This document shows positions 1-64,000 of a stretch of 64,000 bases of DNA, in pieces. The stretch covers positions 1 to 64,000 of the forward strand of contig NZ_PPTQ01000009.1 of the NCBI RefSeq assembly GCF_003340345.1, given 5' to 3'. Position 1 is the stretch's first letter; each line of letters begins with the position of its first letter. The position numbers and the translations under genes were made by a program. The stretch comes from Paraeggerthella hongkongensis. Lineage in GTDB: Bacteria; Actinomycetota; Coriobacteriia; Coriobacteriales; Eggerthellaceae. The notes below the pieces were generated by a model. The model was not told the DNA's origin. It worked only from the letters and a program-made list of their open reading frames with translations, and did no database searches.

Positions 1-640
1 GGCCGAGGGGCTGCGCGCGCGGCGGGGGCTCGGGCGACTCCTCCCCCGGAACCCGCCTGGAGCGATCGCCGCCGGAGCGCACGCATCCGAAGCGGCTTCC
101 AGCCTTGCGCGCGCGGCGGGGCCGCCGTTCGCCGCCGCTCGCTGCCCGCCGTCCGCTGCCTGCCGCTGCCCGCAGCCGCCTGCTGCCTGCCGCTGCCCAC
201 TGTCAAAACGAGCGAGTTTTGCTGGTCCTCAAGCCAGAATAATAACGAACGACAAGCTTATGACCTGGCACGATGCAAAACCGCCTCACGCGAAACCGCC
301 CCGATGCGGCAAAAATCGCCGCAAAACTCGTCCGTTTTGACAACAGGGGACGCTTCCGCTGCTGAACGAGGTGGAGCCAGGCAACACGACGCAACCGGAT
401 CAATCCTGCCGACGCGACGCGACGCGCCGCCGATGCACCTGGTTGCCCAGCAATTCTGTTTAATTTGTCGTAAAGCCATGGAGAAGACGCCGCCGAACTG
501 GCTTCCTCTCGCGCGCGCGTGAGAAACTTATTATTCCGCTTCGTGCTGATTCCTCCGATCGGCCCCAGCGGATGCGCGCCTTGGCGCGCACTACCACAAA
601 CGCAGATGAAACGCACCATACACGCAGAACGGAGGTCCCC
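1..640. other. GC-rich intergenic region at the left edge
   Basis: I see no convincing gene here; the open frames are short, mutually overlapping and have no ribosome binding site. The first 200 bases are very GC-rich, with runs built from CGC and CTGCCGCTGC words. Positions 201-342 form a long inverted repeat, listed separately. The last 60 bases lead into the surface protein gene and contain its ribosome binding site (GGAGG near 630-635). Confidence 0.6.
201..342. repeat. 142-bp inverted-repeat element
   Basis: The left arm 201-222 begins TGTCAAAACGAG and the right arm 321-342 is its near-perfect reverse complement ending CGTTTTGACA, with two adjacent bases differing. Arms of 22 bp around a loop of about 100 bases resemble, in size only, the inverted-repeat elements found elsewhere in this window. 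It could be a MITE-like element or a structured transcript; no coding potential is evident inside. Confidence 0.5.
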
Positions 641-2305
641 ATGGGACAACCCAGCGCACCGAAGGCGCTCGCCTTGGGCGTATCGCTTTCCCTTGCATGC
701 AGCATGATGCCAGCAGCAGCAGCCCTTGCCGACGAGCCCATTCCTTCCGAAGCTGCTTCGACGGGCGCATCGGCTTCAAACGCGATGCAGAAGCCCGCGG
801 ATTACGACAAGGACGACTTCTACTCCGACAACTCGCCGAAAACCAGGCTTGCTCGCTCTATCGCAATGCCGTACGCGGTGTCGCTCGATCCGGTTGCAGT
901 TTCCAGCGAGATGAAGTACTTCGCCAAATACGAGAGCGGAAGAAACTACGACCAGGGGCTTTCCTATGGCGACGGGTACCATGCAATGGGGTATTACCAG
1001 TTCGACAACCGCTACACCCTCAAGGGATTTCTGGAGGCATGCTACGCGTACGATCCTGAAACGTACCACATGTTCGAGTGGGTTTCCTCCACGAACATCT
1101 CGGGCGATTTGTACGACGAAAGCGCCGGGAAGCTGACCGAGGTCGGCCAGAGACTCGAAGATTCGTGGCACCTTGCATACGCTGCCAACCCGACCGAGTT
1201 CTCCGGCCTGCAGGACAGCTACGCGTACAACAACTCGTACCTTCCTGCGCAGGAATACCTGGCCAGCAGGGGCATCGACATTTCGAATCGCTCCGATGCC
1301 GTGAAGGGCTTGTGCTGGGGTTTGAGCAGCCTGTTCGGATCTTCCGGCTGGAAGAAGTTCGTGGGCGGCGTTTCGGACGGATACGACTGGAACGGCACGT
1401 ACCACTACCCTAGCGAAAGGTACGACTGGCCGGGAGCCGGGCTCACCAACGGCATGACCGACCGCGAGTTCGTCACCAAGCTGTGCAACTACGTGGTGGA
1501 GAACGTGAGCGTGTTCTACAAGGGCCAGCCCCAATACCACCAGGGCTGGGAAAACCGTTACCGCAACGAACTGAACGACTGCCTGGCGTTCATCACCCAG
1601 CACGAGCAAGATGCAGAAGCGAACAAGCCGGCGCCGGCGCCCGACCCCGATCCTGCGCCGGAGGCAACGCCCACCCCGAACCCGACTCCGGGCGAGACGC
1701 CGGCTCCGAACGAACCTTCGACACCTGTCGAACCCGCCCCATCCCCCAACGAACCGACGGCTCCTATTGAGCCGCCCACGCCTTCCACTCCCGAGAACGG
1801 CGGCTCTGGCGAAGGTGCGCCGGGCAATGCCGATCGACCGGGATCGGAAGATGTCGTCGTGCCTGCTCCCCCGGCAAGCAACGAGAACCCCTCGCCAGAG
1901 GAAAGCAAGCCTGGCACGGGAGAACCGAACGCACCCACCCCGCCCGATAACTCGACGGACAACGGGGACCAGTCGGCGGCGGGCAACGGAGGGTCGAACG
2001 AAGGGAGCTCGTCGAACGCCCAGGACCAGGGAGCGGAAAACGGCCCGAAGCAGGAAGTCTCCGATTCGGAATCCGGGAGCAAGCTGGAAGAACCCGGTGC
2101 AACCTTGACGACAGAAACCTCCGGAACATCCAAGACCGAAGCCAAGCCCTTGCCCGCAGCTGCGAAGGAGTCGAAAACCTCGAACCTGACCCAAACGGGT
2201 GACGAGAGCACGAGCACGCCCCTTGTGGTTGCACTCGCTTCGGCGTGTCTCGCCCTTGTGGCAGGCGCCGCGCTGGCCATGAGGAAGCTTCTGGGAAGAG
2301 GTTAA
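641..2305 (+). CDS. Secreted, sortase-anchored surface protein with lysozyme-like N-terminal domain
   Basis: 554 residues starting at the ATG preceded by GGAGG; an upstream in-frame ATG at 572 lacks a comparable site. A signal peptide (about residues 1-31, ending AAALADE) leads into a globular region of about 300 residues containing KYESGRNYDQG and YHAMGYYQFDN. This pattern, a Glu followed by a G-x-x-QF motif, is reminiscent of lysozyme or transglycosylase-like folds, but that is inference. A Pro/Ser/Glu/Gly-rich linker of about 200 residues follows. The C-terminus has LTQTGD, a hydrophobic segment and RKLLGRG, a variant LPxTG sorting signal. It would be covalently attached to peptidoglycan. 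It is a single gene followed by a strong terminator. Confidence 0.75.
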   Translation: MGQPSAPKALALGVSLSLACSMMPAAAALADEPIPSEAASTGASASNAMQKPADYDKDDFYSDNSPKTRLARSIAMPYAVSLDPVAVSSEMKYFAKYESGRNYDQGLSYGDGYHAMGYYQFDNRYTLKGFLEACYAYDPETYHMFEWVSSTNISGDLYDESAGKLTEVGQRLEDSWHLAYAANPTEFSGLQDSYAYNNSYLPAQEYLASRGIDISNRSDAVKGLCWGLSSLFGSSGWKKFVGGVSDGYDWNGTYHYPSERYDWPGAGLTNGMTDREFVTKLCNYVVENVSVFYKGQPQYHQGWENRYRNELNDCLAFITQHEQDAEANKPAPAPDPDPAPEATPTPNPTPGETPAPNEPSTPVEPAPSPNEPTAPIEPPTPSTPENGGSGEGAPGNADRPGSEDVVVPAPPASNENPSPEESKPGTGEPNAPTPPDNSTDNGDQSAAGNGGSNEGSSSNAQDQGAENGPKQEVSDSESGSKLEEPGATLTTETSGTSKTEAKPLPAAAKESKTSNLTQTGDESTSTPLVVALASACLALVAGAALAMRKLLGRG

Positions 2306-2330
2306 CCGCGCAGATCAACGCACATGTCGA

Positions 2331-2361
2331 GACGAGCCCCGAAACGGGGCTCGTCTTTTTT
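2331..2361 (+). terminator. Rho-independent terminator of the surface protein gene
   Basis: A perfect 10-bp stem (GACGAGCCCC with GGGGCTCGTC), a 5-base loop and six T residues lie 26 bases after the stop codon of the surface protein gene. Confidence 0.92.
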
Positions 2362-2398
2362 GGGGACGCAAATCGAGAAGGCGAACGGTTAAGCCCGA

Positions 2399-3046
2399 TC
2401 AAAGAGCCGACAATTCCGCCCGATGCCACTTCAACAAGCACTGAGTCACCAATAGAATGCGGGAGAAATAACCGTCCGGGCTTTGCTCTTCCACGCAATC
2501 TCTAAAGGACCCAATCCAATCAAGCGGGTGATCGTCGATAAAGGAAGCGAGTTTCTGCCGAGCGTCCACGATCTCGACAGGATCGCCCGACAGCCAGCGA
2601 CATCGATCGGAAAGGTATAGCAGTTCGATGCCCATATGGTCTTCATACTGGCGATTGTCGTTTCGAAGTTCAAGGCCGGCCTCGCGCAACAATTGACGCA
2701 TTTCGAAAGTAGCTTGACCGAAGCCAACCGTAACGTTCGAAGCTCGATACATCGTTTCCCATGGCGGTGCCAAAGGAGACGGAGGACCAATAAACAGGCG
2801 GGTATATTCCACGGCGCAGCGTTCGACCGAGTCTTCCCCGCTCTCCTCTGCGCGTGAGCGAACAGACTGAGTCCAGCAAACGCACGCAGCAACGGCGTCA
2901 GTCAAACCTTGATCTCCGAACGTAGGAAACGCCTCCCAAAAGCGCCCGTCAAGACCAACCGACGCCGTCATGGTCATAGGAGCAAGCAGCGAATTGCCCA
3001 GGAATCCGTACGCCTCAGACAAAGCCTTCCAAGGAATACCGGCCAT
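2399..3046 (-). CDS. TorD/DmsD-family molybdoenzyme chaperone
   Basis: 215 residues starting at MAGIPWKAL, where AAAGGA sits about 8 bases upstream; a longer frame to 3106 has no such site. The family signature is seen in EYTRLFIGPPSPLAPPWETM, and the protein is helical with the usual length of about 200 residues. TorD proteins bind the twin-arginine signal and apo-form of DMSO-reductase-family catalytic subunits and hold them until cofactor insertion. It is the last gene of the operon running 7398 to 2399, so its client should be the catalytic subunit at 4984-7398. Confidence 0.88.
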   Translation of the reverse strand: MAGIPWKALSEAYGFLGNSLLAPMTMTASVGLDGRFWEAFPTFGDQGLTDAVAACVCWTQSVRSRAEESGEDSVERCAVEYTRLFIGPPSPLAPPWETMYRASNVTVGFGQATFEMRQLLREAGLELRNDNRQYEDHMGIELLYLSDRCRWLSGDPVEIVDARQKLASFIDDHPLDWIGSFRDCVEEQSPDGYFSRILLVTQCLLKWHRAELSAL

Positions 3047-3114
3047 AGAGTCGTCCTTTCTTGAAATCAGTCGACGCGCCGAACCTGACAAAAGCGTCCG
3101 GCGCATTCTTTCTC

Positions 3115-4341
3115 TTACTGAACAGATTCCGACGCGGGCTCAACCACGCGACGCGCATCTGCCGAAGAGGTATTCGTCCTATTCGTCGGCATCAGCATAC
3201 GCGTCAGCGCCACGAACGCCAAAGCCCCCAATGCCACAACGCCCAATACTACAACGACTTCAACCCAAGTAGGAACGTAGGTACCAGCCAGCGCCCACAT
3301 GTCGGTACCTCCCTGCTGGGCATTAACAGTTCCCAACGACACACCCGGAGCACCCGGCACATTAAAATGGGAGAACGAGGTAAGCAGCAGCCACACGCGC
3401 TTGAAGAACACGCCAGCCACCACCAGCACGCTGGAGAAAACAACCAAACCTTGCCGTTGACGGTTTTTCGCAAACGCCAGAATGCAAAACGGAATCAGCA
3501 AGCCAACCACAATTTCAAACCAGAAGAAAGGCGCAGTCGCTCCGGTTGTCATGATGGCTAACGTATCGGCTCCGGCAGCACCTGGATAAGCCATGGTCAG
3601 AACCTCGCAGCCGATAAAGAACGCGTCGACAGCAACGCATACAGCCAAAAGTCCCGCCAAGTTCGCCAACAGTCTCTTGTCCGTCTTGAACACACCCGAC
3701 TTGTTCAATCCGTTCAACACCAGAAGCAGCAACGCCAAGCCCGAATCCATAGCCGAAGCCACAAACAACGGCGCCATGATGGCGGAATACCAACCCTCTC
3801 GCGCAATCTGCAGACCGAAGATCCACGCGGTCACTGAATGCACCAGAATAGCGATGGGCAAGGCAAAGCGACTAACGACAGCAACCTTATCCTGGGCACC
3901 CGGCTTTTTTGACGTCATAAAGTACAGGTACGCCAGGTTGATGACAAGATACATCGTGATAACGCAAATATCCCAGAACAAGGGGGAGATCACGTTCGGT
4001 CCCGTAACAATGCGCCACACCCGTTGAATGCCGCCAAGATCGATAAGCACGAACATTCCTGCGCAGCAGATGCACACCGTGGATAGAATAACCGCGGGCA
4101 ACGCCACCTTCTTGTAATCGGACACATGAAACACGCTAGCCGACGATGCAACGATGAGGCCGCCGGCCGACAAGCCCACAAAGAACATGAAGCACGTGAT
4201 GTAAAGGCCCCACGACGTGCCGTTATTCATGCCCGTCACGCCAAGACCACCCATCAGCTGATAAATCCAAGCGGCAACACCCGCCACCGTCAGCATTCCC
4301 AGCACCCCGATGGCAGCTTTAGTTTTCGTAGAGGTTTGCAT
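3115..4341 (-). CDS. NrfD-type membrane anchor subunit (C subunit)
   Basis: 408 residues, polytopic (about nine to ten hydrophobic helices), belonging to the NrfD/PsrC group that exchanges electrons with the quinone pool and hands them to a four-cluster ferredoxin subunit. GLYITCFMFFVGLSAGG is the conserved early-helix region and is nearly the same in the 13946-15172 paralogue, which has the identical length. The start at MQTSTK is set by GGGAGGAGG a few bases upstream; the frame runs 42 codons further without support. It lies 16 bases after the B subunit and before TorD. Confidence 0.88.
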   Translation of the reverse strand: MQTSTKTKAAIGVLGMLTVAGVAAWIYQLMGGLGVTGMNNGTSWGLYITCFMFFVGLSAGGLIVASSASVFHVSDYKKVALPAVILSTVCICCAGMFVLIDLGGIQRVWRIVTGPNVISPLFWDICVITMYLVINLAYLYFMTSKKPGAQDKVAVVSRFALPIAILVHSVTAWIFGLQIAREGWYSAIMAPLFVASAMDSGLALLLLVLNGLNKSGVFKTDKRLLANLAGLLAVCVAVDAFFIGCEVLTMAYPGAAGADTLAIMTTGATAPFFWFEIVVGLLIPFCILAFAKNRQRQGLVVFSSVLVVAGVFFKRVWLLLTSFSHFNVPGAPGVSLGTVNAQQGGTDMWALAGTYVPTWVEVVVVLGVVALGALAFVALTRMLMPTNRTNTSSADARRVVEPASESVQ

Positions 4342-4357
4342 GGTTTGCACCTCCTCC

Positions 4358-4975
4358 CTAGTTGAAGTAATGGACTTGCGGGCGGGTACCTTGTTCCTCA
4401 AGGAGGACGCCGGCCTTGCGAGCAACGACGAGCTTCGATATCTCGCTCTCGGGATCATCAAGATCACCGAATGTGCGAGCTTTTGATAGGCAGCATTTCA
4501 CGCACATAGGCTGCTCGTCGCGGTCGGTGCGCTCTTTGCACAACGTGCACTTTTCAGCAACGCCCTTTCCGCGCACCGGTACGCTTTTGTCTCCATAATT
4601 GAAATCAGGATCGCGAACCGGATCACTCCAATTAAACACGCGTGCATTGTACGGACAAGCAGCCATGCACATACGGCAACCGATGCACTTTTCGTAGTCA
4701 ATTTCCACGCGTCCCTTGTCATCCTTGTACGTAGCCCCCGTCGGACATACGCGCAAGCACGCCGGATTCTCGCAATGCTGGCAGGCAATAGGCAGATACG
4801 TGCGCGTAACATCAGGGTAAGTTCCTTGAACTCCGAACTCAGATTCGCATCCCTCATTAATCACTCGGTTCCACGTCATGCCCATGGGCACATTGTTCTG
4901 CATCTTGCACGCCATTGCACACGTATTGCAACCAGTGCAGCGATCCAAATTGATAGCTATTCCCAGCCTAGTCAT
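4358..4975 (-). CDS. Four-cluster ferredoxin-like subunit (DmsB/PsrB type)
   Basis: 205 residues with sixteen cysteines in four ferredoxin motifs: CTGCNTCAMAC, CQHCENPACLRVC, CIGCRMCMAAC and CTLC with MCVKCC. This is the standard electron-transfer subunit linking the NrfD anchor to the molybdenum subunit. It ends with the FGDLDDPESEISKL region shared by the other two B subunits in this window. It starts 9 bases after the catalytic gene stop, so co-translation is likely. It lacks its own signal peptide, as usual for subunits exported in complex with a Tat-bearing partner. Confidence 0.9.
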   Translation of the reverse strand: MTRLGIAINLDRCTGCNTCAMACKMQNNVPMGMTWNRVINEGCESEFGVQGTYPDVTRTYLPIACQHCENPACLRVCPTGATYKDDKGRVEIDYEKCIGCRMCMAACPYNARVFNWSDPVRDPDFNYGDKSVPVRGKGVAEKCTLCKERTDRDEQPMCVKCCLSKARTFGDLDDPESEISKLVVARKAGVLLEEQGTRPQVHYFN

Positions 4976-4983
4976 TCGATCAC

Positions 4984-7398
4984 CTATGCTTTCTTAACTT
5001 CGATGAGCGTGTCGTTGAAAGGAGTAACACGACCTTTGGCAAGTGCTTTTCCCCTGGGGTTGACGGCATCATTGGTGACATTTTGCAAGTCCCCAGAACC
5101 CATGTACTGACTCCAAATGCCCTCGACAATAACAGCCATGCCCGGACGAACCGCCTCAGTGGCGACGCATTCGCAACTGAAGGAACCGCGATCGTTAAAC
5201 GCTTCGACCATATCACCGGACGCCAACCCACGCGAAGATACGTCGCCCGGGTTCATTTCTAGCGTCGGTTTGTAATACTGACGTATCCACGTAGCGTCCA
5301 TGAGGTTCTGGTGAATGAAGTACTTCGATCGACGCTGGGTCATAACCAAAGGGTATTTCTCTCGCAAGGGATTCTCTTCGTAAGCCTCGCAAGGAGCTTC
5401 GTATTGAGGCAAGGCTTGATCATGCTTTACAAGATTCTCGTAATACAGATCTATCTTTCCCGATGTGGTTTTATAGGTTTGGCCACTATAGCTACGCGCA
5501 ATCTCAGGCTGATTCTTAAGCGCCACCACACCGTTGCTGGCAATAACCTCGTCAAGCGTTATGCCAGCAATCGCTTTGTCGGTGGCACAATCAAGCTGAA
5601 AGCGGGCGAGTTCTTCCTGGCTTTTCGGCAGAAAATCTCCGTACCCCAAGCGCTTCGCCATTTCGCAATCGATCCAAAAATCGGTTTTGCTTTCAAACAA
5701 AGGATCGAGCACTTTCTGCTGGAGAAGAACATGGCCGCGCAGCGCGCGCAAGAAACCCACTTCTTCGTCGACTTCAAAATGAGAGCAAACAGGAAGGACA
5801 ATGTCAGCCCAATCAACCGAAGGAGTATGCCAAATGTCCTGAACGACAACGAAATCGAGCGTTTTCGCCCATTCGTTCGTTCGATTCTGGTTTCCCGCAA
5901 TTTGCTGAAAGCCTCCGTTTTGCACCCACATGAAACGAATGCCGCTCTCTTCATCGCGGTAGTCAACGCTCGCTTTGGGAGCCGGTGCCGTCTTGCATTC
6001 ATCGGGAAGCGGCCAGCTAGCCAGTTTTCCTGCGCCGAATATCTTTTGGTAAGCATTGACGTACGCGCCTGCGCCCCAACCAGGAATGTCAGTTCCAAAC
6101 GAACCCACAAGGGTCGCAAGCAAAACGGCTGCATGCCCGGCAACATCAGCGTTATAGAACTTCTCACCACCGCCGAATCCAAACGAGAGAATCGAAGGTC
6201 CGTGGTTTGCATACTTGTCGGTTATTTCGACAAGAACATCTTCATCTACGCCCGTTGTCCTCGCAGCCCATGAAGCAGGGTATTTTTTCTGGCTTTCTTT
6301 TAGCAGTCGAAAAACAGTGACGAACTCTTCGCCATTGATGGACGTTTCGAAATCAAGCACTGGGTCTACGCCATCTGCGCGGTATCCAGCAAGCGAGCCC
6401 GTGCGCCCATCCCAAACCATGAACGGATTATCGTCACCTGTTTGCTTGCCGTCGACGGCAGGGCGCTCCCTTAAAAGCGATCCATCGGAACGCTTGACCA
6501 AGAAAGGCATGCTGGTATTAGCCTTAAGATACGGCTCGTTATACCATTCATTCTCTAGAATGATTGTAATCATCCCCAGATACAATGCCGGATCAGTACC
6601 CGCGATCATAGGTATCCAGCGAGAGCTTTTTGCAGCAGTGGTGCAAAAATTGGGATCCAGCGTGATAATTTCTGCACCCGCTTCCTTTGCCTCAAAGAAG
6701 TAAGGAGCCGTCACCATGCAGGTTTCGAGCATATTGCAACCGACGTTGAGAATGGTTTTAGCATTTTTCCAGTCAGCAACTTCATTCGAGGATGCTCCCT
6801 GTTGACCAGATTCAGCCAATGCCGGCGAAAACCCATTCCCTAAACCGATATCAATGCCGCGGTGGGGTTTTTCTTGTCCTTTGAGAAGCTTTGGCAAGAA
6901 CGTGGTTAGGGAATCCACTGCCGTCTGGAAAGCAATGGCCCCTGCGCCGTACTTTTCTTGGGTTTCCTTTACCTTGTCGGCAATGGTGTCAAGAGCCTCT
7001 TCCCAAGTTATCTCGATAAAATCTCCCGACCCCCTCTCGCCAACGCGCTTTAGGGGAACCTGCAGCCGCTCAGAGCTGTATGTATGCTGGATCTCAGAGA
7101 TACCCTTCAAGCATACGGTTTCGTTTCTCTTATCCGGCCAAGTATTCGGCTCGACAAGAACCATGCGACCATCGCGAACGGTGCACTTCAAGTGGCAGTT
7201 GCATTGACAATGTCGATAGTGGAATGTATACCCCACTCGCTCCTCAGGCTCGGCGTGGGCCTCCGAGGGCGCAAGCCAACCATCGGGCGTAGTCATGCCA
7301 ACGGCGCCCGCAAGGCCCAACGCCCCAGCCGCAACGCCGGTTGTTTTCAGGAAACTCCTACGCGTGAGCCCGCTCTGCGAGCTGGTTGTTCCTGACAT
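4984..7398 (-). CDS. Tat-exported molybdopterin oxidoreductase, DMSO reductase family (A subunit)
   Basis: 804 residues from MSGTTSS, chosen because GGAGGAGGAG lies just upstream; the open frame extends 47 codons further. The Tat signal is LTRRSFLKTTG followed by a hydrophobic stretch. The first Fe-S site reads HCQCNCHLKC, a CX3CX3C pattern with an additional intervening cysteine, and a fourth cysteine in ETVCLKG. Later motifs such as PLKRVGERGSG are typical of the family. A serine in NGFSPAL is a candidate molybdenum ligand, by inference. It forms a dmsABC-like complex with the two genes downstream and should be matured by the TorD at the operon end. The substrate cannot be read from the sequence. 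Base composition is visibly lower in GC than the 11-18 kb operon. Confidence 0.9.
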   Translation of the reverse strand: MSGTTSSQSGLTRRSFLKTTGVAAGALGLAGAVGMTTPDGWLAPSEAHAEPEERVGYTFHYRHCQCNCHLKCTVRDGRMVLVEPNTWPDKRNETVCLKGISEIQHTYSSERLQVPLKRVGERGSGDFIEITWEEALDTIADKVKETQEKYGAGAIAFQTAVDSLTTFLPKLLKGQEKPHRGIDIGLGNGFSPALAESGQQGASSNEVADWKNAKTILNVGCNMLETCMVTAPYFFEAKEAGAEIITLDPNFCTTAAKSSRWIPMIAGTDPALYLGMITIILENEWYNEPYLKANTSMPFLVKRSDGSLLRERPAVDGKQTGDDNPFMVWDGRTGSLAGYRADGVDPVLDFETSINGEEFVTVFRLLKESQKKYPASWAARTTGVDEDVLVEITDKYANHGPSILSFGFGGGEKFYNADVAGHAAVLLATLVGSFGTDIPGWGAGAYVNAYQKIFGAGKLASWPLPDECKTAPAPKASVDYRDEESGIRFMWVQNGGFQQIAGNQNRTNEWAKTLDFVVVQDIWHTPSVDWADIVLPVCSHFEVDEEVGFLRALRGHVLLQQKVLDPLFESKTDFWIDCEMAKRLGYGDFLPKSQEELARFQLDCATDKAIAGITLDEVIASNGVVALKNQPEIARSYSGQTYKTTSGKIDLYYENLVKHDQALPQYEAPCEAYEENPLREKYPLVMTQRRSKYFIHQNLMDATWIRQYYKPTLEMNPGDVSSRGLASGDMVEAFNDRGSFSCECVATEAVRPGMAVIVEGIWSQYMGSGDLQNVTNDAVNPRGKALAKGRVTPFNDTLIEVKKA

Positions 7399-7860
7399 TT
7401 CTCCTCCTCCAAAGATCTCGTCAGGATATCCCCCTGCGAAATGGATCGCGAATCTATTGCCGCGAATCCCAAGCGCAATCCTATCGGATATCCCCCAATA
7501 CGTTCCTGACAAGAATTGGCCAAATTCCCTTGCCTGCACTATACGAAATTATCCTATGACAATCAATGATTGTCATAGGATAATTTACCGGCAGTATTAT
7601 TCTATTTTAGAAACAATGTCAGCGGTCGCTTCAGCTCGTACCGTTCAATGCAAAGCGCGGGAACCTTCAAATCCAGCAGATCAATAGCAGGAACGTCGAC
7701 CCCGCACATCCGAGCAGTCGACAAGCACAAGCATTCAACCAGCATCAAGTCCGACAAGCTTACGCCGCACAATTATCAAGGGCAATCGGACGAGAATTGT
7801 TGCGTACGCATGAATTATGTACAAAACAGCCGCGCAACTTGGAAGCACGGCGCCAAGACC
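7399..7860. other. Intergenic region upstream of the first molybdoenzyme operon
   Basis: No gene is supported. It carries the leader of the operon starting at 7398 and a 41-bp palindrome at 7546-7586, listed separately. The remainder (7600-7860) is AT-richer than the neighbouring genes and contains only short frames without ribosome binding sites. It also holds the 3' end of the SPFH operon transcript; no clear intrinsic terminator is seen. Confidence 0.6.
7546..7586. promoter_or_regulatory. 41-bp perfect palindrome, probable operator
   Basis: Two 20-bp arms, beginning AAATTATCCTATGACA, are exact reverse complements around a single central A. The position, about 150 bases upstream of the first molybdoenzyme operon and downstream of the GntR/SPFH unit, and the presence of TATCCTA and TATGACA words repeated near three other respiratory promoters here suggest a binding site for one of the local YtrA-type GntR proteins. 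No T-run follows on either strand, so it is not a standard terminator. Confidence 0.75.
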
Positions 7861-8901
7861 TTACGCCTTCCCGCCTTTCCCGCCAAGAGCGTCTTTCGCA
7901 GCGTCGCCGAGCACGTCCCCAAAGCCCTCGCTGAAACTGCTTGGCACCACAACCGTGCCGCCGGTTTCTCGAACGCTCTCATACAGAAGATGCATGGAGC
8001 GCAACCGCAGCGCAGCATCGTTTCTCGCGTATATATCGCCCATATCGTCCATCATTTCGCAGATATCCTGCTCAGCCTCCATAAGAATGATGCGAGCCTT
8101 CTTGCGCTGCTCGGCCTGAGCCTCAAGCGACATAACATCTTGCAACTCCTTCGGCAGCAAGATGTCGCGGATCTCCACCGACAGGATGGTAATGCCCCAA
8201 GGCTCCACCTTCTCTTCGAGCGCGCGTTTGAGCTCGCGGTCCAGCTGCTCGCGGCGAATGGCCACCTCGGCCGCGCCTCCCCGACCGATAGCGTCGCGCA
8301 AAGCCGTCTGAGCGGCAAGCTCCACCGCGCGCGTGAAGTCCCCCACTTCCATGCACGCCGCCTTTGCATCCCACACGTGCCAGAACAGGACCGCATTCAC
8401 ATCGAGTGGCACCAGGTCGGCCGTCAGGGTTTCTTCGGCTCCGAACGTGGTCACGCGAACGCGATTGTCCACGCGCATGGTGTTCTGCTCGACAATAGGG
8501 ATGGTCCAGAACAACCCCGGCCCGGAAACTCGATTGAACTTGCCGAAACGCAGCACCACGACCTTTTCCCACTGCTGCGCGATATGCGTCGACATGGCAG
8601 CCAGCAGCCCCATAACCAGCGAAAGCGCAAGAGAAACCAGCCCCATACGACCCGTTGCCCCTATCGAGATGCCCATAACCAGGCAAAACGTCACCAGAAA
8701 CACCGTCGCGGTAAACAACAGCACGCCCGCACTCGAAGCGCGCTCGCCCACCACTTCCGTATTCGCATCGGGAAGCACCCTCCACGAGGAACGCCCTCCG
8801 AACGAACGCGACTCGGCTTCAGTCGTCCGCCTGCGCCGAGCATTCCTGCTGTTTTCAAGATTCATGTCGGTTTCTTCCCTCTTCTTATACCAGTTGATCA
8901 T
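7861..8901 (-). CDS. SPFH/band-7 (slipin, stomatin-like) membrane protein
   Basis: 346 residues from the ATG overlapping the GntR stop (ATGA); an internal ATG at 8865 (MNLENS) with GAGGG upstream is an alternative. Two hydrophobic helices (about residues 55-105) precede a slipin core: EKVVVLRFGKFNRVSGPG, TADLVPLDVNAVLFW, RAVELAAQTALRDAIG, EPWGITILSVEIRDI and LPKELQDVMSLEAQAE. Such proteins oligomerise on the inner face of the membrane and organise membrane microdomains. The N-terminal part is atypically Arg-rich. The genes upstream encode GntR and an NrfD-like protein, and the same arrangement recurs at 19.1-21.5 kb. Confidence 0.87.
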   Translation of the reverse strand: MINWYKKREETDMNLENSRNARRRRTTEAESRSFGGRSSWRVLPDANTEVVGERASSAGVLLFTATVFLVTFCLVMGISIGATGRMGLVSLALSLVMGLLAAMSTHIAQQWEKVVVLRFGKFNRVSGPGLFWTIPIVEQNTMRVDNRVRVTTFGAEETLTADLVPLDVNAVLFWHVWDAKAACMEVGDFTRAVELAAQTALRDAIGRGGAAEVAIRREQLDRELKRALEEKVEPWGITILSVEIRDILLPKELQDVMSLEAQAEQRKKARIILMEAEQDICEMMDDMGDIYARNDAALRLRSMHLLYESVRETGGTVVVPSSFSEGFGDVLGDAAKDALGGKGGKA

Positions 8902-9386
8902 GCGCCGCGCACTTTGCCGCCAGATGCACCGATCACGTCCACCTTCACGATACGGCCAGATCCCTCCACTGAAGTATCGTCCTCAATCCCCTCGGCCATT
9001 TTTGCCTGCTTGATCTTAAGGAGCATGCACCGCTGCACGTCGTCAAGAGACAAGCCCAGGTCGCGACACGCCGCAATGCAATCGTCCATAAGGCTATCGA
9101 TCTCCTTTGCGAACCCCTCGTCCATCTCCGCGTCCAAGTCGCGCACGAACACGCCGCGCCCACGCGTCGATTCCAGATATCCATCGGACACAAGGCTGAG
9201 ATACGCCTTGTTCACCGTGTTGTAGTTGATGGAAATGTCGGACGCCAGCCCACGCACCGTCGGCAACCGATCGCCAGGCTTGAAATAACCGGAATTGATC
9301 AAATAGATAAGCCGCTGGCGCAGCTGTACCCACAAAGGCACGTCGGTAGTTGCATCAACTTCGAAAGGGAACGTGGACTTATCCAT
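8898..9386 (-). CDS. GntR-family regulator, YtrA-like
   Basis: 162 residues from ATG at 9386, with GGAGA about 9 bases upstream. The N-terminal winged helix is complete: VPLWVQLRQRLIYLI, GDRLPTVRGLASD, NYNTVNKAYLSLVSDGYL. The C-terminal part is short and helical (about 80 residues) rather than a FadR or UTRA ligand domain, which places it in the YtrA subgroup whose members usually repress adjacent membrane-protein operons. It sits between an NrfD-like gene and an SPFH gene, overlapping the latter by four bases. Likely targets are the palindromic sites at 7546-7586 and near 10431-10446. Confidence 0.9.
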   Translation of the reverse strand: MDKSTFPFEVDATTDVPLWVQLRQRLIYLINSGYFKPGDRLPTVRGLASDISINYNTVNKAYLSLVSDGYLESTRGRGVFVRDLDAEMDEGFAKEIDSLMDDCIAACRDLGLSLDDVQRCMLLKIKQAKMAEGIEDDTSVEGSGRIVKVDVIGASGGKVRGA

Positions 9387-9407
9387 TGGTCGCACTCTCC
9401 ATCCTTA

Positions 9408-10382
9408 TCACAATCCCATCTGCAAAACAGGCTGCATTCCCACTTCAACCAGGCAATACCGCAAAGCGAGCCCACCGGCTAAAACACCCGCAGCCACAGC
9501 TAAAGCCATCATCGGCAAAGGCTTCGCAACCCGCACGATCGCCAAATCAGCCGCAAGCGGAAAGGCAAGTCCGCCCGCCGCGAACACAACCCAAAACAGC
9601 CACGCGTCCGGGCCGCCAACCAAAACCTGCGACGAGACGGCCAGCGCCTGTCCGGTGCCGCTCGAACCGGAAAACGCAGGAGCCCCCAGCGCGGTCAGCC
9701 CCGAAACCGCAGCTACGTAAGCTGCCGCAACCAGAATCTCGCACGCCACGACCACGGCATCGACAGCCGCCAGCCGCCGAAACACGCCCCCGAACATTAG
9801 CGCTGCGCCTGAGAACTGACCGACAGCCAGAACCATAGCGCATCCGCACGAAAGCGACGAAAAGACGAACAGCACCGGAAGCCAAGGCGTCGACCAGAGC
9901 GGCACCGAGGGCATGCTCTGCAGCAGTAAGCCCGTATACGCCATGGTCACGACCGATGCCAAAGCCAGCAAAACCTCGGCCACGCGAACCACCGCAACCG
10001 AGAGGCGGGCCAAGCCGACCCATGCAACCAGCAAGAAGCACGCCAGCAAGAAGCACGCGGCCAAAGCCCAGGCGCCCGCCGCAACGTACGACAATGAAGG
10101 GTTCAGAAGCAGCGACGCCACGCGATCGATGCGCCCGACGTCCGCCAGCAAGCAGACCATGCCAGCTCCAAGCGCCGTCAATCCCGCGGCAAGCCCCGGA
10201 GCAAGCAGTCGCCTATACGCTTCAGGCAGGCGAACGATCCTGCAAGGCGAACCCGTGCGACCAGGCATGCGCTGCACGGTCAGAGAAGCAGGAGACAGCA
10301 AGCTCAGCGCAGCCGAAACCAGGCAAGCACCGGCTCCCGCGCCGCCCAAGAACAAGTAGCACACGATCAGCGATCCGAACAA
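9408..10382 (-). CDS. NrfD/DmsC-like membrane protein without a catalytic partner
   Basis: A highly hydrophobic protein of about 324 residues with eight to nine helices, starting LFGSLIVCYLFLGGAGAG. I chose the TTG at 10382 because GGGAGGGGGG precedes it and because it aligns with MFGELAVGYLFLGGAG at the start of the 20556-21506 paralogue; the frame extends to a GTG at 10430 that would overlap the TATCCTAAGACA motif. NrfD proteins are normally quinol-side subunits of molybdoenzyme or polysulfide reductase complexes, but here the operon has only a GntR and an SPFH gene. It may supply an alternative membrane anchor for the neighbouring complexes; that is inference. Confidence 0.8.
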   Translation of the reverse strand: MFGSLIVCYLFLGGAGAGACLVSAALSLLSPASLTVQRMPGRTGSPCRIVRLPEAYRRLLAPGLAAGLTALGAGMVCLLADVGRIDRVASLLLNPSLSYVAAGAWALAACFLLACFLLVAWVGLARLSVAVVRVAEVLLALASVVTMAYTGLLLQSMPSVPLWSTPWLPVLFVFSSLSCGCAMVLAVGQFSGAALMFGGVFRRLAAVDAVVVACEILVAAAYVAAVSGLTALGAPAFSGSSGTGQALAVSSQVLVGGPDAWLFWVVFAAGGLAFPLAADLAIVRVAKPLPMMALAVAAGVLAGGLALRYCLVEVGMQPVLQMGL

Positions 10383-10430
10383 CGCGCCGCCCCCCTCCCT
10401 GGCCGCAAGCCTTCTCCCAAACGCCCGCAC

Positions 10431-10446
10431 ATTATCCTAAGACAAT
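10431..10446 (-). promoter_or_regulatory. TATCCTA-type operator half-site at the NrfD/GntR/SPFH promoter
   Basis: TTATCCTAAGACAATT differs by one base from part of the left arm of the 7546-7586 palindrome (TTATCCTATGACAATC region). It lies about 50 bases upstream of the preferred start of the NrfD-like gene. Autoregulation by the operon's own GntR is the simplest reading. Confidence 0.5.
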
Positions 10447-10688
10447 TATCGAGAACATTGTACGCGATTTCGGAAAGGTATGCAGCGGAGCGTGACGAAG
10501 GGCCTGCCGCACCGCCTCGTTGCAGCTTGAGACTTCTAGCGCAGCGCGTTTCCCGAAGGGCGCTTCGGCATCAGAGGTGATTGATCGAGGAAGCCTCCGC
10601 GGGAGGCGGAGACGACGAAAGACGCAGCGCTTGGGGGGCGCCTGCGTCGTCCGCCCTAAGCGGGCGAGACTGCCATCGCAGCCCCCGA

Positions 10689-10843
10689 CGGGCACGGATC
10701 GACGGGTCTGCGCTGCATGAAGTGCCCTGCGGAGGGCGTCGTTTCGTGCACGTGCACGAAAGCACCAGGCCAGAGAGTAGGCGGTCGCGGATGGCGCTCG
10801 GGCGAGGCCGCCCAGAGAGCGCAGACCCGTCGATCCGTGCCCG
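10689..10843. repeat. 155-bp inverted-repeat element, family 1, copy A
   Basis: The perfect 26-bp arms are 10689-10714 (CGGGCACGGATCGACGGG then TCTGCGCT) and 10818-10843. A second copy of exactly the same length is at 22689-22843 and a third, 151 bp, at 45994-46144. The inner part of the arm (GGTCTGCGCT) is constant while the outer part differs between copies but still pairs. The loop shares CATGAAGTGCCCTGCGG and CCAGGCCAGAGAG with copy B. Confidence 0.85.
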
Positions 10844-10966
10844 CGCATGGGGATGCAGGGCGACCCGAGCCGGGAGCGCCCGCGGTGAAACATGGGAACA
10901 ACCCGGGCCGGGAGCGCCCGCAGGAGCACCGCCCCGGGAGCGCGGCCGGCTCGCGGGCCCGGCGCC

Positions 10967-11722
10967 CTACGCCCGGGCCAGCGCGCCCAGGTAGGCCGCG
11001 GCCCCGCGGTAGAACGGCTGACGCGAGCAGGCGGCGACGGCCTTGGCGAAACGAGGCATCCAGGCGCGGGCATGCTCTTCCAGGAACAGGGCGTAGGCGG
11101 CGCTCGCCGAGCCGCCGGGAAGCGCCCCTTCGGCGGGAGAGCCCTCGGAAGAAGCGGCGCCCGCCGCGCGCAGGGCCAGGTGCTCCAGCAGCTCGCATTC
11201 CGCGGACACGTGATCCAGCGGCTCGTTGGTGCCCTCGGGCCTGCCCAGGCCGCACGAGCGCGCGAACCGCTCGACCTCCATGGAGCGCGGGTTCACGAAC
11301 AAAAGCGGCGCCACCCCGTCGTCCTCGGCGCGCCACACCCCCTCGTAGGGACTGCACGCGGGCGAGGGCGCGCCCACGAATAGGCGCGTGGCCTCGGCAC
11401 GCAGGACATGCAGCAGGTCGTCGGACGCGCGCTCGTCGGAACCATCCGCGCAAGCGGCCCCGGACGACCCGGCCTCGCCCCCGGCCACCGGCTCCCCGTC
11501 GAAATCCCCCGGCAGCGCAAGCCCGAGCGCGCCCGCCAGCTCGATGGCCGCCTCAGCCCACTCGCCGGACGCGACGGCCACAGCCAACTCGGCATCGGGA
11601 TAGCGAAAGTAAAACGCGGCCAGCTCCCAAGCCGTCGCCCGCACAGCCCACCGAGCCTCGTCACACGCGACGACTTTCGCCACCGCCCCTTCGACCACCT
11701 GAACGTTTTGACCTTGCATCAT
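10967..11722 (-). CDS. TorD-family molybdoenzyme chaperone
   Basis: 251 residues starting at an ATGATG that overlaps the stop codon of the cytochrome b gene, with AAAGGGGG upstream. Family marks are ATAWELAAFYFRYPDAEL, RLFVGAPSPACSPYEGVW and HVSAECELLEHLA. It is somewhat longer than typical TorD because of Gly/Ser/Ala-rich insertions. It ends the operon that begins with the molybdoenzyme at 18284, so that enzyme (15822-18284) is the likely client. Confidence 0.85.
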   Translation of the reverse strand: MMQGQNVQVVEGAVAKVVACDEARWAVRATAWELAAFYFRYPDAELAVAVASGEWAEAAIELAGALGLALPGDFDGEPVAGGEAGSSGAACADGSDERASDDLLHVLRAEATRLFVGAPSPACSPYEGVWRAEDDGVAPLLFVNPRSMEVERFARSCGLGRPEGTNEPLDHVSAECELLEHLALRAAGAASSEGSPAEGALPGGSASAAYALFLEEHARAWMPRFAKAVAACSRQPFYRGAAAYLGALARA

Positions 11723-12162
11723 CGCAAGCCCCCTTTCCGACTTCTCACACGGGAAAGCAGCCACTTCCCATGCAGCGCAACGTGCACGATCACAAGCGCC
11801 ATCAGCACTTTCGCCGAAATTGCATGCACCGGGTTCCAAAGAAAGTACCCGCTGGCAAACCAGCCGAAACTCGGCAGCACCGAACCCGACACCATGACGC
11901 CCGACACGACCACCGTCGCAAGCAGCAGAAAACTCAGCGCGTCCAGAAGCGCGCGGCCGCGCTTCGGCCATGCGGACGACGCGATTCCCCGCGCGGTTTC
12001 GGCAAGCCAATCAAGATGAGCCGCCAGATGCACGAACAGAACCACCAGCAACCCGAGCGACGCCCATTCGTGAAAGGAAACGCCGGTCAGCGCAGGAACG
12101 GAAACCGCCGCATACCATGCAAGCGCGCCAACGTCCAACGCGAAGTTCTTTCGAGGATCCAC
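11719..12162 (-). CDS. DUF4405 cytochrome b-like membrane protein
   Basis: 147 residues with about four hydrophobic helices and helix-embedded histidines that could ligate haem b: H31 in SFHEW, H45 and H49 in VHLAAHLDW, and further ones in NPVHAIS and VIVHVALHGKW. This matches DUF4405, a family of predicted membrane cytochromes b. It overlaps the TorD start and follows the small CX4CH protein by 12 bases, suggesting that the two exchange electrons. Confidence 0.78.
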   Translation of the reverse strand: MDPRKNFALDVGALAWYAAVSVPALTGVSFHEWASLGLLVVLFVHLAAHLDWLAETARGIASSAWPKRGRALLDALSFLLLATVVVSGVMVSGSVLPSFGWFASGYFLWNPVHAISAKVLMALVIVHVALHGKWLLSRVRSRKGGLR

Positions 12163-12174
12163 AACCGCCCCCCC

Positions 12175-12516
12175 CTACAGCTTCCGAACAAGAAACACGA
12201 GCCCGAGCACCAGCGCAACCGGAGCAAGGATCCATAGGTTCAAGCTCGCATCGCTCGCCTGATGGTAACGGCCCACAAGGGAATCCCACGCGTGGCACTC
12301 CGCGCTCGCGCAACCCGCCTCCGGGCACGTCATTTCGGTTTCGCCGTCGGGCACGGGCACGTTGTCGAACCCATGGCACGACCCCGAAGCGCATCCCGCT
12401 GCCGGGCAAGCCGAGTCCGCCTCGATGCGCTGCACGCGCGATGAGCCGTCGACGGAGGACCCCGCAACAGCGATCAAGCTGCCTACCAGCAGAAACGAAA
12501 ACACTACGATGAACAT
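12175..12516 (-). CDS. Small membrane-anchored protein with two CX4CH haem-type motifs
   Basis: 113 residues from the ATG (MFIVVFSFLL) eight bases after the radical SAM stop; a TTG at 12549 would add eleven residues. An N-terminal signal or anchor helix is followed by two repeats of the form CPxxGCASxxCH (about residues 37-48 and 64-75), each giving CX4CH, and by a C-terminal helix ending VFLVRKL. CX4CH is a known non-canonical c-type haem site in cytochromes c3, so this could be a dihaem electron carrier on the outer face. The extra CX4C spacing in each repeat could instead bind metal. It sits between a radical SAM gene and a cytochrome b gene. Confidence 0.68.
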   Translation of the reverse strand: MFIVVFSFLLVGSLIAVAGSSVDGSSRVQRIEADSACPAAGCASGSCHGFDNVPVPDGETEMTCPEAGCASAECHAWDSLVGRYHQASDASLNLWILAPVALVLGLVFLVRKL

Positions 12517-12524
12517 CTTGCGAA

Positions 12525-13814
12525 TCAAGCGTCCGCCCCGCCGTCCCAAACAACAAGCTTGAGCTCGCGTACGTACGCCTCGCCGCCCTCATGCTCGACG
12601 ACGTTTTTCGACAACGCGACCACGGCGCCAGTCGCAGCAGCCTCTGCCGCGCGCGCCGGATGAAAGCACAGGGCCCGGCCCTCTTCGTCGGGAACGCACG
12701 GCACGCTCAAACGACCGAACAGCGCCTTGACCGCAGGAACGTCCCCGTCGAACACCTTCGCAATGCGGTAGAAGGAATCGGGGCCCAGCTCGTAAAGCGA
12801 CCGATCGAGGGCCACGGCGCGGTTCGCCTGAAGCACCTGGTCGCGGTTCTTGTTGTCGAGCGAGCAGTAGTGAACGCCCAAGCTCAGCCCCTCGTCCAAA
12901 GCGAACAGCACCAGCTCAAGGCACGCTTCCTCGCTTCCCGCTATCGGCAAGCCGCCCGCATAACCGTAGTCGTACAGAACGTCGAACGGCGGGTTCTTCA
13001 CCTGAAAGCCCCGGCGCTCGAACTCGGCCCAGTCGCGCATCGGGTAGCAGAACTCCAGCACGTTGATGCCCTTGACCCCCAAGCCGTCAAGCTGCACGAG
13101 CAGCCTTTTCATGCGCGCAAGCTCGCCGGGAACCACCGGCATCTCCACCATGACGTCGAAGCCGCGCCCGGACGCGAGCTCGATGGCGGCGAGCGCATCG
13201 CTGACAGACTCTTCGCCCTCGTCCAGCTTGATGCTGAAGCGAATCTCGTCAAGGCCCCTCTTCGCAACCGATGCGCAGAACGCGTCGTCCAGGAACATGC
13301 CCGACGTGTACAGCCGTACGTGCGCCCGGGGGTACAGCCCGCGCGCCCGCTCGACGAAGGCCAGCGTCTCCTCCGGGCAGAGCAGCGGCTCGCCGCCCGT
13401 CAGGCCAACGTGCGAAACCGCATCGCACGAACGGCCGAGCGCCTCGAGGTCGGCACGCCACGGCGTATCGTGCTCGCAATGCTCTTCGAAGTCGGCCTGA
13501 TTGGGATTGAAGCAAAAGTAGCAATCGCGCGGGCAGCGCAGATTGATGTAGAACGTCGCACTGCCAACGTCTCCCACGCACGCGGCGCACGCACTGGACA
13601 GAAAGCCCGTCGACACGCTGGATCCGCCGTTCATGAAACGGGCTCCTCGCCTGCGAAGAGCCTCGCGAAGCTCGGCAGAGCGCGCACGCGCCGCATCGGG
13701 CGCGGCGAACGACACCCCCTGGTCAGCGAAGGCGTTCACGTAATCGCGCTCGATGGCCCGGTACTCGTCGAGCCACGCGCGCAACGTCGGCCGCGCCGAA
13801 ACAGCATCTTCCAC
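12525..13814 (-). CDS. Radical SAM protein of unknown substrate
   Basis: 429 residues from GTG at 13814, five bases after a long GGGGGGGAGA; the frame extends to 13874. The radical SAM cluster is CPRDCYFCFN (CX3CX2C), preceded by another cysteine pair in SSACAACVGD. GLTGGEPLLC is the GGE motif that contacts SAM. Later segments (EIRFSIKLDE, GINVLEFCYPMRDW, GVHYCSLDNKNRDQ) contain more cysteines that may bind an auxiliary cluster, and the C-terminal 100 residues form an added domain. It is the fourth gene of an A-B-C molybdoenzyme operon and directly precedes the CX4CH protein. A role in maturing that enzyme or its haem protein is plausible but unproven. Confidence 0.8.
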   Translation of the reverse strand: MEDAVSARPTLRAWLDEYRAIERDYVNAFADQGVSFAAPDAARARSAELREALRRRGARFMNGGSSVSTGFLSSACAACVGDVGSATFYINLRCPRDCYFCFNPNQADFEEHCEHDTPWRADLEALGRSCDAVSHVGLTGGEPLLCPEETLAFVERARGLYPRAHVRLYTSGMFLDDAFCASVAKRGLDEIRFSIKLDEGEESVSDALAAIELASGRGFDVMVEMPVVPGELARMKRLLVQLDGLGVKGINVLEFCYPMRDWAEFERRGFQVKNPPFDVLYDYGYAGGLPIAGSEEACLELVLFALDEGLSLGVHYCSLDNKNRDQVLQANRAVALDRSLYELGPDSFYRIAKVFDGDVPAVKALFGRLSVPCVPDEEGRALCFHPARAAEAAATGAVVALSKNVVEHEGGEAYVRELKLVVWDGGADA

Positions 13815-13891
13815 AGGTCTCCCCCCCTCTATGCGAAAACGAAATCTCCCATCCAGCGGACGGAGGCGGCGCAACGCCGCACCCGTCCGTT

Positions 13892-13915
13892 GGAGCCCGT
13901 CGTACGACGGGCTCC
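13892..13915 (-). other. 24-bp perfect palindrome between NrfD and radical SAM genes
   Basis: GGAGCCCGTCGT pairs exactly with ACGACGGGCTCC. No T-run follows on the minus strand. A second GC-rich hairpin (GGCGGCGCAACGCCGC) lies just downstream. They may stabilise or partition the mRNA between the A-B-C part and the accessory genes of the operon. Confidence 0.55.
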
Positions 13916-13945
13916 GGAAATCCTATAGCCGATAAGCCGTCGTGA

Positions 13946-15172
13946 CTAGTGCGACTTCTCGGTCGGCTTCAAGGGCAGGTACTTCAGGCCCACGAGCAGC
14001 AGGAGCGCGCCCAGGCCCAGCACCCCGAGCGCCACGCCGAACTCGAGCGGGGTCGGCCAGTAGACCATGCCCTGGTAGGCGCCGGCCATGCCCGACTCCC
14101 AGCCCGTCACGGTGTACTGCGTAACCGGGCCGGCGTAGTCCAGGTTCGGGATCTGGAACCCGCCGACGAGCAGCTGCACGCGCTTGCAGAAGATGCCCGC
14201 GATGGCCAGCAGCGACGCCACCACGATAAGCGGGCTCGTGCGCAGCCTCGGCGTGAAGCACACCACGGCGCACAGGATGCAGCCGACGACCTCGACCCAG
14301 AAGAACGGGGCGAGCGGGCCCGCGGTCAGCATGGCGACGATCTCCGCGCCGTGCCCGCCGGGGAAGCCCTCGGTCAGGAGGTCGCAGCCGAAGAAGTACA
14401 GGTCGACGCACACGAACACGCCCAAAAGCTTGGCCATCTTCACGACGAAGGACTGGTCGAGCTCCAGGTAGCCGGCACGGCGCAGCGCGATGACGACCAC
14501 CAGCACGAGGGCCACGCCGCACACGAGCGCCGAGGACACGAACCACGGGGCCAGAAGCGCCGTGTTCCACATCTCGCGGCCCTGCTGCAGGCCGAAGATC
14601 CACGCGGTCACGGAGTGGACCAGGACGGCGCACACGAGCGCGACGGCGCTGATCGCGCGCAGGGACGTGGCCGACCCCTTGCCGCCCTCGAAGCGCAGCG
14701 TGGCCCACAGGTAGACGACCGACAGGATCAGGTAGGTGCCCAAAACGACGATGTCCCACATGAGGGGCGACCCCAGGTTGGAGTAGGCGAACAGCTCCCA
14801 CAGGCGCATGGGCTGGCCCAGGTCCACCACCACGAAGCCGATGGCGAGCACCGTGCAGCAGATGGACGTCCACACGGCCACCTTGCTGATGCCGCCGAAG
14901 CCCTCCACGCCGAGCACGCGCGGCGCGCTCGAGATGATGAGGCCGCCGGCCGACAGGCCCACCAGGAACATGAACATGGTGATGTAGAGGCCCCACGAGT
15001 CGAGGTTGCGCATGCCGGTCTGGACCATGCCGCCGTCGAGCTGCACGAACCACAGCGCCAGGCCCATGACGGTCAGCAGGGCCGACGCGGCGATGGCGAC
15101 GTTGAGCCCCTTGCCCCCGAACTTGGCAGCAGGAGCCTTGGGCGACTTGGTCGCCGAAGTGTTTTCAGTCAT
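13946..15172 (-). CDS. NrfD-type membrane anchor subunit (C subunit)
   Basis: 408 residues, nine to ten hydrophobic helices, start fixed by AGGAGAATC before the ATG. It is a clear paralogue of the 3115-4341 protein: SWGLYITMFMFLVGLSAGG and LVHSVTAWIFGLQQGREMW occur at corresponding positions. It would be the quinone-reactive anchor of the complex with the B and A subunits upstream (gap 15 bases to B). Charged residues within helices (for example DLGQPMR and FGCDLLTEGFPGG) are at positions usually associated with the quinol site in this family. Confidence 0.9.
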   Translation of the reverse strand: MTENTSATKSPKAPAAKFGGKGLNVAIAASALLTVMGLALWFVQLDGGMVQTGMRNLDSWGLYITMFMFLVGLSAGGLIISSAPRVLGVEGFGGISKVAVWTSICCTVLAIGFVVVDLGQPMRLWELFAYSNLGSPLMWDIVVLGTYLILSVVYLWATLRFEGGKGSATSLRAISAVALVCAVLVHSVTAWIFGLQQGREMWNTALLAPWFVSSALVCGVALVLVVVIALRRAGYLELDQSFVVKMAKLLGVFVCVDLYFFGCDLLTEGFPGGHGAEIVAMLTAGPLAPFFWVEVVGCILCAVVCFTPRLRTSPLIVVASLLAIAGIFCKRVQLLVGGFQIPNLDYAGPVTQYTVTGWESGMAGAYQGMVYWPTPLEFGVALGVLGLGALLLLVGLKYLPLKPTEKSH

Positions 15173-15187
15173 GATTCTCCTTTCGCC

Positions 15188-15808
15188 TTACACGAGGTAG
15201 TAGACGGACGGCTTGGTTCCCTCGCTCGGCAGAAGCTGCTCGTACGAACGCTCCTTGATAAGCTGGGAAACCTCAGAATTCGGATCATCCAGATCGCCGA
15301 AGTGGCGAGCGCGCGCGGGACATAGATCCATGCAGGCGGTTACTTCGCCGCGTGCAAGCCTCTGGTAGCAGAAGATGCACTTCTCCACCACGTGCTTCTG
15401 ATGCTTGGGAGCATCTGCGTCTCCCAGGGCGAAGTCCATGGGATAGCGGGGCTCTTCCCAGTTGAACGAGCGCACGCCCGTGTAGGGGCAGGCCGACATG
15501 CACATGCGGCAGCCGATGCACTTGTCGTAGTCCTGGCGCACGACGCCGGTCTCCGGGTCCTTGTAAGTGGCGCCCACCGGGCACACCTTCGCGCACGCCG
15601 GATTCTCGCAGTGCTGGCACGAAACCGTGATGTAGCGCATGGAGATGTCGGGGAACTCCCCTGCCGGGGTGTCCATCACGTCGCCGCCGTCAGTAAGCGC
15701 ACGCGTCCAGAAAATATCCTGGGGCACGTTGTTCGCCATTTTGCACGCCACCGTGCACGCGTTGCAGCCAACGCAGCGCTTGGTGTCGATTACCATTCCG
15801 TAATGCAT
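15188..15808 (-). CDS. Four-cluster ferredoxin-like subunit (DmsB/PsrB type)
   Basis: 206 residues, sixteen cysteines in four motifs: CVGCNACTVAC, CQHCENPACAKVC, CIGCRMCMSAC and CIFC with CMDLC. It is the electron-transfer subunit between the NrfD anchor (15 bases downstream) and the molybdenum subunit (13 bases upstream). It carries no export signal of its own. It is closely similar to the B subunit at 4358-4975, including the FGDLDDPNSEVSQL tail. Confidence 0.92.
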   Translation of the reverse strand: MHYGMVIDTKRCVGCNACTVACKMANNVPQDIFWTRALTDGGDVMDTPAGEFPDISMRYITVSCQHCENPACAKVCPVGATYKDPETGVVRQDYDKCIGCRMCMSACPYTGVRSFNWEEPRYPMDFALGDADAPKHQKHVVEKCIFCYQRLARGEVTACMDLCPARARHFGDLDDPNSEVSQLIKERSYEQLLPSEGTKPSVYYLV

Positions 15809-15821
15809 GCTTGCACCCCCT

Positions 15822-18284
15822 TTAGTACTTCTCGACTTCGCACAGGAAGTCGTAGAATGCGCTGTTCGAGCAGAAATCGTTCATGAATACGTTCGTCAGG
15901 TCCTGCGTGTGGCCCTCGATGAACTGGTCGGCCTGGAAGCCGTGAGGTATGGACACGACGCCGGGCATGATGCCCTCGGTGACCAGCGCCTTGACCACTG
16001 CGTAGCCGTGATCGTTGAAGACGCGAATGACGTCGCCCTGCTTGATGCCGCGAGCGGCGGCGTCGGCAGCGTTGATCTTGACCATGGGCTCGGGCTCAAG
16101 CTCGCGAATGACCGGGGTCACGGCAAGCTGCGAATGCACGTGGTACTTGTTGTGCTCGCTGCAGCCCAGAAGCGGGTACTTGTCGCGCAGCGGGTTGTCC
16201 ATGTAAGACTCGTTCGCGAACTCGAAGTACGGCAGCTTCTCGTACGCGGCGATCTTCTGGCCGAAGCTGTTGCGCGGGGTCGGCTTCTCGATGTAGTACT
16301 TCAAGCGGGTCGCCTCGGCGGGACCGTAGACCGGGACCAAGTTAGCCGGCTTGGTAAGGGGGTTGTGCACGAACTCGCCCGTGGCGAAGTCGTCGTAGCT
16401 GACACCGGCCTTCACGTTGGTCTCGGTGTTGTACACATCGCGCAGGAAGTCCTGGTCGCTCTTGGCGTAGATCTTGTCCATGCCCATTTTCTGGGACAGC
16501 AGGCGCATGATCTCGATGTCGGTCTTGCACTCGTACAAAGGCTCGAGGCCCTTCGCATAGTACGCGGGGAACGGCGTGGAACCAACCGGATCGATGTCTT
16601 CCATCTCGAACGCATGCGGCACGGGAAGCACGATGTCAGCCCACTGCGCGGAGTCGTTCATGTTCACATCGGCGCATACCACGAAGTCGATCTTCTTCAC
16701 GGCTTCGATAAGCTCCTGGCGGCCGGACTCGCAGGAAAGCACGTTGCCGTTATGAATCCACAGCACCTGCAGGTCGATGTCGTCCTTGCCGAACTTCTTG
16801 TTCGCCACGATCTCGGGAAGGTACATACCGCAGATGCGCGGTCCGGGCTTGCCGGCCATGAACGCCTTCGTGTTGTAAGGAATCATGCTGAACGGAGCGG
16901 GGTTTCCGCAGATGGCGGCACCCGGCTTGCCAGCATTGCCGGTCAATGCGGCCAGCAGAGCAAGGTTCTTGTAGTTGTGATGCGAGTTCGCATGATGGCC
17001 CAAGCCCTGGAACGTCATAACGTACACGGGGCCTTCCGTAGCGTAGACGCGCGCAAGATCCTCGATCGTCTTCTCGGGAACGCCGCAGATTTCGGACGCC
17101 TTGGCGATGGAGTAGTCTTTGATGCTGTCCATGACAGTTTGGAACACCGTCTTGTACGCGACGCCTTCAATTTCGAACGAGCCTTCAATGGCGGGATCGG
17201 CGGCCTTGGAAAGCGGAGCCTTGTCGCCCGATGCTTCGTCCCACACCATAACCGGATCGATCTTGGTGGGTTGGCCGGTCTGCGGGTTGACGGGGCCCTC
17301 CGTGGGCGCAACGCCGAAATCGCTCAGGCGCAGGTACGTGCCGTCCTCCTTCACCAGGAACGGAGACACCGTGCTGCTCTTCATGTACGCAACGTCCACC
17401 AGATTGTTCTCGACGATGTAGTTGGCCATGGCCAGCATCATCGCGCCGTCGGTGCCGGGAATGATGGGCACGTACAGGTCGGAATGCGCTGCGGAAGCCG
17501 TGAACTGCGGGTCGATGGTGATGAGCTTGGCTCCCTTTTCACGCGCCTGGCACACGTACTGCCATGCGTGCACGTACGCCTCTGCAGGGTTGCCGCCCCA
17601 GGTAATGATGGTCTTGGCGTTGACCGCGTCGGCGAAGTCGTTGCCCTTGTTGCCCAGCAGCGTGGACTGCACGTGCTGCTGCGCCGTGTCGGCTCCGGCA
17701 CCGAAGATGACCGCGCCCGTAGCCGTGCAGAAACGACCGTACGCCACGGACATGAACCCGCCCATAGCGCCGTTCAAAGAGCCGTACGAGCCGTAGGAAG
17801 ACCAGAAGCCCAGCGACGTGCCGCCGTGCTCGGCCAAGGCGGTCTTCATTTTGCCAGCGATGATCTCAAGCGCCTCGTCCCACTCGATGCGCTCCCACTC
17901 GCCCGCGCCGCGTTCCCCAACGCGCTTCAGGGGGTACTTCAGGCGGTCGGCGTCGTACACGCGCTGCGGCTGACTGAAGCCCTTGACGCACAAGCGGCGG
18001 CGATGAGCGTCCTCGCCCGGATATTCCATAGCGGTAACCTTAACGGCGCGACCTTCGCGCACGGTCACCTTCAGCGGGCAACGGCTGCCGCAGTTCCCGC
18101 GGCACTGGCTCCTGAACGTGGTTTCACCCTGAGCCGCCTCGTCTGCCAGAGCCTCGTCGGTCTGGGCAAGACCGGTCAGGGCTGCGCCGGAGCCTACCAC
18201 CGCCGTCGCCGCTGCGGCGGCGCCGGTCGTCTTCAGGAAGCTCCTGCGCGTGAGTCCGCTTTGCGGGCTCTTCGTTTCCGACAT
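15822..18284 (-). CDS. Tat-exported molybdopterin oxidoreductase, DMSO reductase family (A subunit)
   Basis: 820 residues from MSETKSPQSG, with GGAGGAGA upstream; the open frame reaches 18446 without support. The Tat signal LTRRSFLKTTG is the same as in the 4984-7398 enzyme. The Fe-S site is CRGNCGSRC (CX3CX3C) with a fourth cysteine in RRLCVKG. WGGNPAEAYVHAW and PLKRVGERGAG are typical of the family. The expected serine-ligand region reads AGADTAQQ, so the molybdenum ligand is uncertain. The operon adds B, C, a radical SAM enzyme, a CX4CH protein, a cytochrome b and a TorD, more electron-transfer parts than a standard DmsABC. The substrate is unknown. Confidence 0.9.
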   Translation of the reverse strand: MSETKSPQSGLTRRSFLKTTGAAAAATAVVGSGAALTGLAQTDEALADEAAQGETTFRSQCRGNCGSRCPLKVTVREGRAVKVTAMEYPGEDAHRRRLCVKGFSQPQRVYDADRLKYPLKRVGERGAGEWERIEWDEALEIIAGKMKTALAEHGGTSLGFWSSYGSYGSLNGAMGGFMSVAYGRFCTATGAVIFGAGADTAQQHVQSTLLGNKGNDFADAVNAKTIITWGGNPAEAYVHAWQYVCQAREKGAKLITIDPQFTASAAHSDLYVPIIPGTDGAMMLAMANYIVENNLVDVAYMKSSTVSPFLVKEDGTYLRLSDFGVAPTEGPVNPQTGQPTKIDPVMVWDEASGDKAPLSKAADPAIEGSFEIEGVAYKTVFQTVMDSIKDYSIAKASEICGVPEKTIEDLARVYATEGPVYVMTFQGLGHHANSHHNYKNLALLAALTGNAGKPGAAICGNPAPFSMIPYNTKAFMAGKPGPRICGMYLPEIVANKKFGKDDIDLQVLWIHNGNVLSCESGRQELIEAVKKIDFVVCADVNMNDSAQWADIVLPVPHAFEMEDIDPVGSTPFPAYYAKGLEPLYECKTDIEIMRLLSQKMGMDKIYAKSDQDFLRDVYNTETNVKAGVSYDDFATGEFVHNPLTKPANLVPVYGPAEATRLKYYIEKPTPRNSFGQKIAAYEKLPYFEFANESYMDNPLRDKYPLLGCSEHNKYHVHSQLAVTPVIRELEPEPMVKINAADAAARGIKQGDVIRVFNDHGYAVVKALVTEGIMPGVVSIPHGFQADQFIEGHTQDLTNVFMNDFCSNSAFYDFLCEVEKY

Positions 18285-18490
18285 GTCTCCTCCTTCATTC
18301 TTGATGCAGAATGCCTCGGGACTTTCCGGATGAAGGTGCGCGTTTCTTCGAGCGCCGCCCCTTCGCACGCACCGCATGCGCTGCGTTTCCGAGATTCCCC
18401 CTCGTATCAGAAATCGATCGATTCCTTCTTTGTCATAGTCTGCCATACGTCACTATGATTATCAATTAGTTGTATGACAGAATATGACAG

Positions 18491-18518
18491 AGAACTATCC
18501 TATTTTTAGGATAGTTCT
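18491..18518. promoter_or_regulatory. TATCCT palindrome upstream of the second molybdoenzyme operon
   Basis: The arms AGAACTATCCT and AGGATAGTTCT are perfect reverse complements around six bases (ATTTTT). Immediately to the left are two copies of TATGACAG (around 18473-18490). The words match those in the 7546-7586 palindrome. It lies about 210 bases upstream of the catalytic gene, so it is a candidate operator. Confidence 0.6.
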
Positions 18519-18653
18519 TGTGACCTGGGGTCTTCGATGAGGAGAAGCGGCGAGCGAGCGAGCGAGCACGGGAAACGCAGGTGCGTGGGCATGCGCGGAG
18601 AACGCGGACGAGCGCAAACTCTCGGACATGCAGGACCCCCCCCCCGAAACGGA

Positions 18654-18695
18654 AAACCGTCGAAACCTGCCATCGGTGGCAGGTTTCGACGGTTT
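18654..18695. repeat. 19-bp-arm hairpin, part of family-2 repeat
   Basis: AAACCGTCGAAACCTGCCA pairs perfectly with its reverse complement around TCGG. The right arm also pairs imperfectly with 18811-18838 (CGACCCC...ACCTGCCA), giving a larger inverted element like that at 29795-30005. The core word AAACCTGCCA is shared by all family-2 arms in the window. Confidence 0.75.
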
Positions 18696-18810
18696 GGGGT
18701 CGTCAGGGTCCCCGCCGGCAGCCATCCCGTCAAGCTCTTGGCAAATAACAGCCTTGTGACCTGCATAAACAAAAACAAGCGCAACTGGAAGCAACCCTGA
18801 CGCACATCCC

Positions 18811-18860
18811 CACGACCCCTAAACGTGAAAACCTGCCAGCGAAGGCGGTTTTTCGCGCGC
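18811..18860. repeat. Family-2 repeat arm (AAACCTGCCAGCGAAGGCGG type)
   Basis: This 50-base stretch contains AAAACCTGCCAGCG followed by GCGGTTTTTCGCGCGC. It matches the two arms of the element at 29795-30005 and pairs partly with 18677-18706. It is probably the second arm of one element of about 200 bases. Confidence 0.65.
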
Positions 18861-19123
18861 AGCGTGGTGCTCCCGACTCGTGCGGCGAGCGCCTCCCACG
18901 CGCGCGGCGGGCTCGCATACGACGCGGGCGGGCACCCGCATGCGCCGCGAGGCGATGCCCCGTGCGTGTGCGGTGCGATAACCCGCGCACGTGCACCGCG
19001 ACGCCGCGCGACGCTCCCGCACGCGGCCACGCGGTGCAGCACGAGACCCCTTCCCCGTGCGCGCACCTCACGTCCGCGCGCGCAAATGGCACCGCATGGC
19101 CGCCCCTCAAGCAAGGCCGCGCG

Positions 19124-20116
19124 CTACCGCGTTCGAGGTGCGCCGCTTCCCGAGCCTTCCCCTGACGTCCCGTCCACGAAGCCTTCGCTAAACGCGCTCG
19201 GAACCACTAGGGTCCCGCCCGAGCGCTCGACGCTTTCGTACGCTAGGTGCATGGTGCGCAGCCTCATGGCATCGGCATCGCCGTCGTACACTTCGGAAGC
19301 ATCCTTCAGCATCTCGGAAATATCCTTCTCGACTTCCGCCAGAATCATGCGGGCGTTCTTCTTGCGCTCGGCGACGGCCTCCATAGCCATAGCCTCTTGC
19401 AGCTCTTTGGGAATGACGATGTCGCGAATCTCCACGTCAATGATAGTAATGCCCCAAGGATTGAGCTTCTCCTCGATAGCTTCCTTCAGCTGCTCGTCCA
19501 GCTGATCGCGCCGCGTGGCAACCTCGGAAACGGTGGTAGATCCGATCGCCTTGCGCATCGCCGTTTGCGCGACCCACGCCACGGCGGCCGAGTAGTCCTC
19601 AACCTCCACGGTGGCATTCTTGGCATTCCATACCATCCAGAACAGCACCGCATCCACGTTGATGGGAACCAAGTCGCTTGTCAGCGTTTCCTCGGCACCG
19701 AAGTACGTGGTTGCAACGCGCTGGTCTATGCGCAGCGTGTAGAACTCGATGAGAGGCCAGGTGAACACGATACCCGGCCCCGCTACGCGGTTGAATTTAC
19801 CGAAACGAAGAACCACCGCCTTCTCCCACTCCAAGACGATGTGCACCGAAGACGACACCAGCCAGGCGAACACCACGGAAACGGCAAGCGCCGCAAGGCC
19901 CACTCTTCCGAACGCCACCTGGGCAATTGCCAGCGCAATCGCGAACGCAACAGCGAACAGCGCCGCCGCGAACACCACGGCCCCGTTGCGCGAAGCCCGG
20001 CGACGCCCGCCGTCTATCCGCACTCCGTTAGGCACGCCGCGCGAACCGCCGAGCACCGCGACGGACTCCCCGCCGCCTTCGCCGAATGCGTTCACGTTCT
20101 TCTTGCTCTGCTTCAT
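19124..20116 (-). CDS. SPFH/band-7 (slipin, stomatin-like) membrane protein
   Basis: 330 residues from MKQSKK, with AGGAG about 8 bases upstream. Two hydrophobic helices are followed by a slipin core: EKAVVLRFGKFNRVAGPG, TSDLVPINVDAVLFW, NPWGITIIDVEIRDI and IPKELQEAMAMEAVAE. It is a paralogue of the 7861-8901 protein, sharing also the C-terminal VVPSAFSEGF segment, which is unusual for slipins and may be a docking tail. It is the last gene of the second NrfD/GntR/SPFH unit, 26 bases after GntR. Confidence 0.87.
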   Translation of the reverse strand: MKQSKKNVNAFGEGGGESVAVLGGSRGVPNGVRIDGGRRRASRNGAVVFAAALFAVAFAIALAIAQVAFGRVGLAALAVSVVFAWLVSSSVHIVLEWEKAVVLRFGKFNRVAGPGIVFTWPLIEFYTLRIDQRVATTYFGAEETLTSDLVPINVDAVLFWMVWNAKNATVEVEDYSAAVAWVAQTAMRKAIGSTTVSEVATRRDQLDEQLKEAIEEKLNPWGITIIDVEIRDIVIPKELQEAMAMEAVAERKKNARMILAEVEKDISEMLKDASEVYDGDADAMRLRTMHLAYESVERSGGTLVVPSAFSEGFVDGTSGEGSGSGAPRTR

Positions 20117-20141
20117 CGACGCTTCTCCTATCCCGGGGCGG

Positions 20142-20540
20142 CTACTTGCCGGCGTCCCGCGCATCCTTGGCATCCCGTATGCTGAGTGCGAACTGGCTTT
20201 CGATATCCTCGAGCGACATGCCCAGCTCGAAGCAGCGTTTCAGATACTCCTGCGTCACGATCTCGGCCGTCGACGAAATGCTGACACCGGGCTTGTCGCT
20301 CACGTCCAGCACGAACGCGCCCTGACGACGCTTCGACTGAATGTAGCCGTCCTGCTCGAGGCTCATGTACACCTTGCTCACGGTGTTGTAGTTGACCTCG
20401 ACGTCGGCCGCAAGACCGCGCACCGTGGGCAGCTGATCGCCCGGCTTGTAATACCCCGACGTGATCAGGTATATGAACCGGTTTTTCAGCTGCATCCAAA
20501 TGGGAATGCTGCTTTTCTCGTTTATCTCGAACAACGCCAC
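20142..20540 (-). CDS. GntR-family regulator, YtrA-like
   Basis: 132 residues beginning at GTG (20540) with GGAAGAG upstream. Winged-helix motifs are SIPIWMQLKNRFIYLI, GDQLPTVRGLAAD and NYNTVSKVYMSLEQDGYI, very close to the 8898-9386 paralogue. The C-terminal part is a short helical tail of about 55 residues, as in YtrA. It is the middle gene of the second NrfD/GntR/SPFH unit. The palindrome TATGACAGGGTGTCATA at the operon's promoter is the likely operator. Confidence 0.9.
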   Translation of the reverse strand: MALFEINEKSSIPIWMQLKNRFIYLITSGYYKPGDQLPTVRGLAADVEVNYNTVSKVYMSLEQDGYIQSKRRQGAFVLDVSDKPGVSISSTAEIVTQEYLKRCFELGMSLEDIESQFALSIRDAKDARDAGK

Positions 20541-20555
20541 AGAATTCCGCTCTTC

Positions 20556-21506
20556 CTATTCCAGCCGAAGCGCTTGCGCGTCCGGTTTCTCAAGTACCAA
20601 ATCTCGATGAGAGCCAGCCTCCACCACCGCGCCTCTCATGCAGAACCCGCCCACCAGCACAAGAACCGCCGCGACGGCAACGGCCGACCACGCCAGCGAA
20701 GGCTGGCGGCTCACGGAAAACATCGCCTCCAAAGCGAACGGGACCACCATGCCGCACGCAACGAACCCGACCCACCACCGCGCCGCAAGGTCCCCCTCGA
20801 CCAGCCGCGCAAGCGATTGGGCAACTGCGGGATGCGCATCGGCTTGCGCGGTCCCCATCAGCAGCGCCGCCGTCAGCACCTCCAAAACGATAACCGCCGC
20901 GTCCGCGCGCACAAGCATGCGGACCAACCTGACAGGAGGCTTCTCCAAGCCGGCCAAAACAGCCGCAAGCAGCACGATCGCGAACCCGCAGGAAAGCGCC
21001 GAAAACACGAACAGCACCGGCAGGAACGGCGATCGCCAAAACGCCACCCCTCCGACGCCTTGCAGCAACAGGCCGGCGTACAGCATGACCGCGAACCCCG
21101 CGAGCACGGCGAACGCCTCCGCAACCGAAACCACGCGACGCGATATGCCCGGAAAGAACGCGAACCGCACCGCCGTCAACAGGGTGCCGAGGGCGGCAAG
21201 CAGAACAAGCGCGTACGAACCCAGCGTCAGGTACGTGAGCGACGGGCTGAAAAACAAGGAGAGCGCCCGGTCGACGCGCCCTAAATCGAGCAACAGGCAT
21301 ACGATCCCAAGCAGCAGGCAAGCCAAGCCGACCAGCATCCCAAACGACACCGCGCGCTCGGCAGGCGCAGCTTCGTCTACGCAGACACGCGCACGTTCCC
21401 CGAACGGAGCGCGCACGCACGCAAGATCGAGCGCCGAGGCGATCGCGATGGAGCCAGCCCCCGCGCCGCCCAGAAACAGGTAGCCCACTGCAAGTTCGCC
21501 GAACAT
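20556..21506 (-). CDS. NrfD/DmsC-like membrane protein without a catalytic partner
   Basis: 316 residues from MFGELAVGYLFLGGAG, with AAGGGAAGGG upstream; the frame extends to 21563. Eight to nine hydrophobic helices. FLPVLFVFSALSCGFAIVLL corresponds to LPVLFVFSSLSCGCAMVLA in the 9408-10382 paralogue and to the equivalent region of the NrfD protein at 38850-39830. It is first in a unit with GntR and SPFH and has no molybdenum or ferredoxin subunit beside it. Confidence 0.82.
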   Translation of the reverse strand: MFGELAVGYLFLGGAGAGSIAIASALDLACVRAPFGERARVCVDEAAPAERAVSFGMLVGLACLLLGIVCLLLDLGRVDRALSLFFSPSLTYLTLGSYALVLLAALGTLLTAVRFAFFPGISRRVVSVAEAFAVLAGFAVMLYAGLLLQGVGGVAFWRSPFLPVLFVFSALSCGFAIVLLAAVLAGLEKPPVRLVRMLVRADAAVIVLEVLTAALLMGTAQADAHPAVAQSLARLVEGDLAARWWVGFVACGMVVPFALEAMFSVSRQPSLAWSAVAVAAVLVLVGGFCMRGAVVEAGSHRDLVLEKPDAQALRLE

Positions 21507-21574
21507 ACCCTTCCCTTCGTCGCAAAGCTCGCACTCCAGCGTAGCGTTGCCAGTATCCCACAAAACAGCGCTCC

Positions 21575-21599
21575 CGTATATGACAGGGTGTCATATACG
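21575..21599. promoter_or_regulatory. 25-bp palindrome, probable GntR operator
   Basis: CGTATATGACA and TGTCATATACG are perfect arms around GGG. It lies 69 bases upstream of the NrfD-like gene and between it and the divergent N-acetyltransferase gene, so it could control both. The TATGACA word is shared with sites at 7546-7586 and 18470-18490. Confidence 0.75.
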
Positions 21600-21770
21600 A
21601 GCAATGAAAGAAATCAGCCTTCGAACACAAGCGAATGAGCCCGGTTCATCCTTCGGGAGGGATGCGCGACCACGACCGAAAGAGCGACCATGGAACAACC
21701 ATCGCACCGAGGCGTGCTTGCTTGCCCGCTGCAGCAGGCGGCGCTCGGCACACTCACGATAGGAGCCGCA

Positions 21771-22586
21771 ATGTACGAGGAGCTGTACGAAGACATCCCC
21801 GATGTTCAAAAGTACTGGGAAAGGCTGGAGATGGAGCAGCCCGAGCTGCCGCTGTCGAAAAGCGACTTGGACCGCATGATCCTTGCGCACCAAAGCCGCA
21901 TCCCTTTCGAGAACCTGGACGCATGCGACTACCATCGCCCTGTTTCGTTGGGCATACCCGACATATTCGACAAGGTTGTAGTCGGACGGCGCGGCGGCTA
22001 CTGCTTCGAACTGAACGCCCTGTTCAACGCGTTGCTCAAGCACATGGGCGTTGAAACGTCGCCTTGCTTGGGACGCAGCCTGAAAGACCGGGGCTACGTC
22101 TACCCCATCCTGCACCGGGGCACGATCGCACGCGTAGAAGGACGGCGATACATCGCGGAAGTCGGCTACGGCGGGCCTTCGCCGGCATGCGCCATCCCCC
22201 TTGTCGATGGCGCGGAGGTCGAATCGTGCGGGCAGGCGTTTCGCGTCGAACTGCACGATTCGTGCTGGTGGCACGTCGTATACTGCGGGAGCGCAGCGAA
22301 AAGGCGGCGCGGCGACGCAACGGAAACGCCTGCGTTCGCCCTGCTTGACGCACCGATAGCCCTGACCGATTTCGTACCGCTTTCCCATTACTGCTCCACG
22401 CATCCCGATTCCATGTTCACGCAGCAAAGGATGATCAACCGTCGGACCGAAAACGGGAACGTGTCCATCACCGCAAACACGTTCACCCAGGTGACGCCCG
22501 AGGGCAAGGAGACGAAAGCCGTCGATTCCGAAGACATGTTCCGGGCGCTTTTAGAAGAGCACTTCGGCATCGTGCTGCCTGGCTAG
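21771..22586 (+). CDS. nat: Arylamine N-acetyltransferase with a Cys-His-Glu triad
   Basis: 271 residues, start chosen at the ATG after AGGAGCCGCA; the frame opens earlier at 21690. The family transfers acetyl from acetyl-CoA to arylamines, hydrazines or related amines through a cysteine. The active-site motif RRGGYCFELN gives Cys78, and IPFENLD is also typical. His115 lies 15 residues before position 130, where the usual VDVGFG motif reads IAEVGYG, so Glu130 replaces the aspartate of the triad. A Cys-His-Glu variant has been described in a Bacillus NAT, so the enzyme may still be active. It is a single gene, divergent from an NrfD/GntR/SPFH unit. Confidence 0.9.
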   Translation: MYEELYEDIPDVQKYWERLEMEQPELPLSKSDLDRMILAHQSRIPFENLDACDYHRPVSLGIPDIFDKVVVGRRGGYCFELNALFNALLKHMGVETSPCLGRSLKDRGYVYPILHRGTIARVEGRRYIAEVGYGGPSPACAIPLVDGAEVESCGQAFRVELHDSCWWHVVYCGSAAKRRRGDATETPAFALLDAPIALTDFVPLSHYCSTHPDSMFTQQRMINRRTENGNVSITANTFTQVTPEGKETKAVDSEDMFRALLEEHFGIVLPG

Positions 22587-22947
22587 CAAAGCGCCTCGCG
22601 AGCAACGGCGAATCGAGTCGCCCCTTCGGGAAACAGAGCGTGCCCGCGCCGTCATCGGGAGTCACGCAATTCCCGATGCGGCCCCCAGCGGGCACGAAAT
22701 CGCGGGTCTGCGCTGCACGAAACGACCTGCGGGGCGCGCCGTGTCGCGCACATGCACGAGAACCCCAGGTCAGAGAGCAGGCAGTCGCGGGCGGCGCGGC
22801 AACGAAGCTATCCGGGGAGCGCAGACCCGCGATTTCGTGCCCGCGCGAGGGGAAGGCGAGACGGTCGAAGCCGGACGGGCCGGCAAAAGAGCCGCCGCCA
22901 CCCGACCGAGAGGGCGGCAAGCCGCCCCTTCCCCGTCCGCAAACCCT
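22587..22947. other. Convergent intergenic region holding a family-1 repeat
   Basis: This 361-base gap separates the ends of two convergent genes. Positions 22689-22843 are family-1 copy B. No gene or conventional terminator with a T-run is visible, so the repeat itself may serve as the transcription boundary. Confidence 0.6.
22689..22843. repeat. 155-bp inverted-repeat element, family 1, copy B
   Basis: The perfect 26-bp arms are 22689-22714 (CGGGCACGAAATCGCGGG then TCTGCGCT) and 22818-22843. Relative to copy A at 10689-10843 the outer arm changes from GATCGAC to AATCGC-type sequence on both sides, so pairing is kept. The loop shares the CCCAGGTCAGAGAGCAGGC region with copy A. Confidence 0.87.
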
Positions 22948-24807
22948 CTATCCCTGGAACAACGCCAGGAAGCGATCCCACAGCGTCGGCTCGGCCTTCG
23001 ACTCCTCTTCTTGCGGCGCCTCGGGCTTCTCGATGGCCGCCGTGGACATCACGAACTGCACGGCAGCAACGTTCTTGTTGTCAGGCGACACGAACGACAC
23101 CGGGTCGAATTCGGGGAAATCGAATTCCGCGGTCATCTCCTCGATCTGTTTGCGCATGGTTTCCGGCAGCGTGATCGTGGTCGCATTGAGCTGGCCCAAC
23201 CCGCCGCTCAGCGAGCCCGCGCCTCCCGAAAGCTGGCGTGCGCCACCCGCAAGCGACGACGTTCCGGACTCGAGATCGCCATAGCTGGCAGCCAGAGCCG
23301 ACACGCCGGAGGTGTACTGCACCAATCCGTCGTGGAACTGGCCGTACGAAGCAGGCAGCTGAGACAACCCCTCGACCACCTGCACCAGCTGGTCAACGCG
23401 CCCGTCGGCTACGGCCGCATCCAGCAGCTTGGCAGCGGCGCGCAACGCAGCCACCTGCTGGTCGAGCGCGACCGCGGAGGCAGACAGCGCATTGTCGGCA
23501 TCGTCGAACGCCGGCTTCCCTTCGACGTACGCCGTTTTGACCGCCTGAGCAGCCTCGTACACCGACAGAAGCTTCTGCACGGTTTCAGCTTGGGAGGAAT
23601 CGCCCTTGACGTATTCCTTCAACGAATCGATCTGGCCTTGCGTCGGAGCATTCGCCAACAGTCCCTCGATCGCCCCGTCGAGCGCCGTCATGGCCTGGGA
23701 ATACTCCTGCTGCACCGCATGCGCTTGCCGAGCAAGCACCTCGAGTCCGTCCGCTATCTGGTCGATCGCGTCCGGAAGCTGCTTGAGCTGCTCAAGCTGG
23801 GCGGGATCGATCTTCGACAACGCCGCGGACATGGCATCGAACGCGGTCTTGATCTGGCTCGAGGCTTCCACAAGCGCACCCGAAGACGAGTCGAGCTGCG
23901 CCAAACCTTGCCCGAACGACGTCGCGCCCGACGAAAGCCCTTGAACGCCGCTCGACAGTGCGCTCGCGCCCGAAGCCAGCGACGACGCTCCCGCCGCAAG
24001 CTGGCTCACGGCATCGGACAAACTGGTCATGCCGTCCGCCATGCCGCTCGTGTCCGGCATCTCAATAACCGAGGAATACGGCAGCGCGGCTATTTGCGCG
24101 CCCGCCATACGGAAATCCTTCACCTGGGCCTTCAACTCGAAGTCACCATCATGGCCAGGCAGAACGGTGAACGCTGCCGTGGTGTCTTGGCCCGCGCTTG
24201 CCACCGTGGCCCCCTCGGCCGTCACATCGGATGCCACAGCCCCCGGCAGCGTAAACGTGATCTGCATCATGAAGCTGTCGTAGAACGCCGGGGGAACCGC
24301 ATCGTTTCGCGCAGTGCTCACCCGGATGGACAAGGCCCCTGACGCGCCGGCCAGCTGATCGGCCGGCACGGTTTTGCCGTCCAGCTTGTATTCAAGCGAC
24401 ACGAGCCAGGGCAGCGCCGTCCGCGCCGCGTCGCCCTGGTAGAAGAACGCGCCCTCGCCCGCCTCGAACACGGTGGCGTTGCCCTGGCGCTTCAGATCCG
24501 TCTGGTTGGTCAGGTTCTGCACCGCCGTGTAATCGCCGTAGTCCGCGATCGACCCCGCACCCGTTACGTCAAAGCGATTGACCACGTACACCGCTTCCGG
24601 CTTCCCGCTTGCCGTCAGGTTCGCGTACACCACCTCGGACTTCCGATACGTTGCGGTGGAAGCCGGCTGCGCCGATGCGCCGCTCGCCCTGGGTTCTTTC
24701 GCCGATTCGTCCTGGGCAAGCGCGAGCGCGCCGGGCACGCACGCCACCGACAAGGCAACGGTCAGCAGGGCCGCAAGGCCCGTGCGCATGCAGGGATGAT
24801 TCCTCAT
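22948..24807 (-). CDS. Secreted heptad-repeat protein (XXXLXXG) partnered with MMPL transporter
   Basis: 619 residues with an N-terminal signal peptide (LAALLTVALSVACVPGALA). The middle contains runs such as SLASGASALSSGVQGLSSG and a second run SSLAGGARQLSGGAGSLSGG, the heptad pattern seen in YhgE/Pip and MMPL-associated proteins. Between them is a long coiled-coil-like region. There is no C-terminal membrane helix, so it is probably a periplasm-like or surface accessory protein. Its ATG overlaps the stop of the MMPL gene (ATGA), and AAGGAG lies within that gene. The two proteins therefore very likely work as one envelope export or lipid-handling system. Confidence 0.78.
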   Translation of the reverse strand: MRNHPCMRTGLAALLTVALSVACVPGALALAQDESAKEPRASGASAQPASTATYRKSEVVYANLTASGKPEAVYVVNRFDVTGAGSIADYGDYTAVQNLTNQTDLKRQGNATVFEAGEGAFFYQGDAARTALPWLVSLEYKLDGKTVPADQLAGASGALSIRVSTARNDAVPPAFYDSFMMQITFTLPGAVASDVTAEGATVASAGQDTTAAFTVLPGHDGDFELKAQVKDFRMAGAQIAALPYSSVIEMPDTSGMADGMTSLSDAVSQLAAGASSLASGASALSSGVQGLSSGATSFGQGLAQLDSSSGALVEASSQIKTAFDAMSAALSKIDPAQLEQLKQLPDAIDQIADGLEVLARQAHAVQQEYSQAMTALDGAIEGLLANAPTQGQIDSLKEYVKGDSSQAETVQKLLSVYEAAQAVKTAYVEGKPAFDDADNALSASAVALDQQVAALRAAAKLLDAAVADGRVDQLVQVVEGLSQLPASYGQFHDGLVQYTSGVSALAASYGDLESGTSSLAGGARQLSGGAGSLSGGLGQLNATTITLPETMRKQIEEMTAEFDFPEFDPVSFVSPDNKNVAAVQFVMSTAAIEKPEAPQEEESKAEPTLWDRFLALFQG

Positions 24808-27002
24808 GATTCGTCTCCTTCACTTGTATGGAGCACGGAAACGGAAGCGCCTCCAAGCGCGACCGAGGGATTCGAACAGCAAGCTTCCGATGCCGCAGAC
24901 GCGTCGCCCGCCGCGCCCTCTTGCGTTTTGGGCGCGAAGTCCGCACGCCAGGTGGTCCGGCGAATGGGGCCGTCAAGCAGCACGAGCAATGCCGGCAAGA
25001 AGCACGTGACCAGCGCAAACGACAGCAACGCACCGCGCGCGAGCAACATGCCCAGGCTAGCAACCGCCGACATGGTGGACGAGAACGCCAGCGCGAACCC
25101 GGCTGTAGCCAGAATGCCCGCCGAAACCAGAAGCGACGGGAACGTCTCGCCCAAGGCCCGATACGCCGCTTTGCGCGCAGGAAGATCCTTGCGATGGGTC
25201 AGGTAGTGCGTGGTCAGCAGAATGGCGTAGTCGATGGTCGCGCCCAGCTGCACCGTATTGATGACCAGGTACCCGATGAAGTTCACCGAATCGCCCGTGA
25301 AGTACGGGATGGACAGGTTGATCCAGATGCCCGACTCTATGGCCAACAACAGCACCAGCGGCAGCAGCAGCGAACGGAACGTCACCAACAGCACCAGCAG
25401 GATGGCCGTGAACGCCACCGCAGCAACCACCACGTTGTCAACGGCCACGATGTTCTTCATGTCGTACAAGTTCGCCGACTGCCCCGCCGTGTAGTACGTG
25501 CCGTAATGCGCAGCCGCCGTACGCTGAACGGCCTCGACCGTAGCGAAAGCCTCGCTGTTCTCCACGTCGGTATCCGTATAAGCGATGATGCGCGCCCAAT
25601 TCTGCGAGTAGAACTGATCCAGCACGCTCGCGCCCACGAAACCCTGCGGGATGGTCGCCCCTACGGTTGCCGCGTACGAGATGACGCTGGCCACGTTGTC
25701 GACCTTCGCCAAATCGGCCGAAAGCGCCGCTTCGGCGGCAACGTCGCCGCGCGGGACCAGCACCACTACCGCGTTCTGCTGACCGAACTCGTCTTGGATC
25801 ATGAGCGTGTCAGCCCCTGCGCGCAAATTCGGATCAGGCTCACTGTTCTGGTAGGTGAACACGGTATGGGCCTGGCCCAAATACGCCGGCACCACCAGCG
25901 CAAGCACCAACACGAGCGCCGGCACGCGCACCTTCGCCAGCACGCGCCCCACGTTGCGAAACGAGGGCAGCAAGGGCCGGTGCGCCGTCTTGTCGATAAG
26001 CTTGTACAGCAAAAGCGTGAGGGCCGGCAGGAACACCATGACCGTGAAGAAGCTGAACACGATGCCCTTGACCAGGTTGATGCCCAGATCGGCGCCGATT
26101 TGGAACTGCATGAACGACAGCGCCATAAATCCGAAAAGCGTGGTGACGGCGCTTGCGGCGATCGTGGACAGCGACGTGCGCATAGCCACGGCCATCGCAC
26201 GCTCGGGAGTAGGCTGAAGAGCCCGCTCGGCCGCGAAAGCGTGCAGCAGGAAAATGGCGTAGTCCAGCGAAACCGCCAGCTGCAAGATGGGGCTCACCGA
26301 AAACGTGATGAACGACACCTGGCCGAACACGATGTTCGTACCCATATTGATGATGATAGACACGCCGATGGCCGCAAGAAACAGCACCGGCTCGATCCAA
26401 GACCGAGTGGAAAGAACCAGCAGCAGCACGATGATGGGAACCAGGACCAGCGCGGCTTTTCCGGTTTCCTCGCCCGTACTGGCCGTGGTCTGCGCCGTAT
26501 CGGAGGCTTCGCCCGACACTGCGTTTCCCGGCCCCGCCTCGTCCACCAGCGCACGCAGCGCGGGAACGGCCCGACCCTCGAAGCCTTCGGCAACCGCCAC
26601 CTGGAACAGGGCTGCGCCATTGCGGTAGTACGTTTCGACCAGCGACGGATCGGCCATTTCCAGCGGCGTTGCCACATCCATGACGTCGTCGAGCCACATA
26701 ACGGACTCCACGCCGTCAACAGCGGCGACCTTGCTCTTAAGTTCGAGGGCCTGCGCCACGGACACGTCGCGTATCAGCACGTTCGCATTCGGAACAGCCT
26801 GAGCGAACTCCGTGCTCATGATTTCCACAGCAGTGGTCGATTGAGCCTCGTCGGGCAGATAGTCAACCATATCGTAGTTGACGCCAACGAACGGAATCAT
26901 GGCCGCGCACATGAAGGCAACGACCATAAACGTCGCCACAACCGCTTTTCGGCGCGCGATCACGCCGTCTATGATGCGGTCCGTACAATTCGTGCGTGTC
27001 AT
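24804..27002 (-). CDS. MMPL/RND-type membrane transporter
   Basis: 732 residues with the duplicated RND topology: a single N-terminal helix, a large extracellular loop with DMVDYLPDEAQSTTA, a block of five to six helices (including FSVSPILQLAVSLDYAIFLL), a second loop, and a second block with LGATIDYAILLTTHYL. The buried D-Y-A-I motif in each block is the proton-relay position of MMPL and SSD-type transporters. Such proteins export lipids, peptides or drugs using the proton gradient. It is the first gene of a two-gene operon with the heptad-repeat protein. Confidence 0.88.
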   Translation of the reverse strand: MTRTNCTDRIIDGVIARRKAVVATFMVVAFMCAAMIPFVGVNYDMVDYLPDEAQSTTAVEIMSTEFAQAVPNANVLIRDVSVAQALELKSKVAAVDGVESVMWLDDVMDVATPLEMADPSLVETYYRNGAALFQVAVAEGFEGRAVPALRALVDEAGPGNAVSGEASDTAQTTASTGEETGKAALVLVPIIVLLLVLSTRSWIEPVLFLAAIGVSIIINMGTNIVFGQVSFITFSVSPILQLAVSLDYAIFLLHAFAAERALQPTPERAMAVAMRTSLSTIAASAVTTLFGFMALSFMQFQIGADLGINLVKGIVFSFFTVMVFLPALTLLLYKLIDKTAHRPLLPSFRNVGRVLAKVRVPALVLVLALVVPAYLGQAHTVFTYQNSEPDPNLRAGADTLMIQDEFGQQNAVVVLVPRGDVAAEAALSADLAKVDNVASVISYAATVGATIPQGFVGASVLDQFYSQNWARIIAYTDTDVENSEAFATVEAVQRTAAAHYGTYYTAGQSANLYDMKNIVAVDNVVVAAVAFTAILLVLLVTFRSLLLPLVLLLAIESGIWINLSIPYFTGDSVNFIGYLVINTVQLGATIDYAILLTTHYLTHRKDLPARKAAYRALGETFPSLLVSAGILATAGFALAFSSTMSAVASLGMLLARGALLSFALVTCFLPALLVLLDGPIRRTTWRADFAPKTQEGAAGDASAASEACCSNPSVALGGASVSVLHTSEGDES

Positions 27003-27110
27003 GAGGGAAATCCCGTTCGCCTTGATGCCGTTTCGTACTTCGAATAATACCCAACACCAGGTGGGGAAACAACCAACAAGCGCGCGACGATGCGCTCGCG
27101 TCCCGACGAG

Positions 27111-27896
27111 CTACCGCACAAGCAGGGCAGCCAGCCGTTCAACCTGGTCAGAACGAAGTCGCAACCCTTCCCGCACGTAGCGGTCGAACGAGCCGAACGC
27201 GTTGTCCACTTCCGCGAAGAACGCGTCCAGGTACGCCGGTCGCGCCTCGAGAAACGACTGGAGGATCGCGCGCTCCCCGTCGGTCATGCCCGCGCCGAGC
27301 GATGCGGCCTCCGCGCGCATGGACGCGGCGTTCACCTGATTCGTTGCCAGATAGTCGGCCATGACGTCGTCGGGATGGACTCCCGATGCGCGCAGCAGCA
27401 CGGCGCAGAGCACACCGGTGCGGTCCTTGCCGTTCACGCAGTGCACCAGCGCAGGAACGCCCTCCGCGGCAATCGATCGCAGCGCCGTGCCGATGAGCGG
27501 ATACTCGCTCACGTAGCGGCGGTAGTTGCGTACCATGCGCTCCCCCGGCGCGCCGTATGCATCGATCACGCCTGCTACCAGGCGCTTCCCCGTATCCTTG
27601 CGCCTGGTTTCCGCCGAAGGAGCCAGTGCGACGGTTTTCGCGCCCACCAGGTACGGCTCAGGCCGCGCGGCCACCTCGCTCTGGTTGCGAATGTCGTATA
27701 TGGAACGAACGCCCAGCAACCGAACGATAACGTCGGCTTCCCGAGCGTCGATGGAAGACAGGTCGCACGAGCGAAACAGGCGCGCGCCCGCAAGCGGCCC
27801 GCCGCCTATCGCCCGAATGCGCGAAGCTCCATAGGCTTCGGGCGCGTCGTGCGCGGAATCCGCGCCCAAGCCGTTCGGGCTTGCGACAGCCATCAC
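27111..27896 (-). CDS. Tyrosine/serine protein phosphatase, Y_phosphatase3 family
   Basis: 261 residues starting at a GTGATG that overlaps the stop of the Ig-like gene; either codon may be used. The catalytic P-loop is HCVNGKDRTGV, the HCxxGKDRTG signature with nucleophilic cysteine and invariant arginine. FRSCDLSSI and VRSIYDIRNQSEV are also typical of this family, which includes LipA-like phosphatases acting on phosphotyrosine and phosphoinositides. It is translationally coupled to the Ig-like protein and follows the RNase and rRNA methylase genes. Confidence 0.88.
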   Translation of the reverse strand: MMAVASPNGLGADSAHDAPEAYGASRIRAIGGGPLAGARLFRSCDLSSIDAREADVIVRLLGVRSIYDIRNQSEVAARPEPYLVGAKTVALAPSAETRRKDTGKRLVAGVIDAYGAPGERMVRNYRRYVSEYPLIGTALRSIAAEGVPALVHCVNGKDRTGVLCAVLLRASGVHPDDVMADYLATNQVNAASMRAEAASLGAGMTDGERAILQSFLEARPAYLDAFFAEVDNAFGSFDRYVREGLRLRSDQVERLAALLVR

Positions 27897-28195
27897 GGCA
27901 GGACCTCGAATGCGAACCCCGACACCAACGAAGACGAGCGACCATGCGCATCCCGGGCACGCGCTTTGAGCAGATAGCAGCCCGGACGCTCGGGCGTGTA
28001 CACGAAGCGCCAGTTCACACCGCGCTCGGCCACCGCTCCCGTTGTCGCATACGCCGTCCAGGTCTCACCGTTGTCGAGCGAGAATTCAAGTGCAGACACC
28101 CCTTCGACAAAGTCGTCCACGTAGCCCTCGAACACGACGGGATCGCCCACGTGGTAGACGGAACGGCCGGCCTCGGCATGCGCGCTACCGTCCAT
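27893..28195 (-). CDS. Stand-alone Ig-like (E-set) mini-protein
   Basis: 100 residues from ATG at 28195, overlapping the end of the NYN gene by 11 bases and the start of the phosphatase by 4. The sequence VSALEFSLDNGETWTAY, then VNWRFVYTPERPGCYLLKAR and ARDAHGRSS follows the beta-sandwich pattern of molybdenum-cofactor oxidoreductase dimerisation (sulfite oxidase C-terminal) and other E-set domains. No signal peptide or catalytic domain is attached, so a cytoplasmic binding module is suggested. The function is unknown. Confidence 0.7.
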   Translation of the reverse strand: MDGSAHAEAGRSVYHVGDPVVFEGYVDDFVEGVSALEFSLDNGETWTAYATTGAVAERGVNWRFVYTPERPGCYLLKARARDAHGRSSSLVSGFAFEVLP

Positions 28196-28739
28196 GAGGT
28201 TCGCTCTCCCCGTCGCGCATGGCCTTGAGCTTCGCCAGGACGGCAGGATCGATGCGCGATGCAACGGTGTTCTTCTGCGCCACCTTCGGCGTTTCGTCCA
28301 AGCGGGCGTCTTCGTAATGCATTCCCACCTCACGGCTGAAACCGTCGGCGCTCATGCGATCCACGCCGAAGCCGAAAACGGTGTCTTGGATGGTGGCATC
28401 GCTTGTGACCACGAGCGTCTCCACCTGACGTTCGCGCGCATCGTGCGCCAGCTTCTCGATCACCTTGTCGGCCGACTGGCCAGCCGGGCTGAACATGATG
28501 CGCACGCCGCCGACGGTTTCCGCCTCGCCAGTGGAAAACGCGTTGCGCGCGCCATCGAACACGATGATGGCGCGCCAGTCGCGCCCCGCGTAGTTGATCA
28601 CGTCGTTGATGAGCGTTTCGCGCGCGACGTTGAACGTGTCGTCCGTGTAGTCCGGGTCGGTGACCTGACGGTACCGGCTGCCCGAGCGCAACACGTTGTA
28701 CCCGTCCACGATCAGGAGCTTTTTACGCTGCCGTGCCAT
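28185..28739 (-). CDS. NYN-domain RNase, YacP/Rae1 family
   Basis: 184 residues starting at MARQRKK. Acidic PIN/NYN active-site motifs are LLIVDGYNVL near the N-terminus, IIVFDGARN in the middle and VVTSDATIQDTVFG later, the pattern of YacP (Rae1), a ribosome-associated endoribonuclease in Firmicutes. It lies directly after a TrmH/RlmB-type methylase (19-base gap). The yacO(rlmB)-yacP pairing is conserved in Gram-positive genomes, which supports both calls. Confidence 0.88.
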   Translation of the reverse strand: MARQRKKLLIVDGYNVLRSGSRYRQVTDPDYTDDTFNVARETLINDVINYAGRDWRAIIVFDGARNAFSTGEAETVGGVRIMFSPAGQSADKVIEKLAHDARERQVETLVVTSDATIQDTVFGFGVDRMSADGFSREVGMHYEDARLDETPKVAQKNTVASRIDPAVLAKLKAMRDGESEPHGR

Positions 28740-28758
28740 AGCGGTGCATCGCCTGCAA

Positions 28759-29508
28759 TCAAGCGCGGTTCTGACGAAGCCACTCGTACATGCACGCCGT
28801 GGCCGCCTGCGCCACGTTGAGGGAAGCAACCTCGCCCTCAAGCGGCAGCTTCGCGAACAGGTCGCAGTTTTCCAGCACCAGACGAGAAACGCCCTCGTGC
28901 TCGTTGCCCATCACCAGCGCGATCTTGCCCTTGAGGTTGGTGTCCCAGATAAGGTCCTGGGCATGCTCGGTGGCAGCAGCCACCCAAAAGCCCTCTTCCT
29001 TGAGGCGGTTGATGGCCTGGACCAGGTTCGACACCTGCGCCACGGGCACGTGCGCGATGGCGCCGGCCGAGCTCTTGTACGTTGAAGCTTCCACGTGCGC
29101 GCTGCGCTTGTTGGGGATGATCAGGCCGCACGCGCCCACCGCTTCAGCGCTGCGCGAAATGGCGCCCAGGTTGCCGGCGTCGGTGATGTGATCGAGGATC
29201 ACCACGAGCGCACGGCCGTCGTTGTTTGCCGCAGAGGCTTCAGCCGCGCCCACGATATCGCCGATGCCCGCATAGGGAAACGGCTTCGTCTTGGCCATAA
29301 CGCCCTGATGGCTGCCACGATCCGACTTGTCGTCGAGGATCTTGCGCGGAACCATCTCCACCGTTGCGCCAGCGCGCTTCGCCTTGCGCAAGATGTCCTC
29401 GATGAGGCCGTCGCGCTTGACGTTGTCGGCCATGAGGATGCTCTTGACGGGCACGCCCGTGCGCAGCGCCTCGATGATGGGGCGCTTGCCTTCTATGTAG
29501 TCAGCCAT
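28759..29508 (-). CDS. rlmB: 23S rRNA (guanosine-2'-O)-methyltransferase, RlmB/TrmH (SPOUT) family
   Basis: 249 residues from MADYIEGKRPIIEALR, with AAAGG upstream. The N-terminal substrate-binding domain is followed by the SPOUT knot: LVVILDHITDAGNLGAISR (motif 1), MGNEHEGVSRLVLENCD (motif 2) and LPLEGEVASLNVAQAATA (motif 3, SAM binding). It methylates ribose 2'-OH of a guanosine in 23S rRNA or a related RNA. It heads the run of overlapping genes NYN, Ig-like and phosphatase. Confidence 0.93.
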   Translation of the reverse strand: MADYIEGKRPIIEALRTGVPVKSILMADNVKRDGLIEDILRKAKRAGATVEMVPRKILDDKSDRGSHQGVMAKTKPFPYAGIGDIVGAAEASAANNDGRALVVILDHITDAGNLGAISRSAEAVGACGLIIPNKRSAHVEASTYKSSAGAIAHVPVAQVSNLVQAINRLKEEGFWVAAATEHAQDLIWDTNLKGKIALVMGNEHEGVSRLVLENCDLFAKLPLEGEVASLNVAQAATACMYEWLRQNRA

Positions 29509-30112
29509 GTGGTTGCCTTTCGTGGAGGATCGCGCGATCATCTGCGCCGATCCTGGAGAATTCGATCGCTCGAAAGTGTACCACGCCGCACATGCGCCGG
29601 GAAACGAGGGGACGAAAAGCGCACAGGGCGAACGCGGAGGGCGCGGGATGTAGGCGGCGAGGTGCGAGGCGGGGCGCATGGGGGCGCGGGGCGCGGGACT
29701 GGGACCGGAAGCGCACAGCGGGGCGGGGCACAGGGTGCATGCAGCGGGCCGTGCGAACGGGGCGCCCGGGCCGCGCGAACGGGTTCCCACCCCGCTTGCG
29801 CGCGAAAAACCGCGTTCGCTGGCAGGTTTTGACGGTTGGGGGTCGTCGATTCGCTTTCGCCGCCCTTCCAGCTGAAAAGCGCTTTGCATCGTGCCTGTTC
29901 AGGAGCGCGTGGCGAATCCGGGTTGAAAACGGCCGACTTGTAGCGGGCGTCAAACGACCGCAAACCGTCAAAACCTGCCAGCGGGAGCCGTTTTTCGTGC
30001 GCAAGACGCTACCTTAGGTAGCGCTGGCAGACGGCACGCATGGCGAAAGCGCTCGCAAGCGAAACGTTCCTGCACCCCCGCCGCGCAGCCGACGCCGACA
30101 GCCTCGCGCCCG
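29509..30112. other. Intergenic region with family-2 inverted-repeat element
   Basis: No gene is supported. The stretch before 29795 is GC-rich, with repeated GGGGCGCGGG words. Positions 29795-30005 form a large inverted repeat. Open frames across it on both strands are explained by composition. Confidence 0.6.
29795..30005. repeat. 211-bp inverted-repeat element, family 2
   Basis: The left arm 29795-29847 (CTTGCGCGCGAAAAACCG onward, containing TGGCAGGTTTTGACGG) and right arm 29953-30005 (containing CCGTCAAAACCTGCCA and ending TGCGCAAG) are reverse complements at most of their 53 positions. Matching arms occur at 18654-18706 and 18811-18860, defining a dispersed family. Confidence 0.8.
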
Positions 30113-30901
30113 CTACTCGTCGTCGCGACGGCGCCGCAGCACGCGACGCAGGCTGCGCTTCTGTGCCGCCGTCGTGTCGCCGCCGTGCAGGAACACGCCC
30201 GACACCACGCGCTTCACCTTGCCGACGCCGCGCGCTACATGGGGCGTAAGGTCCGCCTCGCTACGCGTCTTCCAATCGTAGTACACGCTCCAGTAGCGCA
30301 GAAACACGACCGCGAACACGCAGGCAACGCCCGCGATGGGCAACGGAGCGCCCGCGTACGCCAGCACGACGAACGCAAGCGAGCCGCCCAAGCCCGCCAC
30401 CGCGTAGAAGTTGCTCTGCTTGAAGATGCCGGGCGTCTCCCCCACGCAGATGTCGCGCACCGCGCCGCCACCCACCGCCGTGATGGCGCCCAGGATGATC
30501 GACAGCACAACGCCCTGCTCGCACGCATACGCCTTGCTGGCCCCGGCCAGCGCGAACAGCCCCACCGACAGCGCGTCCGCGAAGAACACCGTGGCATCCA
30601 AATGCCGGAACAATCCGCGGAAGTAGAACACGAACACGCAGATGGCAATGCAGATGACGATAAGGTCGGGGTGCGAGGTGAAGTACACGCCGTGATCCTG
30701 CATGAGCACATCGCGGATGATACCGCCGCCGTACCCGGTGACCAGGCCCAGCACAACGGTGCCGATGATGTCGAGCTTGCGGTCGCATGCGAACAGCGCG
30801 CCCGTCAGCACGCCGACGACCACGGAAAAATAATCGATGCTCCACGGCACGGTAAGCACCTGCGAGTCGGAGAGCATTTGCTGAAAAAAGGAGGTGTCCA
30901 T
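30113..30901 (-). CDS. TRIC/UPF0126-family membrane protein
   Basis: 262 residues with seven hydrophobic helices arranged as an inverted repeat. The glycine-rich motif occurs twice: GGGIIRDVLMQ and GGGAVRDICVGETP, as in bacterial TRIC trimeric cation channels (formerly UPF0126, YvgT-like). The start is supported by AAGGGG. The C-terminal tail is basic (RRVLRRRRDDE). It stands alone; substrate specificity cannot be deduced. Confidence 0.9.
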   Translation of the reverse strand: MDTSFFQQMLSDSQVLTVPWSIDYFSVVVGVLTGALFACDRKLDIIGTVVLGLVTGYGGGIIRDVLMQDHGVYFTSHPDLIVICIAICVFVFYFRGLFRHLDATVFFADALSVGLFALAGASKAYACEQGVVLSIILGAITAVGGGAVRDICVGETPGIFKQSNFYAVAGLGGSLAFVVLAYAGAPLPIAGVACVFAVVFLRYWSVYYDWKTRSEADLTPHVARGVGKVKRVVSGVFLHGGDTTAAQKRSLRRVLRRRRDDE

Positions 30902-31066
30902 AAGCCCCTTATCGGTCGATGCGCCTATGAAACCACAACAAGCGACGGTGCGCTAGAGGAAGGAGGTCAAAAAAGCACGATGCACGCCCGCACGCGCCCC
31001 CGTCCGCGCGCCGCAAAGGCCGAAAGAAACAAAATAGCAAAGACGAGAAGAAACTATTGGCTAAGT

Positions 31067-31095
31067 GCAAATATTCATGAGATGATATCATTTGC
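31067..31095. promoter_or_regulatory. GCAAAT...ATTTGC inverted repeat upstream of the PadR gene
   Basis: GCAAAT (31067-31072) and ATTTGC (31090-31095) flank 17 bases in an AT-rich stretch about 90 bases before the PadR start. Its position between the divergent TRIC and PadR genes fits an autoregulatory PadR site; the pairing is short, so confidence is modest. Confidence 0.4.
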
Positions 31096-31181
31096 AATTT
31101 TACCGAAAGCGCGCACGACCGAGAACATGCGAAGGCGTGCCGAATCCCAAAGCAAACCGCGTAGTGAAAAAGAGGTTTCCC

Positions 31182-31613
31182 ATGTGGAGCAGTTGTCATC
31201 CTAAGTCCGACGAAGACATGCGAGAGTGCGCGGAGCTCGGCAAGTCGCTCAACCGTTTGTCGCAGCCCACCATCCTTACGCTGCTCGCATGCTCCGACGA
31301 GCCGCTGCACGGCTACGTCATCGTGCAGCAGGCAGCATCCTCGCCCATGTTCGGCGGAAAGAAGCCCGACGCCACCGGCATCTACCGCGCGCTCAAGCGC
31401 ATGGAGGAAGCCGAGCTGGTCACGTCGGAATGGGACGTGCCCGAAGAGGGATCCGCCAAGCGCCTGTTCTCGCTGACCGACAAGGGTCGCTGCTGCCTGC
31501 GCCGCTGGATCGACGCCCTTGCCTGCTACGAGCTCACGCTCGAAGAGCTGCGCGGCCTGGCCGCGTCGGCCCTTGGAATCGACCTGCCCGACGCCCCTCG
31601 TTGTTCCCACTAG
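31182..31613 (+). CDS. PadR-family transcriptional regulator
   Basis: 143 residues from MWSSCHPKSD, chosen for AAAGAGGTTTCCC upstream; the frame is open from 31092. The winged helix reads QPTILTLLACSDEPLHGYVI, GIYRALKRMEEAELVTSEW and KRLFSLTDKGRCCLRRW, typical of PadR. Several N-terminal cysteines (SSCHPK, RECAEL) might sense redox state or metal. No obvious target gene lies beside it apart from the convergent GNAT gene. Confidence 0.88.
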   Translation: MWSSCHPKSDEDMRECAELGKSLNRLSQPTILTLLACSDEPLHGYVIVQQAASSPMFGGKKPDATGIYRALKRMEEAELVTSEWDVPEEGSAKRLFSLTDKGRCCLRRWIDALACYELTLEELRGLAASALGIDLPDAPRCSH

Positions 31614-31646
31614 CAACAAGTTGCGAAAACGCGCCGCAAAACCACG

Positions 31647-32084
31647 CTAGGGCCGCCGCCCCTTTCGCATAGGCTGCGGCCCGCATTCGTCGCGCATGGT
31701 GCAGTGGTCGCAATCGTCGACCAAGCTCATTTCGATAAGATCCCACCCGATAGGCTCGTAGCCAAGAGCGTCGTAGAACGCGCGACTCGAACCGCGCGAG
31801 ACAAGCCTGAGCTCGCCGTGTCGGGAAAGCGCTTCGTCCATGAGGGCGCGCCCGACGCCGAAGCCCTGCCACGTTCGGTACGTGACAACCGGGTTCACGA
31901 ACGCCACGCCCTCCTTGGACGTGACAACGCGAACGAACCCCACGACCTCGTCGTCTTCGTTCACCGCCACGCGCACGCCCTCGATGGAGGGAATGGCATC
32001 CATCCCCTCGGCGTTCGCGTACGAATCGAGCACCGTCTTGTCTTCTTGCCGCGCATCGCGGATAGAGAACAAATCGCAAACCAC
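31647..32084 (-). CDS. GNAT N-acetyltransferase with a cysteine-rich tail
   Basis: 145 residues. The GNAT core has VVGFVRVVTSKEG, VVTYRTWQGFGVGRALMDEAL (the acetyl-CoA pyrophosphate loop Q/RxxGxG/A is QGFGVG) and SRAFYDALGYEPIG. The last 25 residues hold CDHCTMRDEC, a CX2CX5C cluster unusual for the fold and able to bind zinc or Fe-S. Substrate unknown; it is a single gene. Confidence 0.8.
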   Translation of the reverse strand: MVCDLFSIRDARQEDKTVLDSYANAEGMDAIPSIEGVRVAVNEDDEVVGFVRVVTSKEGVAFVNPVVTYRTWQGFGVGRALMDEALSRHGELRLVSRGSSRAFYDALGYEPIGWDLIEMSLVDDCDHCTMRDECGPQPMRKGRRP

Positions 32085-32164
32085 GACAACCCCCTTGTTC
32101 GTACGTACGCGGCAGGCGAGGCGAACGAACGCGCCGCACGATCCGCCTACCGGAAAAGCCCCGC

Positions 32165-33145
32165 CTAGAACGGCGGCAAGTATATTTTATCCCGCGACTG
32201 AGGGATGGCCTTCTTCCCCAGCTCCTTCAACCCTTTCACCACGTCGGGCATCAAGTCCACGGGAATGCCCATCATCATCATGGAATCGTCCACATCAGAC
32301 GAAGCGCGGCACCCGTAGCACCCGAACGATATGTTGATCTCGCCCGACGTCAGAGGCAGCAGCGTGGTTTCAACGCACTGGGCATTATAGCCGCTTGCAT
32401 GGAAATCATGGCGATGTCCCGTGTAGTACGATGTTGCCATAGACAGCCACATCATCTGCTCGGGCTTCGCGATCACGGCCACCACGTCGGCTGCGCACTT
32501 CGCGTCGTCGAGGGGGCACACCACCGTCGCATCCACCGTACGAGGCTCCAAGCAGGGGCGCTCGTGAACCATGCGCTTCGCCGCCTCTACAGAATCCAGC
32601 TTATGGAACAGGATGTACAGCTCCCCCGACGCAAGCTTCTCCGGCATGGGCGTAAGACCCAGAATGGACGTTCCGTCCGGGCACGCGTGGCGGTTCGCGG
32701 GCATCATGATCGACGCGCCGCGGCGGGCGGCCATGAGCGACTGGCAATAACGCAGACGTTGTTCGGGAAGCGGCACATCGGGAAGCGGCTCCCCTGCCTT
32801 GATAAGGGAGATGGCCACAGGATGCCAGCGCAATCCCAGGATCTCGCGCATCGCATCGGCCCATTCCTTGTACTGGGCTTTCACGGCCTCGTCAAGAGGC
32901 GGCGCCATCTCCCGATCGGCCTGGGCCGCACGCGCAGCGGCCGAGGCTTCGATGCGGATCGCATGCGCCGGGCACTGTCCCGCGCACGTCTCGCAGCCCC
33001 AGCAGTCGTCCAAGCGCAACGCCTGGGGAACGCCTTCCACCAGCTCGAACACGTTCACCGGACAAAACGCCTCGCACAAGCCGCACTGCGTGCACAGCCT
33101 TTGGTCAACATGGATAGCGTAAGCCACCTCGTTGCTATTCGTCAT
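32165..33145 (-). CDS. Ferredoxin-DUF169 fusion protein
   Basis: 326 residues, GGAAGGGA before the ATG. Two 4Fe-4S ferredoxin motifs occupy the first 65 residues (CTQCGLCEAFCPV and CWGCETCAGQCPA). The rest is DUF169, with LRYCQSLMAARRG, ACPDGTSILGLTPMPE and ISFGCYGCRASSDV, whose cysteines may hold another cluster. DUF169 proteins are common in anaerobes with unknown activity. It is the last gene of the operon starting at 43343, so it may link that system to a soluble electron donor. Confidence 0.83.
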   Translation of the reverse strand: MTNSNEVAYAIHVDQRLCTQCGLCEAFCPVNVFELVEGVPQALRLDDCWGCETCAGQCPAHAIRIEASAAARAAQADREMAPPLDEAVKAQYKEWADAMREILGLRWHPVAISLIKAGEPLPDVPLPEQRLRYCQSLMAARRGASIMMPANRHACPDGTSILGLTPMPEKLASGELYILFHKLDSVEAAKRMVHERPCLEPRTVDATVVCPLDDAKCAADVVAVIAKPEQMMWLSMATSYYTGHRHDFHASGYNAQCVETTLLPLTSGEINISFGCYGCRASSDVDDSMMMMGIPVDLMPDVVKGLKELGKKAIPQSRDKIYLPPF

Positions 33146-33211
33146 ATCAGCGTCCCTTCCATAACCTCCGCGCGAAACCGGAAAACCGGCCTTCGAGCCC
33201 GTCGCGCAACC

Positions 33212-34558
33212 TTACCGCAGCGATTCCTTGCACCAGGGCGGATACACCCTTCGCCCGCACGAGTCCGTCAAGTGATACGAGCAGAACGGAATCGCGCGGC
33301 CATCGGGAACCGTGACCATCATGGAGCATTCGCGCAGCCGCTGCGTGTCCATGGACACTGCGTCCATGTAGTTCATGACGATCACCGAAAGCCCACTTGT
33401 CACCTCGACGCCCTTCTGAGCCAGGATGTCCAAGAACACCGAGCCCTGCGGGCTGTCGGGCGAGTACCCTTTGCGGTATTCTTCCATCGTCATCGCCCTG
33501 GTAGCCGGGTAGAAGCCCGACGGATGCGGCGCAACGCCTTGAGGAGGCTCGCCGTGCACGAAGAACACGCCGGTGTCGCACAGCGGGTTCGAGCATCCGA
33601 GCGGCCATACGTCGCGCGGGCCGATAAGCCCTTCCGACTGCTCGGCCAGCTTGAATATCACGTCCCCCGAGCTCATGGGCAGGGCGCGCTCCGCGTCGAA
33701 GCGCCCCGAGGTGAACGCCGGTTGAAGTGCCAAGCCCGCCACCACGTCCGCGTTGTCCAGGCAGAAGCGCAGCAGGTCCCCCAATTGCCCATCGTTCAGG
33801 CCGGCGACCACGGCCACCGACAGCACCACCTGAACGCCCGCCTGGCGGCACCGATCGATGACCTTCAGCTTGACGTCAAGGATGTCCCGGCCGCACGTCC
33901 CCTCGTACACATCGCCCGTCAAGCCGTCGAACGACAGGTACACCCCGGTGAGCCCCGCCTGCACCAGCTCTTCCAAATAGCCGTCGCGCGCGGCGATGAC
34001 CAGGCCGTTGGTGTTGACCTCGATGCCCCAGAAGCCCTTTTCGCGACCCATGCGGATGATCTCGGGCAGATCCTTGCGGCACGTCGGCTCGCCGCCCGTG
34101 ATCTGCACGGCGCCGTCTGCGCCCACCGCGTTCGCGATCACGTCGTACATGGCCTCGATCTCGTCCATCGTAGGATCGCCCTCGCCCGTTTCCGCGCTCA
34201 TGAAGCACACGGGGCAATGCAGGTTGCAGTTGCGCGTGACCTCGATTTCCATGAGCGTTGCGCGACGTTCATGGCGAGAGCATGTGCCGCAACCAAGCGG
34301 GCACGGCCCTGAAGGGGGAATGGCACCGCACGGCGACGTCTTGGGAAACGCGAGCGAGCGCAGCCATTCGTAGTGCGCGGCATCGGGCCACATGCGCGTA
34401 GCAAGCCTGCCGTGATCGGGACAGGTGCGCTCCATCCACACGACGCCCTCGGCGTCGGCGTACACGTCCGCGGGAAGCTCGCGCAAGCAGTCCGGGCACA
34501 GCGCCGTGGTCTTGTGCAGCGGCGCGTGCTCGCTTCCTCTTGTTTTTTGCTCGCTCAT
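33212..34558 (-). CDS. Radical SAM protein, Tes/MJ0619-like
   Basis: 448 residues. The N-terminal zinc-ribbon-like part (CPDCLRELPADVY and RTCPDHG) and a second cysteine group (CPLGCGTCSRH) precede the radical SAM motif CNLHCPVCFM (CX3CX2C) and VQITGGEPTCRKDLPE. The C-terminus has ECSMMV, FCSYHL and a final YPPWCKESL. This arrangement resembles the radical SAM group that includes archaeal tetraether synthase (Tes), whose members join C-H carbons of lipids; assignment to that activity is inference. It lies between DUF2064 and DUF169 genes in a two-molybdoenzyme operon. Confidence 0.82.
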   Translation of the reverse strand: MSEQKTRGSEHAPLHKTTALCPDCLRELPADVYADAEGVVWMERTCPDHGRLATRMWPDAAHYEWLRSLAFPKTSPCGAIPPSGPCPLGCGTCSRHERRATLMEIEVTRNCNLHCPVCFMSAETGEGDPTMDEIEAMYDVIANAVGADGAVQITGGEPTCRKDLPEIIRMGREKGFWGIEVNTNGLVIAARDGYLEELVQAGLTGVYLSFDGLTGDVYEGTCGRDILDVKLKVIDRCRQAGVQVVLSVAVVAGLNDGQLGDLLRFCLDNADVVAGLALQPAFTSGRFDAERALPMSSGDVIFKLAEQSEGLIGPRDVWPLGCSNPLCDTGVFFVHGEPPQGVAPHPSGFYPATRAMTMEEYRKGYSPDSPQGSVFLDILAQKGVEVTSGLSVIVMNYMDAVSMDTQRLRECSMMVTVPDGRAIPFCSYHLTDSCGRRVYPPWCKESLR

Positions 34559-34567
34559 CAGGTCTTC

Positions 34568-35431
34568 TTACTCGTCGATGTACTGACGGGGATCGTGCTC
34601 GTCATTCGGAGGCGTGGCAACCCGGATGCCCATGAAGTCGACCCAGTCGAGCACGCGCTGCGGCACGAACAAGCCGGGCTGGTACGCGGCCGACTGCTTG
34701 ATGGCGCGTATGCACGAGATGGCGTGCGCAAGGTCGGTCGATTCGTCGATGTCGGACACGGGGGACAAATAGGCGCAGGGCACGTCACGGTCCTGAAGCT
34801 TGGCCATGTAGCCGTCAAGTGCCGGAACCCCGTCGGTGTTGTAATAGACGCTTTGATGGTTCACGGGCGTGTTGTGGCTGTACCCCACCAGCGACGTTCC
34901 GCACTCCTGGCACGGCGCCTGCACGAAACCGGGCTTGCCGAGCGCCTGGAAATAGTCGAGCCATTGGAACGACTGGATCACGTGGGATTTGGGCAAGGTG
35001 GGAATGTCGCCGCCCACGGACACCACGTGCTCGTAGCCCAGATCGAAAAGCTGGCGAAACGCGTCGTCGAAATGGTCGTCGAACGTCGCGCCCTTGTCCG
35101 TGAGGTAATGCACCTCCATCGGCCACGGACCGATGGCGTCGTACGTCTCCTTCATAAGCTCCACGTTCGACGCCGGCGTCGTGGACACGAAGAAGTCGTA
35201 GGTGATCTTGTCGACGCTCGGGTCGGCCTCGACGGCAGCGTCGTTTTCAAGCTGCATCTCGATGAGCGCGTGCATCGAAAGCTCGCTCACGTCGTACAGG
35301 CTGCGCTTGAAGAACTCGGCAGCCTGCTCGGGGGTGAGAAACCCGCCTCGCTCGGTGGTCAAGCGCGTCTTTACCATACCCGGCACCGGAGGCTTGCTGA
35401 ACAACAGCAATGCTTGCTTCTTCTCCGCCAT
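34568..35431 (-). CDS. DUF2064 (TIGR04282-type) nucleotidyl/glycosyltransferase-like protein
   Basis: 287 residues with GGAGAATG upstream. The GT-A-like start LLLFSKPPVPGMVKTRLT is diagnostic of DUF2064; VVSVGGDIPTLPKSHVIQSF gives the metal-binding acidic motif, and KPGFVQAPCQECGTSLVGY a cysteine pair. Members are often found beside radical SAM enzymes and are thought to transfer a sugar or nucleotide. Here the neighbour is the Tes-like radical SAM enzyme, 9 bases downstream. Confidence 0.82.
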   Translation of the reverse strand: MAEKKQALLLFSKPPVPGMVKTRLTTERGGFLTPEQAAEFFKRSLYDVSELSMHALIEMQLENDAAVEADPSVDKITYDFFVSTTPASNVELMKETYDAIGPWPMEVHYLTDKGATFDDHFDDAFRQLFDLGYEHVVSVGGDIPTLPKSHVIQSFQWLDYFQALGKPGFVQAPCQECGTSLVGYSHNTPVNHQSVYYNTDGVPALDGYMAKLQDRDVPCAYLSPVSDIDESTDLAHAISCIRAIKQSAAYQPGLFVPQRVLDWVDFMGIRVATPPNDEHDPRQYIDE

Positions 35432-35494
35432 GGGGACATTCTCCTTCTCGTCGTGTTTCTTTTCGTTATAGATCAGCTGTTCACGGCCGTCCGA

Positions 35495-37756
35495 TCAATC
35501 GGGCTTGCCGACGCTTTCCCCCGTCGGCCGCTCCCAGCTTAGAACTCTGTCGACCTTTCGCACTACGCAGTCGACGGCGTTGTAGCACCATGTGCCGATC
35601 ATCGGTTCTTCCGGCCTGCACGATGTGAGGCAGTTCACGTTCGACTCCCAGACGCCCCCGAACGCAGGAGCGCCCGGCTCCCATTCGGGATGCCACCAGC
35701 CGTAATCCACGTTCACAAGATCGTCGCGCATGCGCGCGACGGCCAGCACGAAGCAAGCAGAGCCGTTGTCGGTGGCAACCTCCACGCAATCGCCCGGAGC
35801 CAGCCTCAGGCGCTCGGCCGTAGCCTCGCTCATCTCGGCCACCGGGTACGGCGACTTCTTCCTGAACGATGCGTTGTTGAAGTACATCGACGCGTTGTAG
35901 GGCTGCTTGCGCGAGCCGGTTATCATCGCCACATGCGCCGCCCCCTTCGCCCGGGCGTCGTCGAGCAGTTCCTGCGAGCACAAGGTGATCGGCCTGGCCG
36001 GCGTGGGCAAGCGGGGGCCGCCCAGCCGCGGCAACAGCTCGCTCGCCAGCTCCACCTTGCCCGTCGTGGTTGCGAAGCCCTGAGGACGACCATCGGGGCC
36101 GAGCAGCTCGTGCTTGGCGTACGCGGGCTGCTGCCAGTACGTGCCCAGATCGCAGAACGTATCCCAGTTCACGCCCGCGCGCGCAAGCTGCGCCGCGAAG
36201 GCGTCGGCCAGCGTCTCTTCGGGCCACGCGTCCTTTTGCCCCAAGCGCAAGCCCAGCTCCCGAAACACGTCGTAGTCGCACCGTCGCTCGTAGTAGGGAG
36301 GCACCGCGGCGGGACCGCCGTAGCCCATGTTCGCCACGCCGCCGTGCACCTGCAGCACGGGCCGCTCGATGGCGCCGGCGATCGGCAGAACGTAGTCGGC
36401 GATGCTCGCGGTGGGCGTCATGTAGTAGTCCAGAACCACCAGCAAGTCCAGCCCCGTGAACGCCTCGAAGACGCGATGCGTGTCGGCGTACGTCAGAAGC
36501 GGGTTCGTGGCGTTCACGATAAGCGCGCGCACCGGGTACGGGTCGCCGACCTCCATGGCGCGCAGCACCAGATGCGGATGCGCCGAGGTCAGGTAGCGCT
36601 CCGGAAGCGTGCGTCCCAGCCGCTCCGTAAGAGGGCGAACCAGATCGTAGCCGTCGAAGCACTGAAGCGGGGTGTGCGGCGTGTTCAAGCAGCGCGCGCG
36701 ATGCTCCGGCTTCAGAGCGTCGGTCATCTCGAGCTCCATCTCGGAAACGAAGTCGGGGGCGTCGGCAAGAACGCAGGATCCCGGCTTGTCCACATTGCCC
36801 GTGACGGCGCGCAAGCAGCAGATCGCGCGGTGCGTCGGCGCGACGTTCGCGCCCGCCTGGTCGATGCCGCGGCCCGAAACGAGGGCGGCGGCTCCGGCCT
36901 GCGCGAACAGGCGCGCGGCGCGCACGATGTCGTCAGCCGGCACATCGCACACGCTGGCCACGTATTCGGGCGTGTAGTGCCGTACGCATGCGGCCAACTC
37001 GTCGTAGCCGAAGCACCAAGCGTCCACGAACGCGCGATCGACCAGGTTCTCGGCAATGATCACCTGCAGCAAGCCCAAGGCCAGCGTGCAATCGGTTCCC
37101 GGGCGAACGGGCAGCCACAGATCGGCGACGGCCGCGGCTTGCGTGCGCCGCGGATCGACGACCACCAGCGGCGCGTCGGACTTCGCGAACCGCAGCACGG
37201 AGCGCCAGAATGCCGAGTTGTCGGATTCCGCCGGATTCGTGCCCCAAAGAAACAGGCATTCCGTAACACCCGGAACGATGTCGGCCTCCACCGTCCACCC
37301 GAACGTCAGAGCGTCCATCCAGATGCGCGGGTTCCAGCAGATCTGCCCGATGCCCATGTTGTTCGGGCTTCCGAACAGGTTCATGAAACGATGCAGCGGC
37401 CAAAACGAAGCGTGCGGGCCGCCGATGGCGCTGGCAAGCGTTTCCGGGCCGTGCTCGGCAGCAAGCTCCTGCAACCGCGCCGCAATATCGTCGAGCGCAT
37501 CGTCCCAGCTCACGCGCTCCCACTTCCCGCTGCCGCGCGACCCTGCGCGCCGCAACGGGTAGTTCACCCGATCGGCGCCGTCGAGGGCGTCCAGGTTCAT
37601 GCGCCAGCGGCGACATCCCGCAAGAACGCGAGCATCGTAGGGATAGCGCGCAGGATCGGGGTCGATCTTCACCACGCGCCCATCCTCGACCGTGGCGAGA
37701 AGCGCGCAGCAGTATCCGCAGTAATGGCAGTTCGTAGGCTTGATTTCCGTGGTCAC
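35495..37756 (-). CDS. Cytoplasmic molybdopterin oxidoreductase, DMSO reductase family
   Basis: 753 residues from GTG at 37756, preceded by GGAGGTGATCTC and overlapping the stop of the CCG gene (GTGA). There is no Tat signal: the Fe-S site NCHYCGYCC begins at about residue 9 and the protein should stay in the cytoplasm. FLWGTNPAES and PLRRAGSRGSG are family motifs. QICWNPRIWMD offers a cysteine as possible metal ligand, as in polysulfide reductase or acetylene hydratase types; that is inference. It resembles the 40437-43343 enzyme (ALIVNATNPLLTYAD against ALIVNASNPVNSYGD). The adjacent HdrB-like protein may be its electron partner. Confidence 0.87.
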   Translation of the reverse strand: MTTEIKPTNCHYCGYCCALLATVEDGRVVKIDPDPARYPYDARVLAGCRRWRMNLDALDGADRVNYPLRRAGSRGSGKWERVSWDDALDDIAARLQELAAEHGPETLASAIGGPHASFWPLHRFMNLFGSPNNMGIGQICWNPRIWMDALTFGWTVEADIVPGVTECLFLWGTNPAESDNSAFWRSVLRFAKSDAPLVVVDPRRTQAAAVADLWLPVRPGTDCTLALGLLQVIIAENLVDRAFVDAWCFGYDELAACVRHYTPEYVASVCDVPADDIVRAARLFAQAGAAALVSGRGIDQAGANVAPTHRAICCLRAVTGNVDKPGSCVLADAPDFVSEMELEMTDALKPEHRARCLNTPHTPLQCFDGYDLVRPLTERLGRTLPERYLTSAHPHLVLRAMEVGDPYPVRALIVNATNPLLTYADTHRVFEAFTGLDLLVVLDYYMTPTASIADYVLPIAGAIERPVLQVHGGVANMGYGGPAAVPPYYERRCDYDVFRELGLRLGQKDAWPEETLADAFAAQLARAGVNWDTFCDLGTYWQQPAYAKHELLGPDGRPQGFATTTGKVELASELLPRLGGPRLPTPARPITLCSQELLDDARAKGAAHVAMITGSRKQPYNASMYFNNASFRKKSPYPVAEMSEATAERLRLAPGDCVEVATDNGSACFVLAVARMRDDLVNVDYGWWHPEWEPGAPAFGGVWESNVNCLTSCRPEEPMIGTWCYNAVDCVVRKVDRVLSWERPTGESVGKPD

Positions 37757-38748
37757 GAGATCACCTCCGGACTCGTTTCGACGCGCTGGCCAACGCCGGC
37801 GGCGCAAGCAGCCTTGGGCGCACCGAGAGACGCGAACGCCCGCGAACTCGATGCGCCCTCCACGGCATCAAGAGCGTCGTCGAAAAGAAACCGGAGTTTC
37901 ATGTACGAATCGGCTCGACTCCAATCGATGCGCCAATCGTACAAAAGCTCCAGGTAGTGAAACGCCGAGATCGGCGCCGCAAACGTTTCCAACTGCAGCG
38001 CGCAGCTCATGCACGCCACCACGAACGCGCTCGATCCGGCCGCACGAGCTTCCTGGCCATGACGGCGCGCGGCGTCGTCGGCGCGATCGAACTTCCCAAC
38101 CGCCCGCAGCAACGACCCGCAGCAGTACGAGCGCTTGCGAATATGAGCCAGCTCAACCACAAGGTCGGCGGGCATGAGCGCGCGCACGCCATCGGCGAAT
38201 TCCCCGGTATCCCGATCAGGGCACGAGTCGTGCACGCTCGCGCGCACCTCGGAAGCCGCGACTCCCGTCTCTTGCGCCAGCAGGCGCCGAGCAACGCCTT
38301 CGTCGATACGGTAGCCCAGATCGGCCAGCACCGCAGGCAGCGCGACAGCCTGGATGCCGGCCGTACGCTCGTCGGCCGCAAGCGCGGCGCGCAGGGCCTG
38401 CACGCAATTGGGGCAGGCAGCCACGATGCGCTCGACTTCGGAGGAACGCAAACTTGCGCGCAGCTGCTCTTCGAACGAAGCGCGCACGGCGTCTCCGTCG
38501 GGTTCGTACGACAGTATCTTCCCGCAGCACAAAAGCGAGACGCCGTCGACGCAACCCGCATCCGAAAGAGTGTCGTACACGGCGTTGACCAGCGGCAATC
38601 CGTAGTTGATCAGCGAACAACCGGGAAAGAACACCGAAGAGCACGGGCGCGGATCGCCCGGGACGCGCTCAACCGCGATCTCAAGTTGCGGGAACCCACA
38701 CGAAACAATGCTTCGCGCCAGGGCGTCTTCGAACACGTACTCGCTCAT
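37753..38748 (-). CDS. CCG-domain (HdrB-like) Fe-S protein
   Basis: 331 residues from MSEYVFEDAL, GGAGGG upstream. It has two cysteine-rich CCG modules: FFPGCSLINYG, LLCCGK and ACPNC; then HDSCPDR, SYCCGS and VACMSC. These bind the non-cubane clusters of heterodisulfide-reductase subunit B and related thiol or quinone oxidoreductases. It overlaps the molybdoenzyme gene downstream by four bases, so the two products probably form a complex. The C-terminal tail of about 50 residues is Ala/Glu-rich. Confidence 0.85.
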   Translation of the reverse strand: MSEYVFEDALARSIVSCGFPQLEIAVERVPGDPRPCSSVFFPGCSLINYGLPLVNAVYDTLSDAGCVDGVSLLCCGKILSYEPDGDAVRASFEEQLRASLRSSEVERIVAACPNCVQALRAALAADERTAGIQAVALPAVLADLGYRIDEGVARRLLAQETGVAASEVRASVHDSCPDRDTGEFADGVRALMPADLVVELAHIRKRSYCCGSLLRAVGKFDRADDAARRHGQEARAAGSSAFVVACMSCALQLETFAAPISAFHYLELLYDWRIDWSRADSYMKLRFLFDDALDAVEGASSSRAFASLGAPKAACAAGVGQRVETSPEVIS

Positions 38749-38802
38749 GCAACCCTCCCCCGTCCTCTCCATCGTCTATCCCCTCCGGTCAAAACCGCGC
38801 AT

Positions 38803-38838
38803 CCGGGCTGCAGGCATCCTTGGAAGCCCGCAGCCCGG
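38803..38838 (-). other. Hairpin between the NrfD and CCG genes
   Basis: CCGGGCTGC (38803-38811) pairs with GCAGCCCGG (38830-38838). On the transcribed minus strand it is followed by GCGCGGTTTT, so it may act as a partial terminator separating the first three genes of the operon from the accessory genes. Confidence 0.45.
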
Positions 38839-38849
38839 CGCGGGCGAAT

Positions 38850-39830
38850 TTAGAATTGGTTATCGCCGTACGTCCACTTGGAAATGAACTCCGCGTCCTT
38901 TTTGGCAACGCGATTGTAGTAGCGGTTCTCGCCCGGAATCTCGGCACGATCGTCGGTGTTGACCACCATGAAGCGCAGCAGGCAGCCGCCGCACAGCACC
39001 AGGATGGGAGCCACAACCTGAGCAGCCGGCGAATGGCCGCCGCCCAGGTACATAAGCAGCGGCACCACCAGGCCCAGACCCACCATGCCAACCCAGAACA
39101 GGCCCGCATACGATCCGCGCACCCACCGACGAGCCGCCGCCTTTGCGGTCACGTTGCCGGCACCCGCGAACGACAGGATCATGGTCAGCAGCACGATGAG
39201 CTCGGCAATGACCAGCACGATGTCGGCCACGTGCAGGATTTCCAGCACAACTTCGGACACGACGAACGACTCCAGCGAAAAAGCCGCAGGCCAACCGCCG
39301 ATGGACAAGACGATGGCGGCGCAGCCCGTCGAGATGGCCGAAATGGTGAACAGCACGGGAAGCGCCGGGGTCGCCCAAAACGCATGGGCTTTCAGCGTGG
39401 ACAGCATGATGCCCGTGTACATCATGATGCACAGCCCGAAGAACCCGGCAACCAGCAAGGAGAAGTCGGCGGCGGGCTTCAGAAGATCGGACAGGCCGGC
39501 GAGCACGGGCAGCGCGTCGCCGACGAAGGCGAGAAAGAACACCAGCGCGAGCACCGAGGCAATGACCAGGAACGTCGCGCCCCATTTGATGATGGACTTC
39601 GACGTTGTCCACACCCTCCAGAACACGCCCGGCTGGCCAAGGTCGACGATCAGGAACACGCAGCCCAAGGCCACGCAGCCCAGGGCCACGAGCACCGGAA
39701 GCGCGAACACTTCCGCATGACCCGGAACCACGAAGCTGTTGAAGATAGCAGCCAGGAACAAAACGCCGCCAGCCAAGCCGCCCAGGAACAGGTAGAGGGC
39801 GATGGGGGGCTCCCAGTAATGATGCTTCAT
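38850..39830 (-). CDS. NrfD-type membrane anchor subunit (C subunit)
   Basis: 326 residues, about eight hydrophobic helices: WEPPIALYLFLGGLAGGVLF, VFLIVDLGQPGVFW and ATPALPVLFTISAISTGCAA are NrfD motifs. The ATG overlaps the stop of the ferredoxin subunit by one base (TAATG). It is of the shorter NrfD class, closer in length and motif to the orphan NrfD-like proteins at 9.4 and 20.6 kb than to the 408-residue ones. It should anchor the B subunit and the OCRE-tailed enzyme to the membrane quinone pool. Confidence 0.9.
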   Translation of the reverse strand: MKHHYWEPPIALYLFLGGLAGGVLFLAAIFNSFVVPGHAEVFALPVLVALGCVALGCVFLIVDLGQPGVFWRVWTTSKSIIKWGATFLVIASVLALVFFLAFVGDALPVLAGLSDLLKPAADFSLLVAGFFGLCIMMYTGIMLSTLKAHAFWATPALPVLFTISAISTGCAAIVLSIGGWPAAFSLESFVVSEVVLEILHVADIVLVIAELIVLLTMILSFAGAGNVTAKAAARRWVRGSYAGLFWVGMVGLGLVVPLLMYLGGGHSPAAQVVAPILVLCGGCLLRFMVVNTDDRAEIPGENRYYNRVAKKDAEFISKWTYGDNQF

Positions 39831-40408
39831 TATGCCTTACCTCCCAAATCAGGAATATAGTAGATCTGAGGCTCGGTGCCCAGCTCTTCGAAGAGACGCT
39901 CGGTCTTCACCGATCCGATAAGCTTGGAAACTTCGCTGTTCGGATCATCGAGATCGCCGAAAATGCGGGCCTTCTGATGGCAGGTCAGCACGCAGTACGG
40001 CTGCGCGGAGGGATCGAGCTGGCGCTTGTCGCGGCAGAACGTGCACTTGCGTACGAAGCGGTGCATGCGATCCTCCAGGTGCGAGGCGTCGCGCATGCCG
40101 TAGGGGCAGGCGTTCACGCACACCTTGCACGACAGACATTTTTTGGGGTCGACCCACACGGTTCCGTCTTCGTCTTGCTGGCTTGCGCCCGACGGGCAGC
40201 AGGGAACGCACTCGGGGTTCTCGCAGTGCATGCACAGCAGCGGCCGCCAGCTCTTATGGACGTTGGGCCAGGTGCCCTGCGCGCCCTCGGTAACCACCGG
40301 GTTGTAGATGATGTCAAGCGGAAGCTTGTTCCACGTACGGCAAGCAACCGTGCAGGAATGGCAACCGATGCAACGACGTTGGTCGATGACCATAACGTAA
40401 CGAGTCAT
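39830..40408 (-). CDS. Four-cluster ferredoxin-like subunit (PsrB/NrfC type)
   Basis: 192 residues from MTRYVMVIDQRRC, with GAAAGGATAG upstream; a longer frame to 40456 would overlap the upstream gene. Four cluster motifs: CIGCHSCTVAC, CMHCENPECVPCC, CLSCKVCVNAC and CTFC with CVLTC. It transfers electrons between the NrfD protein and the catalytic subunit that flank it in the operon. Confidence 0.92.
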   Translation of the reverse strand: MTRYVMVIDQRRCIGCHSCTVACRTWNKLPLDIIYNPVVTEGAQGTWPNVHKSWRPLLCMHCENPECVPCCPSGASQQDEDGTVWVDPKKCLSCKVCVNACPYGMRDASHLEDRMHRFVRKCTFCRDKRQLDPSAQPYCVLTCHQKARIFGDLDDPNSEVSKLIGSVKTERLFEELGTEPQIYYIPDLGGKA

Positions 40409-40436
40409 GTATCTATCCTTTCTTCCCGCTCGGCAA

Positions 40437-43343
40437 CTAGTCTTCGACGGGGGCATACGACATGTCGTAGCGCTTGCCCGTCGCCTCGTCGATCAGATTT
40501 CCCGTGGCCGCGTCGTAGAGCCACCCGTAGTACGCGTCGTGGAACGCGCCGCTTTCAGGATCCAGCAACCAGCCGCTGTTCGGATCGTAGACGTACGGAA
40601 GGTCGCCAAGGACGGCGCAGCCCGCCTCCGCGTTCCAGGTCAAGTTCTCGGGAACCTCGAACGGGGCAGCCGCCGCACCGGGATAGCAACGGACGCCCGC
40701 CACGACCACGATTTCCTCGCGATCCATCGTGTACAGCTTGCCGGTCGCGTCGTCCACAAGGCACTCGCCCGCCGCGTCGTAGCGCCAGCCGGTGTACGCG
40801 TCGTGGTACGCCTTCGTGCGGGGGTTGACGAGCCAACCCGATTCGTCAAGACGGAAATGCGTGTCCTTCTGGTACAGGGCGTTGTTCTGCCACACCCATT
40901 CGTATCCCTCGGGAACGTCCTCGGGAGGCTGCGGCTTCTCGAACGGAATAGGCTCGCGTGCAAGCTTCTGGTCGCTTGGCATGACCGTGACGCCCGGCTT
41001 AACCGAAGATCCGGGGATGGAGAACTGGGTATCCTCCGGCTTGTACTCCTTGTCGAAATCGCCGCACTTGTACACCTTGCACATCAGGCCGCGGTTCGCC
41101 CACGATCCGCCCATCGGATCGCAGTGCTCGTCATCGACCGAGGTCAGCACGTTGACGTTCGACTCAAGGCACCCGAAGGGGTTGTTCAGATCGGCGGAGC
41201 CGTCGCGCTCGGGGAACCACCAGCCGCGCGGCGCGAACACCACGTTCGGATGGACTTCCGCCTCCACGTTGGCGCGCATCTTGATGCGGCCGCGACGCGT
41301 TTCTATCCAGCACCATTCCCCGTACTCGATGTTGAGCTTCGCAGCCAGTTCCGGGTTGATGGAGAAGTACGGATCGGGATACAGGTAGCGAATGCCCTGC
41401 ATCTGGAAGTGCTCCGAATGGTGGTACGGCATGAAGCCGCCGCCCGTGGTGAGCACGATAGGGTATTCCGCAGCGATCTCCGGGGTGTCGATCTCGTTTT
41501 CGATACAGCCGATGTAGGTGGGCATGCCCGCGTAGCCAAGCTCGCGCAGGATGGACGAGTTGCACTCGACCTTGCCCGAAGGCGTCCAGAAGCCGCCGTT
41601 GGTCTTGAACTTGTTCTGATGCAGCGGCGGATAGTACATGCGATAGTAGTCGACGAAATCGTCGTAGCATTCCACGCCGGGCAGGCCCAAAGGCTGGAGA
41701 ATGTGGAAGTAGGCTTCTTCCTCGGTCTCCCAAGGCCAGTTGGCGGGATCCTGGCCGCACGCAAGTCCCAGCTTGCGCCAGAACGTCATGTCGGTGTGGC
41801 GGTCGTACTTGGGCTGCATGGCGCGCTTCCCGCCCATGATCGAGTCGGTTGCGCCGTAATGGGTGACGATGGTGGGCCGCTCGAGCGCGCCCGCCGCCGG
41901 GAACACGTAGTCGGACAGCAGCGCCGTGGGGGTCATCCAGTAGTCCACGGTGACCAGGAACTCGCATTTCTTCAGCGCTTCGAGCGTCATCTTGGCGTCG
42001 CCGTACGAGTTGACGGGGTTGCTGGCGTTCACGATGAGCGCGCGCACCTGGTACGGGTCGCCCGTGATGATGGCCTTGAAAACGCTGGGGCCGTGCGCCT
42101 CGCAGAACCACTCGGTGGGCAGCGTCTTGCCCCACGTGCGCTTCGCGTTATCGGAGATAAGCTGGTAACCGGGCCACGAGGTGAGCTTGAACTTGTTGGA
42201 GCCGATCTGCTTGCCCTTCTGCTCTTCGGGCAGGCACTCGTTAAGCTCCATCTCCTCGTCGGTAAGGTAGTTCAAAGCGGGGCCGGGCATGCCGTCGCCG
42301 CCGGGAACGTCCAGGTTTCCGCAGATCGCACGTATAAGGGCGATAGCGTGGCTGCCGGTGGTGGAAGCGCGACCGATCTGGTCCCACGTGCAGCCCCACT
42401 GGATGCAGCCCGGCGTGTTCATGGCGTACAGGCGCGCGGCCTCGCGAATCTTGTCAGGCTCGAGCCAGGTGATGGGGGCGGCCCATTCCGGCGTGTACTC
42501 GGCGACGTGCTCTTGAAGCTCGTCGAAGCCGTCGCACCACTCGCCCACGAAATCGTAGTCGACAAGGCCCTCGTAGATGATGGTGTGGAGCATGGCAAGC
42601 GCGAGCGCCGCATCGGAGCCGGGACGCAGCGGCAGCCACAGGTCGGCTTTGGAGGCCGTTTCGGAATACCGAGGATCCACGACCACGATCTTCAAGCCGG
42701 CTTTCTGTAGGTCCGTGTAGCCGTTCATGCCGCCTAGCGTGGAGGCACCTGGGTTCATGCCCCAGAGGATGAGGCACTTCGCGCCCATGAGGTCGGTTTC
42801 GAACGGCGACCAACCCGCCACGCAGGTTTCGGCCATGAACGTGGGGATCCAGCACAGCAGCGCGTTGTGGAACCCGTTCGGCGTGCCGAACTGATTCAGG
42901 AAGCGGCGACGCGCCCAGTCGTCGGTGCGCGTGGTGCCGCCCGCGGAAGCTACCGCTTCGGCGCCGCTTTCCTTCTTTATCTGGTTCAGCCGATCGGCAA
43001 CTTCTTGGATGGCCTGGTCGTACGGGATCTTCTCCCAGTTGCCCTCGCCCTTGCCGCCCACGCGCTTCAACGCATGGTTGATGCGGGCGGGGTGGTTGAC
43101 GTGCAGCAACGCGCTGGTGCCGCGACAGCACAATCCGCCTTGGTTCGAGTAATCGGGATCGCCCTCGATCTTGATTACGTCGCCGTCTTTGACGTAAGCG
43201 AGCACGCCGCAGTTGGCATGGCAGAAATAGCAGAGCGACTTGACCATGGTGACACCCTCTTGATGGATGTCCACCTCGGTCGATTCGGTATCCGGGCACA
43301 CAAGGCCCTTGAGACCGCTCGACGTCTTGGAAATCTCCGTCAT
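40437..43343 (-). CDS. Molybdopterin oxidoreductase with C-terminal OCRE-like octamer repeats
   Basis: 968 residues from ATG at 43343 (GGGGAAGG upstream); an internal ATG at 43247 with GAGGGTG before it is a credible alternative and would start at MVKSLCYFCHANC. There is no Tat signal. The Fe-S site is CYFCHANC (CX2CX3C) with a fourth cysteine in GGLCCRG; LILWGMNPGAST is a family motif, and ALLCWIPTFMAE offers a cysteine as a possible metal ligand. After the usual C-terminal domain come two units of about 45 residues (about 830-874 and 917-962) containing DESGWLVNP, DAYTGWRYD and DDATGKLY, then YDPNSGWLLDP, DAYYGWLYD and DEATGKRYD. This is the aromatic octamer pattern of OCRE domains, unexpected in this enzyme family. 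It is the first gene of a long operon. Confidence 0.88.
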   Translation of the reverse strand: MTEISKTSSGLKGLVCPDTESTEVDIHQEGVTMVKSLCYFCHANCGVLAYVKDGDVIKIEGDPDYSNQGGLCCRGTSALLHVNHPARINHALKRVGGKGEGNWEKIPYDQAIQEVADRLNQIKKESGAEAVASAGGTTRTDDWARRRFLNQFGTPNGFHNALLCWIPTFMAETCVAGWSPFETDLMGAKCLILWGMNPGASTLGGMNGYTDLQKAGLKIVVVDPRYSETASKADLWLPLRPGSDAALALAMLHTIIYEGLVDYDFVGEWCDGFDELQEHVAEYTPEWAAPITWLEPDKIREAARLYAMNTPGCIQWGCTWDQIGRASTTGSHAIALIRAICGNLDVPGGDGMPGPALNYLTDEEMELNECLPEEQKGKQIGSNKFKLTSWPGYQLISDNAKRTWGKTLPTEWFCEAHGPSVFKAIITGDPYQVRALIVNASNPVNSYGDAKMTLEALKKCEFLVTVDYWMTPTALLSDYVFPAAGALERPTIVTHYGATDSIMGGKRAMQPKYDRHTDMTFWRKLGLACGQDPANWPWETEEEAYFHILQPLGLPGVECYDDFVDYYRMYYPPLHQNKFKTNGGFWTPSGKVECNSSILRELGYAGMPTYIGCIENEIDTPEIAAEYPIVLTTGGGFMPYHHSEHFQMQGIRYLYPDPYFSINPELAAKLNIEYGEWCWIETRRGRIKMRANVEAEVHPNVVFAPRGWWFPERDGSADLNNPFGCLESNVNVLTSVDDEHCDPMGGSWANRGLMCKVYKCGDFDKEYKPEDTQFSIPGSSVKPGVTVMPSDQKLAREPIPFEKPQPPEDVPEGYEWVWQNNALYQKDTHFRLDESGWLVNPRTKAYHDAYTGWRYDAAGECLVDDATGKLYTMDREEIVVVAGVRCYPGAAAAPFEVPENLTWNAEAGCAVLGDLPYVYDPNSGWLLDPESGAFHDAYYGWLYDAATGNLIDEATGKRYDMSYAPVED

Positions 43344-43925
43344 CTACCTTCCCCTCTTCTTCTCGTCCGTTTTCCTCACCGTTTAACCCTGTCGTACCGT
43401 TCGCATGATTATGCGCGGGAGCTCCGCTTGGCATGAACGCTCTCGCTCGCGCGGATCATCCACGTCAGTGTATAAAACGCCCGTTCCATCCACATCACCC
43501 CGGAAGCTCTAAATTCCGCCAGCGAGTAAGCCCGCTAGTATTAGTTGATCGGACCTCGATTTCCGCGCCGACCGCTCGCCTGGGCATTCCGCGCGCTCCC
43601 GGGGACATGGCACGGCTCCCCCGGATCGAACCGGCGCAGCAGCAGTTCGTCTTCTTCAACCGCCAATCGGCATCGTGCTTCTCGTCTTCTTTAGTTGCTC
43701 GATGCCAACAAGTAGTAGATTAGATCTGCTAATTGATTATAACCATGCATAAAAGCATGTGCTACCCCGATAATGGATTTTTGCGCCCCCGACGATCCAA
43801 AAAAGAGGATAACGATGCAATGAATCCGCCCATATCGGGTACGGCTCGTCGCGGGACCCGAGGAAAGCCCGCCGCAAAAGCGATATCATGAAGCAGTGGG
43901 CACGACAAACAATCAAGGAGCAGCG
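43344..43925. other. Divergent intergenic region upstream of the long molybdoenzyme operon
   Basis: No gene is convincing. An open frame at 43433-43723 lacks a ribosome binding site and homology that I recognise. The region 43690-43790 is AT-rich (GTAGTAGATTAGATCTGC, TGATTATAACC) and is the likely promoter area for the divergent operons. A GGTTCGATCC word on the minus strand near 43625 is not part of a tRNA. Confidence 0.55.
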
Positions 43926-44744
43926 ATGGAAAAAGGGACGCATACGTTCACGTTCATGGGCACCGCCGCCGGGTGCGGCATACCGGCCTTCTTCTGCGAC
44001 TGCCCCGCCTGCAACGAGGCTCGTCGGAACCCGCGCGCGCGGCGCGGCGATTGCGGCGTCATGGTGCGGGGCGCGAACGCCGACGGCTCGCCAGGCAGGA
44101 CCGTGCTCATCGACACGCCGCCCGACGTGCGCCATCAACTCATCCGAGAGGACGTGCGCACCGTGGACGAACTGCTGTTCACGCACGCGCACTTCGACCA
44201 CATGGGCGGCCTGGGAGAGCTGGAGTACCTTGTGCAGCTTGTGCGCAAGGCGGCGCTGCCCACGTACGGCAGCGCCGCGACGCTCGAAGGCATCGGCCGG
44301 GAGTTCCACTACATGACGGGCTGCCTGGACATGCGCGAGATTCAGCCCCACCAGCGCATCGAGCTGGACGGCGCGCGCTACACGGCCCTGCCGGTGACGC
44401 ACGCGCCCGGCACGTACGGATACCTTATCGAAACCGAGGAGACCCGCCTGTTCTACGCGTCGGACACCGGCAAGCTGCCCCCTGAAACGGCCGAGCGCGT
44501 GAGAGGTGTGGACATCATGGCCATGGACGCCACGTTCTGGAAGCGAAACTGGTCGCCCGACGACCACCACAGCGTGCAGGAGTGCATCGAAGAGGGGTTG
44601 GGGCTTGGCGCCAAGACGCTGTACCTCACGCATTTGGCCATGCACTACGACGAGCCCGTCACGCTTGAAGAGCTGGAGAACTACCTCGAGCAGTACGACG
44701 GTCGCGTGAAGCCCGCCACCGACGGGCTGTCGCTTTCGATCTGA
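43926..44744 (+). CDS. Metallo-beta-lactamase-fold hydrolase, PhnP-like
   Basis: 272 residues from MEKGTHTF, AAGGAGCAGCG upstream. FMGTAAGCGIPAFFCDCPAC carries the C-x-C-x2-C structural zinc motif of PhnP-type cyclic phosphodiesterases. The catalytic metal motif is THAHFDHMGG, with later VTHAPGTYGY, YASDTGK and LTHLAMHYD. It hydrolyses a phosphodiester or a related ester; no phosphonate genes are nearby. It is followed after 38 bases by the Zn dehydrogenase, probably in one operon. Confidence 0.88.
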   Translation: MEKGTHTFTFMGTAAGCGIPAFFCDCPACNEARRNPRARRGDCGVMVRGANADGSPGRTVLIDTPPDVRHQLIREDVRTVDELLFTHAHFDHMGGLGELEYLVQLVRKAALPTYGSAATLEGIGREFHYMTGCLDMREIQPHQRIELDGARYTALPVTHAPGTYGYLIETEETRLFYASDTGKLPPETAERVRGVDIMAMDATFWKRNWSPDDHHSVQECIEEGLGLGAKTLYLTHLAMHYDEPVTLEELENYLEQYDGRVKPATDGLSLSI

Positions 44745-44782
44745 CCCCGCTGTTTTCAAACCGCCGCCCCGAAGGAGCACGT

Positions 44783-45865
44783 ATGACGAACCAACCTCTT
44801 CCCCGCCCCGCGAAAACTATGAAAGCCGTCGTTTGGGACGGCGAGAGACTACAGCTGGCCGATCGGCCCCGACCGCGCGTAGAGGCGGCCACCGATGCCG
44901 TGGTGCGCGTTACGCGATCGAGCATTTGCACGAGCGACCTGCACATACTCCACCATGCGGTACCGCGGGCCGTGCCCGGCACCGTGCTGGGGCACGAATT
45001 CGTGGGCGTAGTGGAATCGGTAGGCGCGAACGTTGCGCGCGTGAAGCCCGGAGACCGCGTGGCCGTGAACGTGGAGACGTTTTGCGGAGAGTGCTTCTTC
45101 TGTAAGCGCGGCTACGTGAACAATTGCGAACGGGGCGGCTGGGAGCTGGGATGCCGCATCGATGGCTGCCAGGCCGAGTACGTGCGCGTTCCGTTCGCGG
45201 ACAACGGCTGCACGCCCATCCCCGACAACGTGACCGACGAAGACGCGCTGTTTCTGGGAGACATTTTGGCCACGGGCTATTTCGGAGCCGAAATAGCCGA
45301 GATCGAGCCGGGCGACACGGTGGCGGTCATAGGCGCCGGACCGGTGGGGCTGTGCGCCATGATGTGCGCGCGGCTTTACGGCGCCGCGCAGGTGATCGCG
45401 TTGGAAGTGGATGCCGAACGCAGGACGCTGGCCATGGAGCGCGGGCTGGCGGATGCGGCGATCGACCCCGCCGATGCGGCGACGGACCCCGAGCAAGCCG
45501 TGCGCGCGTTGACCGAAGGGCGCGGCGCAGACGCCGTCATCGAGTGCGCCGGTGCATCGGAAACGTTCGAGCTTGCCTGGCGCGTGGCCAGGCCCAACGC
45601 CGTGGTGTCAGTCATGGCGCTGTACGAGGAGGACCAGGTGCTGCCCCTTCCCCGCATGTACGGCAAGAACCTGGTGTTCAAGACCGGCGGCGTGGACGCG
45701 CATTGCCTGGACCGCGTGATGAACCTGATCGCTGCGGGGCGGTTGGACACCGGGATTTTGATCTCGAAGCGCTTCCCGCTGAACGAGGCGCTTGAGGCGT
45801 ACCGCGCGTTCGAGGCTCACGAAGACGGTTGCCTGAAGGTAGTGCTGACTCCTTACGAGGAGTAG
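44783..45865 (+). CDS. Zinc-dependent medium-chain alcohol dehydrogenase
   Basis: 360 residues with GAAGGAG upstream. Catalytic zinc ligands are in SICTSDLH and GHEFVGVVE; the structural zinc lobe is CGECFFCKRGYVNNC. The NAD(P) fold has VAVIGAGPVGLCAM, and VIALEVDAERRT places an acidic residue at the end of the second strand, suggesting NAD. It oxidises an alcohol or polyol; the substrate is not readable. It is the second gene after the MBL hydrolase. Confidence 0.92.
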   Translation: MTNQPLPRPAKTMKAVVWDGERLQLADRPRPRVEAATDAVVRVTRSSICTSDLHILHHAVPRAVPGTVLGHEFVGVVESVGANVARVKPGDRVAVNVETFCGECFFCKRGYVNNCERGGWELGCRIDGCQAEYVRVPFADNGCTPIPDNVTDEDALFLGDILATGYFGAEIAEIEPGDTVAVIGAGPVGLCAMMCARLYGAAQVIALEVDAERRTLAMERGLADAAIDPADAATDPEQAVRALTEGRGADAVIECAGASETFELAWRVARPNAVVSVMALYEEDQVLPLPRMYGKNLVFKTGGVDAHCLDRVMNLIAAGRLDTGILISKRFPLNEALEAYRAFEAHEDGCLKVVLTPYEE

Positions 45866-46226
45866 GGAGCGGTTTGGCGATCATGATGACGACAACCGCG
45901 AGCCCGACGTCGCGGTTCGCCACTGGGGCGTTTTCGCTGCGCCTTCACCCGAGCCGTGTCAATGCTGGTCTAGCACGGAGAAGTCGGTGCTTAGGTACAA
46001 AATCACCGGTCTGCGCTCTTGGGCAAGGGCTTTCGACAACTGTCGAATCCGCTGCATCTCGGTGAGCTGGCTCGTTGATGCAAGCGCACAAAACGAATGC
46101 AGGCGATGAGCAGATCCGGCAGCGCAGACCCGTGATTTTGTACCGCGAATGGGTCGGCCTCCATGGCAAACCAGCTTCCGGTACGCCGAGGGCTTCCACG
46201 ACCGAAAGACAGGCGAGCGCGCTTGG
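45866..46226. other. Convergent intergenic region holding a family-1 repeat
   Basis: This 361-base gap lies between the ends of the convergent dehydrogenase and EEP-family genes. It contains family-1 copy C (45994-46144) and no gene or T-run terminator that I can support. As with copy B, the element occupies a convergent boundary. Confidence 0.6.
45994..46144. repeat. 151-bp inverted-repeat element, family 1, copy C
   Basis: The 24-bp arms are 45994-46017 (GGTACAAAATCACCGG then TCTGCGCT) and 46121-46144, with one mismatch. The inner GGTCTGCGCT is identical to copies A and B; the outer arm differs from both but still pairs. The loop retains a GCGCACA...ATGCAGGCGATGAGCAG region similar to copy B. 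Confidence 0.82.
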
Positions 46227-47294
46227 CTACGACACGGTCCAGGTGCCCAGCAAGGCCAGGTGGTCGGTGCCGCTCACGTTGACGGTCTGCAGGGAGCCAA
46301 CGGACATGCCGCTGTTCTTGGAGTAGACGATGTGGTCGATCTCGATCATGGGAGGCACCGGGAACATGGCGTAATCCGGCTCGGACGGGTACGTCATGTG
46401 GAAGCCCTCCCCCGCTTGCTGCGAGGCGTCCACCAGCGTGTCGCCGAGCATCTTGCGATAGCGCGAATGATCCCATGTGGAGTTGAAGTCGCCCATGATC
46501 AGGTATTCGTCGTCGTACTGGCGAAGCGAGCTCAAGTTGCGCAGGCTTTCGTTCCAGAATCCCCGCGTGCCCGACTTGGGCGACGTGGGATGCGTACTGA
46601 CCAGGCGCACCGTATGCGACCCGGCGGTTACCGTGGCGGCGGGGGCGGCAGACCCCGTGATGGGCAGAATGCTCGAAGACGCGTCACTCATGGGAGCGAG
46701 CACGTAGAGGACGTTGACGCCGCCGTTGTCGTAGGGGCCGGGATCGCCGAACACGTGGTACGGAAGCAGCTCGTCGATGCCGGCCGCAGAGAGTCGCTCG
46801 ATCAGCGAGGCGCTGACTTCCTGGAGCGCAAGGACCTCGACGCGCTGGTCGCGCACGATCGAGACGATCTGATCGGCATCGGCCAAGCCGTTCTTGGTGT
46901 TGAGGGTCATGATGCGCATGACGGTATCGGCAGACGTCTGAACGGGAACGGGCTCCACCGCCTTCGGCGCTATGCGCGAAGCGGGCAGGAAGAACCCTAC
47001 GTGCCAGAAAACCTGGCAGACCAGGCAGAGCGCCGTAAGCACCGAGAGAGCTTTTCGCCTGGTGAAAGTCGCAACAAGAAGCATGGCCGCGCTGGGAATG
47101 GCGAACCACGGAACGAACGCCGCCACTTCGGGAATGAGCCTCCCGTTGCTGAGGACAGAAGGCGCGTACCGCGAAGCCATGCCGACGACGAGGAAGGCCG
47201 TCAACGCCCACAAGAGAACGCTTGCGATCGTGCGCCCAATAGAGTGCCTGGGTCGTGCGTTACGAGCAGCGTGCTGTCCTTCGTTCGGCTCCAT
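46227..47294 (-). CDS. Membrane-anchored endonuclease/exonuclease/phosphatase (EEP) family protein
   Basis: 355 residues from MEPNEGQHAA, GAGGGATCT upstream; the frame runs on to 47561 without support. Three N-terminal hydrophobic helices are followed by an extracytoplasmic EEP domain: IMTLNTKNGLADADQI, VEVLALQEVSASL, EYLIMGDFNSTWDH and the terminal TDHLALLG, which together give the metal and catalytic acids and histidine. Possible substrates include nucleic acids, phosphoinositides and sphingomyelin. It is a single gene. Confidence 0.87.
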   Translation of the reverse strand: MEPNEGQHAARNARPRHSIGRTIASVLLWALTAFLVVGMASRYAPSVLSNGRLIPEVAAFVPWFAIPSAAMLLVATFTRRKALSVLTALCLVCQVFWHVGFFLPASRIAPKAVEPVPVQTSADTVMRIMTLNTKNGLADADQIVSIVRDQRVEVLALQEVSASLIERLSAAGIDELLPYHVFGDPGPYDNGGVNVLYVLAPMSDASSSILPITGSAAPAATVTAGSHTVRLVSTHPTSPKSGTRGFWNESLRNLSSLRQYDDEYLIMGDFNSTWDHSRYRKMLGDTLVDASQQAGEGFHMTYPSEPDYAMFPVPPMIEIDHIVYSKNSGMSVGSLQTVNVSGTDHLALLGTWTVS

Positions 47295-47460
47295 AGATCC
47301 CTCGCTTTCGAATGGCGTGCGCGGAAAGGCCAATCTATCACACTTCGACAAACGACACAGCATCGGAGACATCATGGCTCCCATCGTCTCGAACGACCTT
47401 AGACCTCCGTAGAAAGACTCGAAACTCGTACGATGCATTTGTTCATATGACGGGTTGTTA

Positions 47461-48015
47461 TCAAATAATGGGATCAGTATAGTAACGCCCTTGGAGAATG
47501 TCGGAGATGATGTCCGCGACAGCACCATCGGAAAGAGGATCGTCGTCCACAACCCAAGCAAGAAGCAGGTTCGTCAACCCACCCGCGAGAAAGGCATCGG
47601 CATATCCGCGCGTACGTCGAGGGTGCTTTCCTTGCACTTTCTCCGTTGCGAGAGAAATAGCACACAGAAGTTCATCATATACGAGCGCATCAAGGCCGTT
47701 ACGATACAGCATGCAAAGAAACGTGCGATCTCGTTCGAACGGAAGCAGCAGATCGCGAACGACATCGGACAAATCTACGATTTCACGCTTGTCGATGTTC
47801 TCGAACCCACGCCTTAGCTTGATGCGCAAGAACATGCGTATCACCTCGTCTTTTCCATTAAAAAGCTGGTAGAAGGTCTGCCGCGATACTCCAGCTTGCG
47901 CGCAAAGCCCCGTAATGGTGATCTTTTGATAAGGTCTAGATTTCATAAGCTCGTATAACGCCCAAGCTAATGCATGTTGAGATTTGAGCGCCGATGGATT
48001 TTTTCCAGAATACAT
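47461..48015 (-). CDS. TetR-family transcriptional regulator
   Basis: 184 residues. The N-terminal helix-turn-helix reads ALYELMKSRPYQKITITGLC followed by AQAGVSRQTFYQLFNGKDEV, typical of TetR (and the TetR/DhaS-like variant). It is divergent from the MFS-CBS gene, and the 147-base gap contains two palindromes, so it probably represses that transporter and itself. Confidence 0.9.
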   Translation of the reverse strand: MYSGKNPSALKSQHALAWALYELMKSRPYQKITITGLCAQAGVSRQTFYQLFNGKDEVIRMFLRIKLRRGFENIDKREIVDLSDVVRDLLLPFERDRTFLCMLYRNGLDALVYDELLCAISLATEKVQGKHPRRTRGYADAFLAGGLTNLLLAWVVDDDPLSDGAVADIISDILQGRYYTDPII

Positions 48016-48031
48016 GACGGATTTCTTTCTT

Positions 48032-48047
48032 TGTCAGGTTAGTGACA
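48032..48047. promoter_or_regulatory. TGTCA-N6-TGACA palindrome in the tetR/MFS gap
   Basis: TGTCA and TGACA flank GGTTAG. It is 17 bases upstream of the tetR start codon and 10 bases upstream of the -35 of the MFS promoter, so a bound dimer could block both. Confidence 0.5.
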
Positions 48048-48056
48048 CCGCGTGCT

Positions 48057-48085
48057 TTGACGCGGGAGAAAGCATCCGATAAAGT
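48057..48085 (+). promoter_or_regulatory. Sigma-70 promoter of the MFS-CBS gene
   Basis: TTGACG (48057-48062), 17-base spacer and TAAAGT (48080-48085) fit a vegetative promoter, about 78 bases ahead of the MFS start. Confidence 0.65.
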
Positions 48086-48086
48086 C

Positions 48087-48104
48087 TAACAAATGTCAAT
48101 GTTA
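48087..48104. promoter_or_regulatory. TAACA-N8-TGTTA operator overlapping the MFS transcription start
   Basis: TAACA and TGTTA flank eight bases immediately downstream of the -10 box. This is the usual place for a TetR-type repressor to act. Confidence 0.55.
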
Positions 48105-48162
48105 CGACTTGTTGATGGCGCCCTAGAAGGCGCCATTACTGCCGAAAGGAGAAGCTCACTAC

Positions 48163-50067
48163 ATGCATCAAAAAGTTCAGCCTCGTTTCATGGCCACTTT
48201 GGCGGTTTTGCTATGCGTAAGCATAGTGGGATATTTAGCCCAAACCATCTTCGCTACTGGATTGCCTATTTTCATGGACGAATTTGGCGTAGACTCCGGT
48301 ATGGCGCAATGGGCGTCCACCTCTTACTCGATCGTCTTGGCAGTCATGATTCCCCCCACTGCCTACATTACCCATCGGTTCACAACCCGCCAGGTTCTTC
48401 TCAGCTCTCTCGTACTGCTTACCGTCGGTTCGGTAGCGGGTTTTTTCGCGCAAAGCTTTGCAATGCTCGTATTAGCACGCGTATTGCAAGCAGCCGGTAC
48501 AGGAGTTTTATACCCTTACCTCCAAATTGCCATTTTCAAGGTGCTCCCGCAACATCGCTGGCAGCTTGCCATGGGCGTTGTTGGATTGGTTATCTGCGTA
48601 GCACCCACCATAGGGCCAACGCTAGGCGGCGTGCTGATAGACTCGCACGGCTGGCGTTTCGTGTTCGCCATGCTGGCTGTTGCAAGTTGCGTTATGACCG
48701 TAGTGGCTTTCATAGTCGCACGCAACCTTACAGACAGCGAAAAGAGCGCTCTTGATTTCGTCTCTCTTGCACAATCGGCCATACTCTGCGTGGGCATTAT
48801 CGTCTCGTTTTCCAATATAAGTTCATTTGGCGTGACGAGCCTATTCGTATGGGCGCCTCTCGCGATCGGCGTGTTGACTGCCGTCCTGTTTGTTCGTCGC
48901 CAGAATAGGCTTTCACATCCTTTTTTGAACTTAACAGTATTCAAAAATCAGCGCTTCAACATGGGAACGCTCATCAACGCTCTTATGAACTTTGTCAACT
49001 TGGGAGTCACGTTAGTTGTTCCCATTTACGCACAAAGCATGTGTGGGTATTCTGCAACACTTTCCGGCATGCTCTCGCTTCCGTCAGCCATTGCGATGGC
49101 AGTGTGCAGCTTGTTAGGCGGAGTTCTCGCAGAAAAAGTGGGTGTACGACGTTTGACCTTGATTAGTAGCGCAGTTCTTTGTGCGGGACTTGCCGGTATG
49201 GCATTCTTTGATTTCGAAACACCCGTTTGGGCTATCATGTTCTTCCAAGTGCTGCGCGGCGTGGGCATTGGCCTTTCGATGCAGGTCTTGACGACATGGT
49301 CTCTCGAAGCCGTAGATGATCTAGTAGAAGACGCTGCTGCGGTAAACAACACCCTCAAGCAAATAATCGGCGCTATGGGGTCTGCCGTCATGGCGGTGCT
49401 GCTCTCGCTGTTCGCAGGCGGAGCCGTCCAGGCGAACGAAACGTCCATTGCGGCTTTCCAGATGACGAACTGGGTTGGCTTCGGCTTGGCCGCCGTCTGC
49501 TTGGCTCTTTCGTTCATATTCGTGCGAACTCGAGCAAACAACGAAAATACAGCTTCGAAATCGCCTTCCCCAATTGAGGTTCTGATAGACAGAAACCCTT
49601 TGTTTATCTCGGAAAACGCACCTGTATCCGATCTTGTTGAACTCCTGGTTGCCAATAAAATCAACGGTGTTCCCGTACTGGGATCTGAAAGGCGCGTAAC
49701 GGGATTCGTAACCGACGGCGACCTGCTTAGCTTCACGGGCGCGCATACTGCACTCACGGTCGACGCAACGTACGAAGTACGCGAAATACAGGATACTAAA
49801 ACATTTGCCGAACGATGCAGCGCACTCATGCAGCTGCAGGTAAAAGATATTGCAACGAAAAACGTGATTTCGGTAGAATCGAATGCCACTATAGACGAAG
49901 TGTTCGCAGTCCTCAGTAAACGCAAAATCAAGAAAATTCCCGTCATAGACGAAAATCTGCTAATTGGCACCATCAGTCGTGACGAGGCGGTACGACACCT
50001 TATGGATGTTATGGTTGATCTAGGCGCAAAGCAGCAAGCCCCGATCAAAACCGAAAACAAGTGTTAA
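48163..50067 (+). CDS. MFS (DHA2-like) transporter fused to a CBS-domain pair
   Basis: 634 residues. The first 455 or so form a multi-helix MFS transporter: ILAVMIPPTA-type helices, ARVLQAAGTGVLYPYLQIA (motif C-like region) and HRWQLAMGVVGLVICVAPTI. After about residue 470 come two CBS domains: NPLFISENAPVSDLVELLVA with GFVTDGDLLSF, and NVISVESNATIDEVFAVLSK with KKIPVIDENLLIGTISRDEA. CBS pairs bind adenine nucleotides, so transport may be gated by ATP or AMP. The fusion is unusual for this transporter class. It is under a divergent TetR gene; AAGGAG lies 12 bases before the ATG. Confidence 0.87.
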   Translation: MHQKVQPRFMATLAVLLCVSIVGYLAQTIFATGLPIFMDEFGVDSGMAQWASTSYSIVLAVMIPPTAYITHRFTTRQVLLSSLVLLTVGSVAGFFAQSFAMLVLARVLQAAGTGVLYPYLQIAIFKVLPQHRWQLAMGVVGLVICVAPTIGPTLGGVLIDSHGWRFVFAMLAVASCVMTVVAFIVARNLTDSEKSALDFVSLAQSAILCVGIIVSFSNISSFGVTSLFVWAPLAIGVLTAVLFVRRQNRLSHPFLNLTVFKNQRFNMGTLINALMNFVNLGVTLVVPIYAQSMCGYSATLSGMLSLPSAIAMAVCSLLGGVLAEKVGVRRLTLISSAVLCAGLAGMAFFDFETPVWAIMFFQVLRGVGIGLSMQVLTTWSLEAVDDLVEDAAAVNNTLKQIIGAMGSAVMAVLLSLFAGGAVQANETSIAAFQMTNWVGFGLAAVCLALSFIFVRTRANNENTASKSPSPIEVLIDRNPLFISENAPVSDLVELLVANKINGVPVLGSERRVTGFVTDGDLLSFTGAHTALTVDATYEVREIQDTKTFAERCSALMQLQVKDIATKNVISVESNATIDEVFAVLSKRKIKKIPVIDENLLIGTISRDEAVRHLMDVMVDLGAKQQAPIKTENKC

Positions 50068-50971
50068 AACAGCTTCCGCACTAATGCACGAAACGACTCA
50101 GTCAGACCACCCTGCGCATCATCGACGCTGCTGCCCCCATTTCAAGTCGCCTAAGAACGAGGTAAACCTCAAGGAGGCCTACCTCGTTCTTCACAAATTC
50201 TGGCAATCTTTGCATTTTGAAGTGGAGAGAACTTAGAAACCTCGAACGAGCCTCTAAAAGCTCTTAACATACTGGCAAACGCATTGCCAATGAAGACCAT
50301 AACGATACGCATGCCAACATCGTGTTTCGAGCATCATCCCCAGAGATCGCGCTCAGAGTGTTGACGTCAGGAAAATATGTTGGCGACGGCAGTAGCCTCG
50401 CAATGGGCGCTGCAGATGCAAGCTAACCACGAGCGTCAGCGAAATTGCAATGCCGAGGCACTCCATGCCCTCGTCAACAGGAACATAGTCGATGCTGGCC
50501 TTTCGCAGTACCAAATCGAGATTCAGCTCGCAAGCCTTAACGCGAGTGATGGCGATTCTTGCCGTTGCCGCAAAGCACGCACACGAAAATACCATGCCCC
50601 TCGTGCTGATTCCTAGAACTTTTTGTATGATGGATTTTTTGTTTTACCACATCTTTCTTCCATCCTCTTCATGGTCAAAAACAGCAGTCGCAGCCATTAA
50701 GCCGCTCTAAAGAATGCCTATCCCTTGCAAAGTTTGTGGCTATTTTTCGCCATAATTCTCCTAGCATAGAGCAGCGTAACGGTGTTCCACCGAGCGGTCC
50801 TTGCACAAAGGCTGCCAACAGAGACGTGAACTACAGCCTGTATGGAAACAGGAAAAATCTTGCCACCAATCATCTATCCATGCGACCATTGAGCAAAACG
50901 ATACATCGACCATGCAAGCCACCAGCCCAAGAGGAAAGAAACAGTAGCCACTGCGTTTGGCGACTTATTGC
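50068..50971. other. Long intergenic stretch with possible decayed gene
   Basis: A hairpin at 50153-50191 follows the MFS gene. Beyond it I find no intact gene. On the minus strand, frames at about 50353-50595 and 50870-50970 give short membrane-like pieces (for example VATVSFLLGWWLAWSMYRF) interrupted by stops, which may be remains of a membrane protein gene. Codon bias is weak and no family is recognised. Confidence 0.4.
50153..50191. terminator. Hairpin after the MFS-CBS gene
   Basis: AAGAACGAGGTA pairs perfectly with TACCTCGTTCTT across a 15-base loop, 86 bases after the stop codon. There is no T-run on the plus strand, so it may be a weak or factor-assisted terminator. Confidence 0.5.
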
Positions 50972-51718
50972 TCACAAGTTTCGCACCATGTCGCGATATA
51001 TAACCGAAAGCTCATGCGCCTTCGTTCTACTCTCGTAACCGTGGTTGCAAAAACGCGAAACCGGCATGATTCCCAGCAAAGAATTAGTGACGAACATTTC
51101 GTCTGCCGATATTGCATCATCCACGGTGACGACAGCCTCCTCAACATCTGCGTGTTCCATCACAAAGCCCCGCATGATGCCGGGAAGAATACCCTCCGCA
51201 ACTGAGGGCGTTATAACTCGACCGTCGCGAACGATGAACAGATTCGTAGTTGCCCCTTCGCAGAGATGGCCTTGGATATTACAGAACAGAGGCTCGTCTA
51301 TACATTGTTCGCGAGCCCTACGCCTTTCATAGACGCAATCGGCATAGTTCAGCGTTTTGTGAAAAGTAAACGGAGAAGTCTCGTTGCGGCGCACAGAACT
51401 TACGCTGCAGGAAAACCCCTTACGATAATCCTCTCCGACATACGTGTTGGAGCGCAAGGCCACCACGAGATTATGAGACGTGACCGTGACTTTCAATGCC
51501 TGTCGCTCCGGCGCATCGACTGGCCGAGAATCAAGAGCCTGCCGTACGCGCTCGAGTACACGCTCCTTGGGCACATCAATGCAGAGAAAGCGCAAGGCCT
51601 TGTCTAGACGATTCAGATGCTCCTCGAGCAAAACAGGACGGCCGTTCTCCACCGCCACAGTCTCAAAAGCGCCGAAACCGAAAAAGAAGCCGTCGTCGGC
51701 CGCCACCATATCGCTCAT
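50972..51718 (-). CDS. pabC: Aminodeoxychorismate lyase (class IV aminotransferase fold)
   Basis: 248 residues. Class IV PLP motifs are GFFFGFGAFETVAVENGRPV at the N-terminus, LNYADCVYERRRARE with the lysine KTLNYAD, FCNIQGHLCEGATTNLFIV, and ITPSVAEGILPGIMR. It releases pyruvate from aminodeoxychorismate to give p-aminobenzoate for folate. The ATG overlaps the pabB stop (ATGA), so it is coupled to it; the operon context decides pabC over a branched-chain aminotransferase. Confidence 0.9.
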   Translation of the reverse strand: MSDMVAADDGFFFGFGAFETVAVENGRPVLLEEHLNRLDKALRFLCIDVPKERVLERVRQALDSRPVDAPERQALKVTVTSHNLVVALRSNTYVGEDYRKGFSCSVSSVRRNETSPFTFHKTLNYADCVYERRRAREQCIDEPLFCNIQGHLCEGATTNLFIVRDGRVITPSVAEGILPGIMRGFVMEHADVEEAVVTVDDAISADEMFVTNSLLGIMPVSRFCNHGYESRTKAHELSVIYRDMVRNL

Positions 51719-53103
51719 CTCGTTTCCCGTTCTTCAATAGCCAATGCTTCCAGCACCGCCTTGGCCTTTTGCAAGGTTTCCTCGTATTCGAAATCGAAAT
51801 CAGATTCCACGGTGATCCCCCCGCCGACGCCTAGATACGCTGTTCCGTTTTGACATACCGCCGTACGGATAGCAATATTGAGATCGCAGTCTCCGTTTGC
51901 AGAAAAGTATCCAATAGAGCCCGTGTAGAGGCCGCGGGCATCTCGCTCAAGCTCGTCGATGATCTCCATAGCGCGAATTTTCGGCGCACCCGTGATGGAC
52001 CCTCCCGGAAACGCCGATTGTACGAAACGCAACGCGCTTTTGCCAGGCGCCAGCACTCCTTCCACAGTCGCCACAAGCTGAAACACTGTCGGGTAGGCCT
52101 CGACGACAAACTCCGGATGCGCGACGATAGTTCCCGGTGCGCATGCGCGAGCCAAATCGTTACGCTCCAAATCGACAACCATGAGAAGCTCGGCATTATC
52201 TTTGGAACTTTCGGCAAGATCGGCCTTAAGCGCCTCATCTTCTTGAAGCGTTCCCCCCCTCTTGCGCGTTCCTTTGATAGGACGAGCAAGAACGTGCCCG
52301 CCCCGTACCTGCAGGAAGCGCTCCATGCTCGCACAGCAAATCTGATAATCCGTCGCGGCATCGCCCCCCTGCCCGCATAGATACGCTGAAAAGGGAGCAG
52401 GATTATGACAGCGTAGGTAACGATATGCATCGTAGGGGTCTGCCGGGGCCGAGGACCTCAACAATTGCGTCATGTTGGCAACGTATATGTGCCCGTCAAC
52501 CATATAGCGCACCATGCGGTCAAGGGCGGCGCAATAATCGCCGGCACTGAAAGAAGCATCAAAGCTCGCCTGGCGCTCGTGCTTTAACGGCGTAGGCGCC
52601 GGCGTGACCTTATGCAACAATCCAGTCGCCCATGCAAGGGCATCACCATGGCTCATGCGAACGCCCTGTGTGCACAAATACAGCTTCTCGTTCGCAATAT
52701 CTTCCACAAACAGCAGGTCATAGAAAGAAAAGGAAGCCTCAGGAATGCGCTCGCGCGGCAAGTGTCGCGACGCAATCTTGCACGCCTGAAGCCCCATGCT
52801 ATACCCGAGATAGCCTAAAGCGCCGGAGATGAGAGGGAGCCCGGTGGTATTGGGCGCCGCAGCATCATCGAGGTAGGCGCCCAATTGTTCAAAGAACGAG
52901 AGGGGGGACGCAGCGCCATTGACGTAGCAACTCCCCCCGACTTGCTCGACGGTGGCATACGGCATCAGCCCCACCAAAGAGAACCGTCCCTGATCGCTCT
53001 TCTCGGAGGAGTCAAGGAAAAGCGCTTGAGGCATAGCCTTAACCAACTCGAACAGGTCAGAAAGCGGTTTATAGAAGCGAAATACATGAACAGCCGTGGC
53101 CAC
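51715..53103 (-). CDS. pabB: Aminodeoxychorismate synthase component I
   Basis: 462 residues from GTG at 53103 with GGGGGAC upstream, eight bases after the pabA stop; the frame also runs to 53133 inside pabA. The chorismate-binding domain contains VLARPIKGTRKRGG; PIKGT with its lysine distinguishes PabB from anthranilate synthase (PIAGT). Further motifs are ELLMVVDLERNDLARAC, FPGGSITGAPKIRAMEIIDE and GVGGGITVESDFDFEYEET. The N-terminal domain of about 190 residues is complete. It produces aminodeoxychorismate from chorismate with ammonia from PabA. Confidence 0.93.
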   Translation of the reverse strand: MATAVHVFRFYKPLSDLFELVKAMPQALFLDSSEKSDQGRFSLVGLMPYATVEQVGGSCYVNGAASPLSFFEQLGAYLDDAAAPNTTGLPLISGALGYLGYSMGLQACKIASRHLPRERIPEASFSFYDLLFVEDIANEKLYLCTQGVRMSHGDALAWATGLLHKVTPAPTPLKHERQASFDASFSAGDYCAALDRMVRYMVDGHIYVANMTQLLRSSAPADPYDAYRYLRCHNPAPFSAYLCGQGGDAATDYQICCASMERFLQVRGGHVLARPIKGTRKRGGTLQEDEALKADLAESSKDNAELLMVVDLERNDLARACAPGTIVAHPEFVVEAYPTVFQLVATVEGVLAPGKSALRFVQSAFPGGSITGAPKIRAMEIIDELERDARGLYTGSIGYFSANGDCDLNIAIRTAVCQNGTAYLGVGGGITVESDFDFEYEETLQKAKAVLEALAIEERETR

Positions 53104-53111
53104 GAGTCCCC

Positions 53112-53705
53112 CTATCGCGCCGTCTCGCAGCACACCACAAAACGAGACAGAAGCTCATGCCCATACTGGGTTCGCGCCGCTTCGGGATGGAACTGCACAC
53201 CGTACAGCGGCAGTTCTCTATGCCGCAAGGCCATGATCGCGCCGTCTTCGGAGCGCGCGTCAACGGAGAAAAAATGGGGAAGCTCGTCATCGTCAACCAC
53301 TAGAGAGTGGTAACGAACAACCTCGAACGTCTCGGGCAAAGCCTTGAACAATCCTTGGTTGTTGTGTCGAATCGCGGTAACCTTTCCGTGCATGGGACGC
53401 TTGCCCCGAGTCACGCGCGCGCCGAACACGTCAGCAATTACCTGATGGCCTAGGCACACTCCCAACAAGGGGATGCGACGACGCGCAGCCAGCCTCACGA
53501 TATCGCCGCAGTTGCCGCATTCTTTGGGGCTTTTGGGCCCAGGGGAAACCACGATGCCCCGAAGAAGGCCCGCATCATCCATGTCGCGCACGGTCTTGGC
53601 GTCGATACCGTCATTCTCGTACGTGTCCATGCGAACGCCCAGCTCACGAAAATAGCTTACGAGCATCTGCGTGAACGAATCGTAATTATCCAGCATCAAA
53701 TACAC
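53112..53705 (-). CDS. pabA: Aminodeoxychorismate synthase component II (glutamine amidotransferase)
   Basis: 197 residues from GTG at 53705 with AGGAGGCAAGCA upstream; the longer frame to 53915 passes through the leader hairpin and is rejected. Class I amidotransferase motifs: LDNYDSFTQMLVSYFRE, VVSPGPKSPKECGN (oxyanion region), LLGVCLGHQVIAD with the catalytic cysteine, and VQFHPEAART with the catalytic histidine. It feeds ammonia to PabB. It is first of pabA-pabB-pabC. Confidence 0.93.
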   Translation of the reverse strand: MYLMLDNYDSFTQMLVSYFRELGVRMDTYENDGIDAKTVRDMDDAGLLRGIVVSPGPKSPKECGNCGDIVRLAARRRIPLLGVCLGHQVIADVFGARVTRGKRPMHGKVTAIRHNNQGLFKALPETFEVVRYHSLVVDDDELPHFFSVDARSEDGAIMALRHRELPLYGVQFHPEAARTQYGHELLSRFVVCCETAR

Positions 53706-53746
53706 TGCTTGCCTCCTACGCTCCTCCGGCAAAAAACACTGCCGCA

Positions 53747-53797
53747 AAAGAAAAACTGCCACCCATCCGCCGTCACCGGCGAATAAATGGCAGTTTT
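53747..53797 (-). terminator. Leader terminator/attenuator of the pab operon
   Basis: AAAACTGCCA and its complement TGGCAGTTTT enclose an inner GC-rich hairpin (CGCCGGTGACGGCG). On the minus strand the outer stem is followed by TTTTTCTTTT, a proper intrinsic terminator. It lies between the promoter at 53837-53864 and the pabA start, with no gene in between, so it should act as an attenuator. Confidence 0.65.
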
Positions 53798-53836
53798 CCC
53801 ACTTGTTGCTTTGGGACACACCCTCTGTTTCAACAG

Positions 53837-53864
53837 ATTGTACCCGTTTAACAAGTGCTTGCAA
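53837..53864 (-). promoter_or_regulatory. Sigma-70 promoter of the pab operon
   Basis: On the minus strand TTGCAA (53859-53864), 16-base spacer and TACAAT (53837-53842). Transcription would start near 53830, giving a leader of about 125 bases that contains the attenuator hairpin. Confidence 0.62.
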
Positions 53865-54329
53865 GAAAATACTAGGAGTTCCCCTCGCAACGCCCGCCAT
53901 ACACGAAACGTCCACACTCCCCCATGGAGCTTGTCTTGCTTGATTCGCGTCGACAGTTATGGTCGCAGCTTTCCCTTATATCGCTCCGTCTTTTTCAAGC
54001 TGATCGAGGCAACCGGCTTCTAAGATTCAAGATACGTTATTCGCTAGCCCACCGTTTTGGTTGCTAGATTCGTTTGAGAGTGCCTCCATTTGCATCCCGA
54101 ACCCACCTGACCGATCATCAATTCACCACTTCTCCGGATGAATTGAATTTGCTTCGGCCCCAATGACCCCATTCAACCCAAAGGCGTCAAAGCCACCTTT
54201 TTTGTCCCTGCTCGCGAAACGCCTTAGCCCATAAACCCACTAAAGCCGCGATCGAGTTCATTAAACCCAGCTCAGCTTTAGGGGGGTCGCTTCGCGCGGT
54301 TCTCTTTATTTGGCCGTCAAAAAAAACAA

Positions 54330-56207
54330 TCAGACCTCCGCCTTGACTGCCTCGGCCATGATGTAGCCGTAGTTCATGGCAGCATCGAATCCCATCGCGT
54401 AGACGCGGCCGTCCTTCTCTTCGATCGAGCCGCAAACGTCGCCGGCTGCGTAAAGGCCCGGAACGGCGGTGCCGTCTTCCTTCTGCACATGGCAGCTCGT
54501 GTCGATCGCCAGACCGCCGGTGGTGAGGTAGAGCGTCGGCTCGCAGGAAACCACCCAGATGCCGTTGTAGGTGTCAAGGTAGGGAAGGTTCTTGCGCCCG
54601 AACTCGTCGGGCTCGCCGGCGAGCGCATGCTGGTTGTGCGCGTCGATCGTCGCCTTGAGCTCGGGCAGCTCGAGCGCTTCGGCGGCTGCTTCGACGGAAT
54701 CGTAGTGAACCATGTCGCCGCGGTCGACGAGGCACTTGTAGATGTCCATCGCGTACGTCTCGTTCTTCATCGTGGTGATGTAGCCCGACTCGTCGGTGAT
54801 ATGGAAGAACCGGCCGCCGTTGTCGGGGTTGCGCAGCGCCTTGCTCATGACGCCGTGGTTGTCCGACATGATGTTGCCGAACTGTTTGCCGCTTCCGTTG
54901 ACCATGATGCCGGGCGTGGTCTGGTACAGGAAGGCGATCTCGAAACGGGAGCCCGCCTGCGCGGTCGTGGAAAGATAGGCGCCGAGATCGCGCCCCATGC
55001 ACTCGACGGCTGCGCCCGCCTCGATTCCGAGCTTGATCCCATCGCCGGTGGAACCCGGCGCGCAGTTGAACTTGTACTCTTCGTAGCCAGGGTAGTATTC
55101 GGCGATCATCTCGTTGTTCGCCGCGAAGCCGCCCGAGGTGAGGCAGACGGCCTTTGCCGAGACCTCCCAGGTGCTGCCGTCTTTGCCCTTGGCCTTCACT
55201 CCCGTGACGCGGCCTTCGGCGTTCTTCACGAGTTCGGTCACCGGCGTGGCGTACACGATTTTTCCGCCAAGCGCCCCGACGCGATCGACGAGGTACTGCA
55301 TGGCGTACCCGCAGCCGCCCATGTAACAGCCAGGCGCCAGGTAGGGCGTGATGCCGTAAGCCTTGTTCACGCCGAGGCTGTAGAAGCCCACGCCGATTTT
55401 GTGCATCCAGTCGACGAGCTTGCCGGAATTGTCGTACATGGCGGTCTGGTAGGGCATCTCGCCGTTGAAGCGATCGTTTTCGGGGACGATGTACTTCTTC
55501 ATGACGGCGAGCATGGCGTCTTTGTTGAACATGGGGCTGTCGTCGAAGCGGCCCAGGCCGTAGTTGGCCTGCAGCTCGGAGCCTGCGGCGGCGACGCCCG
55601 AGTAGGTCATGGACATCGAACCGCCGGGGATGTCCTGCTTCTCGAACAGGATGACGCTCTTGCCCTCTTCGAGCAGGCGGCACGCGCTGACGAGCCCGGC
55701 GGTGCCGGCGCCCATGAACACGACGTCGACGTCGGCGGTCTGCGCGGCGCCGCCCGTCCGTTCGACGGGACCCTTTTTGAAGTCGGAAGCGGAGCCGCCC
55801 GCGCTTTCGATGGCGTCTTTGACGGCCATGGTGACGGCCATCGACGTGGTGGTTGCACCCGTCACGGCGTCGACGTCGAGGTTCTTGGTTTCGAGCAGCC
55901 TTGCGGCCATCATCGGGGCGGCTACCGAGCCGACGCCGATGGTATCGTCGCAACGCAGGACTTTGATGTTGGCGATGTCGCCGCCGGACACGGTGACTTC
56001 GGTGATCAGCTCGTTGTCGTGGCCCATGGCCTTCCCGATCCATTTGCCATCGGTGAAGCTGTCGGGCACCTTCTTCTTGTCGGCTTCCCCACCCTCGGGC
56101 TTATCTTCGGGTTTCTTCGGTGCAGAGCACCCGGCAAGTCCGCCAAGCGCGGCGAGCGAGCCGACTGCAAGGGACCCCTTGATAAAATTCCTGCGATCGA
56201 TTTCCAT
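54330..56207 (-). CDS. Tat-exported FAD-binding flavin reductase with FMN-binding domain (fumarate/urocanate reductase-like)
   Basis: 625 residues from MEIDRRNFIKG (AAGGAGGGAG upstream). The signal has the twin arginine RRNFIKGSL and a lipobox-like GLAGCS, so a Tat lipoprotein is likely. An FMN-binding domain follows (to about residue 130) with DAVTGATTTS, the threonine motif that ApbE flavinylates. The FAD_binding_2 domain has VVFMGAGTAGLVSACRLLEEG, DIPGGSMSMTYSG and GLYAAGDVCGSI. It belongs to the cytochrome-free flavocytochrome c group reducing fumarate, urocanate and related acceptors at the cell surface. The divergent LuxR gene probably controls it. Substrate unknown. Confidence 0.9.
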   Translation of the reverse strand: MEIDRRNFIKGSLAVGSLAALGGLAGCSAPKKPEDKPEGGEADKKKVPDSFTDGKWIGKAMGHDNELITEVTVSGGDIANIKVLRCDDTIGVGSVAAPMMAARLLETKNLDVDAVTGATTTSMAVTMAVKDAIESAGGSASDFKKGPVERTGGAAQTADVDVVFMGAGTAGLVSACRLLEEGKSVILFEKQDIPGGSMSMTYSGVAAAGSELQANYGLGRFDDSPMFNKDAMLAVMKKYIVPENDRFNGEMPYQTAMYDNSGKLVDWMHKIGVGFYSLGVNKAYGITPYLAPGCYMGGCGYAMQYLVDRVGALGGKIVYATPVTELVKNAEGRVTGVKAKGKDGSTWEVSAKAVCLTSGGFAANNEMIAEYYPGYEEYKFNCAPGSTGDGIKLGIEAGAAVECMGRDLGAYLSTTAQAGSRFEIAFLYQTTPGIMVNGSGKQFGNIMSDNHGVMSKALRNPDNGGRFFHITDESGYITTMKNETYAMDIYKCLVDRGDMVHYDSVEAAAEALELPELKATIDAHNQHALAGEPDEFGRKNLPYLDTYNGIWVVSCEPTLYLTTGGLAIDTSCHVQKEDGTAVPGLYAAGDVCGSIEEKDGRVYAMGFDAAMNYGYIMAEAVKAEV

Positions 56208-56486
56208 GGCATTCTCCCTCCTTGAGGCGTATACGTGTAGGCGTCGTCCATATTCGCTGGATCGCTTGCCTCTGGGTAGAATACGTCCGTTTTCAAGAGC
56301 CGGCATCACCGAATGTCGGTGCATTTGCGAATGAGGAAAATTCATTGATTTTGGGTTAGATGCTACCTTTTCCCCAGTTCGGAGCGGTCATACAAAAAAC
56401 GCGGTACAGCTTGTTCCCAGCTGCTTAACCATTTTTTCGAGAACGAATCATGCCAGTAGCATTAAAATACTGCACGGAGGTGGCCG

Positions 56487-57986
56487 ATGGGTACTACGCG
56501 AGAGACGAGGGTTCTGTCCGCTGTTGGATTTGGATTGGCCAAAGCTGCCACATCACTTGCCTACATGACCGCAATGGGATCGGTTGCATCCAGCATCGGA
56601 TTTGTGTCCGAGCTTGATTTCATGATTGCCATGAATCTTGTTGCTTGCGCGACCGGCCTTGCCATAGCATGGCTTGCTGGCAAAGGAAAGCTTGCTAGGA
56701 AAAGCCTTTCCCAGGTTCCTGCCGTCATCATATTCGTTGCAGGCTTGTCGCTGAATTTTATCTCGGGCCCATTCGCACTGCCCCCGGTCTTCTTGGCAAA
56801 ACTGCTTGGTGCATTATGCGGGTTTTCAATAACAATAGCTTGCGCATGCTGGCTTGAAGTGCTCTCCGCTCAAGACAGCCTCCAGCATTCGATCAACCAA
56901 ATCGTCTGCGCGCTGATCATCCAGGGAGTACTGGTCGCGTGTCTTTCCTTTGCGCCAGCAACTGTCGTGAGGATAGCGGAGATTGCCTTTTTCCTTGTTT
57001 CTTCCTTTCTGCTTCGAGCAGTCCGGCGAAATATCCCGGCAACAGAGCACAAAACACCCCCCGAAACACGGCCAGACCTGCGTTTCGAGTTGTTCCAATC
57101 TTACATTTGCCTGTTCGTGCTCGTCGGCGTCGTGGGGATTCTGCACACCTCGGTTCTTGGCTCTTCGACGGAGCACATCGTGGGAGATGTGAACATGTGG
57201 TTACCGCTTGGGGTTGCAACGTTTATTACGGCCATTCTCGCTTTCGCAACCGCTCGGCGCCCCAATCCTACAAGCGTCTATAAAGGCTGTTTTCCTTGCA
57301 TGCTTGTGATTTTGTCGTTGTTACCTTTCATGGGAGACTTTCTTAGCTCTTTCACGGGGTTTGTCATGATCGCCTGCTATGACGTTTGTGGCATGATGTT
57401 CCTTGTCTTCATCGTCGAACGATCGCGTACCTTGTCTTACCCCAGCTATATTCTGTCTGGACTTTACTTAGGAGGTTCAAGCCTATCTCTTTTCGTCGGC
57501 TTGTCCATCGGGCTTTTGCTTGGGGCCTTAAGCGCCGATTACGGCTTGTCGCTTCTCACCCTTCTGGCGTTTGCAACCATCTACCCGCTGGTAACCGTGC
57601 TCATGATCGCAGTCCGAAAAAGCCGGGGATCAAGCGACAGGAACCAAAGCATGCACATCGCAGAAGCGGTAACAATGAAGAGCGTCGATGCCTCAGAAGC
57701 GCGTGCCGAGCACGCGTCTGAACTAGACCCCGCCGAAAGCGAAACGAGCATCGAGCAAAGGCTTGCCGTCATCGCCGAAGAAGTGGCACTCACGAAACGC
57801 GAGCGAGAAATCATGGCGTTTCTAGCTCGCGGACGCTCTGCCAGATACATTGCCGAAGCGCTTGTCATATCGGAAAACACCGTGTGGTCCCACATCAAGC
57901 GCGTGTATTCGAAAACGGGAGTCACCTGCAAACAAGAGCTTATCGACCTTGTGGAAGCCCCAACGGAAACAAGCCATAGCAGCTAA
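56487..57986 (+). CDS. LuxR-type regulator with a 12-helix membrane domain
   Basis: 499 residues. About 390 residues of hydrophobic helices are followed by an acidic linker and a C-terminal LuxR helix-turn-helix: LTKREREIMAFLARGRSARY, IAEALVISENTVWSHIKRVY and SKTGV. This architecture is abundant in Eggerthellaceae, where such genes sit beside respiratory reductases and are thought to sense substrates through the membrane domain. Here it is divergent from the flavin reductase at 54330-56207. CGGAGG supports the start. Confidence 0.92.
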   Translation: MGTTRETRVLSAVGFGLAKAATSLAYMTAMGSVASSIGFVSELDFMIAMNLVACATGLAIAWLAGKGKLARKSLSQVPAVIIFVAGLSLNFISGPFALPPVFLAKLLGALCGFSITIACACWLEVLSAQDSLQHSINQIVCALIIQGVLVACLSFAPATVVRIAEIAFFLVSSFLLRAVRRNIPATEHKTPPETRPDLRFELFQSYICLFVLVGVVGILHTSVLGSSTEHIVGDVNMWLPLGVATFITAILAFATARRPNPTSVYKGCFPCMLVILSLLPFMGDFLSSFTGFVMIACYDVCGMMFLVFIVERSRTLSYPSYILSGLYLGGSSLSLFVGLSIGLLLGALSADYGLSLLTLLAFATIYPLVTVLMIAVRKSRGSSDRNQSMHIAEAVTMKSVDASEARAEHASELDPAESETSIEQRLAVIAEEVALTKREREIMAFLARGRSARYIAEALVISENTVWSHIKRVYSKTGVTCKQELIDLVEAPTETSHSS

Positions 57987-58256
57987 AACGCACGAACCCG
58001 GAATGCGACCACAGGCGACCGGCCCATGGTCGCGACCGATTTCCTGCCTGCCTACCCCAACAACGTAAAAGCCAAAGGTTACGAATCGTATTCGAGGAGA
58101 GACGCCTTTGCGCCTTCCCTCGAAGCGAGTGCTATTATCGAGCTGCGCACGACCTCTCGCCTCCATACTGCATGCATGGCAGGAAAAAAGCACGCACAAA
58201 CACGGCGCGCAGACAAGGGCTTGCCGGATTGTCTCGAGAGAATAGAAAGGATTGCC

Positions 58257-59210
58257 ATGTGCTCGGGTATCAGGTTCACGGATGCGTCGGGAAACATGTA
58301 CTTCGGTCGTAACTTGGATTGGAGCTGCTCATACGGAGAGCATGTATGCATTACGCCCATTGGATATGCACCCGCATCCCCTTTCGACGCCATCGAGGAA
58401 ACCCTCTACCCTGTTATAGGAATGGGGATCGTCGCCGACGACACGCCACTCTATTTCGATTGCGCCAACGACCAAGGTCTTGCCATAGCAGGCTTGAACT
58501 TCCCTGGCTTCGCACAGTACGAACCCGCCTCCGTCGACGGCAAGGTCAATGTTGCGTCCTACGAGTTTCCCCTTTGGGTAACAAGCTTGCACAAAACCGT
58601 CGACGAAGTTGAGGCGGCGCTGCAAAACGTCGCGATCGTCGACAAGCCCCTTAACGCCGATTTTCAGTCGTCCCTGCTCCACTGGATCATTGGAGATGCA
58701 GCCCGATCGATCGTCGTCGAATACACCGATCAAGGCATGCAAGTGTTCCACGACGATGTCGACGTCCTCACTAACCAACCAGGATTCGCCTGGCAGTTCG
58801 AGAACCTACGGGGCTATCTCAACGTCACCAGCGACGTCCCCCCTACGCGCACGTGGCGCGCGGCAACGCTTGAGCCCTATGGATCGGGCGCTGGCATGCG
58901 CGGCATCCCGGGTGACTACTACTCCCCCTCGCGCTTCGTGCGGCTTGCATACCTGAACGCAAATTACCCGCAGAAAAACTCCGAGAAGGAGAACGTTTCC
59001 CGCTTGTTCCGTTCCCTTGCGGGAGTCTCCATGGTGGAAGGCGCTGCGCGCATGTCGAACGGCGACTTCGAAATCACCGTGTTCAGCGGGGGTTTCTCGT
59101 CGCGCACGAACACGTACTACTACTCCACATACGACGACCCAGCCATCCGCTCTGTATCGCTCGATAATTACGATTGGCGCGGCCCGAGCCTCATCTCAAT
59201 CGAACAATAG
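58257..59210 (+). CDS. Choloylglycine hydrolase-family (bile salt hydrolase-like) enzyme
   Basis: 317 residues from MCSGIRF with GAAAGGA upstream. The frame opens 77 codons earlier, but processing to expose Cys2 requires this start. Ntn-hydrolase residues are present: Cys2, GRNLDW (Arg18, Asp21), GLNFPGF, LTNQPGFAWQFENLRGY and SPSRFVRLAY, matching the bile salt hydrolase set of Cys2, Arg18, Asp21, Asn82, Asn175 and Arg228 types. It should cleave amide-linked taurine or glycine from bile salts, or another N-acyl amide. No signal peptide; cytoplasmic. It follows the LuxR gene by 270 bases. Confidence 0.88.
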   Translation: MCSGIRFTDASGNMYFGRNLDWSCSYGEHVCITPIGYAPASPFDAIEETLYPVIGMGIVADDTPLYFDCANDQGLAIAGLNFPGFAQYEPASVDGKVNVASYEFPLWVTSLHKTVDEVEAALQNVAIVDKPLNADFQSSLLHWIIGDAARSIVVEYTDQGMQVFHDDVDVLTNQPGFAWQFENLRGYLNVTSDVPPTRTWRAATLEPYGSGAGMRGIPGDYYSPSRFVRLAYLNANYPQKNSEKENVSRLFRSLAGVSMVEGAARMSNGDFEITVFSGGFSSRTNTYYYSTYDDPAIRSVSLDNYDWRGPSLISIEQ

Positions 59211-59780
59211 AAAAACATGCGGGGTGCTCTGCATAACGCGCCAATGCGTCGCCCCGAGGGCTCTTGAACGAATCGCTTTTTTTGGGGCGTGCGCCAGAGC
59301 GCAGGCGCACGCATTCGCATGGCAGGCATTCGGGATCAAGCCCCTAGGCTTTGTCCATGCCGAAGCCGTAATTTCGTTCAAGCAGGTCTGCGAGAGGCTC
59401 CCGCATCAGGTTTTCCTGCACATGCTTCTTGTCGCGAAGCGATCGCATGAGTAGACGGTTCCGTTCTTTTCAACGCTTGCCGCAGGCCATGTTGCACTGC
59501 GACTCCAAGATGCGCGAGATAGACTTGGCCATCCAGGACGGGTACGTGCTTCATCCCGTAAAGACCAAGACGAACGCGCTGGTGAAGAAGGATGCAACCA
59601 AGAACTTCACCTACCTTGGGGCATGACCGACTACGAGGTAGGGTTCGACCATGTCATCTGCCAGGCGCAAGGGTCCTATCTGCTGGCGAAAAATATGGAG
59701 GCTGCGCCCGTTTGGACGATATCACTCTTCAGGCTTACATGACCCATCCACGAGCTATTTTAGACATCCGAGTGTTTTTC
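59211..59780. other. Intergenic region with small gene fragments
   Basis: No intact gene. On the plus strand around 59490-59740 short frames give SKMREIDLAIQDGYVLHPVK and MTDYEVGFDHVICQAQGSYL, which look protein-like but are broken and unrecognised, possibly the remains of one gene. A T7 run at 59278-59284 follows GC-rich sequence after the hydrolase gene and could contribute to termination. Confidence 0.4.
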
Positions 59781-60404
59781 TCATGCCTCGTTCTTGCCGC
59801 TGATCCCAAGACTTTTCGCCATCCCCGTCACTGCCGCGATGCCTCCTGCGATGGCGGAGCCGGCCAACGTGGCAAGCTCCTCCATGGGGAGCTCGGAATC
59901 GCTGTCCGCCCATTGATGGTAGAGCGCCAGCAGCCCCGAGCAGAAAAACGAAACGAAAAGCTCGAAGTACGGCCCCAGGTCCTCAGCCAACCCAAGAGCG
60001 TCCCTTTCCGCAAGAACATCTGCCATAGCGGGCCTGAGCCTCGATATGAGAGCATCGGTATCCACATGTTGCACCACAGCTGCCCTCTGATCGAACGTGG
60101 CAATGAGCTCGGCGCTGAGCTCCCGGAAGATAACAGGAACGTTTACGGAGCCGTCCTCGTCTGCCGCGGCAGTGGTCAGAACTTCGGCCAGGCGTCTCAT
60201 CTCCTCGCGCAGAAGGCTGTCAACAAGACCGTCTATCGAGCTGTACCTCAGATAAAAGGTCTTGCGATCAATGTCAGCACGCTCGGCTAGCTCCTTGACG
60301 GTGACGTTTTTTAGACCTTTCTCAGCCAAAAGCTCCCCAAAGGCCGTCCTAATGGCTTCGTCGACCTTCCTCCTGCGCCTGTCGCTTCTGCTGCTCCCCG
60401 GCAT
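59781..60404 (-). CDS. TetR-family transcriptional regulator
   Basis: 207 residues. The DNA-binding region is AIRTAFGELLAEKGLKNVTV, KELAERADIDRKTFYLRYSS. The C-terminal domain is helical and of typical TetR size. It is divergent from the radical SAM gene at 60567; two palindromes lie in the gap. AGGAG is present upstream of the ATG. Confidence 0.9.
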   Translation of the reverse strand: MPGSSRSDRRRRKVDEAIRTAFGELLAEKGLKNVTVKELAERADIDRKTFYLRYSSIDGLVDSLLREEMRRLAEVLTTAAADEDGSVNVPVIFRELSAELIATFDQRAAVVQHVDTDALISRLRPAMADVLAERDALGLAEDLGPYFELFVSFFCSGLLALYHQWADSDSELPMEELATLAGSAIAGGIAAVTGMAKSLGISGKNEA

Positions 60405-60431
60405 ATCGCTCCTTTCATTTCTTGATACAAG

Positions 60432-60456
60432 TCTACATTAAGGCTAGTTATGTAGA
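60432..60456. promoter_or_regulatory. TCTACAT-N11-ATGTAGA palindrome before tetR
   Basis: Seven-base arms 60432-60438 and 60450-60456, 28 bases upstream of the tetR start; a candidate site for autorepression. Confidence 0.5.
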
Positions 60457-60507
60457 TAAATGCTCACTGCGGCGCAGTGTGACCATTGTTAGTACTCGCA
60501 AATCTCA

Positions 60508-60549
60508 ATACAATCCACAGTGTTGATAGCTCCACACTGTGGATTGTAT
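60508..60549. promoter_or_regulatory. 42-bp inverted repeat before the radical SAM gene
   Basis: The 15-bp arms ATACAATCCACAGTG and CACTGTGGATTGTAT are exact complements around 12 bases and end 17 bases before the ATG at 60567. It would be either an operator for the divergent TetR or a leader hairpin that hides the ribosome binding site region. Confidence 0.65.
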
Positions 60550-60566
60550 CATGGAAAGAGGTTGGC

Positions 60567-61997
60567 ATGAGGGCTGCTGATCAGATCAAGCGCGCGGCGA
60601 TGATGAAGACCGTGGGGTACCTGCTCGAGGACCCGGATAAGAACATAACCAAGATCATGGACATGATCGACAAGGTGGCCCCCGAGGACCTCTTTCGCAA
60701 CCAGCGCAATGCCTTCCGCACTGCCATCGACTCGAAGAACAACTGGTACCAGCTCATCATGCGCATTCTGGAGAAGATGAACCCCGAGGTTCGCGACGCA
60801 CTGGTCAAGAACCTTGTCGTGGACGGTAATCTAATGGCCTGGCCCATCCAGGAAGAGATGCGCAAGAAGCACCGGTGCAACATTCCCTGGGCTATCCTGC
60901 TGGACCCTACCAGCGCCTGCAACCTGAGCTGCACCGGTTGCTGGGCGGCCGAGTACGGCCACAAACTCAACCTCACCTACGACGACATCGACTCCATCGT
61001 TCGCCAGGGCAAAGAGCTTGGCTGCCACATCTACATCTACACCGGAGGCGAGCCTCTGGTGCGCAAGAAGGATCTGATCAGGCTCTGCAAGGCGCATTCT
61101 GACTGCAGTTTCTTGTGCTTCACCAACGCCACCCTCATCGACGAGGACTTCTGTCAGGATCTGCTGCGCGTTAAGAATTTCGTGCCCTCCATCAGCGCCG
61201 AGGGAACCCGGGAGACCACCGACGCCCGTCGCGGCAAGGGCACCTACGACAAGGTGGTCGCCGCCATGGCGCTGCTGAAGTCCCACGGGCTTCCCTTCGG
61301 CATCTCGGCCTGCATCACGTCCCAGAACGCCGACGCCATCGGGTCCGAAGAATTTGTGGACTGGATGATCGAGCAGGGTGCCTTGTTCTGCTGGATCTTC
61401 AACTACATGCCGGTGGGCATGGACGCCCCGGCCGAGCTCATGCTCACCGTGGAGCAGCGCAAGCGGATGTACGGTTTCGTGCGCAGGATGCGCGAGGAGA
61501 AGCCGCTTTTCCTCATGGACTTCCAAAACGACGGTGAGTTCGTAGGAGGCTGCATCGCAGGAGGCCGCCGTTACCTGCATATCAATGCCGCAGGCGACGT
61601 GGAACCTTGCGTGTTCATTCACTACTCCAACGCCAACATTCACGACATGAGCCTTCTGGAGTGCCTGAAATCCCCGCTGTTCATGCAGTACTACGAAGGC
61701 CAGCCCTTCAATGACAACCTCCTTCGCCCCTGTCCGATGCTGGAGAACCCCGGATGCCTCGAGGCCATGGTCGAGGCATCCGGTGCGCACCCCACCGACC
61801 TGCACCAGTTTGAGAGCGCGGAGCACCTGTGCGGCAAGTGCCGCGACTTCGCGCGCGCCTGGGAGCCGGTAGCCGAGGAGCTGTGGACTGATCAGGACGA
61901 CGCGCGCTACCCCTACCGCAAGGACATCTCGGTCCTCATGTCTTCGGAGGAACTGAACAAGTTCGCCAAACAGGGTCGTGAGCTGAGGAAACTGTAA
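60567..61997 (+). CDS. Radical SAM/SPASM-type protein
   Basis: 476 residues from MRAADQ, AAAGAGG upstream; the frame opens at 60486 inside the palindrome and is not preferred. About 110 helical residues precede the radical SAM motif CNLSCTGCWA (CX3CX2C) and YIYTGGEPLVRKKDLIRLCK. The C-terminal part has VGGCIAG, VEPCVFIHYSN, CPMLENPGC and HLCGKCRDF, consistent with SPASM-like auxiliary clusters. Proteins of this type modify peptides or small molecules; no precursor peptide gene is evident nearby. Expression is probably controlled by the divergent TetR. Confidence 0.85.
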   Translation: MRAADQIKRAAMMKTVGYLLEDPDKNITKIMDMIDKVAPEDLFRNQRNAFRTAIDSKNNWYQLIMRILEKMNPEVRDALVKNLVVDGNLMAWPIQEEMRKKHRCNIPWAILLDPTSACNLSCTGCWAAEYGHKLNLTYDDIDSIVRQGKELGCHIYIYTGGEPLVRKKDLIRLCKAHSDCSFLCFTNATLIDEDFCQDLLRVKNFVPSISAEGTRETTDARRGKGTYDKVVAAMALLKSHGLPFGISACITSQNADAIGSEEFVDWMIEQGALFCWIFNYMPVGMDAPAELMLTVEQRKRMYGFVRRMREEKPLFLMDFQNDGEFVGGCIAGGRRYLHINAAGDVEPCVFIHYSNANIHDMSLLECLKSPLFMQYYEGQPFNDNLLRPCPMLENPGCLEAMVEASGAHPTDLHQFESAEHLCGKCRDFARAWEPVAEELWTDQDDARYPYRKDISVLMSSEELNKFAKQGRELRKL

Positions 61998-62367
61998 GCC
62001 GAGGGATCTGCCCCTGTCGAGTTAACGTGTCCCAAACGTGTCATAAACCCGCACCGAAGATTCGTTCGATGTGGGTTTATGACAGACGCTCTATGATAAA
62101 GCGAAAACCACCTTGCCGGAACGAAGTTCACCGTGCTTGAGTATTTGCTCGCTTGAGCAGTGCCAGTATTCACTTTGAGCAACCGAAATACTCAGCTTCA
62201 GCAGCGGCTGCCGATGCGGCCAGCAATGGCAGCCCACTTTCTGCCCCTAGCTTGCCCTCCTGCACTTGGCGCGCATGTTCACGTCGCCCATTTCGATTCA
62301 GGTCGCGTTGCGGACGATCCTGCCTAATGCGAAGTAATGCATTAGACAGGTAATGTGAAGCTTCACA
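61998..62367. other. Intergenic region with inverted repeats flanking IS debris
   Basis: No gene. It contains an inverted repeat at 62040-62083 (GTCATAAACCC with GGGTTTATGAC), a hairpin at 62319-62350 (CTAATGC with GCATTAG) and most of the palindrome 62349-62372. These probably mark the ends of decayed mobile elements. Confidence 0.5.
62040..62083. repeat. Inverted repeat after the radical SAM gene
   Basis: Arms of 14 bp (GTCATAAACCCGCA and TGTGGGTTTATGAC), 13 of 14 pairing, enclose 16 bases, 43 bases after the stop codon. No T-run. It may be a terminator-like hairpin or an old insertion end. Confidence 0.5.
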
Positions 62368-62372
62368 TTACC
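62349..62372. repeat. 24-bp perfect palindrome at the end of the istB fragment
   Basis: GGTAATGTGAAG is exactly repeated in inverse as CTTCACATTACC. It begins just where the istB fragment loses its reading frame, so it may be the junction with another element. Confidence 0.55.
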
Positions 62373-62805
62373 GATCGATGACCGCATCAGCGATAGCTCC
62401 TTCCCCGAACTTGGGATGCCATGCGCTGAGCGCAAACTGCGAGCAGAGAATTGAAGACCTTTGGCGCTGCCTGCTCTCGACAATCTCTAGAATCTCTCGC
62501 GCCCCTTTAGCTCTTGCCGCTTCCAACAGCCAGTCGTCAATAATCAAGACATCGCACTTGATGTGCTTCTTTTTGGCTGTTAGCCACTCTTCGTCACGCT
62601 CGGCGACAAGCTCGTCAATCATCTCCGGCAATCTCGCATAGCGTGCCGAGTGGAACGAGCTGCAAGCAGCAACGCCTAGAGCGCAAGCAATCCAGGTCTT
62701 TCCGGCACCTGACGCACCTGTGATCACGATGCTCCTTTTCGCCTTCACCCAGCCGCAGTTCGACAGTTCAAGTATCTGACTTTTATCGAGTCCCCGATCG
62801 CCATC
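62368..62805 (-). pseudogene. Truncated IS21-family istB (ATP-binding helper) fragment
   Basis: The frame reads GDRGLDKSQILELSNCGWVK, then a Walker A ITGASGAGKTWIACALG and Walker B VLIIDDWLLE, and ends ADAVIDR. Intact IstB has about 250 residues; here the N-terminal 100 or so are missing and the end stops before the SMR motif. The 5' break at 62806 coincides with the terminal repeats of the adjacent IS21 element, so that element interrupted or truncated this older copy. Confidence 0.82.
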
Positions 62806-62884
62806 TGGTTATTACACCCGTATCGGTACATCGTTCCAGACCATCGGTACGGCATTCCGCAGCATCGGCACAGTGATTCTGCCT
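62806..62884. mobile_element. Terminal repeats of the IS21-type element (left end in window)
   Basis: Three copies of ATCGG(T/C)AC start at 62822, 62843 and 62864, spaced exactly 21 bases apart. IS21 elements carry such multiple terminal repeats for transposase binding. The outer end probably begins at TGG, 62806, where the older istB fragment is cut. Confidence 0.65.
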
Positions 62885-62914
62885 AGCAGTGCACACCCAC
62901 AAGATATTGACTCC

Positions 62915-62950
62915 AAGGGCCCGACTGCAATCGAAAGCAATCGGGCCCTT
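62915..62950. terminator. Terminator-like hairpin inside the IS end
   Basis: AAGGGCCCGA pairs with TCGGGCCCTT over a 16-base loop. Short T/A runs on both sides suit either direction; on the minus strand it would end transcription from istB. Confidence 0.55.
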
Positions 62951-63086
62951 TCAGCTACTAGATACAGCTCGTTTCAATGCGTGTGTCGTATATCGTTGTC
63001 GCGGTAAACGGCTTTACGTCGGCAGGCAATTCGTTTCCCTGTGAGTACGGATTAGGATTACTGAGATCTAGAACCCCGGCGTGCCA

Positions 63087-63272
63087 TCATAACGTGCAGG
63101 TTGCCGCAAGCTCAAACAACTCTCCGCATACTGAGTCGTTGACGTCCTCGGCCCGCATGTTCTTTGCAGCGAAGTCCACGATGTAGTCTTCCAGCTCGAT
63201 CGGAACAGCCATCCAAAGATTCCTGCTGCATGCCTGCTGCAATATCTGCCGCACGGCCTCACGCGACAGCAT
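63087..63272 (-). CDS. Small ORF downstream of istB in the IS21 element
   Basis: 61 residues, beginning MLSREAVRQILQQACSRN and overlapping the istB stop by 14 bases, with GAAAGAAAG before the ATG. It is acidic and helical, contains VPIELEDYIVDFAAKN and has no recognised family. The coupling to istB suggests a real accessory protein of this IS element; coding evidence is moderate. Confidence 0.5.
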   Translation of the reverse strand: MLSREAVRQILQQACSRNLWMAVPIELEDYIVDFAAKNMRAEDVNDSVCGELFELAATCTL

Positions 63273-64000
63273 GGTTGCTTTCTTTCAGATCGTCATCCTT
63301 GAAGCGCTCGCGCATCGAGATCCCACCTTTGATTTCGATGATGTACGCATTGTTCTTTATACGGTCGACCACCGAGTCTCCCGCAGGGCAATTGCCTAAA
63401 AGAACCGGCCAGCCATCAACAAGATACTGCGTGCAGATGATAGTGGACTTCTTGGCTCGCGTGCGTGCATCGACGACAGCTAACAGCTCGTTTGCTTCTT
63501 GGATGGTAATCGAATCGGAAAGCAACCAGTCATCCACGATAAGAAGCGGAAGTCGCTTCAGCGAGGTAATCTTCTTTTTGTGCTTCAATGGATCCGTACG
63601 AAGTACGAGCAGCTCGTCAACCATGTCGCGGTAGTTCAGATACTCCGCCTTAACAAATTGACGGCACGCTGCATTGGCGAGTGCCGACCCCATGAAAGAT
63701 TTTCCGCCACCAGCCGCTGCTTGTATGATGATGTTGTGGCCCTTAGAGATGTAATCGCCTGTGGCAAGGCGCGATATCAACCCAGCGTCGAGTTCACGGT
63801 CTGAATCCATGCAAAGGTCTTCGAGGTGGGCATCGGGCTCTTCAAGATGCGCGCCCGATATGAGCCTTTCGATTTTCTCTGTCATCTTCACCGTGTAGAG
63901 ATTGTCGATGAGTATTGCCACGTATTCCTGCGCGGTCAGACCCTTCGCCTGCCCACTTCTCTCAAGCGCCTCTGCGGCTTCAATTATGGCAGTAAGCTTC
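63259..64000 (-). CDS. istB: IS21-family helper ATPase IstB, running off the right edge (partial)
   Basis: The open frame continues to the window edge (LTAIIEAAEALERSGQAKG before VAILIDNLY), so the true start is outside or at the very end. Walker A reads IIIQAAAGGGKSFMGSALA and Walker B LPLLIVDDWLLS; the C-terminal GGISMRERF is the conserved end of IstB. It assists the IstA transposase, which should lie to the right. It is distinct from the fragment at 62368-62805. Confidence 0.88.
   Translation of the reverse strand, partial: KLTAIIEAAEALERSGQAKGLTAQEYVAILIDNLYTVKMTEKIERLISGAHLEEPDAHLEDLCMDSDRELDAGLISRLATGDYISKGHNIIIQAAAGGGKSFMGSALANAACRQFVKAEYLNYRDMVDELLVLRTDPLKHKKKITSLKRLPLLIVDDWLLSDSITIQEANELLAVVDARTRAKKSTIICTQYLVDGWPVLLGNCPAGDSVVDRIKNNAYIIEIKGGISMRERFKDDDLKESNHAVA

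Follow-up and report, generated by a model that had tools for sequence, protein, structure and literature searches.

What does a gene series do in which two related molybdoenzymes stand beside a radical SAM protein, a DUF2064 protein and a ferredoxin-DUF169 fusion? The series lies in the window, the 64,000-nucleotide stretch of Paraeggerthella hongkongensis DNA analysed here, whose open reading frames and family scans revealed nine genes in operon-like arrangement on one strand (-), at 31647-43343 (Table 1). The initial annotation had listed eight of them, and all eight were borne out in position, strand and family; a ninth member, a GNAT acetyltransferase gene, makes the series larger than first noted. 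Our tentative answer, to which we give somewhat less than an even chance, is that the cluster is one conserved system acting on an arsenosugar-like, ArsS-type organoarsenical that the cell either makes or imports.

Table 1. Features of the gene series and its flanks in the window
Feature	Position	Strand	Evidence or remark
PadR-type regulator, convergent	31092..31613 (called start 31218)	+	PF03551; often beside the cluster in other loci
GNAT acetyltransferase, series end	31647..32084	-	PF13508, PF00583
2[4Fe-4S] ferredoxin-DUF169 fusion (Fd-DUF169)	32165..33145	-	PF02596, 188 bits
Radical SAM protein, Tes/TrsS/HMPTM group	33212..34558	-	CxxxCxxC, HMPTM zinc ribbon
DUF2064 protein, predicted CofC-type nucleotidyltransferase	34568..35431	-	PF09837
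molyA2, second, soluble molybdoenzyme, acetylene hydratase branch	35495..37756	-	2E7Z, E 2.6e-93
CCG (HdrB-like) protein	37753..38748	-	PF02754 in two stretches; two complete cysteine-rich motifs
Strong hairpin, NrfD/CCG junction	38803..38838	-	folding of region 38740-38852
NrfD-type membrane subunit	38850..39830	-	PF03916, 108.6 bits; stop/start overlap with FeS_B
FeS_B, ferredoxin-type FeS subunit (NrfC/ArrB/TtrB kind)	39830..40411	-	Fer4_11
molyA1, bis-MGD molybdo/tungstoenzyme catalytic subunit	40437..43343	-	PF00384, PF01568, PF04879, OCRE
MBL-fold hydrolase (PhnP-like), divergent from molyA1	43896..44744 (called start 43926)	+	PF12706

Conservation of the series and families of its products

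The initial annotation held that an unconserved gene order would speak against a single operon; the order proved to be conserved across several taxonomic families. It was kept in Eggerthellaceae and related Coriobacteriia and, except for the radical SAM gene, which had moved, in an Anaerolineales MAG (L029). Same-strand neighbours of the radical SAM gene were counted in 49 distinct orthologous loci, with denominators that differ per gene. DUF2064, Fd-DUF169, molyA2 and GNAT genes were neighbours in 47/48, 41/44, 40/44 and 38/41 loci, respectively, and the CCG gene in 39/43, the sole CCG gene of L007, L172 and L222 being the one downstream of GNAT. The FeS subunit and NrfD genes were each neighbours in 30/39 loci and molyA1 in 26/33. 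The neighbourhood of the nine genes exceeds chance; its best-kept core is DUF2064-radical SAM-DUF169-GNAT, which the molybdoenzymes usually accompany but from which they can be parted. Pairwise gene distances correlated at 0.73-0.95 across 19 loci, some of them near-duplicates, with DUF169 as the exception (0.52-0.77). The redox part is modular, because an orthologous A-B-C complex was absent from L094, L097, L171, L172 and L232 and no molybdoenzyme was nearby in L096, L173 and L222. The earlier idea of one unit joining substrate modification (radical SAM, transferase) to redox metabolism is thus upheld by the conserved order and correlated distances, but not as an invariable union. Our literature search, which covered the relevant literature incompletely, found no paper describing the cluster.

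Genes for the catalytic, FeS and NrfD-anchor subunits of the A-B-C complex follow each other in order. FeS_B scored below the cut-offs of the NrfC, ArrB and TtrB models, all three, and molyA1 carries two OCRE-type repeats at its C-terminal end and no TAT signal visible by eye. Acetylene hydratase (2E7Z) was the nearest solved protein to both molyA1 (E 5.7e-107) and molyA2 (Table 1). At the position of Asp13, an important residue of that enzyme adjoining its second [4Fe-4S] cysteine (motif CxxCDxxC), molyA1 has His and molyA2 has Gly: CxxCHxxC was found in 20/25 molyA1 orthologues and CxxCGYxC in 37/39 molyA2 orthologues, the motif not being located in the other 5 and 2, respectively. The Cys metal ligand of acetylene hydratase aligned with Cys in both proteins, and C-W stood at this position in 20/25 and 37/39 orthologues, respectively, the other rows giving no match or a different stretch. 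The second molybdoenzyme had been described as translationally fused to the HdrB-like protein. The two are separate genes: molyA2 has its GTG start at 37756, and its first 4 bases overlap the end of the CCG gene (stop 37753), so that the two could be coupled through translation but no more closely. In Gordonibacter pamelaeae (L006) the CCG and molybdoenzyme genes look fused, an artefact of N runs. The best NCBIfam model for the CCG protein was NF045663, 'dicluster near Sec' (68.6 bits, cut-off 530), and the divergent MBL-fold hydrolase reached 115.6 bits against the PhnP model (cut-off 272).

The radical SAM protein scored 331 bits against TrsS NF045646 (cut-off 490) and 293 bits against Tes NF045702 (cut-off 450), and matched Tes in the PDB (7TOL) with E 4.6e-70. 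Judged by its sequence, it is a Tes/TrsS relative that lies under both family cut-offs. None of 396 Actinomycetota genomes had a protein above the TrsS NF045646 cut-off. Archaeal lipids, the field of Tes, are not known from these bacteria. The DUF2064 protein had been called GT-like; its predicted fold resembles a CofC-type nucleotidyltransferase instead. Its AlphaFold model (pLDDT 89.6) matched 3cgx in Foldseek (E 5.4e-13), then FbiD (Rv2983) and 3-phosphoglycerate guanylyltransferase, with TM by target of 0.63-0.77 over the first eight matches, and nucleotidyltransferase activity is predicted. It reached 62 bits against TIGR04282 (cut-off 134), and all 17 members of set A2 matched this family (best E 2.3e-18). 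In Fd-DUF169, four further cysteines (C134, C155, C257 and C276) were invariant in both alignments compared, of 14 and 20 sequences.

Association with ArsS and with an ABC importer

Among 138 Eggerthellaceae genomes, the cluster was present in 62 and ArsS, the arsenosugar radical SAM enzyme, in 59. Both occurred in 52 genomes, the cluster only in 10, ArsS only in 7 and neither in 69 (Fisher 4.4e-20), 17 of the 138 being discordant. This co-occurrence is new here. The statistics ignore the species tree, and the test by genus (23/3/2/20, p 3e-8) merely lessens the problem of kinship; SelB, the single control, gave 31/31/42/34 (p 0.61) in the same genomes. ArsS was found in 27/32 cluster genomes of 296 Coriobacteriia and in 24/264 others; this sample includes the Eggerthellaceae and is therefore not independent.

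In most cases ArsS was distant from the cluster or stood on a different contig; physical linkage was seen in several genera. L170 has ArsS, MTA-phosphorylase-like and MobA-like genes in or beside the cluster, L171 has an ArsM-ArsS fusion 4 kb away, and in L222 an AhpD(TIGR04169)-ArsS pair is convergent with CCG2-GNAT-DUF169-rSAM-DUF2064-MBL. In L223, ArsS shares a 19 kb contig with the cluster, and it was 19-33 kb from the cluster in four genomes of the genus Gordonibacter (g45) and two g21 genomes. The linkage p was 0.005, based on rough assumed rates. In three Gordonibacter genomes (L197, L198 and L226) a relative of the MBL-fold hydrolase flanks ArsS, not the cluster. The initial annotation had found no recognisable pathway in this mixture of genes; that statement is refined by the link of its gene content to ArsS and arsenosugar-type genes.

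An ABC importer was present in 14/62 Eggerthellaceae genomes with the cluster and 3/76 without it (p 0.001, a test devised after the data were seen). Among cluster genomes it occurred in 6/10 without ArsS and 8/52 with ArsS (p 0.006, likewise post hoc), so that the two are not strict alternatives, both being present in 8 genomes; over all 138 genomes they were unrelated (8/51/9/70, p 0.80). ArsS or the importer was found in 58/62 cluster genomes and 10/76 others, the four cluster genomes with neither being G013, G865, G1016 and G1019. In G902 the importer adjoins TIGR04282 and TIGR04283 proteins, both above cut-off. The window's genome has the importer and no ArsS. The importer there is accompanied by a nucleoside hydrolase, an APH-type kinase and a CCG protein, which shares 50-56% identity with the CCG2 proteins that L183, L181, L233 and L015 encode downstream of GNAT. 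The presence of ArsS or possible-importer genes in most carriers hints at a pathway built on an arsenic-containing sugar.

Proposed pathway and alternatives

The organoarsenical reading draws on computed gene families, conserved order, ArsS co-occurrence, physical links and the predicted DUF2064 fold. That the element is arsenic is inferred, as are the sequence of the steps and the chemistry of each, which way electrons flow and what the importer carries. ArsS would transfer a 5'-deoxyadenosyl group to methylated arsenic, the base would be removed by a phosphorylase, or by a deaminase and a nucleoside hydrolase, and an APH-type kinase would phosphorylate the sugar. Alternatively, the compound or its nucleoside may be imported through the ABC system, as we propose for the window's genome. 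The phosphorylated compound may then be activated by the CofC-fold DUF2064 protein, which would attach a nucleotide. Using electrons from Fd-DUF169, the Tes-like radical SAM protein may form a C-C bond on this compound or give it a C-methyl group, and GNAT may acetylate an intermediate. In the cytoplasm molyA2 and its HdrB-like partner CCG, and at the membrane molyA1-B-C, would reduce or oxidise the product, the membrane complex exchanging electrons with menaquinone. A further version, very unlikely in our view, makes the ArsS-derived organoarsenical a made or imported, vitamin-like redox cofactor, nucleotidylated and elaborated by radical C-C chemistry, which would serve molyA2-CCG and molyA1-B-C as a two-electron As(III)/As(V)=O shuttle. 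Several observations count against the organoarsenical reading: the window's own genome is without ArsS, four cluster genomes have neither ArsS nor the importer, seven ArsS genomes are without the cluster, ArsS is mostly remote from the cluster, and the DUF2064 protein falls under the TIGR04282 cut-off. Arsenic is also scarce in the gut, and the cluster showed no arsenic regulator.

The hairpin between NrfD and CCG had been suggested as a possible divider of the set. It is real and strong, since the region 38740-38852 folded at -52.7 kcal/mol (z -3.3) and equally stable shuffles were 1/200, but it has no T run and was absent from the terminator-scan list. Promoter-like sites showed no excess (3 vs 2.7 in shuffles). 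Its place at the junction would suit a split into two distinct units side by side, with an A-B-C complex that respires some organic acceptor and a CCG-to-GNAT pathway that works independently of it, and so would the 7/33 loci in which molyA1 was not found. L094, L097, L172 and L232 are truly without molyA1 within the stretch examined, whereas in L030, which has insertions, the gene may lie beyond that stretch, and the sequences of L014 and L016 break off within molyA1. However, the A-B-C genes lie upstream in 26/33 loci, including L029 with its moved radical SAM gene, and molyA1 and radical SAM distances correlate at 0.92, which makes such a division unlikely. The resemblance of both molybdoenzymes to acetylene hydratase recalls the catechol dehydroxylases, which the excerpted text of PMC7028382 reports as closest to that enzyme and numerous in Eggerthella and Gordonibacter. 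That the cluster, like systems of other Eggerthellaceae, reduces a dietary compound in this way and that the remaining genes are incidental neighbours is nevertheless highly improbable given an order conserved over many genera and the Anaerolineales MAG, and a radical SAM/nucleotidyltransferase core that persists without molybdoenzymes.

It is also improbable that the cluster matures the cofactor of molyA1 and molyA2, with the radical SAM protein alkylating the pterin and the DUF2064 nucleotidyltransferase remaking the dinucleotide. The HMPTM zinc ribbon, as in pterin methylases, and the MobA-like gene within the L170 cluster are consistent with this, as is the paralogous TrsS/DVU_155x system of the same genomes (L169, L175), in which a Mo aldehyde oxidoreductase accompanies a radical SAM protein related to that of the cluster. 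The L169 version further includes a CCG protein, an XdhC-type maturation factor and a MocA-like NTP transferase, and MoeA, Mog, MoaC and MoaA-like genes come after it; the latter four, and the gene names in L175, were read from sequence and not from a family search. Maturation, however, does not predict the ArsS and importer associations, and DUF2064-radical SAM pairs occur without nearby molybdoenzymes in L096, L173 and L222. Quite unlikely, too, is salvage of 5'-deoxyadenosine, the radical SAM by-product, with ArsS marking radical-SAM-rich cells and no arsenic chemistry. Genes that would fit it lie near ArsS, importer and cluster loci: nucleoside hydrolases, APH-type kinases, an MTA-phosphorylase-like gene and amidohydrolases. 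The last match several deaminase models, all below cut-off, with N-ethylammeline chlorohydrolase the best and 5'-deoxyadenosine deaminase at 253-288 bits (cut-off 522). In contrast, the ArsM-ArsS fusions and the TIGR04282 and TIGR04283 proteins next to the importer are signs of arsenic chemistry, and no isomerase or aldolase of the known 5-deoxyribose route stood out among the neighbouring genes.

If the organoarsenical reading is true, common gut Actinobacteria (Gordonibacter, Ellagibacter, Adlercreutzia and uncultured kin) would couple an organoarsenic pathway to molybdoenzyme redox chemistry. DUF169, CofC-like DUF2064 and the Tes-like bacterial radical SAM family would gain functions at once, and gut arsenic speciation would become testable at the gene level. 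Even if the element is not arsenic, the make-or-import pattern points to an unknown small molecule needed or shared by many gut bacteria.

Comparison with known systems

Acetylene hydratase, to which the catechol dehydroxylases are related, shares the Cys ligand position with both molybdoenzymes; it differs from them at Asp13, and molyA1 has B and C subunits. With Tes (7TOL), the ribbon cysteines, CPxxCGxC, the radical SAM triad and the C-terminal cysteines align, but the window protein falls short of the Tes cut-off and has other operon partners. The TrsS/DVU_1551-1559 system, whose radical SAM protein belongs to the same superfamily branch as that of the cluster (about 25-34% identity), likewise has a CCG dicluster protein, a nucleotidyltransferase-fold protein and a molybdoenzyme. 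Unlike the cluster, it has an ArsM-like MTase, a CoA ligase, a C-GCAxxG-C-C protein and a xanthine-oxidase-family aldehyde oxidoreductase. The DVU_1556 MTase and DVU_1553 CoA ligase were absent among the scanned window genes and unmatched beside the orthologues examined; they were present in L075 and L169 (family search) and L174 and L175 (similarity), and G741 and G429 have both cluster and TrsS system. The arsenosugar loci (ArsM, ArsS TIGR04167, peroxidase-like TIGR04169, TIGR04282 and TIGR04283) resemble the cluster in ArsS co-occurrence across genomes, linkage in several genera, a DUF2064-family protein and CCG proteins of one kind. They differ in that the window's cluster is without ArsS or ArsM (its genome held no ArsS and no convincing ArsM, the best hit being 56 bits at a cut-off of 263), its DUF2064 protein is under the TIGR04282 cut-off, and the cluster adds a Tes-like radical SAM protein, Fd-DUF169, GNAT and two molybdoenzymes.

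Gene layout and conservation

The window lies on contig C53; the genome measures 2.86 Mb and is 99.89% complete. It carries the cluster shown in the table, which the initial annotation had described as an operon of eight genes. All eight lie in series on the minus strand, but the set comprises nine genes, since GNAT also belongs to it.

Genes of the cluster, by order of transcription
Gene	Coordinates	Strand	Remark
molyA1	43343-40437	-	first
FeS_B	40411-39830	-	second
NrfD	39830-38850	-	third; overlaps FeS_B
CCG	38748-37753	-	fourth
molyA2	37756-35495	-	fifth; 4-base overlap with CCG
DUF2064	35431-34568	-	sixth
rSAM	34558-33212	-	seventh
Fd-DUF169	33145-32165	-	eighth
GNAT	32084-31647	-	ninth, last

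A PadR regulator gene is convergent at one end of the cluster and an MBL-fold gene divergent at the other. The hairpin noted initially between NrfD and CCG is present and strong. Neither the Rfam nor the tRNA search found a match in the window. The molybdoenzyme MolyA2 had been taken as fused to the HdrB-like CCG protein; the two are encoded by separate, overlapping genes. An apparent CCG-molyA2 fusion in Gordonibacter pamelaeae (L006) was rejected, as the ORF contains 1248 N in runs.

A pattern scan with the rSAM protein, a Tes/TrsS-related radical SAM protein, covered one genome per species (84,980 species) and detects close relatives only. It gave 28 loci, 27 from Coriobacteriia (by record title) and one from an Anaerolineales MAG. 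Together with loci of further relatives, and with identical rSAM sequences counted once, 49 distinct orthologous loci were compared; L167-L169, L174, L175 and L227 were not counted, being duplicate copies, members of other rSAM branches or stretches that lack rSAM. The cluster was borne out as a real, conserved gene set whose order is largely kept across these loci. The comparison of gene content around rSAM orthologues, proposed in the initial annotation, showed the neighbours kept in most of them: DUF2064, DUF169, molyA2, CCG and GNAT were found in 47/48, 41/44, 40/44, 39/43 and 38/41 loci, respectively, FeS_B and NrfD each in 30/39, and molyA1 in 26/33, some of the absences being artificial and due to truncated contigs, runs of N or the thresholds used. 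DUF2064 of L222 (45% identity, below threshold) was scored missing though present, L006 was scored without CCG and molyA2 because of N runs, and L014 and L016 were scored without molyA1 though a cut fragment is there. In L007, L172 and L222, the CCG scored is the copy downstream of GNAT. Some neighbour genes were named by eye from the sequence, and part of these names were tested afterwards.

The Anaerolineales locus (L029) has the complete nine-gene set plus the MBL gene, with rSAM shifted ahead of molyA2. Within the sequenced stretch compared, L096, L173 and L222 have no molybdoenzyme, and L173 also has no GNAT. Gene-gene distance correlations were 0.73-0.95 across 19 loci and lower for DUF169 (0.52-0.77), near-duplicate loci included in both. 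The DUF169 gene of the window is only 55% identical to that of Gordonibacter sp. 28C, compared with 71-96% for the neighbour genes, and 81% identical to that of L177; it was probably replaced through recombination.

With matches of E above 1e-60 dropped throughout, rSAM was present in 62 of 138 Eggerthellaceae genomes and, at 400 bits or more, in 32 of 296 genomes of a Coriobacteriia class sample; class matches below 400 bits (G735, G747, G753, G770) were kept out of the cluster set. Among 301 genomes from the phylum of the Anaerolineales MAG (G429), the MAG held the sole clear rSAM orthologue (717 bits; next G550, 354). Remaining phyla were covered by the pattern scan only.

Predicted features of the proteins

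Acetylene hydratase is the nearest solved relative of both MolyA1 and MolyA2. Its cysteine metal ligand is retained in both, and its Asp13 is absent, being replaced by His in MolyA1 and Gly in MolyA2. The C-terminus of MolyA1 (40437-40900) bears two OCRE-type repeats, in a bacterial molybdoenzyme. The rSAM protein has a CxxxCxxC triad, an HMPTM zinc ribbon and extra cysteines in common with the tetraether synthase Tes, and scores below the cut-off for both the Tes and TrsS models.

DUF2064 had been called GT-like. Its predicted model (pLDDT 89.6) instead matches 3cgx, the F420 enzyme FbiD (Rv2983) and 3-phosphoglycerate guanylyltransferase, and the protein is therefore more likely a nucleotidyltransferase than a glycosyltransferase. 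DUF169 has four invariant cysteines in addition to the ferredoxin part of the fusion. The top matches of its model (pLDDT 74) were ferredoxins, none with E < 0.001 and none informative for DUF169 itself; in PMC5322559, DUF169 appears as a table entry. The CCG sequence had no match in the PDB.

Association with the arsenosugar enzyme ArsS

An ArsS gene (TIGR04167, 418 bits, cut-off 300) was found in or beside the cluster at L170, as were MTA-phosphorylase-like and MobA-like genes. Immediately downstream of the cluster at L171 were genes for an ArsM-ArsS fusion and a CobW-related GTPase. ArsS was therefore sought across genomes. According to PMC12159101, the adenosylation of arsenic during oxo-arsenosugar biosynthesis is the work of a radical SAM enzyme, for which ArsS is the reference.

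The association with ArsS is the strongest result; it was not foreseen in the initial annotation. Among 138 Eggerthellaceae genomes, 52 had both the cluster and ArsS, 10 the cluster only, 7 ArsS only, and 69 neither (Fisher, 4.4e-20). The corresponding counts for 48 genera were 23, 3, 2 and 20 (p 3e-8); genus labels of genomes without a match were entered by hand from lists that each show only part of the negatives, and the totals of 138 genomes and 48 genera and the genus tallies of 26 and 25 were computed. The control gene SelB, of similar frequency, was not associated with the cluster in the same genomes (31/31/42/34, p 0.61). Selenium as a common cause is unsupported, SelB being unrelated to both the cluster and ArsS.

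In 10 genomes from 6 genera (G741, G825, G1020, G1024, G021, G988, G388, G780, G843 and G993), ArsS and the cluster are less than 35 kb apart, and proximity in 5 of 23 Eggerthellaceae genera gives a rough binomial p of 0.005. In the remaining genomes with both, ArsS is farther away or on a separate contig. At L222, an AhpD-ArsS pair is convergent to CCG2-GNAT-DUF169-rSAM-DUF2064-MBL, CCG2 being the CCG encoded downstream of GNAT. The MBL gene adjoins ArsS in three Gordonibacter genomes and molyA1 in many other loci.

ArsM-ArsS fusions of 659-753 aa occur in several Eggerthellaceae genera (L171, L199, L203, L211, L213, L215), and a CobW-related GTPase adjoins the fusion in 5/6 of those loci. 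In another ArsS locus (L228, genome G975), a TIGR04282 domain (over cut-off) and an APH-type kinase domain, the latter sharing 30% identity with the APH-type kinase of the window's genome, form one fusion protein, which suggests a kinase and a nucleotidyltransferase acting one after the other.

Proposed substrate supply and pathway, and related systems

No ArsS was found in the window's own genome. At L181, L183, L233, L176 and L172, a gene for an ABC binding protein comes next after the cluster, with importer permease and ATPase genes where sequence permits (L233 read by eye). The binding protein was found at 62% identity or more in 17 of 138 Eggerthellaceae genomes; an eighteenth match (G1007, 37%) was excluded. 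The importer was present in 14/62 genomes with the cluster versus 3/76 without it and, among cluster genomes, in 6/10 without ArsS versus 8/52 with ArsS (p 0.006). Across all 138 genomes, importer and ArsS were unrelated (p 0.80). These tests were devised after data inspection, and the p values are uncorrected for that. In the window's genome, the binding protein (65% identity) is encoded on contig C1, where the importer adjoins an APH-type kinase, a nucleoside hydrolase and a CCG protein 50-56% identical to CCG2 of L183, L181, L233 and L015. Genome G902 has the same importer type beside TIGR04283 and TIGR04282 proteins, both over cut-off. L240 of this genome and L235 of G002 combine the importer with TIGR04283, TIGR04282, CCG and APH-type genes (families tested in L240), in genomes with neither ArsS nor the cluster; these may be arsenosugar salvage loci.

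The analysis shows which genes are present, their order, the co-occurrence with ArsS and the predicted folds; our proposed reading of the cluster is an organoarsenical pathway. The substrate would be an ArsS-type 5-deoxyribosyl organoarsenical, either made or imported. DUF2064 would activate it, rSAM with Fd-DUF169 would form a carbon bond on it, GNAT would acetylate an intermediate, and the product would undergo redox chemistry by the two molybdoenzymes, one linked to the quinone pool. The main rival reading is that the cluster serves cofactor maturation, an analogy drawn from the TrsS/DVU_155x system: at L169 of G741, the genes of that system adjoin those for a Mo aldehyde oxidoreductase, XdhC-type factor and MocA-like enzyme.

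Within the titles and abstract beginnings listed (the best 8-20 in most searches), the cluster is undescribed; Haft and Tolstoy 2025 or Haft and Gwadz 2023 may describe it. TrsS is listed in PMC13188914, which refers to Haft and Tolstoy 2025. PMC11887054 has no mention of arsen or radical SAM, and of the DVU155x locus tags, DVU1559 is named once in each of two papers, as part of a listing.

Actinomycetota TrsS loci were rejected as further carriers of the cluster, 17 of 18 regions matching the rSAM query alone among 13 queries; the eighteenth (L084) is a copy of the cluster from Gordonibacter. Systems of the TrsS/DVU_155x type that include a Mo aldehyde oxidoreductase share a genome with the cluster in G741 (L169, identified by family search) and G429 (L175, read from the sequence). 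Second rSAM copies, 42% identical, occur at L167 and L168 (G941, G963) next to genes for a CCG protein, another radical SAM protein, an Ahy-like molybdoenzyme (38%) and, read by eye, NuoE, NuoF and NuoG-like proteins. These gene sets possibly represent an NADH-linked relative of the cluster system.
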